Source of the DNA: Bombiscardovia coagulans
Lineage (GTDB): Bacteria; Actinomycetota; Actinomycetes; Actinomycetales; Bifidobacteriaceae
Direction of reading: 5' to 3'
Assembly (NCBI RefSeq): GCF_002259585.1
Contig: NZ_MWWS01000005.1
Location: forward strand, 124,001-188,000
Length of the DNA: 64,000 nt
In this document: piece after piece, positions 1 through 64,000 of the stretch
How positions within the stretch are numbered: position 1 is the stretch's first letter
Layout: each line of letters starts with the position of its first letter
The notes under the pieces: generated by a model
The model's input: the letters and a program-made list of their open reading frames with translations, nothing else
The model's database searches: none
Told to the model about the DNA's origin: nothing
Program-made: the position numbers and the translations under genes

Positions 1-1491
1 ATTGTTATTTTGGCAAGCAGTGTTACCATCTCCCAGCTGACATGCCCTATTATCTCCCCAAGTCCATACCTGGCCTTGATCATCGAGAGCTGCTGAGTAG
101 TTACCCCCTGGTTCAACAGTTACGAATCTGGAAACTCCGGCTGGCAATGAAATCTTGATAGGGATAGGCCTGTCCATCATGGTGCCATCGCCTAACGCCC
201 CTAAGTAATTAGAACCCCAAGCCCACCATTGACCATTGGTGTCTAGAGCAAAAGTATTACCATAACCTGGATTGATCTGAGTGTAATGTGATACACCGGC
301 AGGCATCGTTAGCTTCGTGGGTTGAAGTATGCCCTCCTGGCTATCACTGCTGATCTGGTTGTTGTCATTGAGTCCCCAGGCCCACCACTGGTTCTGATCA
401 TCAAGAGCAAACGTATGCCAGCCCCTTGTGGTTACTCTGATGAAACGGTTCACGCCGTCGGGCATATTTGCCTTTGTTGGCGTAGACCTGCTGATTGTAG
501 TGCCATCTCCTATTTCTCCATGTAAGTTGTATCCCCATCCCCACAACTTTCCTTGGTCGTCAATTGCCACTGTATGCCAGTAGCCGGCACTGACTTGAGA
601 AAAATGGGTGCCAGCAGGTACTACTACTTTTTTGGGCTCGAACTCACCGTAAACGGGAGGTGGAGTAGTGATACCGTCACCTAATTGTCCATATTCGTTT
701 TCACCCCATGCCCAAGTGTCACCATGATCATCAATAGCTAAGGAATGCCATCCACCGGCACTAATCTGTTTAAAACGGTTCACTCCTGCCGGTTTGGGCA
801 CTATCACAGCTGTTTCGCGATCGATATCGGTTCCATCACCCAACATGCCAGCATCATTGCGTCCCCATGTATATACTTCACCATCAGAACCCATAGCGAT
901 AGATGATTGATACTCTCCATAGATTTGAGAGAAGCGTATACCTCTTGCGGGAGGTGGGGAGAGTTTGAGTTGCGTACCACCTGAGGTTGGCCCGTGATCA
1001 GGACTCATTTCCCACGTGCTATTGGCCTTGGACCAGTGGGCTGTCAAGCTTAAATCAGTAGTAACAGGCTGATCAAAGTCATAAGCAACTTCTCCAACAA
1101 ACCATCCGTCAAACAGATACCCATTGCGTACGGGTTGAGTGGGCCACTCTACCCGGTAGCCGTCGCTAACCACCTTTATCTCAGGTGAACTAACACCATC
1201 TGCCTTATCGAAGGTAACAGTATGTGACACATTTGCGTGCGGCAGAGCCTCATTTGCCTGATAGACGCGAGTTGTGTTTGACGCTGGCGTTACTTTTTGG
1301 GTTTGTGATAAATTCACATTGACCGGGATTGATGACTTACTATCAGGTTTATCTTTCGGAACTGGCATGGTAATAGCGGATGGTTGCTCAGCAGCGACGG
1401 ATGATTGAGCATGAACCAGGAAGCCTGTTGAACAAGCAACAAAAATCGTTGCCATAACGATGAATGACCAAATTTTGTGTGTCGGATGCAT
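1..1491 (-). CDS. Secreted RCC1-repeat surface protein (3' end outside window)
   Basis: The reading frame is open from an ATG at 1491 to base 1, so the C-terminus is missing. An AAGAGG ribosome site lies just upstream of the ATG. The N-terminus is a signal peptide (hydrophobic stretch FIVMATIFVACSTGFLV, then HAQSSVAA). Next comes a Listeria/Bacteroides-type (InlB B-repeat, Flg_new) module around residues 75-145, with NGYLFDGWF and LSLTAHW. A TSGGTQ stretch follows, like the start of an IPT/TIG domain. After it come at least six RCC1 repeats of about 50 residues, each with a core such as WHSLAIDDHGDTWAWGENEYGQLGDG. RCC1 repeats fold into a beta-propeller; in secreted bacterial proteins their ligands are mostly unknown. 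The protein is probably exposed at the cell surface, but the anchor would lie in the missing part. Family confident, function not. Confidence 0.85.
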   Translation of the reverse strand, partial: MHPTHKIWSFIVMATIFVACSTGFLVHAQSSVAAEQPSAITMPVPKDKPDSKSSIPVNVNLSQTQKVTPASNTTRVYQANEALPHANVSHTVTFDKADGVSSPEIKVVSDGYRVEWPTQPVRNGYLFDGWFVGEVAYDFDQPVTTDLSLTAHWSKANSTWEMSPDHGPTSGGTQLKLSPPPARGIRFSQIYGEYQSSIAMGSDGEVYTWGRNDAGMLGDGTDIDRETAVIVPKPAGVNRFKQISAGGWHSLAIDDHGDTWAWGENEYGQLGDGITTPPPVYGEFEPKKVVVPAGTHFSQVSAGYWHTVAIDDQGKLWGWGYNLHGEIGDGTTISRSTPTKANMPDGVNRFIRVTTRGWHTFALDDQNQWWAWGLNDNNQISSDSQEGILQPTKLTMPAGVSHYTQINPGYGNTFALDTNGQWWAWGSNYLGALGDGTMMDRPIPIKISLPAGVSRFVTVEPGGNYSAALDDQGQVWTWGDNRACQLGDGNTACQNNN

Positions 1492-1996
1492 ATAAACAAT
1501 CCTCTTCCCAAGTTACACATGGTCTTATCATTCAAAAAAGCTTCCACCTGCTCCCCTGCGCAGTGGAATGCGACGCATGTATTTAAATGGTCCCCCAATA
1601 ACCCTCACTAGTCACTTTGCCTTATCCGTAGATGCAGGACGAAGCAGAAGAAAACCACAACGTCGTACATTAACCATCAATGTGCGGCAAAGAGTGAGAG
1701 CACCCAGTTGATATAATATACACTTTTGTCCAATTTTGCCACAAGTACGCTCTGCTAACTTACAGGCGTGCAATCACGAGATAGCGCTCTAAAACAACAG
1801 TTTATATACTTGGCTGCCGTGACCACTCTTGTAGGGAAAGGGGTCCTAGCTGAATATATCTCTAGCTACACTACTTGCATTTCTAAGAGCCGTCGCAAAA
1901 AAAGATCGGTTGATGCCTTATCGTCCTCAAAAAAGCACAGCTTATACTGATTGAGTATCAGTAAATCGGTATCATTCTTCTGGAATGAGGTCTGCT
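1492..1996. other. Intergenic region between divergent genes, with a small inverted repeat
   Basis: About 500 bases separate the RCC1 gene and the LacI gene. I see no convincing protein gene. The one small open frame (GTG at 1768) has no ribosome site and no recognisable product. ACTGAT-TGAGT-ATCAGT at 1946-1962, 35 bases before the regulator start, is a 6-bp inverted repeat. It could be an operator, but it lacks the central CG of usual LacI-family sites. Confidence 0.4.
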
Positions 1997-3025
1997 ATGG
2001 CTGGAATACAAGAGGTAGCTAAGCGTGCTGGTGTCGCAATGAGCACAGTTTCCTATGTTATGTCTGGCAAACGCTCGGTCAGTGGTGAAACCAAGCTCCG
2101 CGTCTTGCAAGCCGCACGAGAATTGGGATACTACCCCAATGCTAAAGCCAAAATACTACGGGCGACGGGTGACGTTAACATCTTGGCGCTCAGCTCTCCG
2201 ATGCATGCATGGACCTACTATACAAATTACGCAGCTTTTTTCTTCGGAGTTGCCAATCGCGCTCGCCAGCATGGGTATGAAGTTCTGTTGCTTATGGACG
2301 AGGATGGTACTGATGAACTTCAAAGAATCAGTGATAGCGGACTAGTTGATGGTGCTGTGTTGCTTGATGTTGCCGTCAACGATTCACGTGTTGAGATGGC
2401 TAAGACAACTCTGGTTCCTATGGTTTCTATCGGTATTAGCAGTGACCATAGCAGTGTAATCTCGGTAGATCTTGATTTTGAACAGATGGCTAAAATGGCG
2501 GTGAATCGTGCTTTGATCTTAGGCCACAAGCATATTTTGATGGTGGGGAGTGGGTTAAGTTCTTACGAGAATGGCTCTAACTTTTTGATTAGGACTCGAG
2601 ATTCCGTGAAGCACTATGCTGCTTGCTCTGGTATGCAGGTCTCCTTCTATACAGCTGAATCCAGTGGCAGGCAGTGGGCTGAAGGTTTACTAGATAGGGC
2701 ATTTGAATCAGATCCAGACATTAGTGCCTTGTTTGCTCAGTGCGGTCTGGAACAATTGGAGTCTCTCCTGAGTGCATGTCAGGCAAGAGGTCTTCGTGTT
2801 CCATATGACCTATCTGTACTTGCCTTGGGGACGCTGGGGAACGCGGCAAATATGACAATTCCTATTGATGAGATTCCCATGCTTCCTTTTGCTGTTGGTG
2901 GGCGAGCGGTAGAAATCCTACTTGATATGCTGGCAGGTAAGTGTAAAGACGTAGGTACTGTCGAAACGATCCCTTCGAAATATCTTAAACGGGGTTCGAT
3001 GGTACCGTTCGTTGGGAAAAAGTAG
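1997..3025 (+). CDS. LacI-family transcriptional regulator (cassette 1)
   Basis: The product is about 342 residues, a normal LacI-family length. The N-terminal helix-turn-helix reads IQEVAKRAGVAMSTVSYVMSG and is followed by the hinge region KLRVLQAARELGYYPN. The rest is a periplasmic-binding-protein-like effector domain. I prefer the ATG at 1997 over 1985, because ATGAGG gives a ribosome site just before it and the paralogue at 9867 starts with the matching MPGIKDVA. It precedes and probably controls the binding protein, permeases and alpha-xylosidase downstream; the effector is likely a sugar freed by that pathway. It is clearly a paralogue of the regulator at 9867. Confidence 0.9.
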   Translation: MAGIQEVAKRAGVAMSTVSYVMSGKRSVSGETKLRVLQAARELGYYPNAKAKILRATGDVNILALSSPMHAWTYYTNYAAFFFGVANRARQHGYEVLLLMDEDGTDELQRISDSGLVDGAVLLDVAVNDSRVEMAKTTLVPMVSIGISSDHSSVISVDLDFEQMAKMAVNRALILGHKHILMVGSGLSSYENGSNFLIRTRDSVKHYAACSGMQVSFYTAESSGRQWAEGLLDRAFESDPDISALFAQCGLEQLESLLSACQARGLRVPYDLSVLALGTLGNAANMTIPIDEIPMLPFAVGGRAVEILLDMLAGKCKDVGTVETIPSKYLKRGSMVPFVGKK

Positions 3026-3065
3026 CATTCTAACCTTGCATGGTTTGTCTCACCAGAACAGACTG

Positions 3066-3088
3066 TCGAAATCTATCGAAATAATTCG
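3066..3088. promoter_or_regulatory. Possible LacI-type operator before the first binding-protein gene
   Basis: The gap between the regulator and the binding-protein gene contains TCGAAA twice. CGAA-ATAA-TTCG (3077-3088) is a near-palindrome resembling the perfect CGAAACGTTTCG operator of cassette 2. The match is imperfect, so this is only a candidate. Confidence 0.35.
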
Positions 3089-3178
3089 TGCTCACTTAGT
3101 CAAATCAATAAACTTGATGAGGAGCGGTCATTGAAGATGACTGCTGGTAGGCAATGTCGCTTATTGGAAGGAAATGCA

Positions 3179-4504
3179 ATGAAGTCAGCGAAACGCATGG
3201 TTGCGGCTGCTGTATCCTTGGCAACATCAGTGGGTGTTCTGGGTTTGGCCGCCTGCGGTTCGGGCAATGATGCCCAAGAGAAAAATCCGAGCATGATTAA
3301 AATCTGGGATTATGAAGAGCAGACGGGAGCTCAGGGCAAAGCATGGGCTCAAGCCATAAAGATTTTCGAGAAAAAAACTGGTGTCAAAGTCAAATTTGAG
3401 AAAAAGTCCTTTGAGCAAATTCGTCAAAATGCTTCGCAAATTCTTAACTCAGAAGAGGCACCAGATGTGATGGAATATAACAAAGGCAACGCCACAGCTG
3501 GACTGTTAGCCAGCCAAGGGCTCCTTGCAAATCTCAATGATTATGTTTCTCAGTATCACTGGGATACAAAGATTCAAGGTGCCTTGGCTGATACTGGAAA
3601 GTATAACGACAAGGGAATCATGGGGTCCGGTGATTGGTATGGCATCACTAACTATGGCGAAGATGTCATGATGTACTACAACAAGAACATGTTCGATAAG
3701 TATGGTATTGCTATTCCGAACACCCTGCCGGAGCTTGAAGCTGCCATGCAAAAGTTTGTTGATAATGGTGTGACGCCGTTGTCTGAAGGTGTTGCTGAAT
3801 ATCCTCTGCAGCACCTGTGGTGGCAGTTGGTTTTACAGAAGGCTAATGAAAAGTTTATTCAGGCATATGAAATGTATGACGGTAATGTTGACTGGCAAGG
3901 TGAGGCTACAACCTACGCCACGCAAACTATCCAAGATTGGGTTAAGAAGGGTTTCATCTCTAAGGATTGCACGGGGAGCAAAGCAGAAGATGCTGGTCAG
4001 GCTTTTGAAAACGGTACCCACCCTATCTTCTTCTCGGGTACCTGGTGGTTCGGTCGTTTCCAAAATGATATTTCAACCTTCAATTGGACTACAGCCTTGT
4101 TCCCTGAAGCTAAAAAGGTTGTAGGATCGTCGGGGAACATTTGGGTTATTCCTGAAAAGTCAAAGAAAAAGGATTTGGCTGCCCAATTCATCGATATTAC
4201 CCTGAGTAAGGAAGTGCAGAATCTTATGGGTAATTCCGGTGGTCTCCCCATTGCGGCCGATCCTTCGGCTATTACTGATCCGAAGACGAAGGAACTCATC
4301 AGTTCCTATAACACTGTGCTCAAGAAGAACCAGCTTGGTTTCTATCCTGATTGGCCGACCTCAACTTTCTACGACGAGCTCAATGCCTCACTTCAAGAGT
4401 TGGTAAATGGTACAGCTGATCCAAAGACAGCTCTCAACCAGATGAAAACGAATTATGACAAAGGTGTAGAAGCTGCTGGCGTAAAACACAAAGAAGCTAA
4501 CTGA
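3179..4504 (+). CDS. Sugar ABC transporter, substrate-binding lipoprotein (cassette 1)
   Basis: The 441-residue protein starts at the ATG at 3179, preceded by GGAAGGAA. The upstream TTG at 3131 would put a polar extension before the signal peptide and is less likely. The N-terminus is a lipoprotein signal (MKSAKRM, hydrophobic core, LGLAAC) with the lipidated Cys at residue 26. The rest is a family 1 solute-binding protein (SBP_bac_1 type): KIWDYEEQTGAQ, then PDVMEYNKGNATAG, and tryptophan-rich stretches (YPLQHLWWQL, SGTWWFGRF) typical of sugar binding. It would deliver sugar to the permease pair downstream. The ligand is unknown; the adjacent GH31 enzyme suggests an alpha-xyloside or related oligosaccharide. 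It is a paralogue of the protein at 11105. Confidence 0.92.
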   Translation: MKSAKRMVAAAVSLATSVGVLGLAACGSGNDAQEKNPSMIKIWDYEEQTGAQGKAWAQAIKIFEKKTGVKVKFEKKSFEQIRQNASQILNSEEAPDVMEYNKGNATAGLLASQGLLANLNDYVSQYHWDTKIQGALADTGKYNDKGIMGSGDWYGITNYGEDVMMYYNKNMFDKYGIAIPNTLPELEAAMQKFVDNGVTPLSEGVAEYPLQHLWWQLVLQKANEKFIQAYEMYDGNVDWQGEATTYATQTIQDWVKKGFISKDCTGSKAEDAGQAFENGTHPIFFSGTWWFGRFQNDISTFNWTTALFPEAKKVVGSSGNIWVIPEKSKKKDLAAQFIDITLSKEVQNLMGNSGGLPIAADPSAITDPKTKELISSYNTVLKKNQLGFYPDWPTSTFYDELNASLQELVNGTADPKTALNQMKTNYDKGVEAAGVKHKEAN

Positions 4505-4631
4505 ATGTCGTTTGAGCTCCCTAACTGAGGCAGGGTGAACCGGGCATCCTGCCTTGCTTTTACACATCTGTTGTACCTCTTTGTAGGTATGAGTTATGCA
4601 ATTAACAGTGCAAATAGGAGGTGAGGCTTCA

Positions 4632-5564
4632 ATGGTGAGGCTTCGTTCTAGAGAAGAATCACGTATACCGGGTAGTCCCTCGAGTCGTTTCTGGCCCTAT
4701 CTCATTCCTGGTTTTCTGATGCTTCTATGGATCATCATTATCCCAGCGGTATGGAATATATACCTGAGTTTTACCTCCTATAGGGGGATAAAACCACCAC
4801 GATGGGTTGGTTTAGAAAACTGGGAACGTCTTATGAAAGATGCTACCTTCTGGGTATCTTTCCGTAATTCGATCTGGATGATCGTTGCAATGGTTGTTAT
4901 ACCAATCCTGCTTGGGTTATTGCTGTCTTCATTAATCTTCGATGTGGTTCAGAAGAAATTTGGAGCTGCTACCGCCTCAACTATGAGGGCTGTCTATTAC
5001 TTCCCTCAGCTGCTTCCCATATCTATTGCCTCGTTGGTAATGGGCTGGATATTTCGTCCAGAAAATGGAGCACTGAATGCGCTGCTCAAAGCGGTTGGAT
5101 TAGGCAAGCTTCAGCATAACTGGTTGGGGGCGCCAGATACGGCCTTGGTTTTTCTGATGATCATTATGATTTGGATTCAGTTGGGCTACCCCTTAGTTAT
5201 TTTTATGTCCGGTCTTCAACGGGTCGATCCTGAGCTGTATGAGGCAGCTAGTCTTGACGGCGCTAACTGGTGGCAGAGGTTCCTTGTCATAACGCTTCCT
5301 GCTATTAAACCAGAAATATTTGTAGTGGCCTTGACTTGCACGATTGCGGCTCTGAAAGTTTTTGGACCGGTATACATGCTTACTAAAGGCGGGCCAGGAA
5401 CCTCCACCATCGTTCCTTCGTATTACTCGTATACGCAATTTTTCCAAACGCAGCAAGTTGGGTACGGAGCTGCAATCGCTACAGCCTTAACTTTGGTGGT
5501 CATTGTGGTGTCGATTGTTTTTACCAGTGTCCAGCAGAAGGTTGAGCGGGAGGATGAGGAGTAA
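4632..5564 (+). CDS. Sugar ABC transporter permease, MalF/UgpA type (cassette 1)
   Basis: The 310-residue integral membrane protein has six predicted membrane segments. The EAA loop (YEAASLDGANWWQRF...LPAIKPE) contacts the ATPase. I chose the ATG at 4632 because AGGAGGTGA lies just before it; the ATG at 4596 would put that site inside the gene. It is followed after two bases by the second permease, so the two probably form a heterodimer. No ATPase gene is nearby; such importers in bifidobacteria usually share a housekeeping MsmK-type ATPase encoded elsewhere. Confidence 0.92.
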   Translation: MVRLRSREESRIPGSPSSRFWPYLIPGFLMLLWIIIIPAVWNIYLSFTSYRGIKPPRWVGLENWERLMKDATFWVSFRNSIWMIVAMVVIPILLGLLLSSLIFDVVQKKFGAATASTMRAVYYFPQLLPISIASLVMGWIFRPENGALNALLKAVGLGKLQHNWLGAPDTALVFLMIIMIWIQLGYPLVIFMSGLQRVDPELYEAASLDGANWWQRFLVITLPAIKPEIFVVALTCTIAALKVFGPVYMLTKGGPGTSTIVPSYYSYTQFFQTQQVGYGAAIATALTLVVIVVSIVFTSVQQKVEREDEE

Positions 5565-5566
5565 CC

Positions 5567-6463
5567 ATGAGTAGTTCAAGTATGCGGGTACAAGCTAGGA
5601 GAAGTAATGCTGGTGAGAGGGCTATTTTCCATGCCAAGAAAAATCGTTCCATAGGAGATTGGGCTATTTTGGTCCTACTCTGTGTGGGCGGATTACTCAT
5701 GCTCTTCCCCTTTATCGTTCTGTTACTCAATGCCTTTAAGACTGCTGCCGATTACCAATCGTCAGGACCTTTACGTTTGCCTCATGCCTTGAGCACAGCG
5801 GGATTGATGAAGTTTTGGAGTCGGGTGAATTTTCCTCAGAAGGTTTGGAATAGTGTTTGGATTTCTGCTCTGGTGGCAATCTTTGGTGTTGTGCTGTCAA
5901 TGTTCAATTCATTTGCCTTAGGTATTGGCCGTGTGCGAGGCCGCCGTTGGATCATACTGTTGATAATGCTGGCTAACATGATGCCGCAGGAAGCCTTGTT
6001 GTACCCCCTCTACATCATGTTTAAGGGCATAAACCTCTATAACTCCCCATGGGCCATTGTTATTATCTTTACGGTTATTCAAAGTGCTTTTGGTACGTAC
6101 TTGCTTTCATCGGTGTATGGTACGTTTCCTAAAGCAATTCTCGAAGCGGCAGCCATAGACGGTGCTTCTCGCTGGAGAATATTCAAAGATATTGTTTTCC
6201 CTATATCTCGACCAACTTTAAGTGTTATGTTGGTGTTCTTCTTTATCTGGACATGGAACGAATATATGATTCCCATGGCATTTTTGGTTGACAATGCTAC
6301 CCAGACTGTACCGATTGCAATAAGTTCTCTTTCTGGTGACAGGCTCATGGATGTGACAACAACTGCTGCGGCGTCTCTCATCAGTCTGGTTCCTACCATT
6401 ATTTTCTATCTGATATTCCAGCGGACCTTATCTCGCGGAATTACCACAGGAGCAGTGAAGTAA
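5567..6463 (+). CDS. Sugar ABC transporter permease, MalG/UgpE type (cassette 1)
   Basis: The 298-residue membrane protein has the EAA motif LEAAAIDGASRWRIF..FPISRP near residues 190-215 and ends in GITTGAVK, typical of MalG-like subunits. Its ribosome site GAGGAG sits in the last codons of the preceding permease gene, implying coupled translation. It partners with the protein encoded at 4632. Confidence 0.92.
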   Translation: MSSSSMRVQARRSNAGERAIFHAKKNRSIGDWAILVLLCVGGLLMLFPFIVLLLNAFKTAADYQSSGPLRLPHALSTAGLMKFWSRVNFPQKVWNSVWISALVAIFGVVLSMFNSFALGIGRVRGRRWIILLIMLANMMPQEALLYPLYIMFKGINLYNSPWAIVIIFTVIQSAFGTYLLSSVYGTFPKAILEAAAIDGASRWRIFKDIVFPISRPTLSVMLVFFFIWTWNEYMIPMAFLVDNATQTVPIAISSLSGDRLMDVTTTAAASLISLVPTIIFYLIFQRTLSRGITTGAVK

Positions 6464-8881
6464 ATGAAGTTTACGAATGGATACTGGTTAACCCGTCCCG
6501 GTGTTACTGCCCTCTACGCTCGGCAGGTATATGAGCTGAGAAGTCACAGCAACGGCAAAGGTTTTAACATTTTTGCGCCAGCTGGTCGGCTGAACTCACG
6601 TAAAGATACGCTCAATCTCCCTGCCTTTGATGTGGATGTTACTGCTCCTGCTGAAGGTGTCATTCGGGTGCGCAGTAGCCATTGGGATGGTGGTGCTGAA
6701 ACCCCAGGTTTTCCTGTCAATGTAGATGAACAAGATGAATGTGGGTATGTCCGTCTTTGTGAGCAAGGCAATGCAGATGGTGAAGTAGGTGAAGAAGGTG
6801 CCAGTATTTCTTTATCTTCAGGGCCGCTCTGCGCCCGGGTGGTCAAGGGATCGCCCTGGAATTTAACATTGAGCGCTGGTGGTCGCGTATTAACTAAGTC
6901 AGAAGGTAAGGCACTAGCTCATTTTGCGCTTGAGCCAAATGCCGCAGTAAGTGCCAGTCCAGTTGGTGAATTTGGCGTTTCTTCAGATGGATCGGCATAT
7001 GACGAATCAACAGTTTTCAGTGCTTGTAAACTATCGCTGGGAGTTGGTGAGCAGGTCTTTGGCTTCGGCGAGCGGTTTGGGGCCTATGTAAAAAATGGGC
7101 AAACTATCGATATTTGGAATGAGGACGGTGGTACGGCCAGCGAGCAAGGATATAAGGATATTCCTTTTTACATGACATCTCAAGGGTACGGTGTTCTGGT
7201 CAATAATCGAGGTCATGTTTCGTTTGAAGTTGGTAGTGAGGACACTGAGGCTGTTCAGTTCTCGGTACCAGGTGAGCATCTCGATTTCTTTATTATTTAT
7301 GGTCCAACGCCGAAAGAGATTCTACGGCGGTACACGGCCTTGGTTGGTCGACCAGCTCAGGTTCCTGCATGGAGTTACGGCCTGTGGCTTACAACTTCTT
7401 TTACGACTCACTATGATGAAGAAACTATTAACTCCTTCATAGATGGCATGGCTGACAGAGATATTCCTCTCAGTGTCTTTCACTATGACTGTTATTGGAT
7501 GCGAGAATTTCAGTGGTGCGATTTTGAATGGGACAAGCGCTTCTTTAACGATATTGAATCGACCCTAGGCCGGCTTCACAACGATAGGGGGCTCCATATT
7601 AGTGCGTGGATTAACCCTTACGTGGCGCAGCGCACTGCTATGTTCAAAGATGGTAAAGATAAGGGATACCTGGTTAAGAAAACCAATGGTGATGTATGGC
7701 AGACAGACCTTTGGCAAGCGGGTATGGGCTTGGTTGATTTTACTAATCCCCAGGCTCGGCAGTGGTTTAAGCATAAGGTCAAAACTTTACTTTCACAGGG
7801 TGTTGATGCTATAAAAACCGATTTTGGTGAGCGTATTCCGCGCGATGTGGTCTGGTTTGATGGCTCGGAAAGGCTATCAATGCATAACTGGTATACCCAG
7901 TTGTATAACCAATGTGTGTTTGAAGCTGTCGAAGAGGTCAAGGGCAAGGGGGAGGCCATACTGTATGCGCGATCGGCAACAGTCGGCGGTCAGCAGCAGC
8001 CCTGTCACTGGGGAGGAGATTGCGAATCTACCTTCAACGGTATGGCACAGACCTTAAGGGCTGGATTGTCGTTGTTGACTTCAGGCTTTGGTTTCTGGAG
8101 TCATGATATCGGTGGTTTCGAAGGAGCTAGCCCAGATTCTGCTGTGTATAAACGCTGGGTTGCTTTTGGGTTACTGAGCTCTCATTCTCGCATGCACGGC
8201 TCTACTGTGTATCGGGTTCCTTGGCTCTTTGATGAGGTTGACGTGCAGCAGGGCAAAAGAATAGCTCCTGGTCAGAGTGCTGTGGAAGTGGCTCGTAAAT
8301 TCACCTTACTTAAATTGTCTCTCATGCCTTATATCTATCAGCTAGGATTGCTGGCACATGAAACAGGCACACCACTCATGCGTTCTATGTTTCTGGAGTT
8401 CCCAGACGATCCTATAGCCCGTACGCTTGACCGCCAGTATATGTTTGGTCCTAGCTTATTAGTTGCGCCAGTCTTTACATACAGTGGCGAGGTTGAGTAT
8501 TACCTGCCTGCCGGTTGCTGGACGAATTGGTTTACTGGCGAGCAGGTGGATAGTAACCATGGTCTCTGGCGCCGTGAAGTCCATAACTTTGACTCAATAC
8601 CCTTGTGGATTCGAGATGGAAGCATAGTAGTCACAAATCCTGCTGCTAAGAGCCCTGAGGGTGAATATGGGCACAGTGCTGAGGTCCATGTCTTCCTGAA
8701 TAACGTTGAGCAGACAGAGGTTGTTGTTAGTGAAATTGATGGCACATCTTGTCGTTTTCGCGCATATAAAAAGAATGGTGGAATTGAAGTAATAGCATCT
8801 GATGGTAGAGATTTTGTTGCGGTGGCTGCTGGGGGAAGCAAAGTTATGTCGCGACGGGGCAGGGCAGTACTTGAGGGTTAA
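6464..8881 (+). CDS. GH31 alpha-xylosidase (YicI-like)
   Basis: The 805-residue protein belongs to glycoside hydrolase family 31 and most resembles alpha-xylosidases of the YicI type. The nucleophile motif IKTDFGERIP puts the catalytic Asp at residue 453. The acid/base Asp is residue 519 in HWGGDCEST. The signature GFWSHDIGGFEG follows. It has no signal peptide, so it acts in the cytoplasm, releasing xylose from alpha-xylosides such as isoprimeverose after import. The start codon follows directly on the stop of the permease gene, so it is part of the importer operon. Other GH31 activities (alpha-glucosidase) are possible, but the KTDFGE motif favours xylosidase. Confidence 0.9.
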   Translation: MKFTNGYWLTRPGVTALYARQVYELRSHSNGKGFNIFAPAGRLNSRKDTLNLPAFDVDVTAPAEGVIRVRSSHWDGGAETPGFPVNVDEQDECGYVRLCEQGNADGEVGEEGASISLSSGPLCARVVKGSPWNLTLSAGGRVLTKSEGKALAHFALEPNAAVSASPVGEFGVSSDGSAYDESTVFSACKLSLGVGEQVFGFGERFGAYVKNGQTIDIWNEDGGTASEQGYKDIPFYMTSQGYGVLVNNRGHVSFEVGSEDTEAVQFSVPGEHLDFFIIYGPTPKEILRRYTALVGRPAQVPAWSYGLWLTTSFTTHYDEETINSFIDGMADRDIPLSVFHYDCYWMREFQWCDFEWDKRFFNDIESTLGRLHNDRGLHISAWINPYVAQRTAMFKDGKDKGYLVKKTNGDVWQTDLWQAGMGLVDFTNPQARQWFKHKVKTLLSQGVDAIKTDFGERIPRDVVWFDGSERLSMHNWYTQLYNQCVFEAVEEVKGKGEAILYARSATVGGQQQPCHWGGDCESTFNGMAQTLRAGLSLLTSGFGFWSHDIGGFEGASPDSAVYKRWVAFGLLSSHSRMHGSTVYRVPWLFDEVDVQQGKRIAPGQSAVEVARKFTLLKLSLMPYIYQLGLLAHETGTPLMRSMFLEFPDDPIARTLDRQYMFGPSLLVAPVFTYSGEVEYYLPAGCWTNWFTGEQVDSNHGLWRREVHNFDSIPLWIRDGSIVVTNPAAKSPEGEYGHSAEVHVFLNNVEQTEVVVSEIDGTSCRFRAYKKNGGIEVIASDGRDFVAVAAGGSKVMSRRGRAVLEG

Positions 8882-9005
8882 TGAGCAACAGCTTCTAGCG
8901 TCTTGGTAGTATCAGTGCAGTGGATGGGACAAGTATTAGTCTATATCTGCGTCCTCAATGATAAGGGTGTCAACAAGACCAGATACAACAAGCGAGGAGG
9001 CTGCG

Positions 9006-9530
9006 ATGGTGGCGGGCGGATACTCAGAAGCTAGCAAAAAGCACAGTATAGGGTTGCCTGCATTGGCTTTTTATGCCATCCTCATGGTTGTGATTGGGGG
9101 CTTAGTGGCTGGCGGATGGCACTTTATTCGACAGCGTCAATTTGCTCAGGCGAAGGTTATCTGCGAAACAGTGAGTGGCGATTATAGGCGCGATATTGAT
9201 AACTTCCGCAAGCTGGTCAAGAGTGCAGAGCCGGAGGCTGCTTTAACGAAGCAGGATGTTGATGATATTTCTTCACTTGAGGCACTTTCGTTGGCCATGA
9301 AAGTCAACATTGAGCAGCCTGCACCCTGCTCTTCAGTTGCAACCTTGGATGATATGGAACGGTTGGTGCAACAGTATCAGCAGGTAGACGAGAAGATTAA
9401 CGCTAATGGAAGAATTGTTGCAGAGTCTTCTGATGCGGTGAAACGGTCGAAGGCAGCTGTGGATGGCAAACGTAAGAAAGCCTTGCATGTGCAAGCACAT
9501 TCCTACGAATTTGACCTGCCAGAGTATTAG
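9006..9530 (+). CDS. Unknown single-pass membrane protein in the GH31 operon
   Basis: The 174-residue protein starts at the ATG at 9006, preceded by GAGGAGG. One membrane helix (residues about 17-37, LALAFYAILMVVIGGLVAG region) is followed by a charged, helix-rich tail. The tail contains two cysteines (VICETVSGDY and EQPAPCSSV) and repeated Lys/Glu heptads, suggesting a coiled coil outside the membrane. The layout is a short cytoplasmic N-terminus and a long outer domain. I do not recognise the family. It follows the alpha-xylosidase gene in the same direction with a 124-base gap and may be co-transcribed. Confidence 0.6.
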   Translation: MVAGGYSEASKKHSIGLPALAFYAILMVVIGGLVAGGWHFIRQRQFAQAKVICETVSGDYRRDIDNFRKLVKSAEPEAALTKQDVDDISSLEALSLAMKVNIEQPAPCSSVATLDDMERLVQQYQQVDEKINANGRIVAESSDAVKRSKAAVDGKRKKALHVQAHSYEFDLPEY

Positions 9531-9788
9531 TTTGATCGGGTTGCCTCGATTGCGGTTCAGTTACTGTTGCGTCGAAGCAATATTCTGACCGCAGTGTTTT
9601 GCGCCTCGACCGTTCCTTGGTGAAACTCTAAATGTGGGAGTATAGGTAATCTTCTGCAATCCTTGCCGGGCTCAAAGAACGGTAGTTTTCTTGGATTTCT
9701 GTTTTTACATACTATACAGCTGTGGTCTGTAGGTGTCATTGCGATATGAGCAACATTGACAGCATTCAGCATGCTGTGATACAGTAAG

Positions 9789-9800
9789 CGAAACGTTTCG
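9789..9800. promoter_or_regulatory. LacI-family operator before the second regulator
   Basis: CGAAACGTTTCG is a perfect 12-bp palindrome with the central CG typical of LacI-family sites. A half-site CGAAACGG follows at about 9820-9827. The same core occurs before the binding-protein gene at 11105. This suggests that the regulator at 9867 represses its own gene and the uptake operon. The rest of the 9531-9866 gap shows no gene. Confidence 0.7.
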
Positions 9801-9866
9801 ATTCCCTGTGATGAGCAAGCGAAACGGCTGCTGCTAGGTATGCTTTGGTTGTAGAGAGGGGTGATG

Positions 9867-10916
9867 ATGCCCGGAATAAAAGATGTGGCCCGGTTGGCTG
9901 ATGTATCTGTCTCTACAGTTTCCTATGTGTTGTCGGGTAAACGCTCCATATCAGCCAAGACAACTGATCGCGTCATGCAGGCAATTGAGCAATTGGGCTA
10001 CACACCCGATGCCAGTGGTCAGCGTCTGCGCGGACGGCGCAACCATATTATCGCTCTCAGTGAGCCGATTCGTAAAGATATGAATCAGGCACAGTATAGT
10101 GCCTATTTTATGCAAGCAGCCTTTCAAGCCCGTAAGGCAGGGTATGACGTGCTATTGCTTGGTGCGGAAGATGCTGTGTCTGACATTCAACGGGTGACTC
10201 GTGGGAACCTAGTTGATGGGGTGGTGCTGCTTGATGTTATGGAGAATGACAGTCGGGCTGCCGCTGCGGATACGTTTGCGAAGCCGTCCGTCGCCATCGG
10301 CTATCCTCACGTTCATGAAGCTTGTGCCTGTATTGATATTGACTTCACAGCTTTGGGAGAAATAGCTTCCCGTAAGCTGTATGATCTTGGTCACCGACGG
10401 GTAGCCTTGCTTCGGTCCTTGGAAGTCAACTATCAGCGTGGTGTTGGATACATGTTGCTCTTTCGCGATTCCTTCCTTAAGCACTGTGCAAAGCTGGGTA
10501 TCAAGGTCATAGAATCCGAAGAAGTTACCATCAATTTTAATGCTGAACGCTTTGTTCATGAAGTTGTTTTGGGGCCTGAGGCGCCAACGGCCATCGTCAG
10601 TCAGTCTAATGCTGACATTCTCAACATTGTGTTTGACACCTTGGGCAATTTGGGTGTGCGTGTTCCTCAAGATTTGTCAATCATCTCTTGCGGTACTTAT
10701 ATGCAAGGAGAGATGCCGCGCTATCCGGTCAGTGAACTGCCTCTCGACCCTGAGGGGTTGTGTTGCAAGATTATCGATGTGTTAGTTGATTCCATTGAGA
10801 ACAAGCGTGATATTCGCGGTTTAGTTGAACTTACTGAACCGCAGTACATTGATCGCGGTTCCTTGGGTCTTGCGGCATCTGCGCCAAGGAAGGGAGGTGA
10901 CAACAAACGAATGTGA
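9867..10916 (+). CDS. LacI-family transcriptional regulator (cassette 2)
   Basis: The 349-residue protein has an N-terminal helix-turn-helix (IKDVARLADVSVSTVSYVLSG) and a ligand-binding domain. Possible starts are GTG 9861, ATG 9864 and ATG 9867. GAGAGGGG at 9854-9861 suits 9867 best, giving MPGIKDVA, which aligns with the paralogue in cassette 1. Palindromic CGAAACGTTTCG sites flank it, so it probably represses itself and the transporter downstream until a sugar effector binds. Confidence 0.9.
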   Translation: MPGIKDVARLADVSVSTVSYVLSGKRSISAKTTDRVMQAIEQLGYTPDASGQRLRGRRNHIIALSEPIRKDMNQAQYSAYFMQAAFQARKAGYDVLLLGAEDAVSDIQRVTRGNLVDGVVLLDVMENDSRAAAADTFAKPSVAIGYPHVHEACACIDIDFTALGEIASRKLYDLGHRRVALLRSLEVNYQRGVGYMLLFRDSFLKHCAKLGIKVIESEEVTINFNAERFVHEVVLGPEAPTAIVSQSNADILNIVFDTLGNLGVRVPQDLSIISCGTYMQGEMPRYPVSELPLDPEGLCCKIIDVLVDSIENKRDIRGLVELTEPQYIDRGSLGLAASAPRKGGDNKRM

Positions 10917-11048
10917 GGAACAAGGCTAACGCACAGTGTTGGTGCTGGTCTTGTTGAAACAAGTGAATGAGAGTTGAGCTCTATGTAAACCTTCCAATGA
11001 AGTGAGGTCAAGTATATGCAATTCGGAAGCAGTAGTGCTTACCCGTTG

Positions 11049-11062
11049 TTGAAACGTTTCGA
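11049..11062. promoter_or_regulatory. LacI-family operator before the second binding-protein gene
   Basis: TTGAAACGTTTCGA contains the palindrome GAAACGTTTC (11051-11060), the same core as the site at 9789. It lies 45 bases before the binding-protein start, where a repressor would block transcription of the uptake operon. Confidence 0.7.
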
Positions 11063-11104
11063 TAAACCTGTCTGTAATCGGGTGACAGTAATCAAGGAGG
11101 AGCA

Positions 11105-12409
11105 ATGAATATCAAATCTATAGTAGCCGCCGTTGCAGTCGCTACAATGTCTGTAACGTCGTTAGCAGCATGTGGTAGCTCAGACAAGCAAAGTAGCGAA
11201 AAGCCAGATATGTTGTCCGTTTGGACGTATGAGCCTACTACGTCAGCGCAGTACCAGGCATGGAAGAAATCCGCTGATAAGTTTACTCAAGATACTGGTA
11301 TTAAGGTGAAGTTTGAAACCAAGTCGTTCACTCAAATTGCGCAGAATAGTAGCCAGTTCCTGGATTCGGATCAGGCCCCCGATGTGATGGAGTCCAACAG
11401 GGGCAATGGTAGTGCTGGGATGCTCGCTTCCATGAGTTTACTCACGGATCTCAGTCCTTATGTTGATAAGTATGGATGGGATAAGAAAGTTACCAAGGCT
11501 GATTCTTCGATGGCTCGTTACACAGACAAAGGTGTTATGAATGGTGACACTTGGTATGGTGTGCCCAGCTATGCTGAATTCCAAAGAGTGTATTACAACA
11601 AGGACATGTTTGCGAAATATGGCATACAGATTCCTAAAACCCTGGACGAGTTTGAAGAAGCATGCCAGAAGTTTAAGGCAGCTGGAGTGACGCCTATCGA
11701 CGCTGATGCGGGAGAATATGGAGTCATGTGGCTCTGGTGGCAGTTGATCTCGACTAAGGCTGATAACAAGTTCATGGATGCTTGGCAAATGTATAAGCAG
11801 CCAGTTGATTGGAAGGGTGAAGCCTTTACCTTTGCAACTAACAAGATCAATGAATGGTTAGAAAAGGGCTATATCTCTCGCACCGCCACTGGTCTCAAAG
11901 CGGAAGACACCAACAGCTCCTTTATTAAGGGCGACTTCCCTATTTACCAGACTGGAACTTGGAACCAGAGTCGTTTTATTACCCAAATTAAAACCTTCGA
12001 CTGGGAGAGTCACATTTTGCCTGGTTCCAAGATGGCTCAGGGATGCACTGGCAATCTCCTTGTCATTCCAGAAAAGTCGAAGCATAAGGATTGGTCTGCC
12101 CAGCTTCTCAATAATGTCCTGTCTGAAGACATACAGACTGGCATTGCTGAAGAAGGTGGTATCCCGGTCGTTGCAAACGTGAAGTCGGTTAAGAATGACA
12201 AGAATAAGGCCATGATAGAGGAGTACTCAACCTTCTCCAAGAAAAATGCCTTGTCATATTATCCTGACTATCCAGCATCGAACCTAACTGACGCCATACC
12301 TGCGGCCCTCCAAGAACTGGTGAACGGCACTAAAAAGCCAAGTGATGTTGAAGCGCAAATTCAAAAAGCCTACACCGATGGGGTTAAAGACATGGATGTC
12401 AAGAACTGA
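11105..12409 (+). CDS. Sugar ABC transporter, substrate-binding lipoprotein (cassette 2)
   Basis: The 434-residue protein starts after an AAGGAGGAGCA ribosome site. The lipoprotein signal MNIKSIVAAVAVATMSVTSLAAC puts the lipidated Cys at residue 23. The remainder is a family 1 solute-binding protein closely parallel to that at 3179. Shared stretches include VWTYEPTTSAQ against IWDYEEQTGAQ, DQAPDVMESNRGNGSAGML, and EYGVMWLWWQL. It feeds the permease pair that follows. The GH172 enzyme at the end of the cassette suggests a fructofuranosyl or arabinofuranosyl oligosaccharide as ligand; this is inference. Confidence 0.92.
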   Translation: MNIKSIVAAVAVATMSVTSLAACGSSDKQSSEKPDMLSVWTYEPTTSAQYQAWKKSADKFTQDTGIKVKFETKSFTQIAQNSSQFLDSDQAPDVMESNRGNGSAGMLASMSLLTDLSPYVDKYGWDKKVTKADSSMARYTDKGVMNGDTWYGVPSYAEFQRVYYNKDMFAKYGIQIPKTLDEFEEACQKFKAAGVTPIDADAGEYGVMWLWWQLISTKADNKFMDAWQMYKQPVDWKGEAFTFATNKINEWLEKGYISRTATGLKAEDTNSSFIKGDFPIYQTGTWNQSRFITQIKTFDWESHILPGSKMAQGCTGNLLVIPEKSKHKDWSAQLLNNVLSEDIQTGIAEEGGIPVVANVKSVKNDKNKAMIEEYSTFSKKNALSYYPDYPASNLTDAIPAALQELVNGTKKPSDVEAQIQKAYTDGVKDMDVKN

Positions 12410-12522
12410 GGAATGAGTGCTTGTCCCTCTGTTGCATCAACCAAGTGCCAGATGATGAGCTGGCAAGAAGCAGTCTGGCACTTGGTAGTAATAATCGTAC
12501 TTATGTGAGATAGGAGACTGGG

Positions 12523-13461
12523 ATGCCTCAACAAACACAGTCTAAACAGAAGTCATACTCACGACTTCCTGGAAGTAAATCTTCGAAGTTCATTCCTTAC
12601 CTGCTGCCAGGTGTTGCAGCACTGATAGTTATTGTTATCGTTCCCTTTGTATGGAACATTTATCTGAGCCTGACTCACTGGCGGGGTGTGGGGCCGGTCA
12701 AATTCGTTGGACTCAAAAATTGGCAACGACTGTTTGCTGATGCAACCTTTTGGAAGTCTTTCGCCAACTCGTTCTGGATCATTGTTGCTATTGTGGTTGT
12801 TCCTACGGTGCTCGGTCTGTTAATTTCTTCAGTACTTACCGATGTTATACAAAAGAAGTTTGGTTCCGGGAAAGCCTCCTTTATTCGGGCTCTGTACTAC
12901 CTTCCGCAGTTACTTCCTGTAGCAGTTGCTTCGGTGATTATGGGATGGATTTTCCGTCCTGATGATGGTGCTGTCAACGATCTGCTGAGTAAGGTTGGCC
13001 TCGGTTTTTTGCAGCACAATTGGCTGGGAGATGCTCATAGTGCTCTACCAATTTTGATGGTTATCTTGATTTGGATTCAGTTAGGTTATCCTATTGTCAT
13101 CTTTATGTCTGGGTTGCAGCGGGTAGACCCAGAGCTGTATGAGGCAGCGAGTTTGGACGGTGCCAATTGGTGGCAGAAATTCAAAATCGTTACCTTGCCG
13201 TCTATTATGCCTGAACTGCTAGTGGTTATCCTCACAGCAACGATCGGTGCACTGAAAACCTTCGGCCCTGTGTACCTGTTAACGAAGGGCGGTCCTGGGA
13301 CGACCACGATCGTACCTTCTTACTATTCCTATAACCAGTTCTTCCAGTTGCATCAGGTTGGTTATGGTGCTGCTATTTCTACGGCGTTGACCCTGGTAAT
13401 CATAGTGTTTTCTGTGATATTCACCATCATCCAAAGTCGTGTCGAGAAAAATGCAGCGTAA
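12523..13461 (+). CDS. Sugar ABC transporter permease, MalF type (cassette 2)
   Basis: The 312-residue integral membrane protein has six predicted membrane segments and the EAA loop YEAASLDGANWWQKF. It is paralogous to the permease at 4632; WNIYLSLTHWRG and PSYYSYNQFFQ match almost word for word. ATAGGAGA precedes the ATG. It pairs with the next permease; no ATPase gene is present nearby. Confidence 0.92.
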   Translation: MPQQTQSKQKSYSRLPGSKSSKFIPYLLPGVAALIVIVIVPFVWNIYLSLTHWRGVGPVKFVGLKNWQRLFADATFWKSFANSFWIIVAIVVVPTVLGLLISSVLTDVIQKKFGSGKASFIRALYYLPQLLPVAVASVIMGWIFRPDDGAVNDLLSKVGLGFLQHNWLGDAHSALPILMVILIWIQLGYPIVIFMSGLQRVDPELYEAASLDGANWWQKFKIVTLPSIMPELLVVILTATIGALKTFGPVYLLTKGGPGTTTIVPSYYSYNQFFQLHQVGYGAAISTALTLVIIVFSVIFTIIQSRVEKNAA

Positions 13462-13480
13462 GGGCAAAGGAGCTATAGAA

Positions 13481-14389
13481 ATGTCACAAGCAACTATGCA
13501 GGCACCTACTTCACAGGCGGCTGATGCGGAAGCCAGCAGGTCTCGCAAAACCAATAAGTCTCAGCACATCAGGACATGGGCTGATTGGATGACGCTGGTC
13601 CTGCTGATTGTGGGTGCACTGATTATGCTGTTCCCACTCATCATATTGGCTATGAACGCGTTCAAAACCATTGCGGATTACAATGCCACCGGCCCATTGA
13701 CTTTGCCGGCCCATCCAACTATGCGCGGTATCGAATCCTTCTGGAAATCTAGCAATTTTCCGCTGAAATTCCTTAACAGCTTCGTGATTTCACTGGTGGT
13801 GGCTGTGTTGGGTGTGCTGCTTTCGGTGCTCAACTCTTTTGCTCTCGGTATCGGCAGAGTTAAGGGGAATCGTTGGATTATCTTGCTGATTATGCTGGCG
13901 AATATGATGCCCCAGGAAGCACTGCTCTACCCCCTCTACACCATGTTCAAAGAGGCAGGTATCTACAATACGCAACTGTCTATCATCATTATTTTTACGG
14001 TGGTCCAAAGTGCCTACGGTACCTACTTGCTGTCAGCAGTCTACAGTACTTTCCCTCAGGCAATCTTGGAAGCTGCAACTATCGACGGAGCTACCCGTTG
14101 GCAGACCCTCATTAAGGTAGTGCTACCTATCTCTTGGTCGACCATTAGCGTGCTGTTTGTCTTCTTCTTTGTATGGACCTGGAATGAGTACATGATTCCA
14201 ATGGCCTTTTTGATGGACGACAGTGTGCAGACAGTTCCTCTCGCCCTGTCTGCTTTGCAAGGGCAACACACTATTGATGCTACTCAGCTGGCTGCTGCCT
14301 CCTTGCTGAGCATCATTCCGACCATTATTTTCTACATCATCTTCCAGCGCAAGCTCAACCAAGGCATAGTTGCTGGAGCAGTCAAATAG
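13481..14389 (+). CDS. Sugar ABC transporter permease, MalG type (cassette 2)
   Basis: The 302-residue membrane protein has the EAA motif LEAATIDGATRWQTL and the C-terminus GIVAGAVK. I chose ATG 13481 because AAAGGAG ends seven bases before it; an upstream in-frame GTG at 13439 would overlap the previous gene. It is the paralogue of the permease at 5567 and the partner of the one at 12523. Confidence 0.9.
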   Translation: MSQATMQAPTSQAADAEASRSRKTNKSQHIRTWADWMTLVLLIVGALIMLFPLIILAMNAFKTIADYNATGPLTLPAHPTMRGIESFWKSSNFPLKFLNSFVISLVVAVLGVLLSVLNSFALGIGRVKGNRWIILLIMLANMMPQEALLYPLYTMFKEAGIYNTQLSIIIIFTVVQSAYGTYLLSAVYSTFPQAILEAATIDGATRWQTLIKVVLPISWSTISVLFVFFFVWTWNEYMIPMAFLMDDSVQTVPLALSALQGQHTIDATQLAAASLLSIIPTIIFYIIFQRKLNQGIVAGAVK

Positions 14390-14603
14390 TGTGCAAACAA
14401 AACAGACCTGAACCAGTACTGAGCTCTCTTACTTGCAAGCAAGGGAGCTTGGTGGGTTCAGTCAGAAGGGAAGATGGCAGCGTCGGAATGCCACACAACC
14501 TACAGAACAAAGCTGCTTGTTCGAACTGATCGATGTCCCTGACCGGCACACATGTATATGACGGTACGGAAACACATCAAGTTATATAAAACCAAGATAG
14601 AAC

Positions 14604-14618
14604 CAAGGTGGAACCTTG
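14604..14618. promoter_or_regulatory. Inverted repeat CAAGGT-N3-ACCTTG before the GH172 gene
   Basis: The dyad lies 22 bases before the GH172 start, inside the 250-base gap that follows the permease gene. The same dyad, with a different spacer base, is preserved at 19065-19079 before the broken second GH172 copy. It could be an operator or an mRNA hairpin. No other gene is visible in the gap, so the enzyme may have its own control. Confidence 0.45.
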
Positions 14619-14639
14619 TGTAGTGAAAGGTAATGATTC

Positions 14640-15764
14640 ATGGACCAAATGTCTGCTATGAGTTACGGCTTCAACAGTTTTGACTCTCTTTCGATGACTT
14701 CGACCGGACGTTCGCGCTGTGTTAACGCGGAAAACCCTACCGGTGGTAAAGGGCAGGCAGCTATGACAGCTAGTCATCTGGGTCCTTCCCGGAAAGGAAC
14801 ACCTTGCTTGAATACTGTTCAATCAGGGGAGTCAGTGACGCTGATGGATGTGGACGGACCAGGAATCATACGGCATATCTGGATGACAGTGACCGATAAA
14901 ACCTCGCCGACCGGGCCTAATGTGTTGCGTAACCTGATTTTGGAATTCTACTGGGATGGTGAGCAAACCCCATCGGTGGAGTGCCCTATAGGTGATTTCT
15001 TTTGCTGCGGGCATGCGCAAGCTTGTCAGGTTAATTCGCTGCCCGTTATGGTGAATCCGAACCGTGGTTTTAACTGCTTTTTTGCTATGCCCTTTGAACA
15101 TGCAAAAATCGTGCTGCGTAATGATCATAATGAAGATGTACCTGCCTTTTTCTATCAAATTGATTACACAGAGCTAGACTCTTTACCTGCGGAAGCAATG
15201 CGTTTCCATGCACAGTGGCGCAGGCAGAAGGTTACCAGTCTCGCTCAGGATTACGTAATTTTGGATGGGGTTCGTGGGCGAGGTACCTACCTGGGTACCT
15301 ACCTTGCGCTGACGGCTTTGGAAAGTCGTTGGTGGGGAGAAGGTGAGGTGAAAATCTATATGGATGGTGATGATGAATATCCCACCTGGTGTTCTACAGG
15401 TACGGAAGATTACTTTGGTGGAGCTTGGAGCTTTGCTGGTTTTAATGAACAGGGTTCCATGCATGAGCAAACCTATAGCGGTCCTTTCATGGGGTTCCCC
15501 TTCCGTTCTCAACGGTTACTTGGCAGGGAGAGTGATTACTGGGATCAATCTGCACCCGTTATGCGTGGTTTATACCGCTGGCATATGGCAGATCCCATAT
15601 ATTTTCAAAAAGACATTCGGGTAGAAATTCAACAAATTGGTACTGATGAAATGGGACTTTTTGAAAGGTCTGACGACCTAGCGTCGGTGGCCTACTGGTA
15701 CCAGCTGGAGCCCCACCAGTCCTTCCCGCCACTGGCTGATCGGTACGGCCGTCAACCCAGATAG
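14640..15764 (+). CDS. GH172 (DUF2961) glycoside hydrolase
   Basis: The 374-residue protein has the hallmarks of the DUF2961 family, now classed as GH172. These are the early stretch GPGIIRHIWMTV, the glycine-rich centre, and the signature TGTEDYFGGAW around residues 255-265. Characterised GH172 enzymes act on fructofuranosyl substrates (difructose anhydride or inulobiose, in Bifidobacterium) or on arabinofuranosides. There is no signal peptide, so it acts in the cytoplasm on imported oligosaccharides. It follows the cassette 2 transporter in the same direction, which points to its substrate being what that transporter brings in. The exact sugar cannot be read from sequence. Confidence 0.85.
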   Translation: MDQMSAMSYGFNSFDSLSMTSTGRSRCVNAENPTGGKGQAAMTASHLGPSRKGTPCLNTVQSGESVTLMDVDGPGIIRHIWMTVTDKTSPTGPNVLRNLILEFYWDGEQTPSVECPIGDFFCCGHAQACQVNSLPVMVNPNRGFNCFFAMPFEHAKIVLRNDHNEDVPAFFYQIDYTELDSLPAEAMRFHAQWRRQKVTSLAQDYVILDGVRGRGTYLGTYLALTALESRWWGEGEVKIYMDGDDEYPTWCSTGTEDYFGGAWSFAGFNEQGSMHEQTYSGPFMGFPFRSQRLLGRESDYWDQSAPVMRGLYRWHMADPIYFQKDIRVEIQQIGTDEMGLFERSDDLASVAYWYQLEPHQSFPPLADRYGRQPR

Positions 15765-15899
15765 GTAGGTGAACTGCGCTTATACTAACGGTTGCATTGC
15801 TAGTTGTAATATAAAAACGCTGCCATACGGACGATTGAGATATTGTCATTCAGTCTAGTAAGACAGCGTGTAGTTACCGATTTTACCTTTCAAGTTTTG

Positions 15900-17718
15900 T
15901 TAACTCTTTTTAAAATATCCACTCCGTTCTATGAGAACAGCAGCTAATGCTCCAACAAGTAGTAATGATGTAGCAATGAGCATGAGAATAACATTAGATC
16001 CCGTGTTTGCAAGATCGTAATCTATTGGCTGCTCTGAAGTTGCTGGTCTTTGTGGTGTGTGGTGGTCGGTGTGTCCTTCTGGTGGTGTGATGGGTGGAAC
16101 GTTGCCAGGCGGTGTGGCTTGGCTGGTGGCATGGTTTTCGAACTTGACGTTCCATGCTGCTTTGTTTCCATCGTGTACTCGGATTTTGTATGTGATGTGG
16201 ACGGTTTGGCCTTGATTGAAAGATCCTTTCCAAGAGAGTATGCCGTTGGACACAGTGTGTGCGTCTCCGATATCGGAGACTGGGTTTTCTAGCAGGTCAG
16301 CGTGTTTGAGTACATCGGTCAGGTTGTCGTTGACGCTCACTTGGAGCAGGTCGGTTTGGCCGGTGTTGATGCCTTGGAGGGTGTAGGTGATTACGTCTCC
16401 GGGCATGACCTTGGACCCGGTTTTGGGGTCTGATGACTTCTTGAAGTCATAACCGGGAACATTAACAGCGAGTTTCGCTGAAGCTGTCGCTAATGGATAC
16501 AGGGATAGCTGATCGATAGCGAAATCGTTGCCCCAACTACCTTCTTTATAGTTACGTGCGCTAATGGTAAGCTCGTTGCTATCTCCAGTGTTGACGATAG
16601 AGGAAATGGGAGTCCAGTGGGTCTGGCTATTGAGAGCTCCTGTTTGTTTGGGTGATTCTTGTGATGTGCCTATGAAATTTTCATTAACTACGAATCCAAG
16701 CTGAACTGGATCGACAGTGTGGTCGCTGTATGGATAGTCACTAAGATTAGCTATAAAGCCTTGTACGGTGTAGTCAGTGTGTGGTTTCAAACCCCTGACT
16801 GTCGTCTTGATAATGTCGTGAGGGATGGGAAACTTCCGAGAACCATTTACGATCAGAAGTTTACCTGATTGAGATGATTCATCATTACTTACGACTCTAG
16901 TGTTAACGGATGATGTGTGCTGTCCGCCAGTCATCCAATTTTCGGTGATTTCGTCACTGGTAGGTATTTGCATGGGCTTATCAATGCTTCTAATATCGGC
17001 CCAGTAGTTGTTATAAGGACGTGTTGTTCCTTCCCACCACCAGTCTTGTTTTACATCAGGTCCGTTCATGTCACCTGTTGGCCAAATAGAGTAGTAACCA
17101 TCCATCGGTCCGTACTGTACTGTATCTACATCGTCAGGATGGTCCTCATAGGCAGTTTGTGGATTGTGGTACTTGTATGGTGATGATCCGTCGGGGAGCT
17201 TTGGATGAGATTGTCCAATGTAGTCAAAAGAACCGTGGTCAAAATCGGTAATAAGATTCGGTGATTTTGTAATTCGCGAGACTTTAACGTCACTAAGTGT
17301 GCCACTGAAATCAGAGGGAGGAACTACGCGGATTATTTTGATAGTCTTACTGAAAGAATAAATGATTGGATCTGGGGGAATGGGGATTAGTTTTTCCGGA
17401 CCGTAAACCGACCAGCCTGAAGGAACTCCAGAAAGTGAATAGGAAGCGAAATTAGTCTCACTGGTATTTGCATCGCTTATGGTTAAAGTAAACCCGTCAG
17501 GTGAGCCTTGAGCGACAACATCTGGGGAAATATTGACAACGAGGCCATCATTTCTAGAGCTTGTTATTGCATTCGCGGGGGGGGGGTAGGATAAATGCTT
17601 CGGGCATGGATACTGCTATCAGACTGACCATTGCAGTACATAGAAGCTGAAAAATCCAACTTAGTTTTTTAATATATACACACATATGCAAATATTTGTA
17701 TGCCTTCTGCTTGCCCAT
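15900..17718 (-). pseudogene. Sortase-anchored surface protein split by a C10 tract (probably phase-variable, OFF here)
   Basis: On the minus strand a start at 17718 (or 17685, MCVYIKKLSW) opens a signal peptide: WIFQLLCTAMVSLIAVSMPEAF. It then reads into a run of ten C (17586-17577) and stops nine codons later at a TAG. Beyond the run, the next frame is open for over 550 codons without a stop. With nine or twelve C the two parts join into one protein of about 605 residues. The long part holds extracellular beta domains, a region like isopeptide-forming repeat domains (SKVMPGDVITYTLQGINTG...VNDNLTDVLKHADLL), a Thr/Pro-rich linker, and a C-terminal LANTG motif, membrane helix and FKKS tail. 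LAXTG is a target of class E sortases. Downstream ATG 17105 alone would give no signal peptide. The role is probably adhesion or another surface function. Confidence 0.8.
17577..17586. repeat. Homopolymer tract G10 (C10 on the coding strand)
   Basis: Ten consecutive G sit at the signal-peptide end of the surface-protein gene. Such tracts slip during replication; a change of one base would restore the frame here. See the gene entry for what each length encodes. Confidence 0.95.
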
Positions 17719-18796
17719 CGAGCATGCCTATAATATCATCGTAGAAAAAAATTCGCTACATAGTAGTGACTAAGTGAGTGCGGCTATAAAACAAAAGAAC
17801 ATCCGATGATGGTTTTAACTTCGGGAAAGTAAAAATACTCACACAGTGGTCATTCAATGACAAGAAAAGACAAAGAACAGCTTGCAAAGGATCATGCAGC
17901 TATGAAATAATTATATAGGATAACAAGCTGGAACCTTATTTGTAAGATCAGAGGCACAGTAAATTTGCGGTTAATACGAAGGCAAACTTGTTTTTTCATG
18001 TTTATTAATCATTCCAATTGGTAAAGATTAGCTGACGTAGATAGAAAGATAGTAGTTATTCGTCTATGTATGATATTGTCAACGAGTCGCATAAATGCAA
18101 TGCTGTATTAGCAAGTCATATCAACATGTCAAAAATTGGAAAAGACTGGAATTGCACTTGTGCTACTGGTTGTTTGAAATAACGCGAGATTTTAGAAATT
18201 GTATGTTTATGATTAATTGGTATGGTGATTTACTGCTTGCCTGATGAAGTCGAATGTTAGTTGGACTTTAATATTGGTAATTGTGATATATATGGCGAAA
18301 TTGTAGGTTGGATATAGTGAATTGATTATGCATGAGAGTTGGTTGACCCATTCTGTGTGTCAATAAAACTGGCCTTGCGATAATTGAATTGCGCTGTTTT
18401 CTTAATATCAAGTGTCTCTTTAGATTCGAGCACGAAACCTTTTAGGTGACAGTACGAAGATTATAAAAAATCTTATACTCAAATGTGTAGAATATCTAGT
18501 AGAGATAAATTGTCGTTTACTTTGGTCATCTTTTGTGGCAGCTGTGCCACAAAAGATGAATGTCGTATAGCGGTGTTCAAAAAATGTTTACAACTTAACG
18601 TCCACGAATCCGAAATAGAGCATGTGGAATAAATAATATGCGAACGACATGCTACATTGGTATCATTACGCATGTGTGAACTCCCTTTTGACTGGGGCTT
18701 TCAGATGTAATCCGGCAAGATATGAGTCTGAAAGCTTATAGTTTATGGATTAGAGTGTGTTACATAATGGTTCTACTTAAAAGGTAGAACCCTTTA
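17719..18796. other. AT-rich region without genes, containing a strong hairpin
   Basis: No protein or RNA gene is supported over about 1.1 kb, and the DNA is AT-rich with scattered stops. The only strong structure is a perfect 14-bp inverted repeat, CATCTTTTGTGGCA (18527-18540), loop GCTG, then its complement (18545-18558). A second, weaker one is GGTTCTAC (18769-18776) with GTAGAACC (18784-18791). Neither has a U-run after it. This may be decayed accessory DNA. Confidence 0.5.
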
Positions 18797-19012
18797 TTAA
18801 GGTGTGGTAGCAAGCTCCTTCGTGTTATATGTGGAAGACAACCCAAGAACAAAATCAGCAGAAAGACCAAACATATTGTGTGGGCAAATTAGATCATGTT
18901 CCTGCCATCGGGTAACTCCATTCACTTTGTTGCTTATGTTCGCTAGTGTCTGACTAAGTAAAGAAGAAAACTCACTATAGGATATTCCTTGCTTCCTCAG
19001 CCAGAGCTTCAT
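18797..19012 (-). CDS. Small XRE-like helix-turn-helix protein, perhaps a remnant
   Basis: The 71-residue product resembles the core of a Cro/CI (XRE) domain. It has WLRKQGISYSEFSSLLSQ as helices 1-2, NISNKVNGVTRW as the recognition region and MFGLSADFVLGL at the end, close to the usual FGVSTDYLLG. There is no convincing ribosome site and the gene lies among debris, so it may not be expressed. Identification rests on pattern alone. Confidence 0.45.
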   Translation of the reverse strand: MKLWLRKQGISYSEFSSLLSQTLANISNKVNGVTRWQEHDLICPHNMFGLSADFVLGLSSTYNTKELATTP

Positions 19013-19018
19013 AGATTA

Positions 19019-19191
19019 GCACGCATGCATATGACAGTACGGAAACGCATCAAATATATACAACCAAGGTAGAACCTTGTGTAATGAAAGGTAATCATTC
19101 ATGGACCAAATGTCTGCTATGAGTTACAGTTTCAACTGTTTTTCAACTCTCTTTCGATGACTTCGCCCGGACATTTGCGCTGTGTTAATGC
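19019..19191 (+). pseudogene. Broken second copy of the GH172 gene start and its leader
   Basis: Bases 19019-19191 match 14557-14730 with scattered differences. The match covers the leader with its CAAGGT-N3-ACCTTG dyad, the ATG at 19101 (MDQMSAMSYSFN) and about 30 codons. An inserted base then shifts the frame into a stop, and similarity ends abruptly where catalase sequence begins. This is the stump of a duplicated GH172 gene. Confidence 0.85.
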
Positions 19192-19917
19192 AGATATGAC
19201 ACCATCGACCGCAAGGACTATCCGTCATGGAAGGTGTGCATACAGATCCTGCCGTATGAAGAGGGCCTCAACTATAAGTACGACATCTTCGACGTGACCA
19301 AGACCGTTTCCCAAAAGGACTATCTCTGCATTGAGATAGGTAAATTCACCCTGAACGAGAATCCCGTCAACTACTTCGATGAAGTCGAGGAATTAGCGTT
19401 CTCGTCTGCGAACCTCGTTCCCGGCATCCCGGCATCGAACCTTCGCCCGGCAAACTCCTGCAAGGTCACCTATTCGGCTATAAGGATGTTGAGTGCTACC
19501 GCCTGGGAGCGCACTACGAGCAACTCCATCAGCATACGGTCAACGAAGTGTACAACTACGAGCGTGACGGATTCATGTCGCAGGGATAGGAATCCTCAGT
19601 GAACTACGAGCCGAACTCCATCATGTACCGGTCGAAAACAACGGCACTCGTATGCATCCCGACTAACTCCACGGAGAGACCGAGTACTCGAAGCCATACG
19701 TGACGGACCACTATTCCCAGGCAGGGGATCTCTAACGTCTCATGAGTGCGGATCAGAAAGATCGCCTCATCGACACACCATCGCCGGGACACTGTGGATG
19801 GTGGGTGGCGAGGAGATCAAGACGCTGCAGGCCAGACAGTTCTATACAACGGACCGCGAGTACGGTGAACGTGTCGCCATAGCTTCAGGTCTCTCTATGG
19901 ACGGTATCTACGCATAG
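19191..19917 (+). pseudogene. Catalase gene remnant (N-terminal part missing, frameshifted)
   Basis: Translation in shifting frames gives the C-terminal half of a clade-3-type catalase. It reads YKYDIFDVTKTVSQKDYLCIEIGKFTLN, NPVNYFDEVEELAFSSANLVPGI, then in another frame HLFGYKDVECYRLGAHYEQL and VYNYERDGFM. After a stop come NYEPNS, AGDL.RLMSADQKDRLI and GEEIKTLQARQFY...YGERVA. The heme-binding N-terminal half with its catalytic His and Asn is absent. Several frameshifts and stops rule out function. Catalase is rare in bifidobacteria and known mainly from insect-gut species. The DNA looks richer in G+C than the sugar cassettes, suggesting acquisition. Confidence 0.85.
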
Positions 19918-20049
19918 TTTGGATTCGTGGCGGCACGTGGGTGGAGGAATCTGGGTATTGATCTCCTGACCCTCACCCAGCCCAGTGTGCATAAGGCTCG
20001 GTATGGCCCTTGGACACGTCCGCGCTCGTGGTCGCGCCCAAGGGCACTG

Positions 20050-20424
20050 TCAGGAATGACGTTGGAAAACGGTTCTGGCGACATTGACTGCATTGATGAC
20101 CCTCGGGAACCCGACATAGGGGGAGGTTTGGAGGATGGCCTGGACGACTTCGGCCCGGGAGAGTCCCACATGTAAAGCTGCGGCGATGTGGACCTCCAGC
20201 TGGGGTTCGGTTCCGCCTTGAGTCACCAGGCTTCCTAAGGTCACAAGTTCACGCTGCCTGGCATCAAGCGTCTGGTTGGCATACACGTCGCCGAACGCGA
20301 ACTCCACGATCCACCTCCCCAGTTCGGGTGCTATGTCCTGCAGTGAATCAATGACTGCCTGACCGCCCTGCCCATCGATGGCATCCAATATACTCGAACC
20401 GCGTTCAAATCTAGACTCGTCCAT
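20050..20424 (-). CDS. Carboxymuconolactone decarboxylase family protein (AhpD-like fold)
   Basis: The intact 124-residue protein starts at ATG 20424 after AAGGAG. Family features are ELGRWIVEFAFGDVY near residues 34-48, LDARQRELVTLGSLV, and the C-terminal TSPYVGFPRVINAVNVA. Members include gamma-carboxymuconolactone decarboxylases and stress-related proteins with an AhpD-like fold. The CxxC of true AhpD is absent, so a peroxidase role is unlikely. It diverges from a MerR regulator with a shared promoter region that has the MerR layout, so it is probably that regulator's target. The substrate is unknown. Confidence 0.85.
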   Translation of the reverse strand: MDESRFERGSSILDAIDGQGGQAVIDSLQDIAPELGRWIVEFAFGDVYANQTLDARQRELVTLGSLVTQGGTEPQLEVHIAAALHVGLSRAEVVQAILQTSPYVGFPRVINAVNVARTVFQRHS

Positions 20425-20461
20425 GACTGCTCCTTCATCTTGGTGTTGTATGGCTTTTTAC

Positions 20462-20492
20462 AGAGTAGGATATGAACCAAGGTTTAGGGCAA
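20462..20492 (-). promoter_or_regulatory. MerR-type promoter with 19-bp spacer for the decarboxylase-like gene
   Basis: On the minus strand TTGCCC (20492-20487) and TACTCT (20467-20462) form a -35/-10 pair 19 bases apart. That is longer than the normal 17 and typical of MerR-activated promoters. The dyad AACC-TT-GGTT lies within the spacer, where MerR proteins bind and twist the DNA. The promoter points to the gene at 20424. Confidence 0.65.
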
Positions 20493-20503
20493 GTGGAGGG
20501 AAT

Positions 20504-20851
20504 ATGAGAATCAGTGAGGTTTCGGACAGGACACAGTTGCCTGTGTCCACCCTCCGATATTACGAACGCAGAGGCATCCTGCGACCCATGAGATCTCCGG
20601 AAGGATACAGGGAATACAGGGAACAGGATCTTTCTTGGATCGCTTTTGTGCAGCGCCTGTTGGGCATAGGTATGTCCTTGGCCCAGGTCGAGGAATACTC
20701 GCGTCTGCGCGAGCATGGCGATTCGACCATTCCTGAGCGGTTGGATATGCTGTACTGCCAGCGTGAGCAGCTCACGGCAAAAATGCGGGAGGTTCAAGGG
20801 CAGATGGATTTCATCGACAGGAAAATCGACATCTACCGGCAGATGATGTGA
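20504..20851 (+). CDS. MerR-family transcriptional regulator
   Basis: The 115-residue protein starts at ATG 20504 after GGAGGG. The N-terminal winged helix-turn-helix reads MRISEVSDRTQLPVSTLRYYERRGIL, followed by YREYREQDLSWIAFVQRLLGIGMSL and a C-terminal dimerisation coiled coil. There is no cysteine-rich metal site; the C-terminus is short, as in the AdhR/stress-sensing group. It diverges from the carboxymuconolactone-decarboxylase-like gene and probably controls it. Confidence 0.9.
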   Translation: MRISEVSDRTQLPVSTLRYYERRGILRPMRSPEGYREYREQDLSWIAFVQRLLGIGMSLAQVEEYSRLREHGDSTIPERLDMLYCQREQLTAKMREVQGQMDFIDRKIDIYRQMM

Positions 20852-21360
20852 GGTTTCGGCAACGATTGTCCTTCGTGCAAAGTCGCGTCCGCTGTCCACG
20901 GTATGCCCGAAGAAGACGTATGGGTCGAAGTCCATGCCCGTGATTGCTTCTATCTCGACTTACTGCCTTTTCCATGGGAGCCAACCAACCTTTGGGCTTA
21001 TGTCGGAGAAAGGAAAGGACTTCCTTGTTGGACGGTCTGGATTCGACTCAACGAGACACCGTCGCTGTTGACGAGGAAATGTGCCGCGCCCACCCCTTCC
21101 CGTTTTCCGTTAACTGCTATGCGTGGAATTACGACAAACGCTTGATGCATAGGTCTCTTTACTCTAGCGGCACTCTCGCAAATGTTACCTGGTTCACGGC
21201 ATTTGCGATTCGAAGACGTTCTGGGCATAGGGGGATGTTCTCGGGGTCTCGCTTGACGAGCTGCTCGATGCCACAAGAATGTCGAAAAACTTGAAGAGAA
21301 ACAGAAAGAGAGTCCGACTCGTTGATGGCGCTTAGTCGCCAGATAAAAAATGGTAATAAA
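20852..21360. other. Region without a recognisable gene between merR and the tRNA-Lys scar
   Basis: Several short open frames exist on both strands but none has a ribosome site or a familiar product. The composition resembles the preceding catalase/merR block, so it may be the decayed rest of the same acquired segment. Confidence 0.5.
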
Positions 21361-21390
21361 AGCACCTTGGCTGCTTGGGGCCGAGGTGCT
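21361..21390 (-). terminator. Terminator stranded next to the tRNA-Lys fragment
   Basis: Read on the minus strand, AGCACCTCGGC pairs with GCCAAGGTGCT across a short loop and is followed by TTTATT. It lies ten bases beyond the 3' end of the truncated tRNA-Lys copy. It is best explained as the original tRNA terminator, separated from the intact tRNA by the inserted element. Confidence 0.75.
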
Positions 21391-21400
21391 TAGTTCAGCC

Positions 21401-21444
21401 AGTGCCCCCCCTCGGATTCGAACCGAGAACCCACGACTTAAAAG
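21401..21444. repeat. Attachment-site copy: 3' half of tRNA-Lys
   Basis: These 44 bases are identical to 27906-27949. They run from the anticodon loop to just past the discriminator base of tRNA-Lys(UUU). Identity ends sharply on both sides. This is the pattern left by a tyrosine recombinase that integrates into a tRNA 3' end. Confidence 0.9.
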
Positions 21445-21639
21445 ATTGGGGGGGGGGGAATAAGCGAAGAATTCTCTTGCATTTAGGAAATATTCATGGC
21501 TTTGTATCGCAATGTTTTAGTAGAGTGTGCAGCGTTACGTTATTTTTTTTGCATGATTGGCGTTCAAATATAACTAAATTTCGCTGGTTTGTTAGGTTGT
21601 GGACGTATCTGGCAGTTGAATTAGCCTGCATAGTCCGGC

Positions 21640-22050
21640 CCTCCGGGGTTGGTGGATACCGTCGACCGGGTGGGCGTTGCGCCGCAGCTCGCACGACACA
21701 CTCGAGAGGCTGTGGTCCAGAAGATGAGCCATGGCCTGCACGCCCAGGCCTTGCCGGGGGGGGGCAAGAGTCAGTCAGGGCCAGGAACATTCGGTCCTCG
21801 TTGCGGTCACAAACCCTGGTGTGCCCGTTACACCAGACCTTACCAGTGCGTTTGCCTCCGCCAGGCCGGCTGCCTGAGTGAAGTTCAATCCCGATTCCAA
21901 GGCTCGCACTACGCCACCCCTCCGGGCCTGGCATATCTCCACGGCCTTCGTAAGCCAAGCCACCGAGCACCCACAAACACTTCGCAGCACCCACTCATCC
22001 ATCTCCCCAATCAGACGAGTGTTGCAACGATCCCTAGAACCCGCCAAGTG
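21640..22050 (-). pseudogene. IS30-family transposase remnant
   Basis: Pieces in different frames on the minus strand give the N-terminal part of an IS30-like transposase. One is GGVVRALESGLNFTQAAG, a first helix-turn-helix. Another is RTGKVWCNGHTRVCDRNE after a frame change. A third is GLGVQAMAHLLDHSLSSVSCELRRNAHPVDG, a second helix-turn-helix like the IS30 STVSRELRRN motif. The catalytic DDE half is missing. A run of nine G at 21756-21764 and another of eleven at 21448-21458 lie in or next to it. The fragment is dead. Confidence 0.6.
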
Positions 22051-22178
22051 CAGTCGATGGACGGGGGGTCTAGTGTGACTCTTCGTCAGTTAGTGAGCAG
22101 ACATAACAGCTATATTCTTCTGGCTTGCAGCCTGCTCCGAGGGCAATACGACAAAGCCAGCTTCTCTTCATTGAAGGG

Positions 22179-22406
22179 TTATTTTTTTGTTTGCTCTGAG
22201 AAGTAGAGCAGCACTGAGAGTGAAAGTATAAAAAGGATAAAGAACAGCAAGATACAAATCCACAAAAGACTCGACTGTGATTGATCGAACTGACTATAAA
22301 GGTCAGCATGCTCATCGCTATAGACTCCAGTTTTTATTTGCATATAGACTGTGAGAGCTAAGCCAAGGAGGCTCAGAGCATTCATAATAAGTGCAAGCAC
22401 TTTCAT
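22179..22406 (-). CDS. Small two-helix membrane protein, unknown
   Basis: The 75-residue protein starts at ATG 22406 after GGAGGGAG. It has two membrane segments, LIMNALSLLGLALTVYMQ and LLWICILLFFILFILSLSVLL, joined by a polar acidic loop. Family not recognised. Small membrane proteins next to ABC exporters often serve immunity or regulation, but nothing here proves that. It is transcribed away from the exporter genes. Confidence 0.6.
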   Translation of the reverse strand: MKVLALIMNALSLLGLALTVYMQIKTGVYSDEHADLYSQFDQSQSSLLWICILLFFILFILSLSVLLYFSEQTKK

Positions 22407-22615
22407 GGGTATCTCCCTCCATAATCTTAAGCTAAAGCGAGCTAGTATAACGTGGTTAAGACTGAATAATAGTTACGGTAGAGGGACATAAAGTAACCTT
22501 CCAACGTAAACGCCAGCGAAAAATGCTATGGGTTACACAGTTTTGCTAAATAAGTACCAAAACTAGGGTTGGGCCTGTCAGGTTCAAGATTGAAAGCTGA
22601 TTTCCAAAAGGCAAA

Positions 22616-22753
22616 ATGGAAATGGCATTCATACTGGTTAAACATACCATGTACATTTCTGTCTCTCGAGCGGCTATTGGCATAGTGCTGGCAAGCGCTA
22701 TTGTTGGTTTGGTAATCATGGCTAATAGGGATTTATCATATGAGAGTTCTTAG
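22616..22753 (+). CDS. Possible 45-residue hydrophobic peptide
   Basis: ATG 22616 opens a frame with one hydrophobic helix (AAIGIVLASAIVGLVIMA) and a short charged end NRDLSYESS. AAAAGG precedes the ATG, rather close. It points toward the ABC genes at 23095. The flanking bases 22407-22615 and 22754-23094 show no other gene. It could be a leaderless peptide or a chance frame. Confidence 0.3.
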   Translation: MEMAFILVKHTMYISVSRAAIGIVLASAIVGLVIMANRDLSYESS

Positions 22754-23094
22754 GTAAGGTAGTCTTCTACTCTCCGTACGAATTCATTAACGTTGGTACT
22801 ATAGTTCGGATAAGCTATGCTCAGTTGCTTGCCTTTTCCGTGCATGAGAGTAACTCGACTATCTGTCTTAATTATTTAGGTTGAAGCGATGTAAGTGCCA
22901 TATTTATAGCTGAGGCTCATTGAACCCTAAGTACTAGTTAAAACTGTTCGTAATTGATGAATTGTTGTATTCTGACATGGTAACCCGTGTTGAACATGGT
23001 ATTTTCACGGATACAGGTAAGACGTTGATCCAGCGTAATGGACTGTGTTGTCTCATAAACCAATATAACAACTATGTTAGGCGGTGAAATTGCT

Positions 23095-23805
23095 ATGGAT
23101 ACGGGCGCTCAGTACAATAATATGATTGTTGCAGATAATCTGGGTAAAAGTTTTGTCTCTGGTGACGGAACTTCAACACCGGTTTTCAGTGGACTTGCTT
23201 TTACCGCTGGTAGTGGAATGACTGCAATCACGGGACCATCTGGATGTGGGAAAAGTACTTTGTTGTATTGCTTATCTGGTTTGGAACCTGTCTCACAAGG
23301 CAACGTGTGGGTGTTGGGTGAGGCAATTCACGAAAAAGACCAACGAGATCTGGCACTCTTTCGTAGAACGCACATAGGTTTCGTTTTTCAGGCCTATAAC
23401 CTGGTTCCATCAATGAGTGTGTGGGATAACATTCAACTGCCTTTAAATCTTGCAGGTCGCAAAGTTAGTAGTGAGAGAATTTCGGAACTCATTACGAGGT
23501 TTCGTCTAAATGGACACGATGGTGATGCTGCTGGCTCGCTCTCAGGTGGGGAGCAGCAGCGGGTGGCTTTGATCCGCACGCTGGTGGCTGATCCGGATGT
23601 CGTATTTGCTGACGAGCCAACGGGTGCGCTTGACCAACGTACAGGACAATTGGTTTTTGAAGAGTTAAAGGCTTTTGCTCATCGACCTGGTAAGTGCGTT
23701 ATTATTGTCACCCATGATTGGCGTCTGGCTAAGCTCTGCGACTTTGTCTATATAATGCAGGACGGCAACCTCAATGGTTCTGCGCCATCGGGGGTGCAAG
23801 TGTGA
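23095..23805 (+). CDS. ABC transporter ATPase, MacB/LolD type
   Basis: The product is about 236 residues from ATG 23095 (an in-frame ATG at 23074 is also possible). Motifs in order are Walker A GPSGCGKST, Q-loop FVFQAYNLVPSMSVWDN, signature LSGGEQQR, Walker B VVFADEPTGALD and switch VTHD. The sequence pattern is that of ATPases that pair with FtsX-like permeases for export or extraction of peptides and lipids. The permease gene follows at 23903, so the two form one transporter. Confidence 0.92.
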   Translation: MDTGAQYNNMIVADNLGKSFVSGDGTSTPVFSGLAFTAGSGMTAITGPSGCGKSTLLYCLSGLEPVSQGNVWVLGEAIHEKDQRDLALFRRTHIGFVFQAYNLVPSMSVWDNIQLPLNLAGRKVSSERISELITRFRLNGHDGDAAGSLSGGEQQRVALIRTLVADPDVVFADEPTGALDQRTGQLVFEELKAFAHRPGKCVIIVTHDWRLAKLCDFVYIMQDGNLNGSAPSGVQV

Positions 23806-23902
23806 TGATTGCTCATACGGTTGTATTAGTGGAACGACTCTCTTGTGTCTCACATTCTCTTGGGAAAATGCCAGTCATGCAGTTTGACTGGGGGTGTGAC
23901 TT

Positions 23903-25342
23903 ATGAAGTGGGCCTTAAATGATTTAAAGGTCAACAAAGATATCTGGTCTGGGGTCTTGTTAGTGCTGGTTGTCACGCAGACAATTTTATGTTCTATGGG
24001 CGTGAGCATGGGAATCAACAGTTATTATATGGGAATTTCGGATGAGACGAGGGACCCTGCTAAACATCTCGCCTCTGGCCTGAGCTTGGTATACGGAACC
24101 GCCATCATCCTTGGCTGTTTGGTAATTATGCAGACTCTTCAGGCTTCGATTCGGCAACGACGGCAGGAGTTGGCTCTTCTGTCTCTTTTGGGGGCCACGC
24201 CACGTCAGGTCTTGTTGTTCACCATGCTACAGGTCGTGGTTCTGACTCTATTGGCATCTCTAGTGGGGTTAGTCTTATCTCCGGTTCTTGCTCCGCGGAT
24301 TCTTGATTTCCATTCCTCAGGTATGAAAATGCCGATGCCTTTTGTTTTTACTTGGCACAATTTTCTGCGATCGGCTTTGATGAGTTTGGCTACAGGTATT
24401 GTTGTCGCCCTACTGGCGACCCGTCTGACTTTGCGAGAATTAGAAAAGACGGTTCCTGTCCAAACCTTAGGTCGTGCTCACGGTGATGAGGTGCTTATTA
24501 ATGACAAACACTCTCGTGGTAAAGCCTTATTTGTAGCGGCTTTGATCGTTCTTTTGATACCACTGTCTACCAGTCTCTATTTAGCCCACCGTAATCCTCA
24601 AACTATGAGTAGAGAGCAAATCATTGGTGTTTTCAGTACCACCAGCAGCGGGCCACTGCTAGCTATTATTCTTTTGCTCATCGCGTTATCTCGTGCAGGC
24701 GGTTCTGTTATCGGATGGGTTACTCGGCTCTGGACCAACTTGGTTCCGTCTCCTTCAGCTGTGTGGAAGATAGCGCGCTCACAAGCTGTTGTGAGGAGTC
24801 GGGGTAAAGCCTTCGGCTCCACAATCGTTTCTTTGACATCCTGCCTCTTTTTAGTCGGTGGTCTGCTCGCGGCAGGACAGACTAGTGCTACTTCCATACA
24901 GAAAATTCCTGGGCTAGAGAACATGTCGTCTGGTGGCCCGTTGGAGATACTTTCAGGATTTTGGGCAGCACTTCTTATTGCTCTCATCGGTGCGGTTGCA
25001 AGTTTCGCCATCTCTGCCAAGGAACGCAACCTTGATCTAGCTCTGATTTCCATAGCTGGTGCAAGTCCGGAACAGCTTCTCCTGATATCTGCTTTGGATG
25101 GCTTCATTCTAATGATGACAGGTATTCTCCTTGCAGCTGGAGCGACCTTTGTGGTTGGCGCTGCCACCGCCGTTGCATACTTGCCGCTCTCCAAGAGCTT
25201 TTCGGTAATCTTCCCGTGGAGTCTCTTCATTGCCTTGGGTGTCCCTATTCTTGCTATTGGATCGATTGCAACTTTTGTGATGGCACACGCTACCTTGAAA
25301 CAACCAGCAATCGCTACCATTCAAGCTTCCATAGGTGAATAA
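23903..25342 (+). CDS. FtsX-like ABC transporter permease
   Basis: The 479-residue membrane protein has two FtsX-type domains. Each has the signature of this family: RRQELALLSLLGATPRQVLLF near residue 90 and KERNLDLALISIAGASPEQLLL near residue 373, each followed by membrane helices. It partners with the ATPase at 23095. Single-chain permeases of this layout in Gram-positive bacteria often act in antimicrobial-peptide resistance or peptide export. No sensor kinase lies beside it, which leaves the role open. Confidence 0.88.
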   Translation: MKWALNDLKVNKDIWSGVLLVLVVTQTILCSMGVSMGINSYYMGISDETRDPAKHLASGLSLVYGTAIILGCLVIMQTLQASIRQRRQELALLSLLGATPRQVLLFTMLQVVVLTLLASLVGLVLSPVLAPRILDFHSSGMKMPMPFVFTWHNFLRSALMSLATGIVVALLATRLTLRELEKTVPVQTLGRAHGDEVLINDKHSRGKALFVAALIVLLIPLSTSLYLAHRNPQTMSREQIIGVFSTTSSGPLLAIILLLIALSRAGGSVIGWVTRLWTNLVPSPSAVWKIARSQAVVRSRGKAFGSTIVSLTSCLFLVGGLLAAGQTSATSIQKIPGLENMSSGGPLEILSGFWAALLIALIGAVASFAISAKERNLDLALISIAGASPEQLLLISALDGFILMMTGILLAAGATFVVGAATAVAYLPLSKSFSVIFPWSLFIALGVPILAIGSIATFVMAHATLKQPAIATIQASIGE

Positions 25343-26037
25343 CAGAGAATCGTGCCTAACACAAGAACCTAAAGTTTTGTTTGCCTGTGGTTTGCCGGGA
25401 ATGTTGGTTGTGTTGTGATGTTCTTGGCAAACTTGGGGTGCGATTCTTTTTGTTTTGTGTGTTGTTGGCTTTGATGGGTGTCAGTTTGGTTTCATTGGAA
25501 TATATGGACTGCGTTGTGTCAGTTACTGAAGTTTCCTGTGTGAAGGATGGTCTCGGTTTTATCTCAAATCTTATTTATGATTTTCTATTGGTCAGGCACA
25601 GTTTTCCCCATGTTTTGATGCGGTTTCGAATAATTCTGTAATGCAGCTGATTTAATAAGAGTTAGTGATGGGCCGAGCGGCGCATACATAGGGCTAACTA
25701 GATGTGTTGGCGATATGCTACGAAATATCTGTTATTGTATGTACAGGGGATGTTCAAGATCGGTTGTTTTGCAAGGAAAGTCGATCGAATAGTGTGGTTA
25801 TTGATTATGTGTAAGGGGACGCATAATAAGGGCGCATGGTACGAGCTCACAGTGAGGATGTGTGGTGGGAATGACGATGTTGATGGTTGGCACTTGCCAG
25901 GTGTAGGAGGTCGCTAGTATTTTTCGACTTATTGCACGAGCAAGTAAGCACGTTTGTTGCTGATGTTGAGAACAGCTTAAGGAATCTGACCGTGCAGCAG
26001 TGGCCCGGTCTGAACATCGACTGTGAAAGGCTCTGAA
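25343..26037. other. Gap between the two ABC transporters, with a possible 36-residue peptide
   Basis: About 700 bases separate the two transporters. ATG 25807 to stop 25917 would encode a peptide with two Cys and two Trp (MCKGTHNKGAWYELTV, then MCGGNDDVDGWHLPG) directly before the exporter genes. No good ribosome site is visible. An open frame from TTG 25381 (86 codons) is probably chance. Confidence 0.3.
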
Positions 26038-26946
26038 ATGAGCGATATTGAAGTGAGTGTCTCGGATCTCACCGTTCGAATTAAGAACAAGACGATTCTC
26101 TCTCATCTTTCATTACAGGTTGAAGAGGGATCCTTCCACGGAATTATTGGACCCAATGGTGCAGGGAAGACAACCCTGTTTACGGTATTGCAGGGTTTGC
26201 GAAAACCAACTGAGGGTACGGTACAGGTTCTAGGCACAGTACCCTATCCGCGGAATGTGGCTCTACTTCGTAAAATTGGCGTTCAACCTCAGCAGTCTTC
26301 CTTCTTTCCTAAAACAACTCTCAGAGAGCACCTCACTGCGGTAGCGGATATTTACGAGGTGCCGAGGTCACATGCTGATGAGCTTATTGATGCGCTGAAA
26401 CTAGATCATGTGGCAGCTACTCGGGTTGAGTCATTGTCTGGTGGCGAACAACAGCGACTGGCGATTGCGACGGCTGTCATTCATTCCCCTCGCTTACTGT
26501 TTCTGGATGAACCGACAGCAGCACTTGACCCGGAGGCTCGTCACAATCTAGTCAGCCTCCTCAAATCTAGTGAGCGATTGGCTACCACAATTGTGTATAC
26601 AACGCATCATCTGGATGAGGCAGAGAGACTGTGTAGCACGGTCTCCATTTTAGCGGATCAACACATCCTCGTGACGGCCAGTCCCAGCAGACTTATCGCT
26701 CAAGCAAAAATGGGGTCAACCATTCTACTGCCCAATGCCTTACAGCAGGTAGATGATGTAGCTCAGCTGGTAGGACCAGATAGTGTAAGAGTTACTTCCG
26801 ATGGATTGGCGATACACACCACCGATACTGGAGCAGCATTCGCGCAATTGGCTGCTAGTGGAATCAATACGCATCAGGCGCAAGTCAAAGATGGGAGTCT
26901 TGAAGACGTCTACCTCCGCCTTCTAGAAAAGGACAGCGTTGAATGA
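26038..26946 (+). CDS. ABC-2-type transporter ATPase (CcmA-like)
   Basis: The 302-residue protein starts at ATG 26038 after GAAAGG. It has Walker A GPNGAGKTT, Q-loop GVQPQQSSFFPKTTLREH, signature LSGGEQQR, Walker B LLFLDEPTAALDPEA and switch TTHH. The C-terminal extension of about 90 residues ends GSLEDVYLRLL, typical of drug and antibiotic exporters (DrrA/NodI group). Its stop overlaps the permease start, showing one operon. Confidence 0.92.
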   Translation: MSDIEVSVSDLTVRIKNKTILSHLSLQVEEGSFHGIIGPNGAGKTTLFTVLQGLRKPTEGTVQVLGTVPYPRNVALLRKIGVQPQQSSFFPKTTLREHLTAVADIYEVPRSHADELIDALKLDHVAATRVESLSGGEQQRLAIATAVIHSPRLLFLDEPTAALDPEARHNLVSLLKSSERLATTIVYTTHHLDEAERLCSTVSILADQHILVTASPSRLIAQAKMGSTILLPNALQQVDDVAQLVGPDSVRVTSDGLAIHTTDTGAAFAQLAASGINTHQAQVKDGSLEDVYLRLLEKDSVE

Positions 26947-27674
26947 AAAACTGCAAAACTATGTTCAGGGTGATGTTTCGCTGTGATCTTCGTGATTGGA
27001 GCACGCTCATATTCACATTCATCTTTCCTATGGCCCTATTGCTGATTTTGGTGTTCTCTATGAAGGGAGCAGTTCCTGGTCTTGACCTTACCAGTCAGAT
27101 TAGTGCTAATGTGATCGCTTTCGGTGCGGCTTATGTTGGTATCTTTGCGGGGGCCACACACCTTGCTACCTGGCGAGAAAATGGCATGCTTCGGGTGCTC
27201 CGCAACTTTCCGCTGTCTTCAAATGTGATTATCCTCTCTCAGGCTTTTGTTGGTGTTGTTTTCTTGCTGGCGCAAGGTTTGGTGCTCACCATAATGGGTG
27301 TAGTTTTGGGGATGGTTCTCAAACCTACAGCATTACTAGGATTGTTGCCATTGGTTTTTGGTTACCTTTTCTTCTTTTTCTTGGGCGTCATCATTGCGCT
27401 ACTAGTTCCTTCCATGGCAGGTGTGTCCATGCTTGCGAACATTATCATCCTGCCCTTGGGCTTTGCTGGTGGAGCCATGATGCCTGTAGAAATGTTGCCG
27501 TCTTGGATGCAGACTATTGCACCATACACTCCGATATATCACATGAGAGAGGCTCTCTCGATGATGTTGATTGGCTCTGGTACCTGGCCTCATGCCTGGC
27601 TTGGGTTGGTATATCTCGCCATAGGGTGCATTCCCCTGGGTCTTATTTCTGTATATGGGCTTCGTTGGAAGTGA
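26943..27674 (+). CDS. ABC-2-type transporter permease
   Basis: The 243-residue protein has six predicted membrane helices and a typical ABC-2 (DrrB-like) layout. Near the start is RCDLRDWSTLIFTFIFPMALL. RENGMLRVLRNFPLSS follows, and the C-terminal part has GGAMMPVEMLPSWMQTIAPYTPIYHMREAL. It overlaps the ATPase gene by four bases (ATGA). It probably exports a drug, lipid or peptide. Confidence 0.92.
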   Translation: MKNCKTMFRVMFRCDLRDWSTLIFTFIFPMALLLILVFSMKGAVPGLDLTSQISANVIAFGAAYVGIFAGATHLATWRENGMLRVLRNFPLSSNVIILSQAFVGVVFLLAQGLVLTIMGVVLGMVLKPTALLGLLPLVFGYLFFFFLGVIIALLVPSMAGVSMLANIIILPLGFAGGAMMPVEMLPSWMQTIAPYTPIYHMREALSMMLIGSGTWPHAWLGLVYLAIGCIPLGLISVYGLRWK

Positions 27675-27699
27675 GTATGTCTGACAATCGGTAGCTGTG

Positions 27700-27733
27700 A
27701 CTACAAACCAGAATTGATGTTCTAGTTTGTAGT
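27700..27733 (+). terminator. Hairpin after the ABC-2 operon
   Basis: ACTACAAACCAGAA (27700-27713) pairs with TTCTAGTTTGTAGT (27720-27733), 13 of 14 positions, loop of six. No U-run follows, so termination strength is uncertain. It ends the element's last operon. Confidence 0.55.
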
Positions 27734-27905
27734 GCTGCAACAATCCAGACAGAAGGTTGTATTGTTGAGCAGACGAGTTAAAACTATTAGGCAGACGCTA
27801 TAAAGGGTCATGTACTTGTACAAATACCAGTAGTGGAAAATGATGCCGTTTGGAACAATAAAACTGCTTTGACATTACTGCAATCAAGAAACTTCGTGCG
27901 ATCAA

Positions 27906-27949
27906 AGTGCCCCCCCTCGGATTCGAACCGAGAACCCACGACTTAAAAG
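27906..27949. repeat. Attachment-site copy within the intact tRNA-Lys
   Basis: The 44 bases are identical to 21401-21444; see that entry. This copy belongs to the complete tRNA gene and marks the right end of the element. Confidence 0.9.
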
Positions 27950-27980
27950 GACGCTGCTCTAACCATTGAGCCAGAGGGGC
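27908..27980 (-). tRNA. tRNA-Lys (anticodon UUU)
   Basis: On the minus strand GCCCCTC opens the acceptor stem, closed by GGGGGGC plus discriminator A. The D arm is GGCTCAATGGTTAGAGC, the anticodon loop CTTTTAA gives UUU, and the T arm is CTCGG-TTCGAAT-CCGAG. CCA is not encoded. The gene is intact and its 3' half is duplicated at 21401. Confidence 0.95.
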
Positions 27981-28132
27981 AACGTACACTATTTTACAGC
28001 TTGATCGTTTCAATGCAAGTTCTTCGTGCGTTGACTTTGTTGAACCTCAAGATTTACGATAATTTGAACGCTATATAGTGGGGGTAATTGTTCTAAAATT
28101 CTCGTTCGACGGCTGAATAGGTAGACGAAACA

Positions 28133-29146
28133 ATGGAGTATATAGAATTAGGTGCGTCAGGTATACGAATTTCTCCCATGTTTATTGGAGGAATGTCATT
28201 TGGGGAGCCGGACCCGCAGCAGCACGTGTGGACTGTGGATCAGGCTACTACGGAGTCAGTTATAGCTAAGGCTGTTGAACTTGGTGTCAATGCTATTGAC
28301 ACTGCTAATGTGTACGCTCGAGGGACTAGTGAGGAGTTCATCGGGAAAGCGTTGAAAAAGCTTGCCATACCGAGAGATGCAGTGGTTTTAGCTACTAAGG
28401 TGTACTTCAATGAAGGCCACTCCTGTGCAAAAGCTATTAAGCGCGAAATTGAAGGTAGCCTCTCTAGGTTAGGGACGGATTATGTGGATCTCTATATTCT
28501 TCATCGTTTCGATTACGAGACCCCGATAGAAGAAACAATGGGAGCTCTCAACGAATTGGTAGAAGAGGGCAAAGTTCGAGCCTTGGGTGCCAGTGAAATG
28601 TATGCATACCAGTACCACAATCTCCAGGTTGTTGCGCAGGAGAACGGCTGGGCTCCGTTATCCAGCCTGCAATGCCACTACAATTTGCTCTACCGGGAGG
28701 ATGAGCGTGAATTACTGCCGGTAGCTCGTCAATATGGGGCTTTGCCTACTCCATACAGTCCCCTCGCTTCTGGGCACCTAGCTCGGTCTACCTGGAATTC
28801 AGATTCCTTGCGTTCGCAAACTGACACCGTGCTCCGTAGCAAATATGATGCAGATAGAGATAAGGACCTGCCAATTGTTGAGCGGGTGCATGACCTTGCT
28901 CAACGTTACGGTGTGAGCATGGCGCAGGTGGCTTTGGCTTGGCATTGGGCGCATGGACCTTCGGCGCCCATTGTCGGCTGCTCGTCGCCGGAAAGGGTTG
29001 AACAGGCAGTCTGTGCTCTGGACGTCAGGCTTAGTCCCGAAGATGTTGCCTATGTAGAGGAACCATACGTGGCTCATGAACTTGTCGGACCATTGGCTCG
29101 TCCGGGTGATAGACCTCTTGCGGGAACCACAGTTTCATCTCGTTAA
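28133..29146 (+). CDS. Aldo/keto reductase
   Basis: The 337-residue protein belongs to the aldo/keto reductase superfamily. The expected catalytic residues are all present: Asp56 and Tyr61 in IDTANVYARG, Lys89 in LATKVYF and His124 in YILHRFD. The NADPH-binding part has IVGCSSPERVEQAV near the C-terminus. It resembles the YajO/YdjG-like subgroup. It stands alone just outside the tRNA-Lys element, facing away from it. Substrate unknown; a stress or sugar-aldehyde role would be a guess. Confidence 0.9.
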   Translation: MEYIELGASGIRISPMFIGGMSFGEPDPQQHVWTVDQATTESVIAKAVELGVNAIDTANVYARGTSEEFIGKALKKLAIPRDAVVLATKVYFNEGHSCAKAIKREIEGSLSRLGTDYVDLYILHRFDYETPIEETMGALNELVEEGKVRALGASEMYAYQYHNLQVVAQENGWAPLSSLQCHYNLLYREDERELLPVARQYGALPTPYSPLASGHLARSTWNSDSLRSQTDTVLRSKYDADRDKDLPIVERVHDLAQRYGVSMAQVALAWHWAHGPSAPIVGCSSPERVEQAVCALDVRLSPEDVAYVEEPYVAHELVGPLARPGDRPLAGTTVSSR

Positions 29147-29345
29147 GAGGGCACTAATGCTTTGAAAAAAAGGCACTAATCCTTGTTGCTCTTGCAATAC
29201 CCGAGGTTCATAGGGCAGTGGCAGGGAGGGGCCATTGCCTGCTAATGAGACTTGCGTAAAGAATTTCTTTGCTTCCGTTCGTGCAGCTGTCAGAGTTAGT
29301 ACAATAGTGTTCTGGTATGCATGCGACTTGTGTTGGGAGGTGGCA

Positions 29346-30533
29346 ATGGCTTCTTCAGTAAGCTTGCAGGTGCCTTCCAGTATCTTGGATTGGGTCGTGA
29401 GTATTGGCGCTCAGGATTCTCTTGACAGTGACCAACAACATCAAATTGAGCTGTGGAAGCAAGGGATTGAATCTCCTAATATCACAGATGTTACCCGTCT
29501 GAGTAACCAGCTGCACGTTCCATTTGGTTACTTCTTTCTGCGGGAGCCTATCGACGATACTCCGGCAGTTTTTGCGCGTCGTACGATCGGTTCAGTTGAT
29601 ACATACAGTCGACCTTCTAGAGAGCTAGTAGACACAGTTACTGATATGACAGCTTTGCAGGATTGGGCAAGGCAAGATCAGATAGACGCTGGTGAAGAGG
29701 TGCTTCCCTTTGTGGGATCTGTAGACACTCAAACCAGTGTTGGTTCTATAGCCCGCGCTATGAGGAAGGTTTTAGGAATAGAGTCTGACTGGTACAAGGG
29801 TCGATATAAGAACCGCGTTCTTTCCAAAGCAGAGGTTGCATTCCCTTATTTACGTGAACGCGCAGAATACGCGCACATCATTGTTATGCAGAACGGTGTT
29901 GCGGGGAGGGATACTCACCGGCCACTCGATCCTGATGAATTTCGTGCATTTGCTCTTATTGATACATACGCGCCTCTCGTATTTATCAATCGGGCTGATG
30001 AGTCTGAATCTGCCCGCTTATTTTCTTTGGTTCACGAGCTTGTCCATGTTTTCTTGGGTGAAGCCGAGTTGTTCAACGACAGCAGGATACCAAGTGCGGT
30101 ATCTGTGGTAGAGCAGGTTTGTAATGAGGTTGCTGGTCAGATCCTTATGCCAGACGAGGCGTTTTTGCAAGCTTGGGATCGAGGAACGGAGCTGTCTGTA
30201 CAAGAAAAGATACAAGAGGTACAGAATTATTTTCCTCTTTCAAAGTTGAGTATAGCGGTGAGGGCGCTGAGTTTTGCTTGTATCACGCAAGAGCAATATG
30301 AGCAATGCCAACAGCTAGCCCAGCAGTGGGCGCACAAGCAGAAACTTGAGAAGCCTAAGAAGTCTGAAGGTGGAAGCTTTTACAATACTCTCGGTAGCAG
30401 GATAGACAGGCGTATTTTAGATCGGATAGCGACGAGTGTTGCGGAAGGTAGAACTTCTTATACAGATGCATACCGGCTGACCAATACGGGGAGAAAGACC
30501 TTTCCTAAACTGTTAGAAAGGCTTGGGATATGA
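29346..30533 (+). CDS. ImmA/IrrE-family metallopeptidase
   Basis: The 395-residue protein starts at ATG 29346 after GGGAGG. The N-terminal part looks like a divergent XRE-type domain (WKQGIESPNITDVTRLSNQLHVPFGYFF). The centre carries the zinc motif LVHELVHVFLGE and the downstream VCNEVAGQILMPDEAF, which supplies the third ligand. Such XRE-COG2856 proteins control mobile elements or act as antitoxin-like partners. Its end overlaps the next gene (ATGA), so the two are co-translated. A toxin-antitoxin-like unit is the best guess for the pair. Confidence 0.85.
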   Translation: MASSVSLQVPSSILDWVVSIGAQDSLDSDQQHQIELWKQGIESPNITDVTRLSNQLHVPFGYFFLREPIDDTPAVFARRTIGSVDTYSRPSRELVDTVTDMTALQDWARQDQIDAGEEVLPFVGSVDTQTSVGSIARAMRKVLGIESDWYKGRYKNRVLSKAEVAFPYLRERAEYAHIIVMQNGVAGRDTHRPLDPDEFRAFALIDTYAPLVFINRADESESARLFSLVHELVHVFLGEAELFNDSRIPSAVSVVEQVCNEVAGQILMPDEAFLQAWDRGTELSVQEKIQEVQNYFPLSKLSIAVRALSFACITQEQYEQCQQLAQQWAHKQKLEKPKKSEGGSFYNTLGSRIDRRILDRIATSVAEGRTSYTDAYRLTNTGRKTFPKLLERLGI

Positions 30534-31084
30534 TTGAAAAAGTTCAAGGTGTGTTGGACCTGTCGTTAAATGATCCTGAGTATCTGCTTGATGCAAATTG
30601 TCTCATTGACCCATACAACCGGTATTACCAAATGAGCTTTGATCTTTCTGAACGTTTCTGGAATCGCTTAAAACAACTCGTCACATCGGGCGTTGTGGCT
30701 GTGATTGACAAGGTTAAGGATGAGGTCTACGGGAAAAATTCCGACAAACTTGACCTGTGGTTGGATGAGGTTACAAATACCATTATCGAGTGTAAGGGCT
30801 CGGAAGGTATTGTGGGACAGTATAAGCAAGTATTACAGTTTCTACAGTCGCCTGATTGTCAATATCAACAGACCGCTATTCTAGATTGGGCGGATGAAAA
30901 GGTTGCTGATCCTTGGCTCATAGGAGCTGCGTCTCATTTGAAATCTACAATCGTTACCTTCGAAAATGCTCAATCAAAAAAGGATGCGCCTTGGAAGCAT
31001 CCAAAAATTCCCACGGTTGCTAAAGCTTGCGGAATCCAATGCATACATCTGTTTGACTTCATGAAAAAAGTCGGTCATTTTTAA
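30530..31084 (+). CDS. DUF4411 (PIN-like) protein
   Basis: The 184-residue protein has the DUF4411 pattern. It opens with YLLDANCLIDPYNRYY, where Asp21 corresponds to the first acidic residue of PIN ribonucleases. The middle has VIDKVKDEVYG, and ADPWLIGAA and IVTFEN carry further acidic positions. DUF4411 belongs to the PIN clan, many of whose members are RNA-cleaving toxins. The tight overlap with the ImmA/IrrE gene, a pairing often seen for this family, supports a toxin-antitoxin-like unit, unproven here. Confidence 0.8.
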   Translation: MIEKVQGVLDLSLNDPEYLLDANCLIDPYNRYYQMSFDLSERFWNRLKQLVTSGVVAVIDKVKDEVYGKNSDKLDLWLDEVTNTIIECKGSEGIVGQYKQVLQFLQSPDCQYQQTAILDWADEKVADPWLIGAASHLKSTIVTFENAQSKKDAPWKHPKIPTVAKACGIQCIHLFDFMKKVGHF

Positions 31085-31199
31085 AGCCTGAACAACGCTG
31101 CTTGGGCACAGTAAGATGGTATGTGTAGGGGAAGCAGAACATGGAAACGATGATGTATGACGATGACGGCACCTCATCAACACAAGTGGAGGAGGCTTT

Positions 31200-31757
31200 A
31201 TGGAAGCACCAGACGGAATCCGCCTTGAGCAAGTAGGGGAGCAGTCTCAGCGACTTGCACGATCCGCTTGGCAGTACATGCAGGATTGTAAAGCTGCTGA
31301 TAATGGTTATACAGCAGGACTAGGCAGTTTGGAAGACTTAGAATCTATACAGGCTGTGGAAGAGAATTGGATTCCGCAGGTAATCAATGAAACCGAGGGT
31401 AAGCATTTGCCTGATGGATGGGTTCCAGCTATAGAGTTTTGTGCCTTGAATCAAGACAATCAGATTGTAGGTATGATTCAGCTGCGACTTGAGTTGAACG
31501 ACTTCCTTTTCAATTATCTGGGAAATATCGGTTATTCTGTTCATCCTGACTTTCGGCGCAGAGGGTATGCGCACTACATGTTGCATGAGTGCTTAGGAAG
31601 TGCCCGCCAGCATGGACTAGATCGTGTATTAGTAACTTGTAGTGTAGATAATGAAGGCAGTAGAAGGACGATTCTGTCCTGTGGTGGGCGTTTTGAAGAT
31701 ACCCGACTAAATCCAGAAGAAGGCCTCTGCCAGCGGTATTGGATTGACCTACAGTAG
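31200..31757 (+). CDS. GNAT-family N-acetyltransferase
   Basis: The 185-residue protein starts after GGAGGAGG. The acetyl-CoA-binding motif is IGYSVHPDFRRRGYAHYML, with Q/RxxGxG/A as RRRGYA. SVDNEGSRRTILSCGGRFED is the typical motif B region. The order of motifs and the length fit the GNAT family of small-molecule acetyltransferases. Substrate unknown. It appears to be a single gene. Confidence 0.88.
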   Translation: MEAPDGIRLEQVGEQSQRLARSAWQYMQDCKAADNGYTAGLGSLEDLESIQAVEENWIPQVINETEGKHLPDGWVPAIEFCALNQDNQIVGMIQLRLELNDFLFNYLGNIGYSVHPDFRRRGYAHYMLHECLGSARQHGLDRVLVTCSVDNEGSRRTILSCGGRFEDTRLNPEEGLCQRYWIDLQ

Positions 31758-31843
31758 GTGCTGTGTATGTAGCTTGTGAATGAGCTTGGCATGTTTATTG
31801 CTTTTGCCTGGTTACAGGTATCAATTTTGGCACAATAATCAAT

Positions 31844-32299
31844 ATGGTTTGGGTCATAATACTTGCATGGATTGCAGTAGTGGTCGTGTTGGTTGTTGCT
31901 CTTTTACGTTTGGCTCAGGGAGAATCTCAAGACCATATTCTCACTCGCGCAAAAGCTAGGCGAAATCAGTGGTGGTCTGATAAGGATAGTCATGCGAGTG
32001 CCTCTAGTGATCAGCAGATGCCGCGAAGGGCTGGATCAGCTCCGGCATACACGCCTCAGACTCCAGCGGTACAGCTGAGGCGTGCCCGCCCATATGAAGA
32101 CAACGAAGACACCATGGACCATCCTGTCTATGTGAACGATTCCTCTGTAGTGGAGGTTAAAGCTTTGATGACTCCAAGTCCTACGGATTCTGATGGGACG
32201 AGTGGTAAAACTGCTGATTCTCAGCTGTCTCAGACAGTACAAACAGGAGAGCTTGCTGCTGAGACCTCCGACCAGATACCCCGGACCCCTGCCAGCTGA
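31844..32299 (+). CDS. Small membrane-anchored protein before ftsY, unknown
   Basis: The 151-residue product has one N-terminal membrane helix (VWVIILAWIAVVVVLVVALL) and then a polar, low-complexity, probably unfolded tail rich in Ser, Thr, Asp and Pro. It ends 15 bases before the first possible ftsY start, so co-transcription is likely. No family recognised. Confidence 0.6.
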   Translation: MVWVIILAWIAVVVVLVVALLRLAQGESQDHILTRAKARRNQWWSDKDSHASASSDQQMPRRAGSAPAYTPQTPAVQLRRARPYEDNEDTMDHPVYVNDSSVVEVKALMTPSPTDSDGTSGKTADSQLSQTVQTGELAAETSDQIPRTPAS

Positions 32300-32314
32300 A
32301 GCTAATATGCGAAC

Positions 32315-33523
32315 GTGTCCGTTCGCGACTTTACTCTTGAGGGTATGAATACTTACGCTATTATCGCTCTCATCTGCGTAGTTGTTGTCTTAGCTGTGCT
32401 AGGAATTTGGTGGCTTGTGGCTAGGCGTCGCAAGCGAAGGATTGAAGAACAAGTAGGTCAGGTTGCTGCACAGGTGGCACAAGCTGGTGCAACATCTGCT
32501 GGTCAGGATGCTGGAGCTCAGGAATCTCAAGGTGGTAAGGTTCGATCAGGGCGGAGTGAACAAGGGTCAACCCGTAATTTAGAATCTCCTGAATCTTCAG
32601 ATTCACGAATTGTGCGACTGAGGGCGAAGCTAGCTAAGAGTCCTAACCCCTTTGGCAAGGCGCTGTTTGCTATTCTTACCAAAGACCACCTGAGCGAATC
32701 AGACTGGGAAGATGTGGAAGATACGCTCCTACGAGCAGATGTAGGTGCGGAGGCTAGTGAGCAGTTGGTAGATGAACTCAGGGCTGATGCTCGAGTGACT
32801 GGTGAAAAAGATCCCCAAAGTGTGCGTGCCATGCTGCGGGAGAAACTGTTGGACTTAGTCGAGACCGGGCAAGACCGTTCTCTGCTGGCGTCAATGCCAG
32901 GGGCTGCAAAGCCTTCAGTTATCATCATGGTTGGGGTGAATGGTACTGGTAAAACCACGACTGCCGGTAAATTAGCACGTCTTTTCGTCGCCGATGGTAA
33001 AACAGTAGTATTAGGTGCTGCGGATACTTTCCGTGCAGCTGCTGCTGATCAGCTGGAGACGTGGGGTAGTAGAGTCGGCGTTCCTGTTGTGCGATCAGAG
33101 CGAGAGGGAGCCGATCCTGCTTCGGTGGCTTTCGAAGCCTCTTCTCGCGCAAAGGAAGAGCAAGCTGATCTCTTGATTGTCGATACCGCTGGTCGCTTGC
33201 AGAACAAGGCTAACCTGATGGATGAGCTGGGCAAGATACGCCGGGTAGTAGAAAAGAATGTGCCCGTAGGTGAAGTGCTGTTAGTCCTCGATGCGACTAC
33301 CGGGCAAAATGGCATGATTCAGGCTAAGGTATTCGCGCAAGCAATCGGTATTACCGGCATCGTACTAACCAAATTGGATGGGTCAGCAAAGGGCGGTATT
33401 GTGATTTCCGTCCAGCGTGAGTTGGGTGTTCCGGTTAAGCTGGTTGGTCTGGGTGAAGGGCCTGATGACTTGGCGCCCTTCAATCCGCAGTCATTCGTTG
33501 ACGGCATTCTAGGTGACGAGTGA
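32315..33523 (+). CDS. ftsY: Signal recognition particle receptor FtsY
   Basis: The product is up to 402 residues. An N-terminal membrane helix (IIALICVVVVLAVLGIWWLV) is followed by basic residues and an acidic linker. The NG domain follows, with GTPase motifs GVNGTGKTTTAGKLA, DTFRAAAADQLE, DTAGRLQNK and TKLDGSAKGG. FtsY receives ribosomes with nascent membrane proteins from SRP and hands them to the translocon. The start may be GTG 32315 or ATG 32345 (MNTYAIIALIC); neither has an ideal ribosome site. amtB follows. Confidence 0.95.
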   Translation: MSVRDFTLEGMNTYAIIALICVVVVLAVLGIWWLVARRRKRRIEEQVGQVAAQVAQAGATSAGQDAGAQESQGGKVRSGRSEQGSTRNLESPESSDSRIVRLRAKLAKSPNPFGKALFAILTKDHLSESDWEDVEDTLLRADVGAEASEQLVDELRADARVTGEKDPQSVRAMLREKLLDLVETGQDRSLLASMPGAAKPSVIIMVGVNGTGKTTTAGKLARLFVADGKTVVLGAADTFRAAAADQLETWGSRVGVPVVRSEREGADPASVAFEASSRAKEEQADLLIVDTAGRLQNKANLMDELGKIRRVVEKNVPVGEVLLVLDATTGQNGMIQAKVFAQAIGITGIVLTKLDGSAKGGIVISVQRELGVPVKLVGLGEGPDDLAPFNPQSFVDGILGDE

Positions 33524-33554
33524 AGCATTACAGTCTTGAGAAAAGGTGAGTGAT

Positions 33555-34820
33555 ATGGATTCAGGTTCTACAGCGTGGATGCTCATGGCAGCAACGCTTG
33601 TGGTGGTTCTTACGCCGGCAGTTGCTCTCTTTTATGGCGGCATGGTGCGTGCTAAGAGCGTGTTGAATATGCTCATGCTATCGATCGGTGCTGGAATGAT
33701 GACGACCTTAGTATGGGGAATCTGGGGTTGGTCAATTGCTTTTGGGGGCAAGGATATCGGTGGAATTTTTGGTGATCCCACCACTGGATTCCTCCTTAAA
33801 GATGTAGTGACCGCTAAGGATGGTCTCTTTACTTCTGTAGACCTCAAAAATGCTTTATATCCGCGTATTATTGATGTAGGGTTTCAGGGTGCTTTGGCCA
33901 TGTTTGCAGTGACCCTTATTACAGGTGCCCTAGCTGAAAGAGTCAAGTTCTCTACGTGGATTGTCTTTGTTGGATTGTGGGTCACGTTTGATTATGCTCC
34001 TCTAGCTCACATGGTGTTCAACCATGGCCTCTTGGCGGCAGACGGTCCTATTTCTAACGCCTTGGGTGCGCCTTTACGTGACTTCGCTGGCGGCTCCGTA
34101 GTCCAACTCAATGCGGCTATAGCTGCTTTAGTTATTGTTCTCATTATTGGTGGGCGTAAAGGCTTCGGAGAACGTTTAGCTGGTCCTCACAACCTGCCTA
34201 TGTCGCTGCTCGGTGCATCCTTGCTCTTCCTTGGTTGGTTGGGTTTGAATACTGGATCAGCATTCGGAGCTACGGGCACAGCCGGTTATGCGTGGGTGAC
34301 AACCGCTTTGGCTGCCTGTGCCTCCTTGCTTGGCTGGATGGTGACGCAGAAGATCCGTGCTGGGCACTATACAGCTCGCGGTGCGGCGTATGGTCTCATG
34401 GCAGGGTTGGTGGTTATTAGTCCTGCTGCCCCTTCTGTAGCTCCGCTTTGGGCTATTGTTATGGGACTTATTGCCGGAGTAGTTTGTTGCTATACCTGTA
34501 CTCTGAAGTACTCCCTAAAGTATGACGATACCTTGAATGTAGTGGGAGTTAACGGAGTTGCTGCCCTACTAGGGATGTTGCTGTTAGGTTTCTTTGCTAC
34601 CGGTACAGGGTTGTTCTATGGTGGTGGTTATAAACAACTGCTTGTCCAGTTGGTTGTGAGCCTTATTGTTATGGTGTACTCAGCTGTTGTGACGGGCATC
34701 ATTGCGTTCGCGCTTGAGAAGGTCTTGGGCTGGAGGTTGAGCGAGGCTCAAGAAGAAGCAGGTGTTGATATATCTGCTCAAGGAGAACGGGCTTACCAGC
34801 TGACTAACAAATTCGAGTAA
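33555..34820 (+). CDS. amtB: Ammonium transporter AmtB
   Basis: The 421-residue protein has eleven predicted membrane helices. Family stretches include ALFYGGMVRAKSVLNMLM near the start, the pore region FDYAPLAHMVFNHGL, and GFLGWLGLNTGSAFG. ATG 33555 is preceded by AAAAGGTGA; GTG 33546 overlaps that site. It conducts ammonia across the membrane. amtB usually sits beside a PII gene (glnK/glnB), but here the next gene is a MATE exporter on the other strand. Confidence 0.95.
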   Translation: MDSGSTAWMLMAATLVVVLTPAVALFYGGMVRAKSVLNMLMLSIGAGMMTTLVWGIWGWSIAFGGKDIGGIFGDPTTGFLLKDVVTAKDGLFTSVDLKNALYPRIIDVGFQGALAMFAVTLITGALAERVKFSTWIVFVGLWVTFDYAPLAHMVFNHGLLAADGPISNALGAPLRDFAGGSVVQLNAAIAALVIVLIIGGRKGFGERLAGPHNLPMSLLGASLLFLGWLGLNTGSAFGATGTAGYAWVTTALAACASLLGWMVTQKIRAGHYTARGAAYGLMAGLVVISPAAPSVAPLWAIVMGLIAGVVCCYTCTLKYSLKYDDTLNVVGVNGVAALLGMLLLGFFATGTGLFYGGGYKQLLVQLVVSLIVMVYSAVVTGIIAFALEKVLGWRLSEAQEEAGVDISAQGERAYQLTNKFE

Positions 34821-34835
34821 ACGAACGTGACGAGT

Positions 34836-34874
34836 AAGAGGCAGTGGGGTGAAGGACTCACTCTGCTGCCTCTT
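34836..34874. terminator. Terminator between amtB and the MATE gene
   Basis: AAGAGGCAG (34836-34844) pairs with CTGCCTCTT (34866-34874) around an inner partial stem. It lies between two converging genes and could serve both. Confidence 0.75.
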
Positions 34875-34904
34875 TGTGTGGATACAAGCGCAATGAGTGC
34901 GGTG

Positions 34905-36299
34905 TCACGTATGCGCTAAGGCTCGATTCATCCATTGATCTGACTTGGTTCTCAGGCCGTTGAATAGTGCGCGTGCTCCAATATAGAGGAAGTTGATAGC
35001 TGACCAGAGCATGACAATCTTCCAGATTTGGTTTGTCCAATTACCCGCCCACCATGTGAGGGGGATGAGGGCTGCAACGTAGATGACAGCTGTAGCTGAA
35101 CAAGTTGCTGCTAGGTAAGGATAGTCTCCAGCGCCAATCAAGATGCCATCGAGGGCCCACATCCAGCCTGCTATAGGCATAAATACGCCTTCGACAGCCA
35201 TTCCCACTGTGATGAGGATTTGCACCGCCGGGTTGGGGCTAAATAAGGGGGCGGCCACAACGCCTAGCAGTATCATCGCCGCGCCTACAATGATGCCAAG
35301 CATCATGCCTGCGCGAGCAGAAATCTTGGTCATAATGCGTGCCCTATCTTTGTGTCGGGCACCAAGCTCTGTTGCAACCAGTGATTGGCCTGCTATACCA
35401 ACCGCATCCAAAACATTTAAAGCAAAATTCCAAGCAGAGTTAACGCCTTGGTAGCCGGCTAGTACTTGCTCACCAAGGTGGGTGGCAGCCACGACCGTAG
35501 AGGCTAAGCACACTCGCAAGGCTAGTGTGCGTAAGAAGAGTGGGAATCCGTCACCTGCCGAGTTTGCGATTCCAGACAATCGTGGTCTCAAGCTGGCCCC
35601 TTCTTTCTTGGCCCAGATAAGGGCCGGCAAGCAGAGAAAGACACCCATATACCATTCTGCGATGAGGGTGGCAACGCCTGAACCGAGGATCCCCCAATGA
35701 AAGCCAAAGACGAAGAGGACTTCCAAAACAGTGTTCAGTATGGCTCCGCTGACAGCAGCTATGAGCGTAACCTTGACTTTTTGCAGGCCGCGGAAGATGC
35801 CATTGGCTGCGTATACCAGGAGCATGGCGGGCAGTCCAAAAATGGTGGCATTAAGGTATATTTGCGCGGCTGCTAGGACATTGCCGCTCGCTCCCATAGC
35901 CTGGCATAAGGGTGAACTACATGCGACTAGTAAGGCACAAACGATGATACCGATTCCTAGCGCTAGCCACATGCCATCAATGCCGACTTCCATGCCTTCT
36001 TTGCGCTTGCCGGCTCCCATAAGTTGTGCGACTTGAGAAGTGGTGCCGTATGCCAGAAAGACGCACAAGCCTACTGTAGTAAGCAGGACGGTAGAGCCTA
36101 TTGATAAGCCAGCTAAAGCTGCATCAGAAATATGCCCCACAATAGCGGTATCGATCATGACAAAAGTTGGTTCTGCAATGAGCTGACCGAAAGTGGGTAT
36201 TGCAAGCGCTGTAATAGTCCTGTATATGGATCGCTGGCTGAAGTCCACCGTATTGTTGTGGGCTGTATGTTTTTCAGAGTCTGCCTCTTCTACATTCAT
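34905..36299 (-). CDS. MATE-family efflux protein (DinF-like)
   Basis: The 464-residue product (ATG 36299, with GAGGG upstream; ATG 36326 is an alternative) has twelve predicted membrane helices. The MATE N-terminal pattern is IPTFGQLIAEPTFVMIDTAIVGHISDAALAGLSIG, and AGYQGVNSAWNFALNVLDAVGIAGQ lies in the second half. MATE proteins use sodium or proton gradients to expel drugs and metabolites. The overall pattern fits the DinF subgroup. Confidence 0.9.
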   Translation of the reverse strand: MNVEEADSEKHTAHNNTVDFSQRSIYRTITALAIPTFGQLIAEPTFVMIDTAIVGHISDAALAGLSIGSTVLLTTVGLCVFLAYGTTSQVAQLMGAGKRKEGMEVGIDGMWLALGIGIIVCALLVACSSPLCQAMGASGNVLAAAQIYLNATIFGLPAMLLVYAANGIFRGLQKVKVTLIAAVSGAILNTVLEVLFVFGFHWGILGSGVATLIAEWYMGVFLCLPALIWAKKEGASLRPRLSGIANSAGDGFPLFLRTLALRVCLASTVVAATHLGEQVLAGYQGVNSAWNFALNVLDAVGIAGQSLVATELGARHKDRARIMTKISARAGMMLGIIVGAAMILLGVVAAPLFSPNPAVQILITVGMAVEGVFMPIAGWMWALDGILIGAGDYPYLAATCSATAVIYVAALIPLTWWAGNWTNQIWKIVMLWSAINFLYIGARALFNGLRTKSDQWMNRALAHT

Positions 36300-36559
36300 C
36301 GCTGATCTGCCCTCTGTTTCGCTCATGGGTTACCCAATGATTCTAACTGTATTGCAGTTGATGTTGCCAACTTTCCTTAAGGGATATGTGGCCTGTTGTG
36401 AAGTGAATGCTTGCCTGCTTTTATCAGGTTTGAACGACTTCGGAGGGGTGTGTCTACCGGTGAAGTATTCCTGTTCATACCATATAAGGTTGAGTGTTGC
36501 AAGGGCTTCAGGCTTCATTGATGCTTGTCCCCAAGTTTTGCACATAGTTATACCCACCA

Positions 36560-36628
36560 TGTGGATAAGTCGGTTAGTTTTCCTCGGTGACACGCCTATA
36601 ATGTGGATAACTTTTTCTTTTGTCCACA
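36560..36628. promoter_or_regulatory. Cluster of DnaA-box-like sites before dnaB
   Basis: TGTGGATAA occurs at 36560-36568 and again at 36602-36610; each is the complement of the perfect DnaA box TTATCCACA. A third related site, TTGTCCACA, is at 36620-36628 in the opposite sense. They lie in the 480-base gap between the MATE gene and dnaB, which otherwise holds no convincing gene. DnaA may control dnaB here. Confidence 0.65.
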
Positions 36629-36780
36629 AGCAGGAAGTAGCCCGTCCCCTACAGCGGTGAAGAAGTGTGACACGCATACCAATGTGGAGTAATAGTAACG
36701 GTTGGCGGAACGTAAGAACGGTAATATGCTGGGATAAAAGTCTCATCCTGAAATAGAGGGTGGGCCATAGAATCGGGTAT

Positions 36781-38193
36781 ATGGCAAGTGAGCACTATAC
36801 AGATTTTTCTCACCCAGAACGGAAGAGTAGCAGCGGGCGGGCAGGCTCGCGCGATACCCTTTTTGATCGCGTACCTCCCCATGATGACGATGCAGAAATG
36901 GCTGTTTTGGGTGGCATGTTAATGAGTAAGGATGCCATTGGTGAAGTTTCTCAAATGATCGATGTCACGGACTTTTACCAGCCCAAACATCAGACCATTT
37001 ACCAGGCTATTATCACCTTGTTTGCGGCTTCACAGCCTGTCGATGCAGTCTTGATAGCAAACCAGCTTCTCAAAGACGGTGATCTGGAAAAAGTAGGAGG
37101 CACTGACTATCTGCATTCGCTAGTGGCCTCAGTGCCGACGGCAGCTAACGCAACATATTATGCTGATATTGTTCATCAGCGAGCTATCCTGCGAAATGTA
37201 ATTGTTGCTGGAACAAAAATTGCCCAGATGGGATACTCGGCAGAAGGCTCGCAGGCGGAAGAAATTGTCAACTTAGCTCAGGCAGAAGTCTACGAAATGA
37301 GCGTGGGGAAGGTTCGCCAAGACTATGAGGCCATAGGTCCGGTAGTGCAAGATACCCTCGAGCAGCTCGACAAGCTTCAAAATGGACAGGTAGAGAGGGG
37401 TGTTCCCACTGGTTTCAGGTCCATCGACGATGTAACGCAAGGATTGCAACCTGGGCAGATGGTGGTTGTAGCAGGTCGTCCGGCAATGGGTAAGTCCACC
37501 TTGGGTGTTGATTTTGCTCGTGCAGCGTCCCTGCACCACAAGATGGCTACAGTTATTTTTTCCTTGGAGATGAGTAAAAACGAATTGGCCCAGCGTATTA
37601 TTGCCGCAGAGACCGATATTCCTCTTGTTGCCTTGCGTCGTGCAGATGATATCTCCTCTGAGCGTTGGAAAGTACTGAACGATTTTTGGGGGAAGCTTCA
37701 AGATGCTCCACTCTTTATCGATGATTCACCGAATATGAGTTTGATGGAGATCCGTGCAAAGTGCCGTCGTCTCAAGCAAACTAATGATCTCAAACTCATT
37801 GTGATTGACTATTTGCAGCTGATGAGTTCCGGCAAGCAGGTGGAGTCGCGACAGCAAGAAGTTTCCGAATTCTCCCGTGCATTGAAACTGCTAGCGAAAG
37901 AATTAGAAGTTCCAGTTGTGGCACTCAGCCAGCTCAACAGAGGTCCCGAAGCCCGAACTGACCGTAAACCGATGCTTTCGGACTTACGAGAATCCGGTTC
38001 TATCGAGCAGGACGCTGACGTGGTCTTCTTGGTCAATCGACCTGACTTTTATGATAAAGAGGATCGCCCCGGGGAGGCTGATATTATTATGGCCAAGCAC
38101 CGTAATGGTCCGACCGACACCTTTACGCTGGCCTTTATTGGTGAGAAATCAAAGTTTAAAGATATGCCTCAAGATCAGCAGGGGGGCGTGTGA
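36781..38193 (+). CDS. dnaB: Replicative DNA helicase DnaB
   Basis: The 470-residue protein has an N-terminal DnaB domain (PPHDDDAEMAVLGGMLMS). The RecA-like C-terminal helicase domain has Walker A VVVAGRPAMGKST, Walker B LKLIVIDYLQLM, SQLNRGPEAR and DLRESGSIEQDADVV. DnaB unwinds DNA at the replication fork as a hexameric ring. ATG 36781 is preferred over GTG 36760, whose start would overlap its own ribosome site. No intein is present. murT follows at once. Confidence 0.95.
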   Translation: MASEHYTDFSHPERKSSSGRAGSRDTLFDRVPPHDDDAEMAVLGGMLMSKDAIGEVSQMIDVTDFYQPKHQTIYQAIITLFAASQPVDAVLIANQLLKDGDLEKVGGTDYLHSLVASVPTAANATYYADIVHQRAILRNVIVAGTKIAQMGYSAEGSQAEEIVNLAQAEVYEMSVGKVRQDYEAIGPVVQDTLEQLDKLQNGQVERGVPTGFRSIDDVTQGLQPGQMVVVAGRPAMGKSTLGVDFARAASLHHKMATVIFSLEMSKNELAQRIIAAETDIPLVALRRADDISSERWKVLNDFWGKLQDAPLFIDDSPNMSLMEIRAKCRRLKQTNDLKLIVIDYLQLMSSGKQVESRQQEVSEFSRALKLLAKELEVPVVALSQLNRGPEARTDRKPMLSDLRESGSIEQDADVVFLVNRPDFYDKEDRPGEADIIMAKHRNGPTDTFTLAFIGEKSKFKDMPQDQQGGV

Positions 38194-38194
38194 G

Positions 38195-39637
38195 TTGAAC
38201 GAGGACCAAGCAAAGCAATATAACGATACTCCTAGGAGCACACCGCGTAGGCCTTGGTATGCCGGCTTGGCACTGCCGGCAGCGAAGATTGCACGTACGA
38301 TTTCTCGTCTGACTCACCATGGGGGGTCGGCTTTGCCTGGCCGGGTGGTAGAGCGAATGGACCCCACATTTTTGGCCTCTACACTCGCTCAGCTGCCTAT
38401 GGGAGTAGTTCTCGTGTCAGGTACAAACGGTAAAACGACTACCACACGCATGGTATCTAGTATGCTTCAGTCTCTAGGGTTGAAGGTTTTTACTAATCCT
38501 ACGGGCTCCAACTTCACTAGAGGAGTGATCTCCGCCTTAGTTGAGCACATGACGGTACTGGGTGGAAGAAAACTTGACGCAGATATTGCCGTATTGGAGC
38601 TAGATGAGGCATATGCAGTGCACTTTGTGAAGCAAGTACACCCCCGTTATACACTGCTACTGAATGTGATGCGTGATCAGCTTGACCGCTTTGGTGAAAT
38701 TGATAATACTGCCCGCCTCCTGGGTTCAGTGGCTGCTGCGACCACTGGAACGCTTGTCTTGAACAGGGAAGATCCCCGTATCGCCCAACTGGCTCAGCTG
38801 GCTCACCATGGTACGAATATTCGATATTTTGGCTTGGCTGATAGCCTGCTGTCGTACTTCCCCTCTGATGATGAGATGCATGAGTTAGACCAGGTTGGTG
38901 CGGGAGCTGATGAATCCAATGCGAAGGAGCCGCACGAACCTAGCCTCCAACAGAGAAGGTTAGATGCAAGACCACAGCATGAATTGAAAGCTGAAGTGGT
39001 CCTCAAATCTGTAGGTGATCATCGAGCAAGTTTTGTTATCGCTGGACGTGAGCGGAGCACCCCAGTCAAGTTGGAGGGTGTATACAACCTCTATAATGCT
39101 GCTGCTGCCTTAGCTATAGTAAGAGCAGTGTTGGCTGATAAGTCGTCTGCGGCAGCTCCGTCTGATGAACGTCTCTTACAGGCCCTATCCACGGTAACTC
39201 CAGCTTTCGGGCGAGGTGAGGTGATTACCTACCGGGGTGTACCAATAGACTTGGTGCTAGTCAAGAACCCTATGGGCTTTAGGCTGGCTTTATCTTCATT
39301 TAGTCCAGCAGATACAGATACGATGATTGCGATTCGTGATGAATATGCGGATGGGCGAGACATGAGTTGGCTGTGGGATGTAGACTTCAGTTCTTTGAGG
39401 ACTGAAGGGGTGTCCATGGTTTCGGGGACGCGAGCCTATGATATGGCTCTTCGCTTGGATTACGATCAAGTACCCGTTGTGCAAGTGGAGCCTGACCTGG
39501 CACTTGCCCTAGGGCAGTTTGTAGATATGCATCCAAGCAGACGCAAGCGCATATATTGTACCTATACTGCCATGCTCAATGTGCGCACAGCATTAGGCAA
39601 GATGACGCATGTCAGCGATGTTGGAGTAGGCGCCTGA
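38195..39637 (+). CDS. murT: Lipid II isoglutaminyl synthase subunit MurT
   Basis: The product is about 480 residues from TTG 38195, one base after the dnaB stop, with AGGGGGG upstream. The Mur-ligase P-loop is VVLVSGTNGKTTTTRM. VLELDEA, LLLNVMRDQLDRFGEI and the DUF1727 C-terminal domain (GVPIDLVLVKNPMGF) follow. With GatD it amidates the D-glutamate of lipid II. MurT proteins usually contain a four-cysteine zinc ribbon in the middle. Here that region (about residues 205-270) is polar and cysteine-free, and the whole protein has a single Cys. Confidence 0.93.
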   Translation: MNEDQAKQYNDTPRSTPRRPWYAGLALPAAKIARTISRLTHHGGSALPGRVVERMDPTFLASTLAQLPMGVVLVSGTNGKTTTTRMVSSMLQSLGLKVFTNPTGSNFTRGVISALVEHMTVLGGRKLDADIAVLELDEAYAVHFVKQVHPRYTLLLNVMRDQLDRFGEIDNTARLLGSVAAATTGTLVLNREDPRIAQLAQLAHHGTNIRYFGLADSLLSYFPSDDEMHELDQVGAGADESNAKEPHEPSLQQRRLDARPQHELKAEVVLKSVGDHRASFVIAGRERSTPVKLEGVYNLYNAAAALAIVRAVLADKSSAAAPSDERLLQALSTVTPAFGRGEVITYRGVPIDLVLVKNPMGFRLALSSFSPADTDTMIAIRDEYADGRDMSWLWDVDFSSLRTEGVSMVSGTRAYDMALRLDYDQVPVVQVEPDLALALGQFVDMHPSRRKRIYCTYTAMLNVRTALGKMTHVSDVGVGA

Positions 39638-39768
39638 TCTGGTGAGAGTATAGCGGCTAGTATGCAGGAAGAAATTGCTGGTGGAGTGGTTGAACATGAT
39701 AATGAGAGCTGCTGGTATGTGAGCTCATTGGTGGGCAGTCGGAACTTCAAAAGAGGGAGAATGGTGTG

Positions 39769-40572
39769 ATGAAGGTAACCTCGACCGAAGATATGAAAAA
39801 TCAAAGTGCTCTTGAAACAGCCAATAAGAAGATAGACTTGGTGTCTCTGTATTCCCGTGATATGAACATTTATGGTGACTCGGGTAATGTGCTCACAATC
39901 GCTCACCGCCTGCGCTTATACGGTTATCAGCCAGTTATACACAAGATCAATCAGGGTGATCCATGGCCGGACCAAGTCGATATGATTCTCGGTGGTGGTG
40001 GTCAGGATCAGGGACAGAGCAAAATTATGGCTGACCTGTTCGAGCGCTCGCAAGTTCTGCACTCGCTTGCAGATAAGGGTGTGCCAATGTTAATGGTTTG
40101 CGGCCTATACCAGCTGTTTGGCGATTATTTTGAGACTGCTGAGGGTGAACGTCTAGATGGTATAGGCATCATTGGGGCGTATAGCTTGGGGCGGCCTGTA
40201 CGAATGATTGGTAATGTAGTTGAACATACCAGTGTCTTTGGCGATGTGATTGGGTATGAAAACCATTCAGGTCAAACATTCCTCAATGAGGGTGTGGAGC
40301 CTCTTGGCTTGGTGGATGCCCAAGGGTGTGGCAACAATGGTGAAGATGGTACTGAAGGAGCTCGTGTTTACAATGTCATCGGCACTTATATGCATGGGTC
40401 TCTCCTGCCCAAAAATCCTGCCATCAGTGACTTTTTAATCCAAACGGCGGTGGAAAACCGATATGGAAAAGGAAGCTTTGATTCAACTGGAGCGCCCGGT
40501 TCAGCAGAAATTGTACGCTTGGATGCTCTAGCTGATAAGGCCCGCCAAGTTGCCTCTGCTCGTCCTCGTTGA
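39769..40572 (+). CDS. gatD: Lipid II isoglutaminyl synthase, glutamine amidotransferase subunit GatD
   Basis: The 267-residue product belongs to the CobB/CobQ-like class I glutamine amidotransferases. The nucleophile Cys is in LMVCGLYQLFG and the catalytic His in GTYMHGSLLPKNP. SRDMNIYGDSGN at the start is typical of GatD. It supplies ammonia to MurT for amidation of the peptidoglycan stem. ATG 39769 and GTG 39766 are both possible after GAGGGAGA. Confidence 0.94.
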   Translation: MKVTSTEDMKNQSALETANKKIDLVSLYSRDMNIYGDSGNVLTIAHRLRLYGYQPVIHKINQGDPWPDQVDMILGGGGQDQGQSKIMADLFERSQVLHSLADKGVPMLMVCGLYQLFGDYFETAEGERLDGIGIIGAYSLGRPVRMIGNVVEHTSVFGDVIGYENHSGQTFLNEGVEPLGLVDAQGCGNNGEDGTEGARVYNVIGTYMHGSLLPKNPAISDFLIQTAVENRYGKGSFDSTGAPGSAEIVRLDALADKARQVASARPR

Positions 40573-40766
40573 GCTGCCGGTGCTGCCGGTTCGGTACTAC
40601 TATGAACAGACCGTTAGTCTGGGATCCGTACAGGAAAGCTAGCTGTTGCCTCTGATAACTGTTGAGGTTGTTTCTTGCTGTGTGTGGCTTTTAGATGTTA
40701 TTGTGTTGATTTGTAGTAGTGACCTGTTGAGTGGGTCCATGAGCAGTTCAAGGAGAAAAAAAGAAG

Positions 40767-41270
40767 ATGTCTACTGCCCTATTTTCAAAGGGACCTTGTC
40801 GGGTAGAGGTTATGAAAGGTTTCGATGCCATGCCTGACGCAAACTTGCAGGAATGCTTACAGAGACCGTTTTACTTGTTTGCAAGAGGTAAGGGTCGTGC
40901 ATGCCGTAAGGAAATATGGGTATTTGCGATTTTTGTTACGGCGATAACTTCTATACTTTCCCACATCTATCGTACTGGTGATTGGACGTTTATTCCTGGT
41001 GTAGTTTCGTTGGTGCTAGCAGTTCCACAGTATGCATTGACTGTGCGTCGGCTGCATGACTTGAAACTGTCAGGCTGGTTGGCTCTGATTCCTTGGGGTC
41101 TGTCTTTCGCCGCAGTCGGTTTCTTGCTAAACGGAGAGATGAGCAAGGGGGGCGTAGCCACTCCTTCTGCATATGGTGCAGTAATCTGCATGATCGCTGC
41201 TGTGGTCACACAATTGGTGGTTATGTGCGTGCCATCACGGTACAAGCCGCCGACAGCCAATAACAGCTGA
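40767..41270 (+). CDS. DUF805 membrane protein
   Basis: The 167-residue product has the DUF805 pattern. The opening motif FYLFARGKGRACRKEIWVF corresponds to the family's F-GRasR-eyW. Four membrane segments follow, with the conserved loop VRRLHDLKLSGWLAL. AAGGAG lies about a dozen bases before the ATG. DUF805 proteins are inner-membrane proteins of unknown function. Confidence 0.88.
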   Translation: MSTALFSKGPCRVEVMKGFDAMPDANLQECLQRPFYLFARGKGRACRKEIWVFAIFVTAITSILSHIYRTGDWTFIPGVVSLVLAVPQYALTVRRLHDLKLSGWLALIPWGLSFAAVGFLLNGEMSKGGVATPSAYGAVICMIAAVVTQLVVMCVPSRYKPPTANNS

Positions 41271-41305
41271 GAAGAGACACAACTACGCTCCACAAGTAGG
41301 AGCCA

Positions 41306-41344
41306 GACAAGTGGTCACATGTTTCAAGCATGTGACCACTTGTC
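41306..41344. terminator. Perfect 16-bp hairpin after the DUF805 gene
   Basis: GACAAGTGGTCACATG (41306-41321) and its exact complement (41329-41344) flank a seven-base loop. It lies 36 bases after the DUF805 stop. There is no U-run, so it may be a terminator of the kind common in this organism or an mRNA-stabilising element. The remaining gap to 41593 shows no gene. Confidence 0.6.
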
Positions 41345-41593
41345 ATATGAGGTACTGTCATTTTTTGGTTTACTTTCAATGTGAATCGCTGCATCTACAG
41401 AGAAGTAGTGGAGACCAGTTTCGCTGGTAATCCTGTGCAAACGCGAAGCCAGCAAGAGTATGCACAGAGTGAGGGTGCAATAGGTGCGGATCCATGATGT
41501 GGAGAAGAGCAAGATTTCTGTACGATTGCGACTAGTATGGTAAGCAGGTGCTATGTCGCATAGAGGCGTGGCCCTAAGTAAAGGAGGTTTGCG

Positions 41594-41884
41594 ATGGGTG
41601 ATTTCAATATCGGTGATGGTTTGCGCAAGGTTATGCTAGCAGGCATTGGTGCTCTGGCAACTGGCGTTGAGAAGGGGCAAGAGATTGTGGATCAGCTGGT
41701 CGAAAAGGGGGAGCTGACCGTAAATCAGGGCAAGGAACTCAATACTGAGCTAAAGCGGAAAGCTCAGGCCCAGCATGAGGGTCCTGCACAGCAAGCAAGT
41801 CCTGCCACACCGAAGGATGAGGCTACTGCTTCGATGCCGACTCCTGCCCCCGGTACGGTCTACACCATTAAGCATCAAGAGTAG
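41594..41884 (+). CDS. Phasin-like small protein before the UbiB-like kinase gene
   Basis: The 96-residue protein starts after AAGGAGG. Residues 1-60 form an amphipathic helical region (LRKVMLAGIGALATGVEKGQEIVDQLVEKGELTVNQGKEL) like the phasin/PhaF-type proteins of Actinobacteria. The tail is Ala/Pro/Thr-rich. Such genes often precede ABC1-kinase genes, as here. Function in bifidobacteria unknown; a membrane-surface partner of the kinase is possible. Confidence 0.7.
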   Translation: MGDFNIGDGLRKVMLAGIGALATGVEKGQEIVDQLVEKGELTVNQGKELNTELKRKAQAQHEGPAQQASPATPKDEATASMPTPAPGTVYTIKHQE

Positions 41885-41901
41885 TCAAGGTAGCGGCATT
41901 A

Positions 41902-43674
41902 GTGAATAAGACAAGGGAAGGTGCAGAAGCCTCAGGTTTAGATAATTCGTCTCAGAACGATCAAACTAATTCAGATGATCAGAAGATGCCTACCATTGGT
42001 CTCTTTGGTATTTCGGAACGAGGTTCGGTCAGTGGAGTTAATGGACTCCGCCCTAATCGCCATAGTAGGTTTAAACGCCTCAGGCAAATATGGCATATTG
42101 TAACCCAGTTTAATGTGGTTCAGGGGTTAACGCCAGTAACCCTCAGACTCATGTTTGAAGCATTAGGGCCCACGTTCGTAAAAATGGGACAGATTTTATC
42201 CATGCGTTCCGAAATTCTGCCTGAGGCATTCTGCAAGGAGCTTTCGAAATTGCGGGCGGACGCTGACCCCATTGCTTATGAGACGGTAATGGATACCCTT
42301 GCAAAGGAGTACAAACGACCTTTAGATAGTATCTTTGCCTCGATAGATCCAACTCCATTAGGTTCGGCTTCTTTGGCCCAGGTTCACCGAGCAAAGCTTG
42401 TGACCGGCGAAGATGTGGCAGTGAAAGTCCAAAGGCCTGGTGTCCGTGAGACCATGGTTCAAGATATCGATATCATGCGCACCTTTGTCAAATGGTTCGG
42501 GCGGCTAGCGCCCAAGCAAGCTCAGGTGGTCGATATCAAAGGTGTGGTGGAGGAGCTGTGGCAGACCTTCCAAACAGAGACTAACTTTGTGACTGAGGCC
42601 CACAATTTGGTGCAATTTAAGGACTTCTGTAAGAACTACGCATACATTGATTGCCCCGAACCCTATCCGCAATATTGCACTGAGCACGTAGTCGTCATGG
42701 AATACGTGGACGGTATTTCCGTTTCACGACCGGGACAGTTGGTAGCTGCTGGTTACGATTTAGATGAGATTGGCACCAAGCTGGTAGATAACTATGCTAC
42801 TCAAATTCTGGACGTCGGGTTTTTCCATGCTGACCCGCACCCGGGTAATATCATTGTGCGCGATGGCAAGATTATTCTGATTGATCTGGGCATGGTTGGT
42901 CGCTTAGATACTAAAACGCGTTCCGTGTTGAAAGATATGATCTTTGCAGTTGGTAGGGAAGATTCACCGGGATTAGCGGAAGGTCTTTTGCGCTTCGCAG
43001 GTACAAGCGCTGTCCAAGCTGACGATTATTCCGCTTTACTGTCTGACCTGGATTCCATCGTTCAAGAGTTCGGCAAGGTTGATTTGGCAGACTTAGATAT
43101 CGGCGAATATATCAACTCAATCATGCTGTTGGCCCAGCGCCATAATATTACAGTACCTAGTTCGGCAACTATGGTTGCCCGCTGCTTAGTGACTTTGGAG
43201 GGTCTCTTAGACGAATTCATGCCCAATGCCAACATGGTTGAGATTATTTCTCAACATGTCGCTAGTTCTGTAAGTCTTAATGACAGACTCAAGCAAGGTG
43301 GGAAGAAACTAGCTCTTGAATCTGACCAAGCTTTGCATGGGCTGCTTGGAACGCTCTCCGAATCGCGAACTGCGGCGCGCATGCTCACAAGAGGCCAGCT
43401 CAGGGCAAATGTGCAAGTCGTAGGATCTGAGGAACCGTTACGTCAGCTCTCCGATATGGTGAATCGTTTGGCTATGGCTTTAATTGTGGCAGGCTTATAT
43501 GTGGGTTCCTCAATTGTGTACTTTGCTCATATGAAGCCCTTGGTTTTTGGTATCCCCTTGGTGGGAATGCTGGGCTACGTAGTAGCTTTTATGCTTTCAG
43601 TTTGGATTGTCTTAGACATCCTCCTAAAAAATCGTGCTTCTAAACGTCGGCAGACAGGCCAGTCATCTAATTAG
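41902..43674 (+). CDS. ABC1/UbiB-family atypical kinase
   Basis: The 590-residue protein starts at GTG 41902. It has the ABC1 signature GPTFVKMGQILSMR (KxGQ motif), the Ala-rich nucleotide loop PLGSASLAQVHRA, VKVQRPGV, the catalytic FFHADPHPGNI and the metal-binding LIDLGMVG. Two membrane helices lie at the C-terminus. UbiB relatives bind ATP and affect quinone and lipid metabolism. Bifidobacteria do not make ubiquinone, so the role here is probably in membrane lipids or isoprenoids. Confidence 0.9.
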   Translation: MNKTREGAEASGLDNSSQNDQTNSDDQKMPTIGLFGISERGSVSGVNGLRPNRHSRFKRLRQIWHIVTQFNVVQGLTPVTLRLMFEALGPTFVKMGQILSMRSEILPEAFCKELSKLRADADPIAYETVMDTLAKEYKRPLDSIFASIDPTPLGSASLAQVHRAKLVTGEDVAVKVQRPGVRETMVQDIDIMRTFVKWFGRLAPKQAQVVDIKGVVEELWQTFQTETNFVTEAHNLVQFKDFCKNYAYIDCPEPYPQYCTEHVVVMEYVDGISVSRPGQLVAAGYDLDEIGTKLVDNYATQILDVGFFHADPHPGNIIVRDGKIILIDLGMVGRLDTKTRSVLKDMIFAVGREDSPGLAEGLLRFAGTSAVQADDYSALLSDLDSIVQEFGKVDLADLDIGEYINSIMLLAQRHNITVPSSATMVARCLVTLEGLLDEFMPNANMVEIISQHVASSVSLNDRLKQGGKKLALESDQALHGLLGTLSESRTAARMLTRGQLRANVQVVGSEEPLRQLSDMVNRLAMALIVAGLYVGSSIVYFAHMKPLVFGIPLVGMLGYVVAFMLSVWIVLDILLKNRASKRRQTGQSSN

Positions 43675-43734
43675 TGTGGTCATAAGTAGGTACTCATGTC
43701 TTTATCCGTTACGATAGGCAGGGGAGGTGTGTAC

Positions 43735-44859
43735 ATGGGGTTTCTGGGGCGAATTGCCAGAATGGGTGAAGTGTTGCTGGGGGCTGGATTAGCCGCTGGA
43801 GCACTTGGAGTCTGGGCAATAGCACCCAGAGGTAAAACTGTCCGGAAGAAGCAAAGGGCTAGTGATGTGCCTGGTGTTTATTTTGCGCATAGGGGGCTTC
43901 ATGATTCGGGTTCTGGTATCGAATCTGATTGGTCTCAAGCCACACGTGATGAGAGAGAATACTTGTCTGTATCGCGTCAGCTGGCTGTAGGGAACATCGA
44001 ATCTGCTGACCCAGGGACAAATTCGGACGCTGTCACACAAGATTTGGCTACCGTTCAATCCGGAAGCCAACCTGCATCTCTGACGCCAGAAAATTCACTA
44101 CCCGCATTTGCGGCAGCCTGCCAGATGGGTTATGGCATTGAATTAGACTTGCACTTGAGTCGGGACGGGCAAGTTGTGGTTATCCATGATGATGACCTCA
44201 AGCGCGTTGCTGGAGACGGCCGTAAGGTAAGTGACTTAACCTATGCAGAACTACAGCAGATACCTCTGAGCTCAGTGCACGGTTCTAACACTGGCGGAGA
44301 GGCCATCAACCACGGGCCAGTCTCCACTGCTGGTCGGCGTGCTCGGCATGCCCGGCGTTCGCCAGAAACAGCTTTTGTACATGTTCCTTTGTTGAGTGAT
44401 GTGCTTCGCCTAGTCGATGGTCGCGTTCCTTTAATTGTTGAGTACAAAATGGGCAGGGTCCTAGACCGACAGCTCATGGAGAGTGCAGACATTCTTTTAG
44501 CTGCTTATAAGGGCCCATACGTGATTGAATCGTTTAATCCTCTGGTCTTGGCCTGGTACCGTCGTTATCGACCATCAGTCTGTAGGGGGCAGCTGGCTGT
44601 GTCCTTCCACGGACGAATCTCATCAAGTGAGCAACTGTGTCAAGCTATGGCTAGTTCTCTTTTGTTTAACTGGTTGGGACGACCCGATTTTGTGGCCTAC
44701 GAATGGCATTCTGGTTCTTCTGTTCCGATGAAGCTCTTTCGTGCCCTGGGTGGTATTCCTGTGGCTTGGACAGTGAGATCTCGGCAGGCAGAGTGTGAAG
44801 CAGCAGCGATGTTCGACCACTTCATTTTTGAAGGCTATTTGCCATCAGCATCCCAATAG
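43735..44859 (+). CDS. Glycerophosphodiester phosphodiesterase family protein
   Basis: The 374-residue product starts at ATG 43735 after GGGGAGGTG. It has one N-terminal membrane helix, then the GDPD fold: VYFAHRGLHD, TPENSLPAF, GIELDLHLSRDGQVVVIHDDDLKRVAG, and IVEYKM. The catalytic His pair (AHRG, IHDD) and metal-binding Glu/Asp are present. An insert of about 60 polar residues separates AHRGLHD from TPENSL, where the family normally has about ten. It hydrolyses glycerophosphodiesters or polymers of them at the membrane. Confidence 0.88.
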   Translation: MGFLGRIARMGEVLLGAGLAAGALGVWAIAPRGKTVRKKQRASDVPGVYFAHRGLHDSGSGIESDWSQATRDEREYLSVSRQLAVGNIESADPGTNSDAVTQDLATVQSGSQPASLTPENSLPAFAAACQMGYGIELDLHLSRDGQVVVIHDDDLKRVAGDGRKVSDLTYAELQQIPLSSVHGSNTGGEAINHGPVSTAGRRARHARRSPETAFVHVPLLSDVLRLVDGRVPLIVEYKMGRVLDRQLMESADILLAAYKGPYVIESFNPLVLAWYRRYRPSVCRGQLAVSFHGRISSSEQLCQAMASSLLFNWLGRPDFVAYEWHSGSSVPMKLFRALGGIPVAWTVRSRQAECEAAAMFDHFIFEGYLPSASQ

Positions 44860-45050
44860 TTTTCTCGAGAACGGTATAGTGGCTCATCGGTTTGCTGTGG
44901 AAGGTATGCTGGATAGTAGAACTCACAAAACAATACAGATTATTTCACACTTTTGTAGCCTTAAGCGGCATGTTGCTGGCAACTTTTGCTTATAGTAAAG
45001 CTACTCCAAAAGGGTGTTCTTAGCTAAACGCTACAACAGGCTGGGCGATT

Positions 45051-46094
45051 ATGAGCTTTCATTCGGGTGTACGGATCATAAAGGGCGGCGTGAGAGCGCT
45101 TCATGGAGATGGGTCTGGCTTCCGTGGCCGGATTCGTATGGTGAAAGCTGGTTTCCGTAAGCTGAATTCTTACCTGTCTCGATCGTTTCCGCCGAATCTA
45201 GCCCGCATCCTGCTCTTTACTTGTGCGGCCTTGTGGGGCGGCAGTTACATTGTGGCCAAGGTTGCTATACGAGTAATTCCTCCCCTATGGCTCATGGGTG
45301 TTCGCATGATGTGCGCTTGCCTTCTACTTATGCTGCTCTTCCGTAGGCGCATTACGCCTCATTTGACGCGAAAGGTTATTTGGCCTGCACTTGCTGTGGG
45401 ACTGACCTACTACGGCAATATGTCTTTGCAAACGATAGCCCTCAAATCGATAGAACCAGGACGGAGTGCCTTCCTGACTGCCTCTTACTGTGTCATTACG
45501 CCGTTTGCTATTTGGGGCCTCTTCCACAAGAAACCCCGCCTCGTCAACATAATTGCTGCGGTTATTTGCTTGTTAGGTGTTGGGTTTGTATCCTTAAAGC
45601 CAGGCACTACAGGGCTTGCTCTGTCTGTAGGCGACTGGATGACCTTAGGTTGTGCATTACTATATGCCTTTAACTTGGCGCTTATGGGGTATTTCACCCG
45701 TATTTTCTCGCCTTTATCAATGACCTTCTTGCAATTTGCTGTTGCAGGGATCTGTTTCCTTACCAGCGCTGTTGTCTTTGAACCTGCGCCAAGTACAGCT
45801 TGGCTTCAGACACCAGTGATGTTGAGCTTTTTGTACCTTATTTTCTTCGCCACTTTTGCTGCTCAGATTATGCAAAATGTTGGTCTTGCTCACATACAGG
45901 CGTCTTCAGCTTCAATCATTATGTGCACAGAGTCGCTCTTCTCCGTAGCTTTTTCTGCCATGTTCATGGGCGAACGCATCACAGTAACTTCCCTGATAGG
46001 GTTTGCTTTGATTTTTGTCGCTATCCTCATGTCTGTGGTTGACTTTAGCCGTCTGCTCCCGAAGCCTAAGTCGCGTGTCAGCATAACAAGCTAA
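45051..46094 (+). CDS. EamA-family (DMT superfamily) transporter
   Basis: The product is up to 347 residues, with ten predicted membrane helices and two EamA repeats. CAALWGGSYIVAKVAIRVIPPLWLMGVR opens the first and the region from GDWMTLGCALLYAFNLALMGYF starts the second. The basic 45-residue N-terminus is unusual; an internal ATG at 45138 could be the real start, as neither has a strong ribosome site. It probably exports a small metabolite; substrate unknown. Confidence 0.88.
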   Translation: MSFHSGVRIIKGGVRALHGDGSGFRGRIRMVKAGFRKLNSYLSRSFPPNLARILLFTCAALWGGSYIVAKVAIRVIPPLWLMGVRMMCACLLLMLLFRRRITPHLTRKVIWPALAVGLTYYGNMSLQTIALKSIEPGRSAFLTASYCVITPFAIWGLFHKKPRLVNIIAAVICLLGVGFVSLKPGTTGLALSVGDWMTLGCALLYAFNLALMGYFTRIFSPLSMTFLQFAVAGICFLTSAVVFEPAPSTAWLQTPVMLSFLYLIFFATFAAQIMQNVGLAHIQASSASIIMCTESLFSVAFSAMFMGERITVTSLIGFALIFVAILMSVVDFSRLLPKPKSRVSITS

Positions 46095-46119
46095 CGGTCC
46101 TCGTAACTGTCCATGAGTA

Positions 46120-46170
46120 CAAGCTGGCCCTGTTTCAGATCAGATTAGGAATTGAAACAGGGCCAGCTTG
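46120..46170. terminator. Bidirectional terminator between the EamA gene and upp
   Basis: CAAGCTGGCCCTGTTTCA (46120-46137) and its exact complement (46153-46170) form an 18-bp stem with a 15-base loop between converging genes. No U-run is visible on either side. Confidence 0.8.
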
Positions 46171-46186
46171 CGGGTATGAGTGTTAC

Positions 46187-46825
46187 TCAGTCAATGACCC
46201 CGTAGAGTCGGTCTCCTGCGTCTCCAAGACCAGGGACAATATACGCATGCTCATTGATTTTCTCGTCAACTGCGCAGACAACGACCTTGAGGTTTATCTG
46301 GGGATCAATTTCCTTTTTCAGTCGGTCTAACCCCTCTGGAGCTGCCAAAATGTTGATAGAAGTGACGTCTTTAGCGCCGCGCTCTGCCAGATAATTGGTG
46401 GCTGCGATAAGGGTGCCGCCGGTTGCTAGCATAGGGTCAAGCAGGAAGCATTGTCGTCCAGAAAGATCTTCAGGAAGTCTATTGGCGTAAGTGATGATAT
46501 CAAGTGTATTTTCATCACGTTTCATGCCGAGAAAGCCTACTTCTGCTGTGGGAAGCAGGCGTGTCATGCCGTCAAGCATACCTAGTCCAGCACGGAGGAC
46601 AGGTACCACCATGGGGCGAGGTGAAGAGAGTTTCTTACCAACCATTGAGGCCACGGGTGTCTCAATCCGGGAGTCCTCAATGTCCAGATTGCGGGTTGCT
46701 TCGTATGCTTCGAGCATGACTAACTCGCTAGTCAGGTCGCGGAAAGTGTTGGAAGGAGTGTTCTTATCCCGCAAGACAGTGAGCTTGTGCTCAATGAGCG
46801 GGTGCTGTAATACGTGGAGTTCCAT
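46187..46825 (-). CDS. upp: Uracil phosphoribosyltransferase
   Basis: The 212-residue protein has the expected family length. The PRPP-binding motif is [13 protein letters not shown], and the uracil-site region is [16 protein letters not shown] at the C-terminus. [16 protein letters not shown] is the typical central stretch. It converts uracil and PRPP to UMP in pyrimidine salvage. Confidence 0.96.
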
Positions 46826-46941
46826 ACTTCTTAGCCTAGCGCAGGAATTTCATTTTTACTTACAAATAGGGAGCACAAAACAGAAAAAACATGTATTTGA
46901 GAAGATGATGCTCATAAAGAAAGAAACGCCGAACCGTGAAA

Positions 46942-46994
46942 GCGCCTGTCGGCGCAAACGCCGCTCGCAGCGGCAACCAATGGAGCCCGGGGCT
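46942..46994 (-). terminator. GC-rich double hairpin upstream of upp, possible terminator
   Basis: Two strong stems lie side by side: GCCGCT-CGC-AGCGGC (46960-46974) and GCGCC-TGTC-GGCGC (46942-46955). On the minus strand they follow the gene ending at 47100 and lead into TTTC and later TTTCTTTCTTT. A terminator for the ppk-mutT1 operon fits best. I tested for a tRNA and found no T-arm. A structured RNA cannot be excluded. Confidence 0.45.
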
Positions 46995-47099
46995 TAAACA
47001 CGATCCGACGCAGTACCTATTCTACGGCAGATTTAGGTTGTGAGAACAGATATCACATTTTACGCTTGGGGAGATGGGTAATGCGTTACGCAAAGGTTG

Positions 47100-47843
47100 T
47101 TATTCCAGTTTGTTCTGCCGCCAAAGTTTGGCAGCCTTCGCAAAATCTTTAGATGTAATCATTAATGATGAAACAGTTTTTCGGGCAGTGGCATAGTTTC
47201 GCCCCGCCTGTCCTGCCTGTTGGGCTGCTTGTAGATGTTGGCTAGCTTGGGAGGCATGGTCGAAGCTTGGCGTAGTTGCAGCTAAACCTCGAGCTATTAC
47301 CTCGCAAAAAGCGCTGGCTCTTTCTAGGGCTATGGCAAAGTCCCCAGTAAAAGCTCCTGTCAGAATGGAATCAGCTAATCGATCCATGTCATCTGCTGTT
47401 GGTGTTGAATCTACCCCCGCAATGGCTGAGGCTGCCGTATGCGTTGGCTCCCCAATCTTCCATAAATGACTAATACTGTCGCTCTGGCGCTGCATCCAAG
47501 AGCGAAGAAGGTAGAGTCTCCACAAGGTTCCTGGCAGGGTATCTGGTGGTGCGCTGCTCCACAGCTCCGCTACGATATCTACCCCCTCACGGTCTACAAG
47601 TGACACTACTTTCTCTACAATTTGTGGGTCAGTAGTGTGATGGACTTTATCAAGCAGGGAAGCTGCTGATACGTGACTCATGTCGTCAATTTCTTGAGGG
47701 TCCCTACCTCCAGAAAGTTGGTCGAGCAGAGAAGCATCGAGCTGTCCTGGGCGGGAGGGGTGGTTGGATTGAGCTGTATTGATGAACCCAGAGCGAGAAG
47801 ATCGAATTGAAGAGGAACCGAGGTTTGAAGTACTAGTAGACAA
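47100..47843 (-). CDS. Conserved-looking protein of unknown function, coupled to mutT1
   Basis: The 247-residue product has no recognised domain. The first 45 residues are Ser-rich and probably disordered. The rest is helical, with LLDQLSGGRDPQEIDDMSHVSAASLLDKV, a Trp-rich stretch (LWRLYLLRSWMQ) and an Ala/Gln-rich C-terminus. It has neither signal peptide nor membrane helix. Its start overlaps the end of the Nudix/phosphatase gene by 11 bases, so translation is coupled. Confidence 0.65.
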   Translation of the reverse strand: MSTSTSNLGSSSIRSSRSGFINTAQSNHPSRPGQLDASLLDQLSGGRDPQEIDDMSHVSAASLLDKVHHTTDPQIVEKVVSLVDREGVDIVAELWSSAPPDTLPGTLWRLYLLRSWMQRQSDSISHLWKIGEPTHTAASAIAGVDSTPTADDMDRLADSILTGAFTGDFAIALERASAFCEVIARGLAATTPSFDHASQASQHLQAAQQAGQAGRNYATARKTVSSLMITSKDFAKAAKLWRQNKLE

Positions 47844-48915
47844 TAGGTCCTACTTTCTGAATATCAATGATAGTCGGTCCCTGCTCGCCTTCAATGATGT
47901 GCAGCGTCAAAGCTGTGCCGGTAGGCATGTAAGGAGAACGACTGGGGAGGAAGCGTCTCAAGCTTTTTGTGGGGCATAGTGAGCGGAGGTGCTCAAAAAT
48001 GCCTCCTAAAACAGGCCTATGCATGCAGACTAGCTTAGTTGTCTGCTGTGTTAAAGAGTCTTCTATGAGCGCATCTAACCAGGCGTATGCAATAGCCGGA
48101 TTCTCTGCAAATGCTGACTCGGTCAGGCAATCAGCAGTTGCTATGGGTTGCTCAGTCTCTGCTGAATAGGGGCGAATCGTCTGTACGCAGCGGGTCCATG
48201 AAGAGGAAAATAGTTCATCTGGAGCCCAGCAGACTAACTGTTTGTTGAGAGCGTAAGCAGCTGCTGCTCCTCGAGGAGTTAGGGGTCGTTCTGCGTCATT
48301 CCCGCTCCACTCCTTGCGGGCAATAGATTTAGCATGCCGGACAATGATGATGGAGGAAGCTGTTAAAGCTCCTTGCTCAACTCTGTCTACAAAGAGATCA
48401 AGAATCTGCCTATCGGTAGCATGGGTGAGCTTAGTTCGAGCTTTCTTGACACTAACCCAAGTTACTTGATCGACCTCACCAGGATCGGGAGAGGAGACTC
48501 TGCCTATAACTGCCCGCAAGCGTTCTGCCCGGTCTTCTCCAGCTAAACTGGCCATCCAGTATGAAATGTGCTTACGCCTGCCATTCCCATGAGCATTTTT
48601 CTGCTTGCCTTCGTTGTTAAGCGGGTACTCAATGTCCCCAAGGTAGGGTCCCAAACGGATGACATGCCCTGTCTCTTCGCCTACTTCTCGCACAGCAGCC
48701 TGGGCATGAGTTTCATGGGCCTCTAGCTTGCCTTTAGGCCATGACCAGTCGTTGTATTTTGGTCGGTGAACCAGGCACAGTTCTATGTGGTCAAGTAAGG
48801 AACGTGGATTGCTGTTCTGTTGGGTATTGTGCGTGCTTACCCTGGTTGGAATGTGCTCATCTCCTTGCTTCCACCGGTAAACAATGGCTCCCGCAGCTTC
48901 TACTGTTCTGCTCAT
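47833..48915 (-). CDS. MutT1-like Nudix hydrolase fused to a histidine phosphatase
   Basis: The 360-residue protein has two domains. Residues about 1-170 are a Nudix hydrolase with the full Nudix box GKLEAHETHAQAAVREVGEE. Residues about 190-360 are a SixA-type histidine phosphatase opening with IIIVRHAKS. This is the layout of mycobacterial MutT1, which clears 8-oxo-dGTP and related nucleotides including diadenosine polyphosphates. As in mycobacteria, its gene lies next to ppk1. Confidence 0.9.
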   Translation of the reverse strand: MSRTVEAAGAIVYRWKQGDEHIPTRVSTHNTQQNSNPRSLLDHIELCLVHRPKYNDWSWPKGKLEAHETHAQAAVREVGEETGHVIRLGPYLGDIEYPLNNEGKQKNAHGNGRRKHISYWMASLAGEDRAERLRAVIGRVSSPDPGEVDQVTWVSVKKARTKLTHATDRQILDLFVDRVEQGALTASSIIIVRHAKSIARKEWSGNDAERPLTPRGAAAAYALNKQLVCWAPDELFSSSWTRCVQTIRPYSAETEQPIATADCLTESAFAENPAIAYAWLDALIEDSLTQQTTKLVCMHRPVLGGIFEHLRSLCPTKSLRRFLPSRSPYMPTGTALTLHIIEGEQGPTIIDIQKVGPIVY

Positions 48916-48956
48916 CTTGACCCCCTTTCAACTGTTCGTTTGACGCGGATGCTTGC

Positions 48957-51197
48957 TCAGTGCTGGTTGTGCTTGCCCCGTGTATGTCGATCAATCAAGA
49001 ACTCTTGGCAGTCCAACAATGGCTGTCCCTTGTCGTCCCGTGAGTGGCGGACATATCTGCCGTCAGGAAGCATATGCCAAGACGAAGTAGTATCTGACAT
49101 TTGCAAATCGATATAGTCAATGAGATCTTGTACTTCATCGGGTGCAGTGATGCGCACGAGAGTTTCTACTCGCCGGTCAAGGTTACGGTGCATAAGATCG
49201 GCCGAACCTATCCAGACTTCCGGCCCAGAAGTGGGTCCCTCGCCAATCTGCGGCCCCTGCGCATTAGCAAAAGCGAAGATTCGAGAATGCTCTAGGAATC
49301 TACCCAGAATCGAGCGTACGCGGATGTTTTCACTTAATCCTGGTAGGCCGGGTTTCAGTGAGCAGATGCCACGTTCTACAATGTCAATCTTTACACCAGC
49401 TTGGCTAGCCCGGTAGAGCGCATCAATGGTTTGCTCGTCTACGACAGAGTTGACTTTGATTTTGATCCAAGCTTCGTGACCGCTACGGGCAGCTGCCTCC
49501 TCCCGCTGAATACGGGCAATGATGCCGGTACGGACGGTGCGAGGTGCCACTAAGAGACGGTGGAAGCTCGATTTTGGAGCATACCCTGAGAGCTGGTTGA
49601 ACAGGCGAGTGAGGTCCTGTCCAACTACCGGATCGCAGGTCAGCAAACCTAGATCGGTATATGAACGTGCAGTTTTAGGGTTGTAATTGCCAGTTCCAAC
49701 ATGGCAATACCGTTTTAAGCCGTCTGCTTCTTGTCTGACTACGAGAGAGAGCTTGCAGTGTGTTTTGAGTCCTACGATGCCATACACCACGTGGACGCCT
49801 GCGCGTTCTAGCTTGCGGGCCCATGCTATGTTAGCTTCCTCATCAAAGCGGGCTTTAATTTCGACTATGGCAAGGACCTGCTTGCCTGCATGAGCTGCAT
49901 CAACCAGAGCATTGATGATGGGTGAATCGCCAGAAGTTCGGTAGAGCGTCTGCTTGATAGCTAATACATCTGGGTCCGCCGCAGCTTGAGCCAAGAAAGC
50001 CTGTACTGAAGTAGAGAATGAATCGTAAGGATGATGCAAGAGGATGTCGCCCTCGCGAATAGCGGCAAAAATATCCTGCGCTTGACTGGACTCTACGCGA
50101 GCAATCTGGCGGTTTGTTGTGGGGATAAAAGGTCGGAATTTGAGATCTGGACGGTCTATGGATTGAAGCTCGAACAGGACTGTCAAATCGAGAGGCGACG
50201 GCAGTTGGTATACCTCGTCTTCTCTGACCCCAAGCTTGCTGGCAAGCAGTTGAGAGAGGAAAGGAGACGCAGAATCTGAGATTTCAAGACGAATAGGTGG
50301 ACCAAATCGACGTTGAAGGAGCTCTTTTTCCATAGCATTGAGTAGATTCTCTGCGTCGTCCTCTTCAACGTCAATGTCCTCGTTACGGGTCAGGCGGAAA
50401 GACCTGGCCTCTTTAATCCTCATGCCAGGGAACAAGGATTCCAAATGGGCTATAATGAGGTTTTCCATCATAATGAACCCATAGCGTTCCTCGTGAGCTT
50501 CTTCATCAGTGAGGTCATCAACAGCCACGAGACGGGGCATATTGTCTGGAATTTTAACCCGTGCAAAGTGCGTTTTACCCGAGGTGGGATTTTCGACAAG
50601 TATGGCTAAGTTGAGCGAATTGCCTGAAATATATGGGAAGGGGTGTGCAGGATCAACTGCCAAAGGTGTTAGAACAGGAAATACTTGCTGGTGGAAGAAA
50701 CGAGAAAGACGCTCTTGCTCTGGTGCTGTGAGCTGGTCCCATTTGAGCAAAACAATATGCTCCTCGGCTAGAGCAGGCAGCAGGGTGTTAATGGTGTACT
50801 GGGCATGCTCTTGCTGGAGTTTATGGGCTTGTTCAGAAATAGTGCGCAATTGCTGTCGTGGACTTAACCCACTTAGGGCCGGAACCGCAATACCAGTGTC
50901 TACACGACGCTTCAAACCTGCCACGCGGACCATGAAGAACTCGTCCAAGTTGGAGGCAAAAATAGCGGAAAAGTTAGCTCGCTCTATGAGAGGGGCATAG
51001 TTGTCTTCTGCCATTTCCAAGACTCGTTTGTTGAACTTGAGCCATGATAGCTCTCGATCAAAGAAGCGATCCTTGGGCAGCGGTTCGGCCTCAGTGGCGT
51101 CACTCTGATTGCGGTTGAGCTTATCGCTTTCCGCTATGTGTTCTGCGATCTGACTTTTAAGAATCGCTTTGGAGGGTGCGTCGAATTTCTGAACCAT
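48957..51197 (-). CDS. ppk1: Polyphosphate kinase 1
   Basis: The 746-residue protein (ATG 51197; a TTG at 51233 is possible) has the PPK1 domain order. The N-terminal region is [21 protein letters not shown], then the head domain, then two phospholipase-D-like domains. The autophosphorylated His lies in [33 protein letters not shown] and [12 protein letters not shown] are also diagnostic. It makes polyphosphate from ATP reversibly and lies upstream of mutT1 on the same strand. Confidence 0.95.
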
Positions 51198-51383
51198 ACA
51201 TAGTACTGTATGCGTTTGTTTGGTCGGGTGCAAATGAAAAATATCACACTGGCTACCTTCTCAAGCATCGTAGGTGGATGTTTTCTGCTGCTGGAGGGAA
51301 GGATATCCTACATGCCAATCTACATTCGACCACATTCTTGAACTCCTTGCATCCCATGTGAGTGCATGACCTGTAATGGAGAC

Positions 51384-52379
51384 ATGACTCACACACACTA
51401 CATGTGCACCGCTGCCGGCAACGTTTCTAGGCAAGCACAAACGTCTGTTAGTAAGTATCGTGCGAATGGATTGGTGCCTCGCACGCCAGTTTATGCTCCT
51501 TCGGAGGTCCATAAGAGAAATCCGACCTCAAACAACAGTGTGCAGGAACAAGAGAGAGCAGTACGTTCGCTGGTCTTTCTTACAGCTTGCCCTGGAGTAG
51601 GGCTTACCACATCTTTGGCTCTCTGTGCTAGCCATTTGCAAAAAAGAGGGCATCAATGTGCCTTGCTGGATCTAGACCTGGAAGCAGGAGGTATGGATGT
51701 GCTCTTAGGTCTAGAGTCAGACCCAGGTTTGAGGTTGAACGATATCGAGGCTCCCCTGGGAAGAATTGATGCTGCTGCCTTAGATCATGAGGTATTGAAG
51801 TGGGAGGGTATGAATGTTCTTAGCTGTGACCCTTGGAAAGGTGATCCTCCACAATGGTGGGACATAGAGGCGGCGCTCAAGGCTTTAAGCCAGAGTAATG
51901 ACATAGTGCTCATTGATGGCGGTCGCGGCCAATGCATAGAACAACTTGAATTACTTGAAGATCAGCCCTGTGTACTGCTCGTTGAACTTTCGATTTTGGG
52001 CCTTGCGCGCACTCAATCGTTCCTCATGAATATGGCTGAGTCAAAGGTAAATTCTTCAACTTCACAAGGTCCTGTAAGAGACTTTTCATACTGGAAGCGA
52101 TGTATGCAGGAAAAAGTTCATGTAGTAGCAGTTGATCCTCGCGGGTTACGGGGGTCACCGCCGGTTAGTCGAATCGAAGCTGAAGACTTTTTAGAGTGCA
52201 AAATTGTTGCTAGTTTCAAACCCCAACAGCAATTAACATCTGACCTGCTGAGGGGTCTGGGGGTGAGAAGGTTACCTAGAGCATACCGAAAGTCTATTGC
52301 TGAACTGTGCTACCAGATAGAAGAATGGGTTGCCCTGGACCATGCAATCCGGCCTAAAAGTATTGGTTTCTGGGGTTAG
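51384..52379 (+). CDS. TadZ/CpaE-like pilus-assembly ATPase
   Basis: The product is about 331 residues (ATG 51384 after TGGAGAC). It has a ParA/MinD-type fold: LVFLTACPGVGLTTSLALCASHL in place of the usual deviant Walker A, and CALLDLDLEAGGMDVLLGLE. The canonical Lys of the P-loop (GKG/SGK) is replaced (PGVGLTT), so ATP hydrolysis may be weak or lost, as in some TadZ proteins. TadZ positions the Tad pilus machine. It starts the tad gene row. Confidence 0.8.
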   Translation: MTHTHYMCTAAGNVSRQAQTSVSKYRANGLVPRTPVYAPSEVHKRNPTSNNSVQEQERAVRSLVFLTACPGVGLTTSLALCASHLQKRGHQCALLDLDLEAGGMDVLLGLESDPGLRLNDIEAPLGRIDAAALDHEVLKWEGMNVLSCDPWKGDPPQWWDIEAALKALSQSNDIVLIDGGRGQCIEQLELLEDQPCVLLVELSILGLARTQSFLMNMAESKVNSSTSQGPVRDFSYWKRCMQEKVHVVAVDPRGLRGSPPVSRIEAEDFLECKIVASFKPQQQLTSDLLRGLGVRRLPRAYRKSIAELCYQIEEWVALDHAIRPKSIGFWG

Positions 52380-52385
52380 ATAAAT

Positions 52386-53528
52386 ATGAATGTTTATGGA
52401 CAGCGAGCGCGCTACCGTAGCCAAATCCCGAGCCGCATAGAGTTTGGTTATTTAAGGTCCCTGACGAGTGACCCGCGAGTAAGTGATATTGCAGTTACTC
52501 CTGATGGTAGAGTCTGGGCGGATAGGGGTTCAGGAATGAGTGAACAAGAGATGCATCCTGGATTTTCTGGGCCGGAAATGGTGAGAGAGTATGCGGTGCA
52601 AATCTGCTCCCAGCTAGGCAAACGTTTAGATGATTCATGTCCCATAGCAGATGCTTCCACTGAAGACGGTGTGCGTGTACATGCGGTGATTGCTCCGATA
52701 GTAGCTTCTGGAGCCTGTCTGTCAATTAGGCTGCCAGAGCGTCGGGTTGCTCAATTGCAAGAATTAGCTGCTGTTGGTCTTATGCCTTCAGGCTGGGTTT
52801 CTCTGCTTCAGGTCTTGGTTGATCGTCGGGCTACAGTCATGATTTCCGGTGGAACTGGTACTGGTAAAACTACTCTGTTGAAAGCCTTACTCTGCCAATG
52901 CCCGGTTACCGAACGCATAGTTTCAGTAGAGGAAGTGCGTGAGTTGGGAGTGCTCCCACATCATGACAATCATGTTTCTCTAGCGACCCGTGAGGCTAAT
53001 GTCGAGGGAGCTGGTGCTATTAGGCTTTCAGAGCTCGTCAAAGCTACCCTGCGTATGCGGCCTGATCGTATAGTCCTCGGAGAATGCCGTGGTGGGGAAA
53101 TAGCTGACCTTCTGCGTGCTTTCAACTCTGGGCATCGAGGTGGTATGGTTACCCTCCATTCTGACAGTGTAGAACGAGTTCCTGCTCGTTTGGTTACCTT
53201 AGGTCTTCTTGCTGGTCTTGACCCAAAAGTTCTCGCTTCTTTAGTAGCTGGTGCTTTCGACCTGGTTCTTCATCTCAAGCGTGAAGGTGGGCGCCGGAGG
53301 ATTAGCCAGATGGGAATTCTTGCCATGGATACTCAAGGGCAACTTGTAGGTAAGACCTTGTGCGCCTGGAGTAATCAGGGTGTTGTCCGATATGGTTCTC
53401 TCTGGCAGAGCTTTGCTCAGAAGTGGGGAATTACACCGATGTCGAGCATAGAGCAGGTTACTCAAACGTCTCAGGTCCAAAGGGACAAGGCTTCTCATGC
53501 TACTGAAGGCAACCACAATAAGCGGTAG
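52386..53528 (+). CDS. tadA: TadA/CpaF pilus-assembly ATPase
   Basis: The 380-residue secretion ATPase has Walker A ISGGTGTGKTTLLKALL, the Asp box IVSVEEVREL, Walker B PDRIVLGECRGGEIADLLRAFNSGH and the His box TLHSDSVERV. It powers assembly of the Flp/Tad pilus at the membrane. The next gene begins a few bases after the stop. Confidence 0.93.
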   Translation: MNVYGQRARYRSQIPSRIEFGYLRSLTSDPRVSDIAVTPDGRVWADRGSGMSEQEMHPGFSGPEMVREYAVQICSQLGKRLDDSCPIADASTEDGVRVHAVIAPIVASGACLSIRLPERRVAQLQELAAVGLMPSGWVSLLQVLVDRRATVMISGGTGTGKTTLLKALLCQCPVTERIVSVEEVRELGVLPHHDNHVSLATREANVEGAGAIRLSELVKATLRMRPDRIVLGECRGGEIADLLRAFNSGHRGGMVTLHSDSVERVPARLVTLGLLAGLDPKVLASLVAGAFDLVLHLKREGGRRRISQMGILAMDTQGQLVGKTLCAWSNQGVVRYGSLWQSFAQKWGITPMSSIEQVTQTSQVQRDKASHATEGNHNKR

Positions 53529-53540
53529 GGAGTGAACAGC

Positions 53541-54206
53541 ATGCTACCTGGTTTTGATGGTCCGCTATGGGCTGGTATATGGGCTTTTCTAACTGTTTTG
53601 GCTGCTCAGCCAGTGGGTGGCAGTTGTGGTGGTGGACGCCTACGAACCTTACTGAAACAGCAATCCCGAGTTCTCAGCGTGACTGGTATAGGGGCTACTG
53701 TTGCTGCCTTAAGTGCATACTTACGCAATGGCGGGAATGTGCTAGATGCTTTTCAGGAGCAGGCAGGTCGCAATTTTGCTACTCGTAAGGTAACGTATCC
53801 GCGGATACGAGAGATGTTGGAAGCCCGGAGCTTGCGCCAGGAAACTGAGAACAATGTGGATGCAGTTGCGTATGCTCTACAGGTCTCCTGCCATTTGAGT
53901 GCACTGCTGGGCTGTGAAGCTTCACGTTGTATAGATGCAGTGGGTGCATCTTATCGTCGCTTGAGTCATTTGGAACACTTGAAAGATAAGGCTTTTGCCA
54001 TGCCGAAGGCAACGATGAAGCTCCTGGTAGCGTTACCAGTACTCACCTTGGCTCTTGGCTCAATGCTGGGGGCTAAGCCGTTAGCTTTTCTTCTTACGCC
54101 AGGCGCAGGGTTCCTATGTCTGAGTTTAGGGTTGTCTTGTTATGCGCTGGGGTGGTGGTGGATGCTAGCTCTGCAACGAGAAGTGAATCGAAAGATAGAA
54201 GATTAG
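53541..54206 (+). CDS. TadB-like pilus-assembly membrane protein
   Basis: The 221-residue product starts at ATG 53541 after GGGAGTGA; GTG 53532 is also open. It is a T2SSF-type inner-membrane component with VAYALQVSCHLSALLGCEAS and two C-terminal membrane helices. With the next protein it forms the platform that TadA drives. Confidence 0.85.
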   Translation: MLPGFDGPLWAGIWAFLTVLAAQPVGGSCGGGRLRTLLKQQSRVLSVTGIGATVAALSAYLRNGGNVLDAFQEQAGRNFATRKVTYPRIREMLEARSLRQETENNVDAVAYALQVSCHLSALLGCEASRCIDAVGASYRRLSHLEHLKDKAFAMPKATMKLLVALPVLTLALGSMLGAKPLAFLLTPGAGFLCLSLGLSCYALGWWWMLALQREVNRKIED

Positions 54207-54207
54207 T

Positions 54208-54756
54208 ATGCTGATCCTATTAGCGTCTTTGCTGTCTGCTTGTGCCATTTATATGAGTTTAGATTGGCCACAGAGGTCACTGGAAGCGCTGGGGTCGCAT
54301 TTCAGTACGCAAGATATACCTCTCACGCTCTTGATGGAAATGGTAGCTGTTTGTGTGCGCCAGGGCGCGTCGGTTCCGCATGCTTTGGACCAAATTGGTG
54401 CTGTCTGTCAATCAGATTTGGGTAGGCCCATGAGACGAGTAGCTGTTTTGCTTAACCAGGGCAATGAGTGGTTTAGTTCATGGTCTCAAGCGTGTTCTCA
54501 TCCACGCTTTGGGAGACGTTTTAGTGCTATTCGTGACTGCTTAGAACCCTCTTGGCGTCATGGTGTTTCCCCACTTGGAAGGATTGAAATAACCATAGAG
54601 CAGATCGATCTGTCCCAGCAACGCACAGTAGAAGAAGCGGCTGCTGGTCTTGCGGTAAAACTGCTCTTGCCAACTGGTTTATGCATTCTGCCAGCTTTCA
54701 TACTGATTGGTGTATTGCCTTGCATAGCTGCTTTTGCTGGAGGATTGGCTCTTTAA
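54208..54756 (+). CDS. TadC-like pilus-assembly membrane protein
   Basis: The 182-residue T2SSF-type protein starts one base after the preceding stop. The family stretch MEMVAVCVRQGASVPHALDQIG is followed by EEAAAGLAVKLLLPTGLCILPAFILIGVLP with the terminal helix. It is a partner of the TadB-like protein. Confidence 0.87.
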   Translation: MLILLASLLSACAIYMSLDWPQRSLEALGSHFSTQDIPLTLLMEMVAVCVRQGASVPHALDQIGAVCQSDLGRPMRRVAVLLNQGNEWFSSWSQACSHPRFGRRFSAIRDCLEPSWRHGVSPLGRIEITIEQIDLSQQRTVEEAAAGLAVKLLLPTGLCILPAFILIGVLPCIAAFAGGLAL

Positions 54757-54968
54757 GTCGATTCTTGCTGAGTACTTTCCAATAAAGAAGGGAAAGCGTT
54801 AGCTATATGCGCCAAGCTACATTTAACCACATTAAGGTTCAACCTATTGGGCGTTGTCCGAAGTAGGGCAAAGTAAAGATATCTGGCTCAGAACATTGTT
54901 TGAAAACACAAACGCAGGTTCAATACAGCCGGTAGGGCATCAATAACTATCACTAGAAAGGTACAATC

Positions 54969-55361
54969 ATGCTTTCAACTCAACTTACCCCCGTCAGCAC
55001 TGTTACCAATAACCAAGAACTTAGTGTAGTATCCACCGGCGCAAAGACTTCAATCACCCGACGGCTACCGCGTTTACGGCACAGGTGTCAACGAATAATG
55101 CTGTTCATTCATTCTTGCAAGAACCGGTTGTATCAAGGTGCTCACAATATTTGGGAAGCTGTGATGAAAAGATATTGCCGCTTTGAAGCTCGCCTTCATA
55201 CCCTTATGTCTGCTCCAGAGTCTGGTGCGGCTACTGCAGAATACGCTGTAGTTCTCATTGCAGCAACTGCTTTTGCAGGCGTACTTTTAGCTGTTCTTAA
55301 ATCCGGTGCTGTACGTGAGCTACTTTCAGATTTAATTAGGCGAGCTTTGAGTGTGTCCTGA
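54969..55361 (+). CDS. Flp-type pilin (DUF4244)
   Basis: The C-terminal part is a typical actinobacterial Flp pilin: ESGAATAEYAVVLIAATAFAGVLLAVLKSG. The conserved Glu of the TAEY motif lies just after the prepilin cleavage region. ATG 54969 (AAAGG upstream) gives 130 residues with a long basic leader. ATG 55164 (GGGAAG upstream) gives a more usual 65. It is the probable main subunit of the Tad pilus. It is preceded by a 212-base gap that may hold its own promoter. Confidence 0.85.
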   Translation: MLSTQLTPVSTVTNNQELSVVSTGAKTSITRRLPRLRHRCQRIMLFIHSCKNRLYQGAHNIWEAVMKRYCRFEARLHTLMSAPESGAATAEYAVVLIAATAFAGVLLAVLKSGAVRELLSDLIRRALSVS

Positions 55362-55758
55362 AGTGGGAAGGGTAAAAAGAAATTGCTGGCTGCGGTATTG
55401 GCGCTGGCATAAGTGTTCGGATTCTGGTGCAGTAACAGCTGAATTCGCTGTAATCTTACCGGCTGTTGTGGCTGTTGCTGCCCTCCTTCTTGGCTTAACG
55501 AAGGCTGTTGGTGTCTCCTTAGACTGCCAGGATGCTGCACGGGCTGCTGCTCGTGAGATTGTCGTTCACCAGGGCAAGGGTAATCCAGCTGGCGTCGCTA
55601 AACAGGTAGCTGGTGATCAAGCTCAGTTATCCCTTCAGCAATCTGACCGGACTGTTTCTGTAGTTGTTTCTTGCCCAGTTACTACTGGATCCCTAGGTTT
55701 CATTCCTGCTCGAGTTTCGGGTTCGGCAGTGGGAGTCCTCAATGAAAAGGAAGAATAA
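55351..55758 (+). CDS. TadE-like minor pilin
   Basis: The 135-residue product starts at GTG 55351, overlapping the pilin gene. The TadE pattern is DSGAVTAEFAVILPAVVAVAALLLGL, with the conserved Glu five residues into the helix, then an outer domain with two Cys. It is probably a pseudopilin of the Tad system. Confidence 0.85.
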   Translation: MCPEVGRVKRNCWLRYWRWHKCSDSGAVTAEFAVILPAVVAVAALLLGLTKAVGVSLDCQDAARAAAREIVVHQGKGNPAGVAKQVAGDQAQLSLQQSDRTVSVVVSCPVTTGSLGFIPARVSGSAVGVLNEKEE

Positions 55759-56131
55759 GTGGTTTTCGTCCGTGAACCGTTGGATACGTGGTAGCGATCA
55801 TGGATCAGGTACAGTTATGGGCTTGTTGTTGATTGCTCTCGCTGCCGTAGGGTTGGTTGTTGTAGCAAGTTTAGGGAATGTCTTAGTTTGTCAGTCGAAG
55901 GCTAGGACGGCAGCCGATTCCGCAGCTTTAGCAGCAGCTTCTGCTTTAGATGAAGGGGATCCCTTACCGTGCGCTCAGGCTACTACAATAGCAATTGCTA
56001 ATGGAGGACAGGTTGTCTCCTGTAATCCCTTGGATGATGATGTAGAAGTTCGAGTTCAGGTCCCCACCCAAGTTCCATTCGTTCCTCAAGTTACGGTCAC
56101 AGCGAAGGCTGGTCCTGAAGACTGCTCCTAA
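55742..56131 (+). CDS. TadF/Rv3654c-like pilus-locus protein
   Basis: The 129-residue product overlaps the TadE-like gene. It has HGSGTVMGLLLIALAAVGLVVVASLG (helix with the GSGT start typical of this group) and SKARTAADSAALAAASAL. The C-terminal domain contains three Cys. This matches the helicase/secretion-neighbourhood TadE-like family found at the end of actinobacterial tad loci. Confidence 0.82.
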   Translation: MKRKNKWFSSVNRWIRGSDHGSGTVMGLLLIALAAVGLVVVASLGNVLVCQSKARTAADSAALAAASALDEGDPLPCAQATTIAIANGGQVVSCNPLDDDVEVRVQVPTQVPFVPQVTVTAKAGPEDCS

Positions 56132-56210
56132 ATAGAGGGCGAAATCGTAACGATAGTAGTTGTAGCTACAATTGGTGGCCTGTGTCTTAAGAAATGGATA
56201 GCCTAAGAAC

Positions 56211-58724
56211 ATGGCATTAGCACTTTATCGGCGATATCGTCCAGACACCTTTGAAGGTGTTATTGGGCAACCGCAGGTTACGGTTCCACTTTCTCGAGCT
56301 TTGGATCAAGGTAAGCTAACTCATGCATACCTATTTTCTGGTCCTCGGGGCTGCGGTAAGACTTCCAGCGCTCGCATTTTCGCTCGTTGCATTAACTGCG
56401 CTGAGGGACCTACTAGTCAACCTTGCGGGAAATGTGACAGTTGTCGAGATTTGGCTACGGGTGGGCCTGGTTCTATTGATGTGGTCGAGATAGACGCTGC
56501 CAGCCATAATGGCGTTGATGATGCACGTGAGTTACGTGAACGGGCAGGGTTTGCTCCAGTGCGTGACCGGTACAAGATCTTTATCTTGGACGAAGCACAT
56601 ATGGTTACTCAGCAGGGTTTTAATGCCCTGTTAAAGATAGTGGAGGAACCTCCCGAGCACGTCATGTTCATGTTTGCTACAACTGAACCTGACAAGGTTA
56701 TTTCAACTATTCGATCCCGTACCCACCACTATCCCTTCAGGCTTGTGCCTGCCGAGGTGATGGGGCCATACCTGGAAGGTGTTTGCAAGCAGGAGAAGAT
56801 CAAAACAGAGCCTGGTGTCCTAAAGTTGGCTATGCGAGCGGGAGGTGGGTCTGTTCGTGACACTCTTTCTGTGCTTGATCAGTTGATGGTGGGTGCTGAT
56901 CAGGGCACCATCACTTATGAGGCAGCTGTTGCTCTCCTTGGTTACACGCCTGAGGCCCTGATTGATGAGGCGATAGACGCTGTCGCTGAGCAGGATGGAT
57001 CCGAACTTTACGCAGTTGTACAGAAAGTAGTTGTAGGTGGATTTGAGCCTAAACGCTTTGTTGAAGATATCCTCCAGCGGGTACGAGACCTGTTGGTGCT
57101 GCTTCTAGCGGGACAATCTGCAGAAAGCTCACTGAGTGAAGATAGTGAAGCTCAAGATATCACTCACTTACAATCTCAAGCTCAGGCATTGGGGTTGGCA
57201 AGATTGACTCAAATGGCAGATATTGTTGACGAAACGCTGTCTTCTATGTCTGGGGCTATTTCACCTCGAATGCGATTAGAGTTACTGGCAGCTCGTCTGC
57301 TGGTTCCTGCTGAAGAGTCTAGTCATGCTCAACCTGCCGGTAGTAAAGGTGTTTCCTCCACCGCTGGCCCTGCGTCTTCCCCAGTCCAGGGCAGTTCCCA
57401 GAGCGGCTTTATTGGCTCTCGTAGGTCAGCAGAAGCTCCAGTGGTGACAGCGGAACCTGCATCTGCTCCCTCTCAATCAGTTCCTTCTCAGTCTGCTTCT
57501 GTCAACAACGCAAAAGAGCAGACGGTGTCAGCTCACGAGAATATGACACTTGACCAGCGATGGGATGCAGTGGTTGCTGCACTGCCAGAAGGTGTTCAAG
57601 AATACGTGGTAAGGCAGAAGGTGCCTACAGTTGCTATGGGTAAGAACGCCAAAGGCAGGCCAGTTTTGTCTATGACGTTTGATCAACCTCTCAGTCAGCA
57701 TGCCTTCGCTCTTGCTGTTGCGGCTCAAGGGGTAGATGGTGAGACCAAGGTCCCGAAAATCGTTATGGCACGAGCCCGTCAGGAGTTTGGGCCTGACACC
57801 ATGATCGCTCCCTCAGGTGTTGCGGCTAATGGGGAACAAGTCGAATCTGTTGGCAAAATGAGCCCTGAACGTCGTTCTGAGGTCAAAAAGCAAATAGCAT
57901 TAGCTCGTACCAATATGTCAGCTATGAACTTGGGCTTTGCAGTAACTCCACATACAGTCAGTGGAACCGATAATAAAACCACCGACAAAGGTCAAGGTCG
58001 CGCCCGTAGTCAACAGCACTCGTCAGTTGATGGTGCAGCCGGTGGTTCGCCTGAGGATGATGCTGGTTCTGACTCTGACGAACACCACCCCAGCAACCCC
58101 AATCCAGAGGTGACAGGTGGGCCAGTTGCAGGTACATCACCACTACCGGCAGCTGGTTTTGCTTCCACAGACTCATACGTCAAGCCTGATGACTTAGATG
58201 ACGATGACCCTTGGGCACACCCACAACCAGAAACCATTAATTTAGGCCCTGAGCAGCAGGCCACACACTCTCAGGAATTACAAGTGCCGACCGATGCTGA
58301 AGATCAGGGCAAGGTAAACAAAATGGGTCTTCCTGACTTGAGCGATCAGGACGATCCTTGGGCCCAGCCAGACGGACAACCACCTGTAGTTGATCAAGTA
58401 GTTTCAGCAGAAGTGGCGGATGAGTCAGCGGACGTTCATTCACCTGATGTAGTTGACGAAGCAGAGAATGGTGAGATTGCTGATGAAGCTGCTGTCCAAC
58501 AAGGAGAAAGCAATTCGCGCATTGCTGTTTCAGAAACAGTCCCACAGCGTCAACCTGAGGTGCCAGCAGAAGAAGATTCCTATTCGCTGGACGATGCTCG
58601 TCAGGGTGAGAACTCACTGATGGGACCACAAGAGCTTTCCCAGCTTTTTGATGTAAAACAGGTTGAGGATTTAGCTGCGGATGATCCAAGGAATCCGCTT
58701 AATGCCAATAAACATAAGAAATAG
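56211..58724 (+). CDS. dnaX: DNA polymerase III subunit gamma/tau
   Basis: The 837-residue protein has the clamp-loader AAA+ domain: RYRPDTFEGVIGQ, Walker A FSGPRGCGKTSSARIFA, a zinc module CINCAEGPTSQPCGKCDSC and Walker B IFILDEAHMVT. Domain III follows to about residue 370. The last 450 residues are a Ser/Pro/Asp/Glu-rich, low-complexity tail that repeats DDPWA twice (DDDDPWAHP, DQDDPWAQP). It loads the sliding clamp and couples it to polymerase. recR follows. Confidence 0.95.
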   Translation: MALALYRRYRPDTFEGVIGQPQVTVPLSRALDQGKLTHAYLFSGPRGCGKTSSARIFARCINCAEGPTSQPCGKCDSCRDLATGGPGSIDVVEIDAASHNGVDDARELRERAGFAPVRDRYKIFILDEAHMVTQQGFNALLKIVEEPPEHVMFMFATTEPDKVISTIRSRTHHYPFRLVPAEVMGPYLEGVCKQEKIKTEPGVLKLAMRAGGGSVRDTLSVLDQLMVGADQGTITYEAAVALLGYTPEALIDEAIDAVAEQDGSELYAVVQKVVVGGFEPKRFVEDILQRVRDLLVLLLAGQSAESSLSEDSEAQDITHLQSQAQALGLARLTQMADIVDETLSSMSGAISPRMRLELLAARLLVPAEESSHAQPAGSKGVSSTAGPASSPVQGSSQSGFIGSRRSAEAPVVTAEPASAPSQSVPSQSASVNNAKEQTVSAHENMTLDQRWDAVVAALPEGVQEYVVRQKVPTVAMGKNAKGRPVLSMTFDQPLSQHAFALAVAAQGVDGETKVPKIVMARARQEFGPDTMIAPSGVAANGEQVESVGKMSPERRSEVKKQIALARTNMSAMNLGFAVTPHTVSGTDNKTTDKGQGRARSQQHSSVDGAAGGSPEDDAGSDSDEHHPSNPNPEVTGGPVAGTSPLPAAGFASTDSYVKPDDLDDDDPWAHPQPETINLGPEQQATHSQELQVPTDAEDQGKVNKMGLPDLSDQDDPWAQPDGQPPVVDQVVSAEVADESADVHSPDVVDEAENGEIADEAAVQQGESNSRIAVSETVPQRQPEVPAEEDSYSLDDARQGENSLMGPQELSQLFDVKQVEDLAADDPRNPLNANKHKK

Positions 58725-58740
58725 CAAGGATCGGTAACTT

Positions 58741-59343
58741 ATGGCTCTGGCCTATGATGGAGCAATTCAACAGCTGATTGACTCATTTGCTCGACTTCCC
58801 GGAATTGGTCCTAAGGGTGCCCAGCGTATCGCTTTTTATCTGCTGGGAGCTGATGCTCAAGAGGTACAGGATTTAGCAGACGCTATCACTACCGCAAAAG
58901 CAAAAGTTCGCTTCTGTGAAATTTGTGGCAATGTATGTGAGACTAGTCCATGCCCCATTTGTGAGGACCCCCGCCGTGATCGGGCAGTCATCTGTGTGGT
59001 TGAAGAACCGAAAGATGTGATGAGTATTGAAAGAACTCGAGAGTATAGGGGTCTGTATCACGTGCTTGGTGGTGCAATCAATCCTATGGCTAATATCGGT
59101 CCGTCTGACTTGCGTATTCCGAACCTCTTGAAACGCTTGAAATCTGGCGAGGTGACAGAAGTCATCATGGCCTTGGACCCCAACATTGAAGGTGAAGCCA
59201 CCACCACGTATCTGAGCCGTCTTTTGGGACCCCTAGAAATTAAACTGACCCGTCTGGCTTCTGGCCTACCAGTTGGTTCTGACCTCGAATATGCAGATGA
59301 AATCACCTTGGGTAGAGCGCTTACTGGCCGTAGTGAAGTGTGA
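58741..59343 (+). CDS. recR: Recombination mediator protein RecR
   Basis: The 200-residue protein has the RecR order. The helix-hairpin-helix is [21 protein letters not shown], the zinc module [16 protein letters not shown], and the Toprim domain [17 protein letters not shown] plus [19 protein letters not shown]. It works with RecFO to load RecA at gaps. It lies directly after dnaX, the usual bacterial order. Confidence 0.95.
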
Positions 59344-59364
59344 TGGTTCCGCGAGATACCGGGC

Positions 59365-60378
59365 TTAAGCTGGCACTTGTGCTGTCTTAGGTATGTATCG
59401 AGTTTCGTTCAGGCTGATGATTTCCTCGGCGGTGGAACGGTCAGTTGCGAGTGCAGATAGTAGTTTGCCCTTGAGGCAGGCAAGAATTGCTGCTGCTTTA
59501 GCATGCCCCCAGGCTACGCCAATCACCAAAGGAATACGGCGCAATCGTTCAAACTCTATGGAAACGGTGCGCTCGCATAAGCTCGTGTGAAGATGGTGGC
59601 CTTCAATGTCAATGTGGTGTCCGCAAATGTGACCTACGGCACCTCGTTTTTTAATCTCACTGATAAACCTTGCATCTTCATAGCTGGTAAAAATGTGCCC
59701 GCTTCGTCCGCCAAAGACTGAGCCTACGCCGACGATTGCTACATCTGCTCGTCCGCCAAGTGTCAGGGTGGTAGCAATCTGCTCTTCTTTAAGCATGGCT
59801 CGTGCCATTGAAGCAGATGAAAGAATCATGGGTACAGGAAGTGTGGTGTAGGTGCCGCCTAAGCGCTGGGCGAGCATCATGCAAATTTCTGGTGAATCGG
59901 TCATGGGGTTAGAAGGTGAGAGCGAGCCGATCATTTGTGTTACATTTGTCCTTTTCCAATCCTGGATTGGTACCTCGCGCACTGTAGCAGCAACTGCTCG
60001 GCCGTTAGAAACTGTGATCAATGCGTCAGGAGAAGTGTGCTCGATCAGAAGTGTGGCAGCTGAGCGTGGGACTACATCTATTGCAGATCTTCCTTCTGGT
60101 GGTTCACTCACGCGAGCGTATGTGAGTCCGAAGATAGTGATGAGTTGTGACTCCAGATGCTGTAGGCGTTCGAGTGGATCGTTGATGGAGATACGAACAA
60201 TACCTCGTTCTTGTGCTTCTTGCAGCATTCGGGACACAGTTGCTCGGGAGTATCCGATCTCTTGAGCAATTTGCAGTTGCGTCTTGTTCTGCCGATAGTA
60301 CAGTTGCGCAACGGTCAATAGCTCGCGGATACGTTGGCGAGAGTCAGTAGAAGTTAGCGTTACATCATTGTTGAGCAT
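59365..60378 (-). CDS. SorC/DeoR-family transcriptional regulator
   Basis: The 337-residue protein has an N-terminal helix-turn-helix (YYRQNKTQLQIAQEIGYSRATVSRML) and a SorC sugar-binding domain with ISVSNG-like ITVSNGRAVAATVRE, DVAIVGVGSVFGG and IPLVIGVAWGHAKAAAIL. Such regulators bind sugar phosphates. It diverges from the lactonase-UlaD-UlaE-kinase operon. Identical TGAGCATATGTTCA sites overlap its own start codon and lie before the operon, so it most likely controls both. Confidence 0.9.
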   Translation of the reverse strand: MLNNDVTLTSTDSRQRIRELLTVAQLYYRQNKTQLQIAQEIGYSRATVSRMLQEAQERGIVRISINDPLERLQHLESQLITIFGLTYARVSEPPEGRSAIDVVPRSAATLLIEHTSPDALITVSNGRAVAATVREVPIQDWKRTNVTQMIGSLSPSNPMTDSPEICMMLAQRLGGTYTTLPVPMILSSASMARAMLKEEQIATTLTLGGRADVAIVGVGSVFGGRSGHIFTSYEDARFISEIKKRGAVGHICGHHIDIEGHHLHTSLCERTVSIEFERLRRIPLVIGVAWGHAKAAAILACLKGKLLSALATDRSTAEEIISLNETRYIPKTAQVPA

Positions 60379-60385
60379 ATGTTCA
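60372..60385. promoter_or_regulatory. Operator site overlapping the SorC regulator start
   Basis: TGAGCATATGTTCA is a near-palindrome (TGARCATATGYTCA) and includes the start codon of the regulator on the minus strand. The identical 14 bases recur at 60493-60506. Confidence 0.65.
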
Positions 60386-60492
60386 TTTTAGCTCTGTCTG
60401 AGTGCAAGCAAGTGCACTACAAATCACAAGATTGAGGTCGAAAAATCAAGGAAAGCAGTTGATGCTTGCCTGATCAGATTCGATAACCGAAG

Positions 60493-60506
60493 TGAGCATA
60501 TGTTCA
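60493..60506. promoter_or_regulatory. Operator site before the lactonase operon
   Basis: This is an exact repeat of the 14-base near-palindrome at 60372, centred 121 bases away and about 110 bases before the lactonase start. Spacing near a whole number of helical turns could allow looping by a SorC tetramer. Confidence 0.65.
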
Positions 60507-60615
60507 AAACGTACTTCCTTTGCTTAGATGAATGACCTAGATTCGTAGGTGTTCGGTTCAGTGCAATTCTGATGGAATTGCCTGAGGCATGCATATTTGC
60601 AACAAAGGAGTTCAT

Positions 60616-61605
60616 ATGGCATACGTACGCACTATCCTTGGCGATGTTGATCCTGCAACCCTGGGAGTTGTGGACAGTCACGACCACCTGATTCGTGTGG
60701 GCGCAGGCGAAGTGTATATTGACGCAGACCACCAGCTGGATTCTGTGGAAAAAGCACAGATAGAAGCTGGTTACTTCGTAGATGCCTCTCTTCAATGGAG
60801 CAGTAATGGCGGCACCGTAGTTGATATGTGCCCTATTAATTGTGGACGTAATCCTGAAATGCTGGCCGAGGTTGCACGCTCTGTGAATCACCTACAAGTC
60901 ATTGCAGCTACAGGTTTCCACCGTGAACATGTGTATCTTGAAACCCAATCCCACTGGGTCAACCGTTATACGGCTGAACAAATTGCCGATCTGGTGATTG
61001 CTGATATACGAGAAGGCATTGACCAGAACGATTACTCTGGACCTATTGTCGAGCGTTCTCCCTATAAGGCAGGGGTTATTAAGATTGGCACTGCCTACGG
61101 CAAGATTACGCCGTTCGAACACAAGTGCATGGAAGCAGCTGCTATGGCAGCAATCGAGACTGGTGCTCCAATCAATACCCATACGACGTATGGCACCTGC
61201 GGTCTAGAACAGGCTCAAACACTGATTGATATGGGTGTGCCCGCTGAGCAGATAGCCATTGGACACATCCAGCGTAACGCGGATGTCTACTACTTAGAGC
61301 AAATCCTCGACTTGGGTGTTTACTTAGAAATCGACGGTACCTACCGCATCAAGTATCAGCCTGACTCTAATCGCATACTGGAGCTGGCAGCCTTCAAAAA
61401 AGACGGCTTCGAGGACCGTATCCTCTTGGGTACTGATTCAGGTAAGCGTTCTTACCAGAAGGTGTACGGTTCAGTTACTGGGGTAGATTACAACCCCGCA
61501 GTTGATGGGCCCCGCATGATTGCTGAAGGCTTTGACCCCACATACGTAGACAAGCTGCTCATGACCAATGCCCAGCGCTTCTTCGCTATGCGCAAGGAGG
61601 GTTGA
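60616..61605 (+). CDS. Phosphotriesterase-family (PTE-like) lactonase
   Basis: The 329-residue protein starts at ATG 60616 after AAAGGAG. It is an amidohydrolase of the PTE group with all metal ligands: His22 and His24 in VDSHDHL, the carboxylated Lys in AGVIKIG, His in NTHTTYGT, His in AIGHIQRN and Asp in LLGTDSGKR. Several PTE-like proteins are sugar-lactone or lactone-phosphate hydrolases. Its place before UlaD- and UlaE-like genes suggests it opens a sugar-acid lactone, the job UlaG does in ascorbate use. Substrate not known. Confidence 0.87.
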   Translation: MAYVRTILGDVDPATLGVVDSHDHLIRVGAGEVYIDADHQLDSVEKAQIEAGYFVDASLQWSSNGGTVVDMCPINCGRNPEMLAEVARSVNHLQVIAATGFHREHVYLETQSHWVNRYTAEQIADLVIADIREGIDQNDYSGPIVERSPYKAGVIKIGTAYGKITPFEHKCMEAAAMAAIETGAPINTHTTYGTCGLEQAQTLIDMGVPAEQIAIGHIQRNADVYYLEQILDLGVYLEIDGTYRIKYQPDSNRILELAAFKKDGFEDRILLGTDSGKRSYQKVYGSVTGVDYNPAVDGPRMIAEGFDPTYVDKLLMTNAQRFFAMRKEG

Positions 61606-61610
61606 GATCG

Positions 61611-62276
61611 ATGCAAGGATTGGAACGTCCCAAGCTGCAAATAGCTCTCGATACTTTCGATATGCCGTCAGCGCTGAAACCCCTCAACGCAGCTATAAGC
61701 AAGATCGATGTTATTGAATGTGGCACAGTGCTCATTATTGCTGAAGGTCTGAGAGCAGTCAGAGAAATACGTGCACTCTACCCGAACAAAACCATTCTGG
61801 CTGATGTTCGTATTGCTGAAGCTGGCGCAGTGATATCTCGTGCTTGTTTCGAAGCCGGTGCTAACTGGGTTTCAGTAGTGGCAGGTGCAAGTATGACCAC
61901 AGTTGAACAAGTGGTTACAGTCGCTCAAGAGTTTGGTGGGGAAGTGCAGATTGAACTCGGTGAACAGTATGATGCAAACCAAGCTCGCGAATGGAGGAAG
62001 CTGGGTGCTACTCAAGTAATCGTTCATCGTTCTCGTGACGTGGAGGCTGCTGGCAAACTTACTTGGGGTGAACATGACAAAGCTCGCATTCGTGAACTAC
62101 ATGACATGGGCTTTACCGTTACTATTACTGGTGGGGTCACGGCTAAGGATATTCCCTTCTTTACGGGAGAACCTGTAGGCGTCATCATTTCAGGTCGAGG
62201 TATTGTACAGGCTCATGATCCTCTGGTTGCAGCCGCTGAACTGAGTGATGTCATCGACAGGGTGTGGTCCAGATGA
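61611..62276 (+). CDS. UlaD-like 3-keto-gulonate-6-phosphate decarboxylase homologue with altered active site
   Basis: The 221-residue TIM-barrel protein (ATG 61611, AAGGAGGGTT upstream) aligns along its whole length with E. coli UlaD. Shared stretches include LQIALD, ISRACFEAGANWVSVVAGA, FGGEVQIEL, VIVHRSRD and DMGFTVTITGG. The family's catalytic DxKxxD is here DVRIAE (residues 65-70), so the essential Lys is Arg67 and the last Asp is Glu70. Asp14, the Glu of QIEL and the Arg of HRSRD are kept. The expected reaction is decarboxylation of a 3-keto sugar-acid 6-phosphate to a pentulose 5-phosphate; the changes may mean a different substrate or chemistry. Confidence 0.85.
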   Translation: MQGLERPKLQIALDTFDMPSALKPLNAAISKIDVIECGTVLIIAEGLRAVREIRALYPNKTILADVRIAEAGAVISRACFEAGANWVSVVAGASMTTVEQVVTVAQEFGGEVQIELGEQYDANQAREWRKLGATQVIVHRSRDVEAAGKLTWGEHDKARIRELHDMGFTVTITGGVTAKDIPFFTGEPVGVIISGRGIVQAHDPLVAAAELSDVIDRVWSR

Positions 62277-63139
62277 GTGCTTCGAGTGTTACCCTCGGGA
62301 TTTATGAAAAGGCCCTCAAAGCTGTGGCTGATCCAGACGATTGGGACTCTTTCCTGTCTCAAGTGACTCGGGACGGTTTCACTTTTATGGATTTGTCGAT
62401 CGATGAAAGCCCTGAACGTATGGCTCGTTTGGATTGGACTCCTGCTCAAGCCCATGCTTTCCGTGAGGCCGCAGACCGTCAAAATGTTCAAATTGGGGGT
62501 ATCTGCCTGTCTTGTCACCGGAAAATTGGACCTGGATCGGCTGATGCTAAGGTCCGTCAAGAAGCTGGTGATATCTTCCATAAGGCTATCGACCTGTGCT
62601 ATGAGGCTGGTATTCCACTGATACAAGTGGCGGGATACTACGCTTACTATGAAGATCCTGATCCTGGCCAAAGGGATCGCTACGTTGCGACTTTGGCTCA
62701 GGCCGCTGCTTATGCGTCTCAAGCTGGCGTCATGCTGGGTATTGAGAATGTGGATGGCAATGATGTTACCTCAATTGCTAAAGGTTTGGAGATTTGTGAC
62801 CAAGTTAGTTCAGCGTGGTTGAGTATGTATCCAGACATCGGCAACTTGTATGAGCAGCAGCTGGATGCAGTGAGCGAGCTTCAAGCAGGGCATGGTCGTA
62901 TGCTCGCCATCCATGTAAAAGATGTGCGCCCAGGTGAACCACGGAGAGTTCCTATGGGCGAAGGCTCAGCTGACTTTCCGAAGGCATTTGCGCAGTTGGC
63001 TAGGCAGTCTTGGTCGGGTCGCATCATGATAGAGATGTGGAATGATAACGATCCTGCCGCGGATCGCATCGTCGTTGATGCTCGCACTAAGGTTGCACAG
63101 TGGCTTACTGGTGCAGGAATTGAAGTAATTGAGCCATAA
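62273..63139 (+). CDS. UlaE-like L-ribulose/L-xylulose-5-phosphate 3-epimerase
   Basis: The 288-residue product overlaps the preceding gene (ATGA). It is an AP-endonuclease-2-type TIM barrel. Metal-site residues are Glu in MLGIENVDG, Asp in MYPDIGNL, His in AIHVKDVRPG and Glu in IMIEMWND. The SIDESPERMARLDW stretch matches UlaE/SgbU. It would interconvert L-xylulose 5-phosphate and L-ribulose 5-phosphate, the step after UlaD. Confidence 0.9.
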   Translation: MSASSVTLGIYEKALKAVADPDDWDSFLSQVTRDGFTFMDLSIDESPERMARLDWTPAQAHAFREAADRQNVQIGGICLSCHRKIGPGSADAKVRQEAGDIFHKAIDLCYEAGIPLIQVAGYYAYYEDPDPGQRDRYVATLAQAAAYASQAGVMLGIENVDGNDVTSIAKGLEICDQVSSAWLSMYPDIGNLYEQQLDAVSELQAGHGRMLAIHVKDVRPGEPRRVPMGEGSADFPKAFAQLARQSWSGRIMIEMWNDNDPAADRIVVDARTKVAQWLTGAGIEVIEP

Positions 63140-63330
63140 CCTTTTGCTGGCTGGGACAGCAAGGTAAACCAATAATTGCAGTAGTAAAGACATAGTGTAT
63201 TAGGTAGTTTGTAGGTGTTATTGCGTAGATCACGAGGATGGTTCTGCGCAAATCTCGCAGTTGAGACTATTGCCTACTTCCCTTCGTGAGGGGTTCTGCC
63301 TAGCGTTCATCGTTTGTATTGAGGAGAATT

Positions 63331-64000
63331 ATGACAACGCCTACTTATGATGTATCCACGATTGGTGAGGGGCAAATTCGCTTGACAGTCAACCGTGGAG
63401 AGCGTCTGATGAGTGCTCGATCGGTTCGTATGAACCCTGCTTGTTCTGAGGCAAATGTGGCGGGCCTCTTATCTGAGCTTAAACGAAAGACCCTGTGGAC
63501 TTCCTCCTTGCCTGAGGGGGATCTAGGGGAATATGTACTTTCTGAGTATCGATCGGTTGGTGTGGATTTATCTACCATGGTGCGCAAGCCAACCAGCCGT
63601 ATAGCTTTGTATTTTATGGAACCGGGGGAGCCGCCGATGCCGGCGAACGTGATTTATGATCGTGAGTACACCCCCTTCCGAACTACCGGTATTGATGAAT
63701 ATGACTGGGATACCATTCTCGATACCCGGCTTATTTTCCTTACCGGAATTACAGCAGCTCTTACGGATACCACAGCAGATGTCGTATCTTTTGCGGCAGA
63801 TGAAGCTGCAAAGAAAGGCATTGACATAGCCTTAGATGTCAATTTCCGCAGTAAATTGTGGTCGGGAGAGCATGCTCGGCAGGTATTGGAGCCAATTGCT
63901 AAAAAAGCTCGTATCCTATTTTGCTCCATTAAAGATGCTAAGCATGTGTTTGGTATCGAAGGCACGGGTGAAGAGGTTGTTGAGGAGCTATACAGGCGTT
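63331..64000 (+). CDS. PfkB-family sugar kinase (C-terminus outside window)
   Basis: The start is ATG 63331 after GAGGAG; 223 codons are visible. The N-terminal half has the ribokinase fold typical of 2-keto-3-deoxygluconate kinases: STIGEGQIRLTV, SEANVAGLLSELKRKTLWTSSLPEGDLGEYVLSEYRSVGVD, and IALDVNFRSKLW. The catalytic GAGD motif would lie beyond the window. It follows the UlaE-like gene in the same direction after 190 bases with no other gene. It could phosphorylate the sugar acid before decarboxylation. Confidence 0.82.
   Translation, partial: MTTPTYDVSTIGEGQIRLTVNRGERLMSARSVRMNPACSEANVAGLLSELKRKTLWTSSLPEGDLGEYVLSEYRSVGVDLSTMVRKPTSRIALYFMEPGEPPMPANVIYDREYTPFRTTGIDEYDWDTILDTRLIFLTGITAALTDTTADVVSFAADEAAKKGIDIALDVNFRSKLWSGEHARQVLEPIAKKARILFCSIKDAKHVFGIEGTGEEVVEELYRR

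Follow-up and report, generated by a model that had tools for sequence, protein, structure and literature searches.

A tract of ten C residues at the boundary between the h- and c-regions of a signal peptide was identified in a surface protein gene of Bombiscardovia coagulans, and replication-slippage phase variation, that is a simple-sequence contingency locus, is very probably the best explanation for this gene. The locus lies in a stretch of 64,000 nucleotides, here called the window, from strain DSM 22924, which originates from the bumblebee digestive tract and has a GC content of 47.33% (PMC5540593). The G/C homopolymer exceeds about eight residues and stands early in an otherwise intact frame, as is characteristic of contingency loci, and is followed by 558 open codons. 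The tract reads as G10 on the plus strand and thus as C10 on the coding strand (Table 1). The first-pass annotation had described this run between a leader and a long open frame, with a leader frame that stops soon after it and a full frame that returns with 9 or 12 C, and all of these points were reproduced.

Table 1. Features of the switch gene, in coordinates of the window
Feature	Position	Strand	Basis
C-terminal hydrophobic helix, then positive tail FKKS	15924..15992	-	translation; helix 523-557 in a poor structure model
LANTG sorting motif	15999..16013	-	translation; LGMTG at the same column in B. bohemicum
DUF7927 / DUF11-like Ig-fold domain	16059..16451	-	Pfam PF25549, E 6e-35
Surface protein body, 558 codons and stop, open, in the assembly not in frame with the leader	15900..17576	-	
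C10 slippage tract at the signal-peptide h/c boundary, encoding Pro	17577..17586	-	sequence; frame restored only at 9/12 C; same place in B. bohemicum
OFF-state frame, 43 aa and stop: signal peptide n- and h-regions, then RECNNKL*	17554..17685	-	translation
Leader before the tract; possible starts ATG 17718, TTG 17691 and ATG 17685	17587..17718	-	translation and sequence
AGAAGG, Shine-Dalgarno-like, 11 nt 5' of TTG 17691	17703..17708	-	read from the sequence

Read from ATG 17685, the leader (MCVYIKKLSWIFQLLCTAMVSLIAVSMPEAFILPPP-) begins with positive charges, has a long hydrophobic core and extends to FILPPP, and as assembled it continues with RECNNKL to a stop, giving 43 amino acids in total. 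Simulation of tract lengths from 7 to 13 joined leader and body only at 9 C (594 aa) and 12 C (595 aa). The size of about 605 residues proposed earlier holds for translation from the upstream in-frame ATG 17718 but not from ATG 17685. A start at TTG 17691 or nearby is favoured, since the only AGAAGG Shine-Dalgarno-like site stands there. A promoter search on the minus strand at the locus returned nothing above shuffled sequences, and no Rfam families were found within 15800-23000. The C10 tract is not a chance product, as C9 words occur six times in the 64-kb window compared to 0.30 expected from shuffles, none of which reached six. In the entire genome (1,741,326 bases in 15 contigs) 12 C/G runs of at least 10 are present, the C10 tract among them.

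The restored product comprises a signal peptide, an N-terminal region, the DUF7927 Ig-like domain, LANTG, a helix and a terminal KKS. Judged from the translation, it combines the signal peptide, LPXTG-like motif, hydrophobic helix and positive tail of a sortase-anchored protein, in agreement with the undamaged long frame ending in LANTG and a membrane helix that had been noted before. In the restored frame the tract encodes Pro-Pro-Pro directly before A-N-A, a sequence that fits a signal-peptidase -3,-1 site; signal peptide and cleavage site were both assessed by inspection of the translation. A structure model of the body, built from a two-sequence alignment, reached a pLDDT of only 41, and the sequence search against solved structures gave a single match (E 0.056) and nothing useful. 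Models for major pilins of the SpaH/EbpB and RrgB type were likewise not matched, TIGR04226 scoring 21.8 bits where the cut-off is 30. The genome has six sortase genes, all of them outside the contig that carries the switch gene (C11); the latter is a single gene outside any pilus operon.

The orthologue in B. bohemicum DSM 22767 likewise has a C10 tract in the homologous position, and its deposited sequence is out of frame too. With 11 C it would be read through from ATG 2879, which is preceded by a Shine-Dalgarno-like AAAGGA, to give 590 aa. The bodies of the two proteins are 65% identical, with a pS of 0.78, i.e. saturated, and a dN of 0.27. On these values the body is clearly under purifying selection, which implies that it was translated over the time since the two lineages split. 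After restoration both orthologues read PPPA(N/T)A, and their sorting motifs, LANTG and LGMTG, occupy the same column. Conserved Pro codons elsewhere in both genes are CCC in both at only 6 of 39 positions, so that three consecutive shared CCC codons are expected at about 0.004. With synonymous sites saturated, inertia would not suffice to preserve an unbroken run of C; the tract has been retained across genera beyond what conservation of the protein demands. Leaders and neighboring genes differ between the two loci, which indicates that tract and body travelled together. As a related species has the same run in the corresponding position, the tract gives the impression of a retained switch, not of damage. 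A search for orthologues in 27 genomes of the genus yielded only matches to the DUF7927 domain.

The arrangement is repeated elsewhere in the genome. Three of the 12 C/G runs are placed where a signal peptide meets a long frame, namely those of the window gene and of two genes for giant adhesins, L009 and L015. L015 harbors a C13 tract followed by 1399 codons with SdrD_B and SpaA domains and LPLTGG, and L009 a C10 tract in a gene that is truncated by the contig end. Around the tract these paralogues share 98% identity, but the tract itself has 10 C in one and 13 in the other. Homologues with the tract at the same place were found in two further genomes, two in G007 (11 C) and two in G018 (10 C). 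In total, six homologous giant LPXTG adhesins from three species contain 10 to 13 C immediately behind the signal peptide. In the assemblies, each of the eight C-tract loci studied in detail is in the OFF state, for which the probability is 0.039 if the loci were independent and one third of them ON, although the paralogues are not independent. The sequences of L009 and L015 agree almost completely at either end but have diverged in between, a pattern suggestive of recombination between the two genes.

C/G runs occur frequently in 26 of the 27 genomes of the genus. The runs of at least 10 listed for G023 and the listed part of those in G007 were surveyed with strict criteria: a leader with a positive start and a hydrophobic core, a Shine-Dalgarno-like site, and at least 150 open codons after the tract. 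Among the tracts listed, 22 of 42 in G007 qualified, compared to 2 of 587 random positions (Fisher p 6e-27), and 6 of 36 in G023, compared to 20 of 667 (Fisher p 0.001). These counts are lower bounds, because the scan misses the L009 and L015 adhesins, whose starts are unclear. Most of the qualifying tracts among those listed for both genomes are in RCC1-repeat proteins with a Listeria-Bacteroides repeat domain, and 7 of the 28 signal-peptide tracts listed are in frame. The RCC1 genes of G007 form tandem arrays with a spacing of about 3.6 kb, and their signal peptides contain G10-11. RCC1-repeat surface genes in tandem arrays, most of them with G10 or G11 in the signal peptide, were seen in L069 (G007 C1:796504-816404), L055 and L068, and are candidates for a large phase-variable repertoire. 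The RCC1 gene of B. coagulans itself is intact and lacks a tract, which shows that the tract is no fixed part of this family.

Slippage in an intragenic G tract has been described as a switch for the pilus genes bbr_0113 and bbr_1889 of B. breve UCC2003, where tracts of 10, 11 and 12 coexist in the bbr_0113 population, slippage and pilus display were measured, and passage through the mouse gut was accompanied by enrichment of ON cells (Penno et al. 2022, PMC9187656). The bifidobacterial precedent invoked in the first-pass annotation is therefore real. As in that system, a signal peptide and an LPXTG body from the same bacterial family are encoded in two ORFs that are joined only at certain lengths of a tract of 10-11, and the reference state is OFF. 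The B. breve tract, however, consists of G on the coding strand and lies in the gene that heads a pilus operon with its own sortase, whereas the present one consists of coding-strand C in a stand-alone gene whose contig lacks sortase genes, the host inhabits the bumblebee gut, and slippage is predicted from the sequence. As coding-strand G and a pilus operon are both missing here, the locus is not a pilus switch, though it would work like one. Arrays of RCC1-repeat LPXTG surface proteins have been reported for bee gut bifidobacteria (Ellegaard et al. 2015, PMC4449606); these share with the window gene the membership in a wall-anchored surface repertoire of bee-associated Bifidobacteriaceae, but the protein family is unrelated and the RCC1 tract is G. 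The portion of that article that was searched does not mention homopolymer, phase, frameshift or slippage.

In more distant bacteria, Neisseria, Campylobacter and Haemophilus possess simple-sequence contingency loci with G/C homopolymers early in surface-related genes. The B. coagulans gene resembles these in its frame switching, but they belong to Gram-negative surface systems, whereas here the tract is at the h/c boundary of a Gram-positive wall-anchored protein.

Homopolymer runs of such length can also slip during transcription. The main rival explanation of the three considered is recoding, in which the gene is always out of frame and slippage of RNA polymerase or ribosomal frameshifting on the C tract yields a small constant fraction of full-length protein. 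Constant low-level recoding would equally leave all eight C-tract loci out of frame as assembled. It would, however, favour one direction, whereas the window gene is one C above the nearest in-frame length, B. bohemicum is one C below, and the adhesins have 10, 11 or 13. In addition, a quarter of the signal-peptide tracts listed for G007 and G023 are in frame, and in B. breve the length variation was measured at the level of DNA (PMC9187656). Recoding is thus regarded as unlikely.

Decay of the gene after one recent slip would bring it in line with its surroundings, as the gene-poor stretch upstream contains remnants of two genes, one for a catalase (19234-19599) and one of the DUF2961 type (19101-19190); that the locus adjoins decaying DNA counts against a switch. 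The body nevertheless contains no other damage in 558 codons under purifying selection, and independent decay at the same run would have to be assumed for B. bohemicum, which makes this explanation very improbable. The earlier preference for a switch over decay is upheld by the tract in an orthologue at saturated divergence, by selection on the body, and by the recurrence of the design in six adhesins and many RCC1 genes. An error of sequencing or assembly, with a true majority length of 9 and a gene that is always ON, is the least probable of the three. Length calls of homopolymers are indeed less reliable than those of other bases, and in B. breve the majority of a tract was G12 where the reference has G11 (Penno 2022, PMC9187656). 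The existence of the tract is secure, since B. coagulans DSM 22924 was sequenced by Illumina MiSeq at about 220x (PMC5540593), the ten C being its length as assembled. A one-base error would also leave unexplained why runs of 9-12 C are kept in orthologues and paralogues, and interpretation as a slippage switch is independent of which length is in the majority.

In the proposed slippage switch, DNA polymerase would add or remove one C in the tract, and at lengths that are multiples of three, signal peptide and body would be read as one protein. After export and cleavage at A-N-A, a sortase of the cell would attach this protein to the wall, where it would be displayed as an adhesin or as a surface protein that binds a ligand. 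All other lengths would yield only the leader peptide of 43 amino acids and leave the surface without the protein. The assembled genome would represent the OFF state, with a minority of ON cells expected in the population. Use of the h/c boundary could be explained if a helix-breaking residue (Pro from CCC or Gly from GGG) is tolerated or even favoured there, so that gain or loss of a whole codon would be harmless and a single base decisive. No match to the MutS family was obtained in the genome, while the profile is present in 11 of 14 control genomes. NucS is present, which is not known to correct small insertions and deletions. The reversibility attributed to the switch in the first-pass annotation is inferred, and the same applies to variation of tract length in populations, display of the ON protein and its ligand.

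The findings would extend slippage switching in the Bifidobacteriaceae from pilus operons of the human gut to a wall protein that a bumblebee symbiont encodes in a stand-alone gene. Conservation of the tract between genera is comparative evidence for selection on the switch itself. The data suggest that bee bifidobacteria diversify their surface by slippage on a large scale. We are inclined, with some reservation, to assume a family-wide, multi-gene phase-variable wall proteome in bee-gut Bifidobacteriaceae: the DUF7927 protein, the giant LPXTG adhesins and the RCC1 arrays would have acquired G/C tracts independently at the same h/c and cleavage spot of the signal peptide, where poly-Gly or poly-Pro is tolerated, and each cell would express few of many surface proteins. 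If true, switching on this scale would explain heterogeneity of clonal gut populations, and annotation of 'pseudogenes' in such surface families of a strain would be misleading.

The tracts of the B. coagulans genome outside surface genes are mostly intergenic. A run of 11 C at 5254-5264 of L014 (G000 C11:71253-71263) is located 64 bp upstream of the start of a gene for a sugar transferase of the exopolysaccharide-priming type (PF02397) and is a candidate for a promoter-length switch. Another run, of ten C, at 4326-4335 of L017 lies between the genes for a thiamine-binding protein and a LacI-type regulator, at a distance of about 110 bp from the start of the latter. The catalase fragment upstream of the switch gene corresponds to profile positions 252-320 of PF00199; assignment of the ORF at 19234 to a second DUF2961 gene copy was rejected, as it is this fragment. 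Directly before it, the DUF2961 remnant repeats, with 90% identity, the initial 86 bases of the complete DUF2961 gene at 14640-15764. ARAGORN reported no tRNA at 21404-21458, where the minus strand shows a sequence resembling the 3' half of a tRNA (GGTTCGAATCCGAGGGGGG); a G11 run follows. A further run, G9, occurs at 21756-21764.
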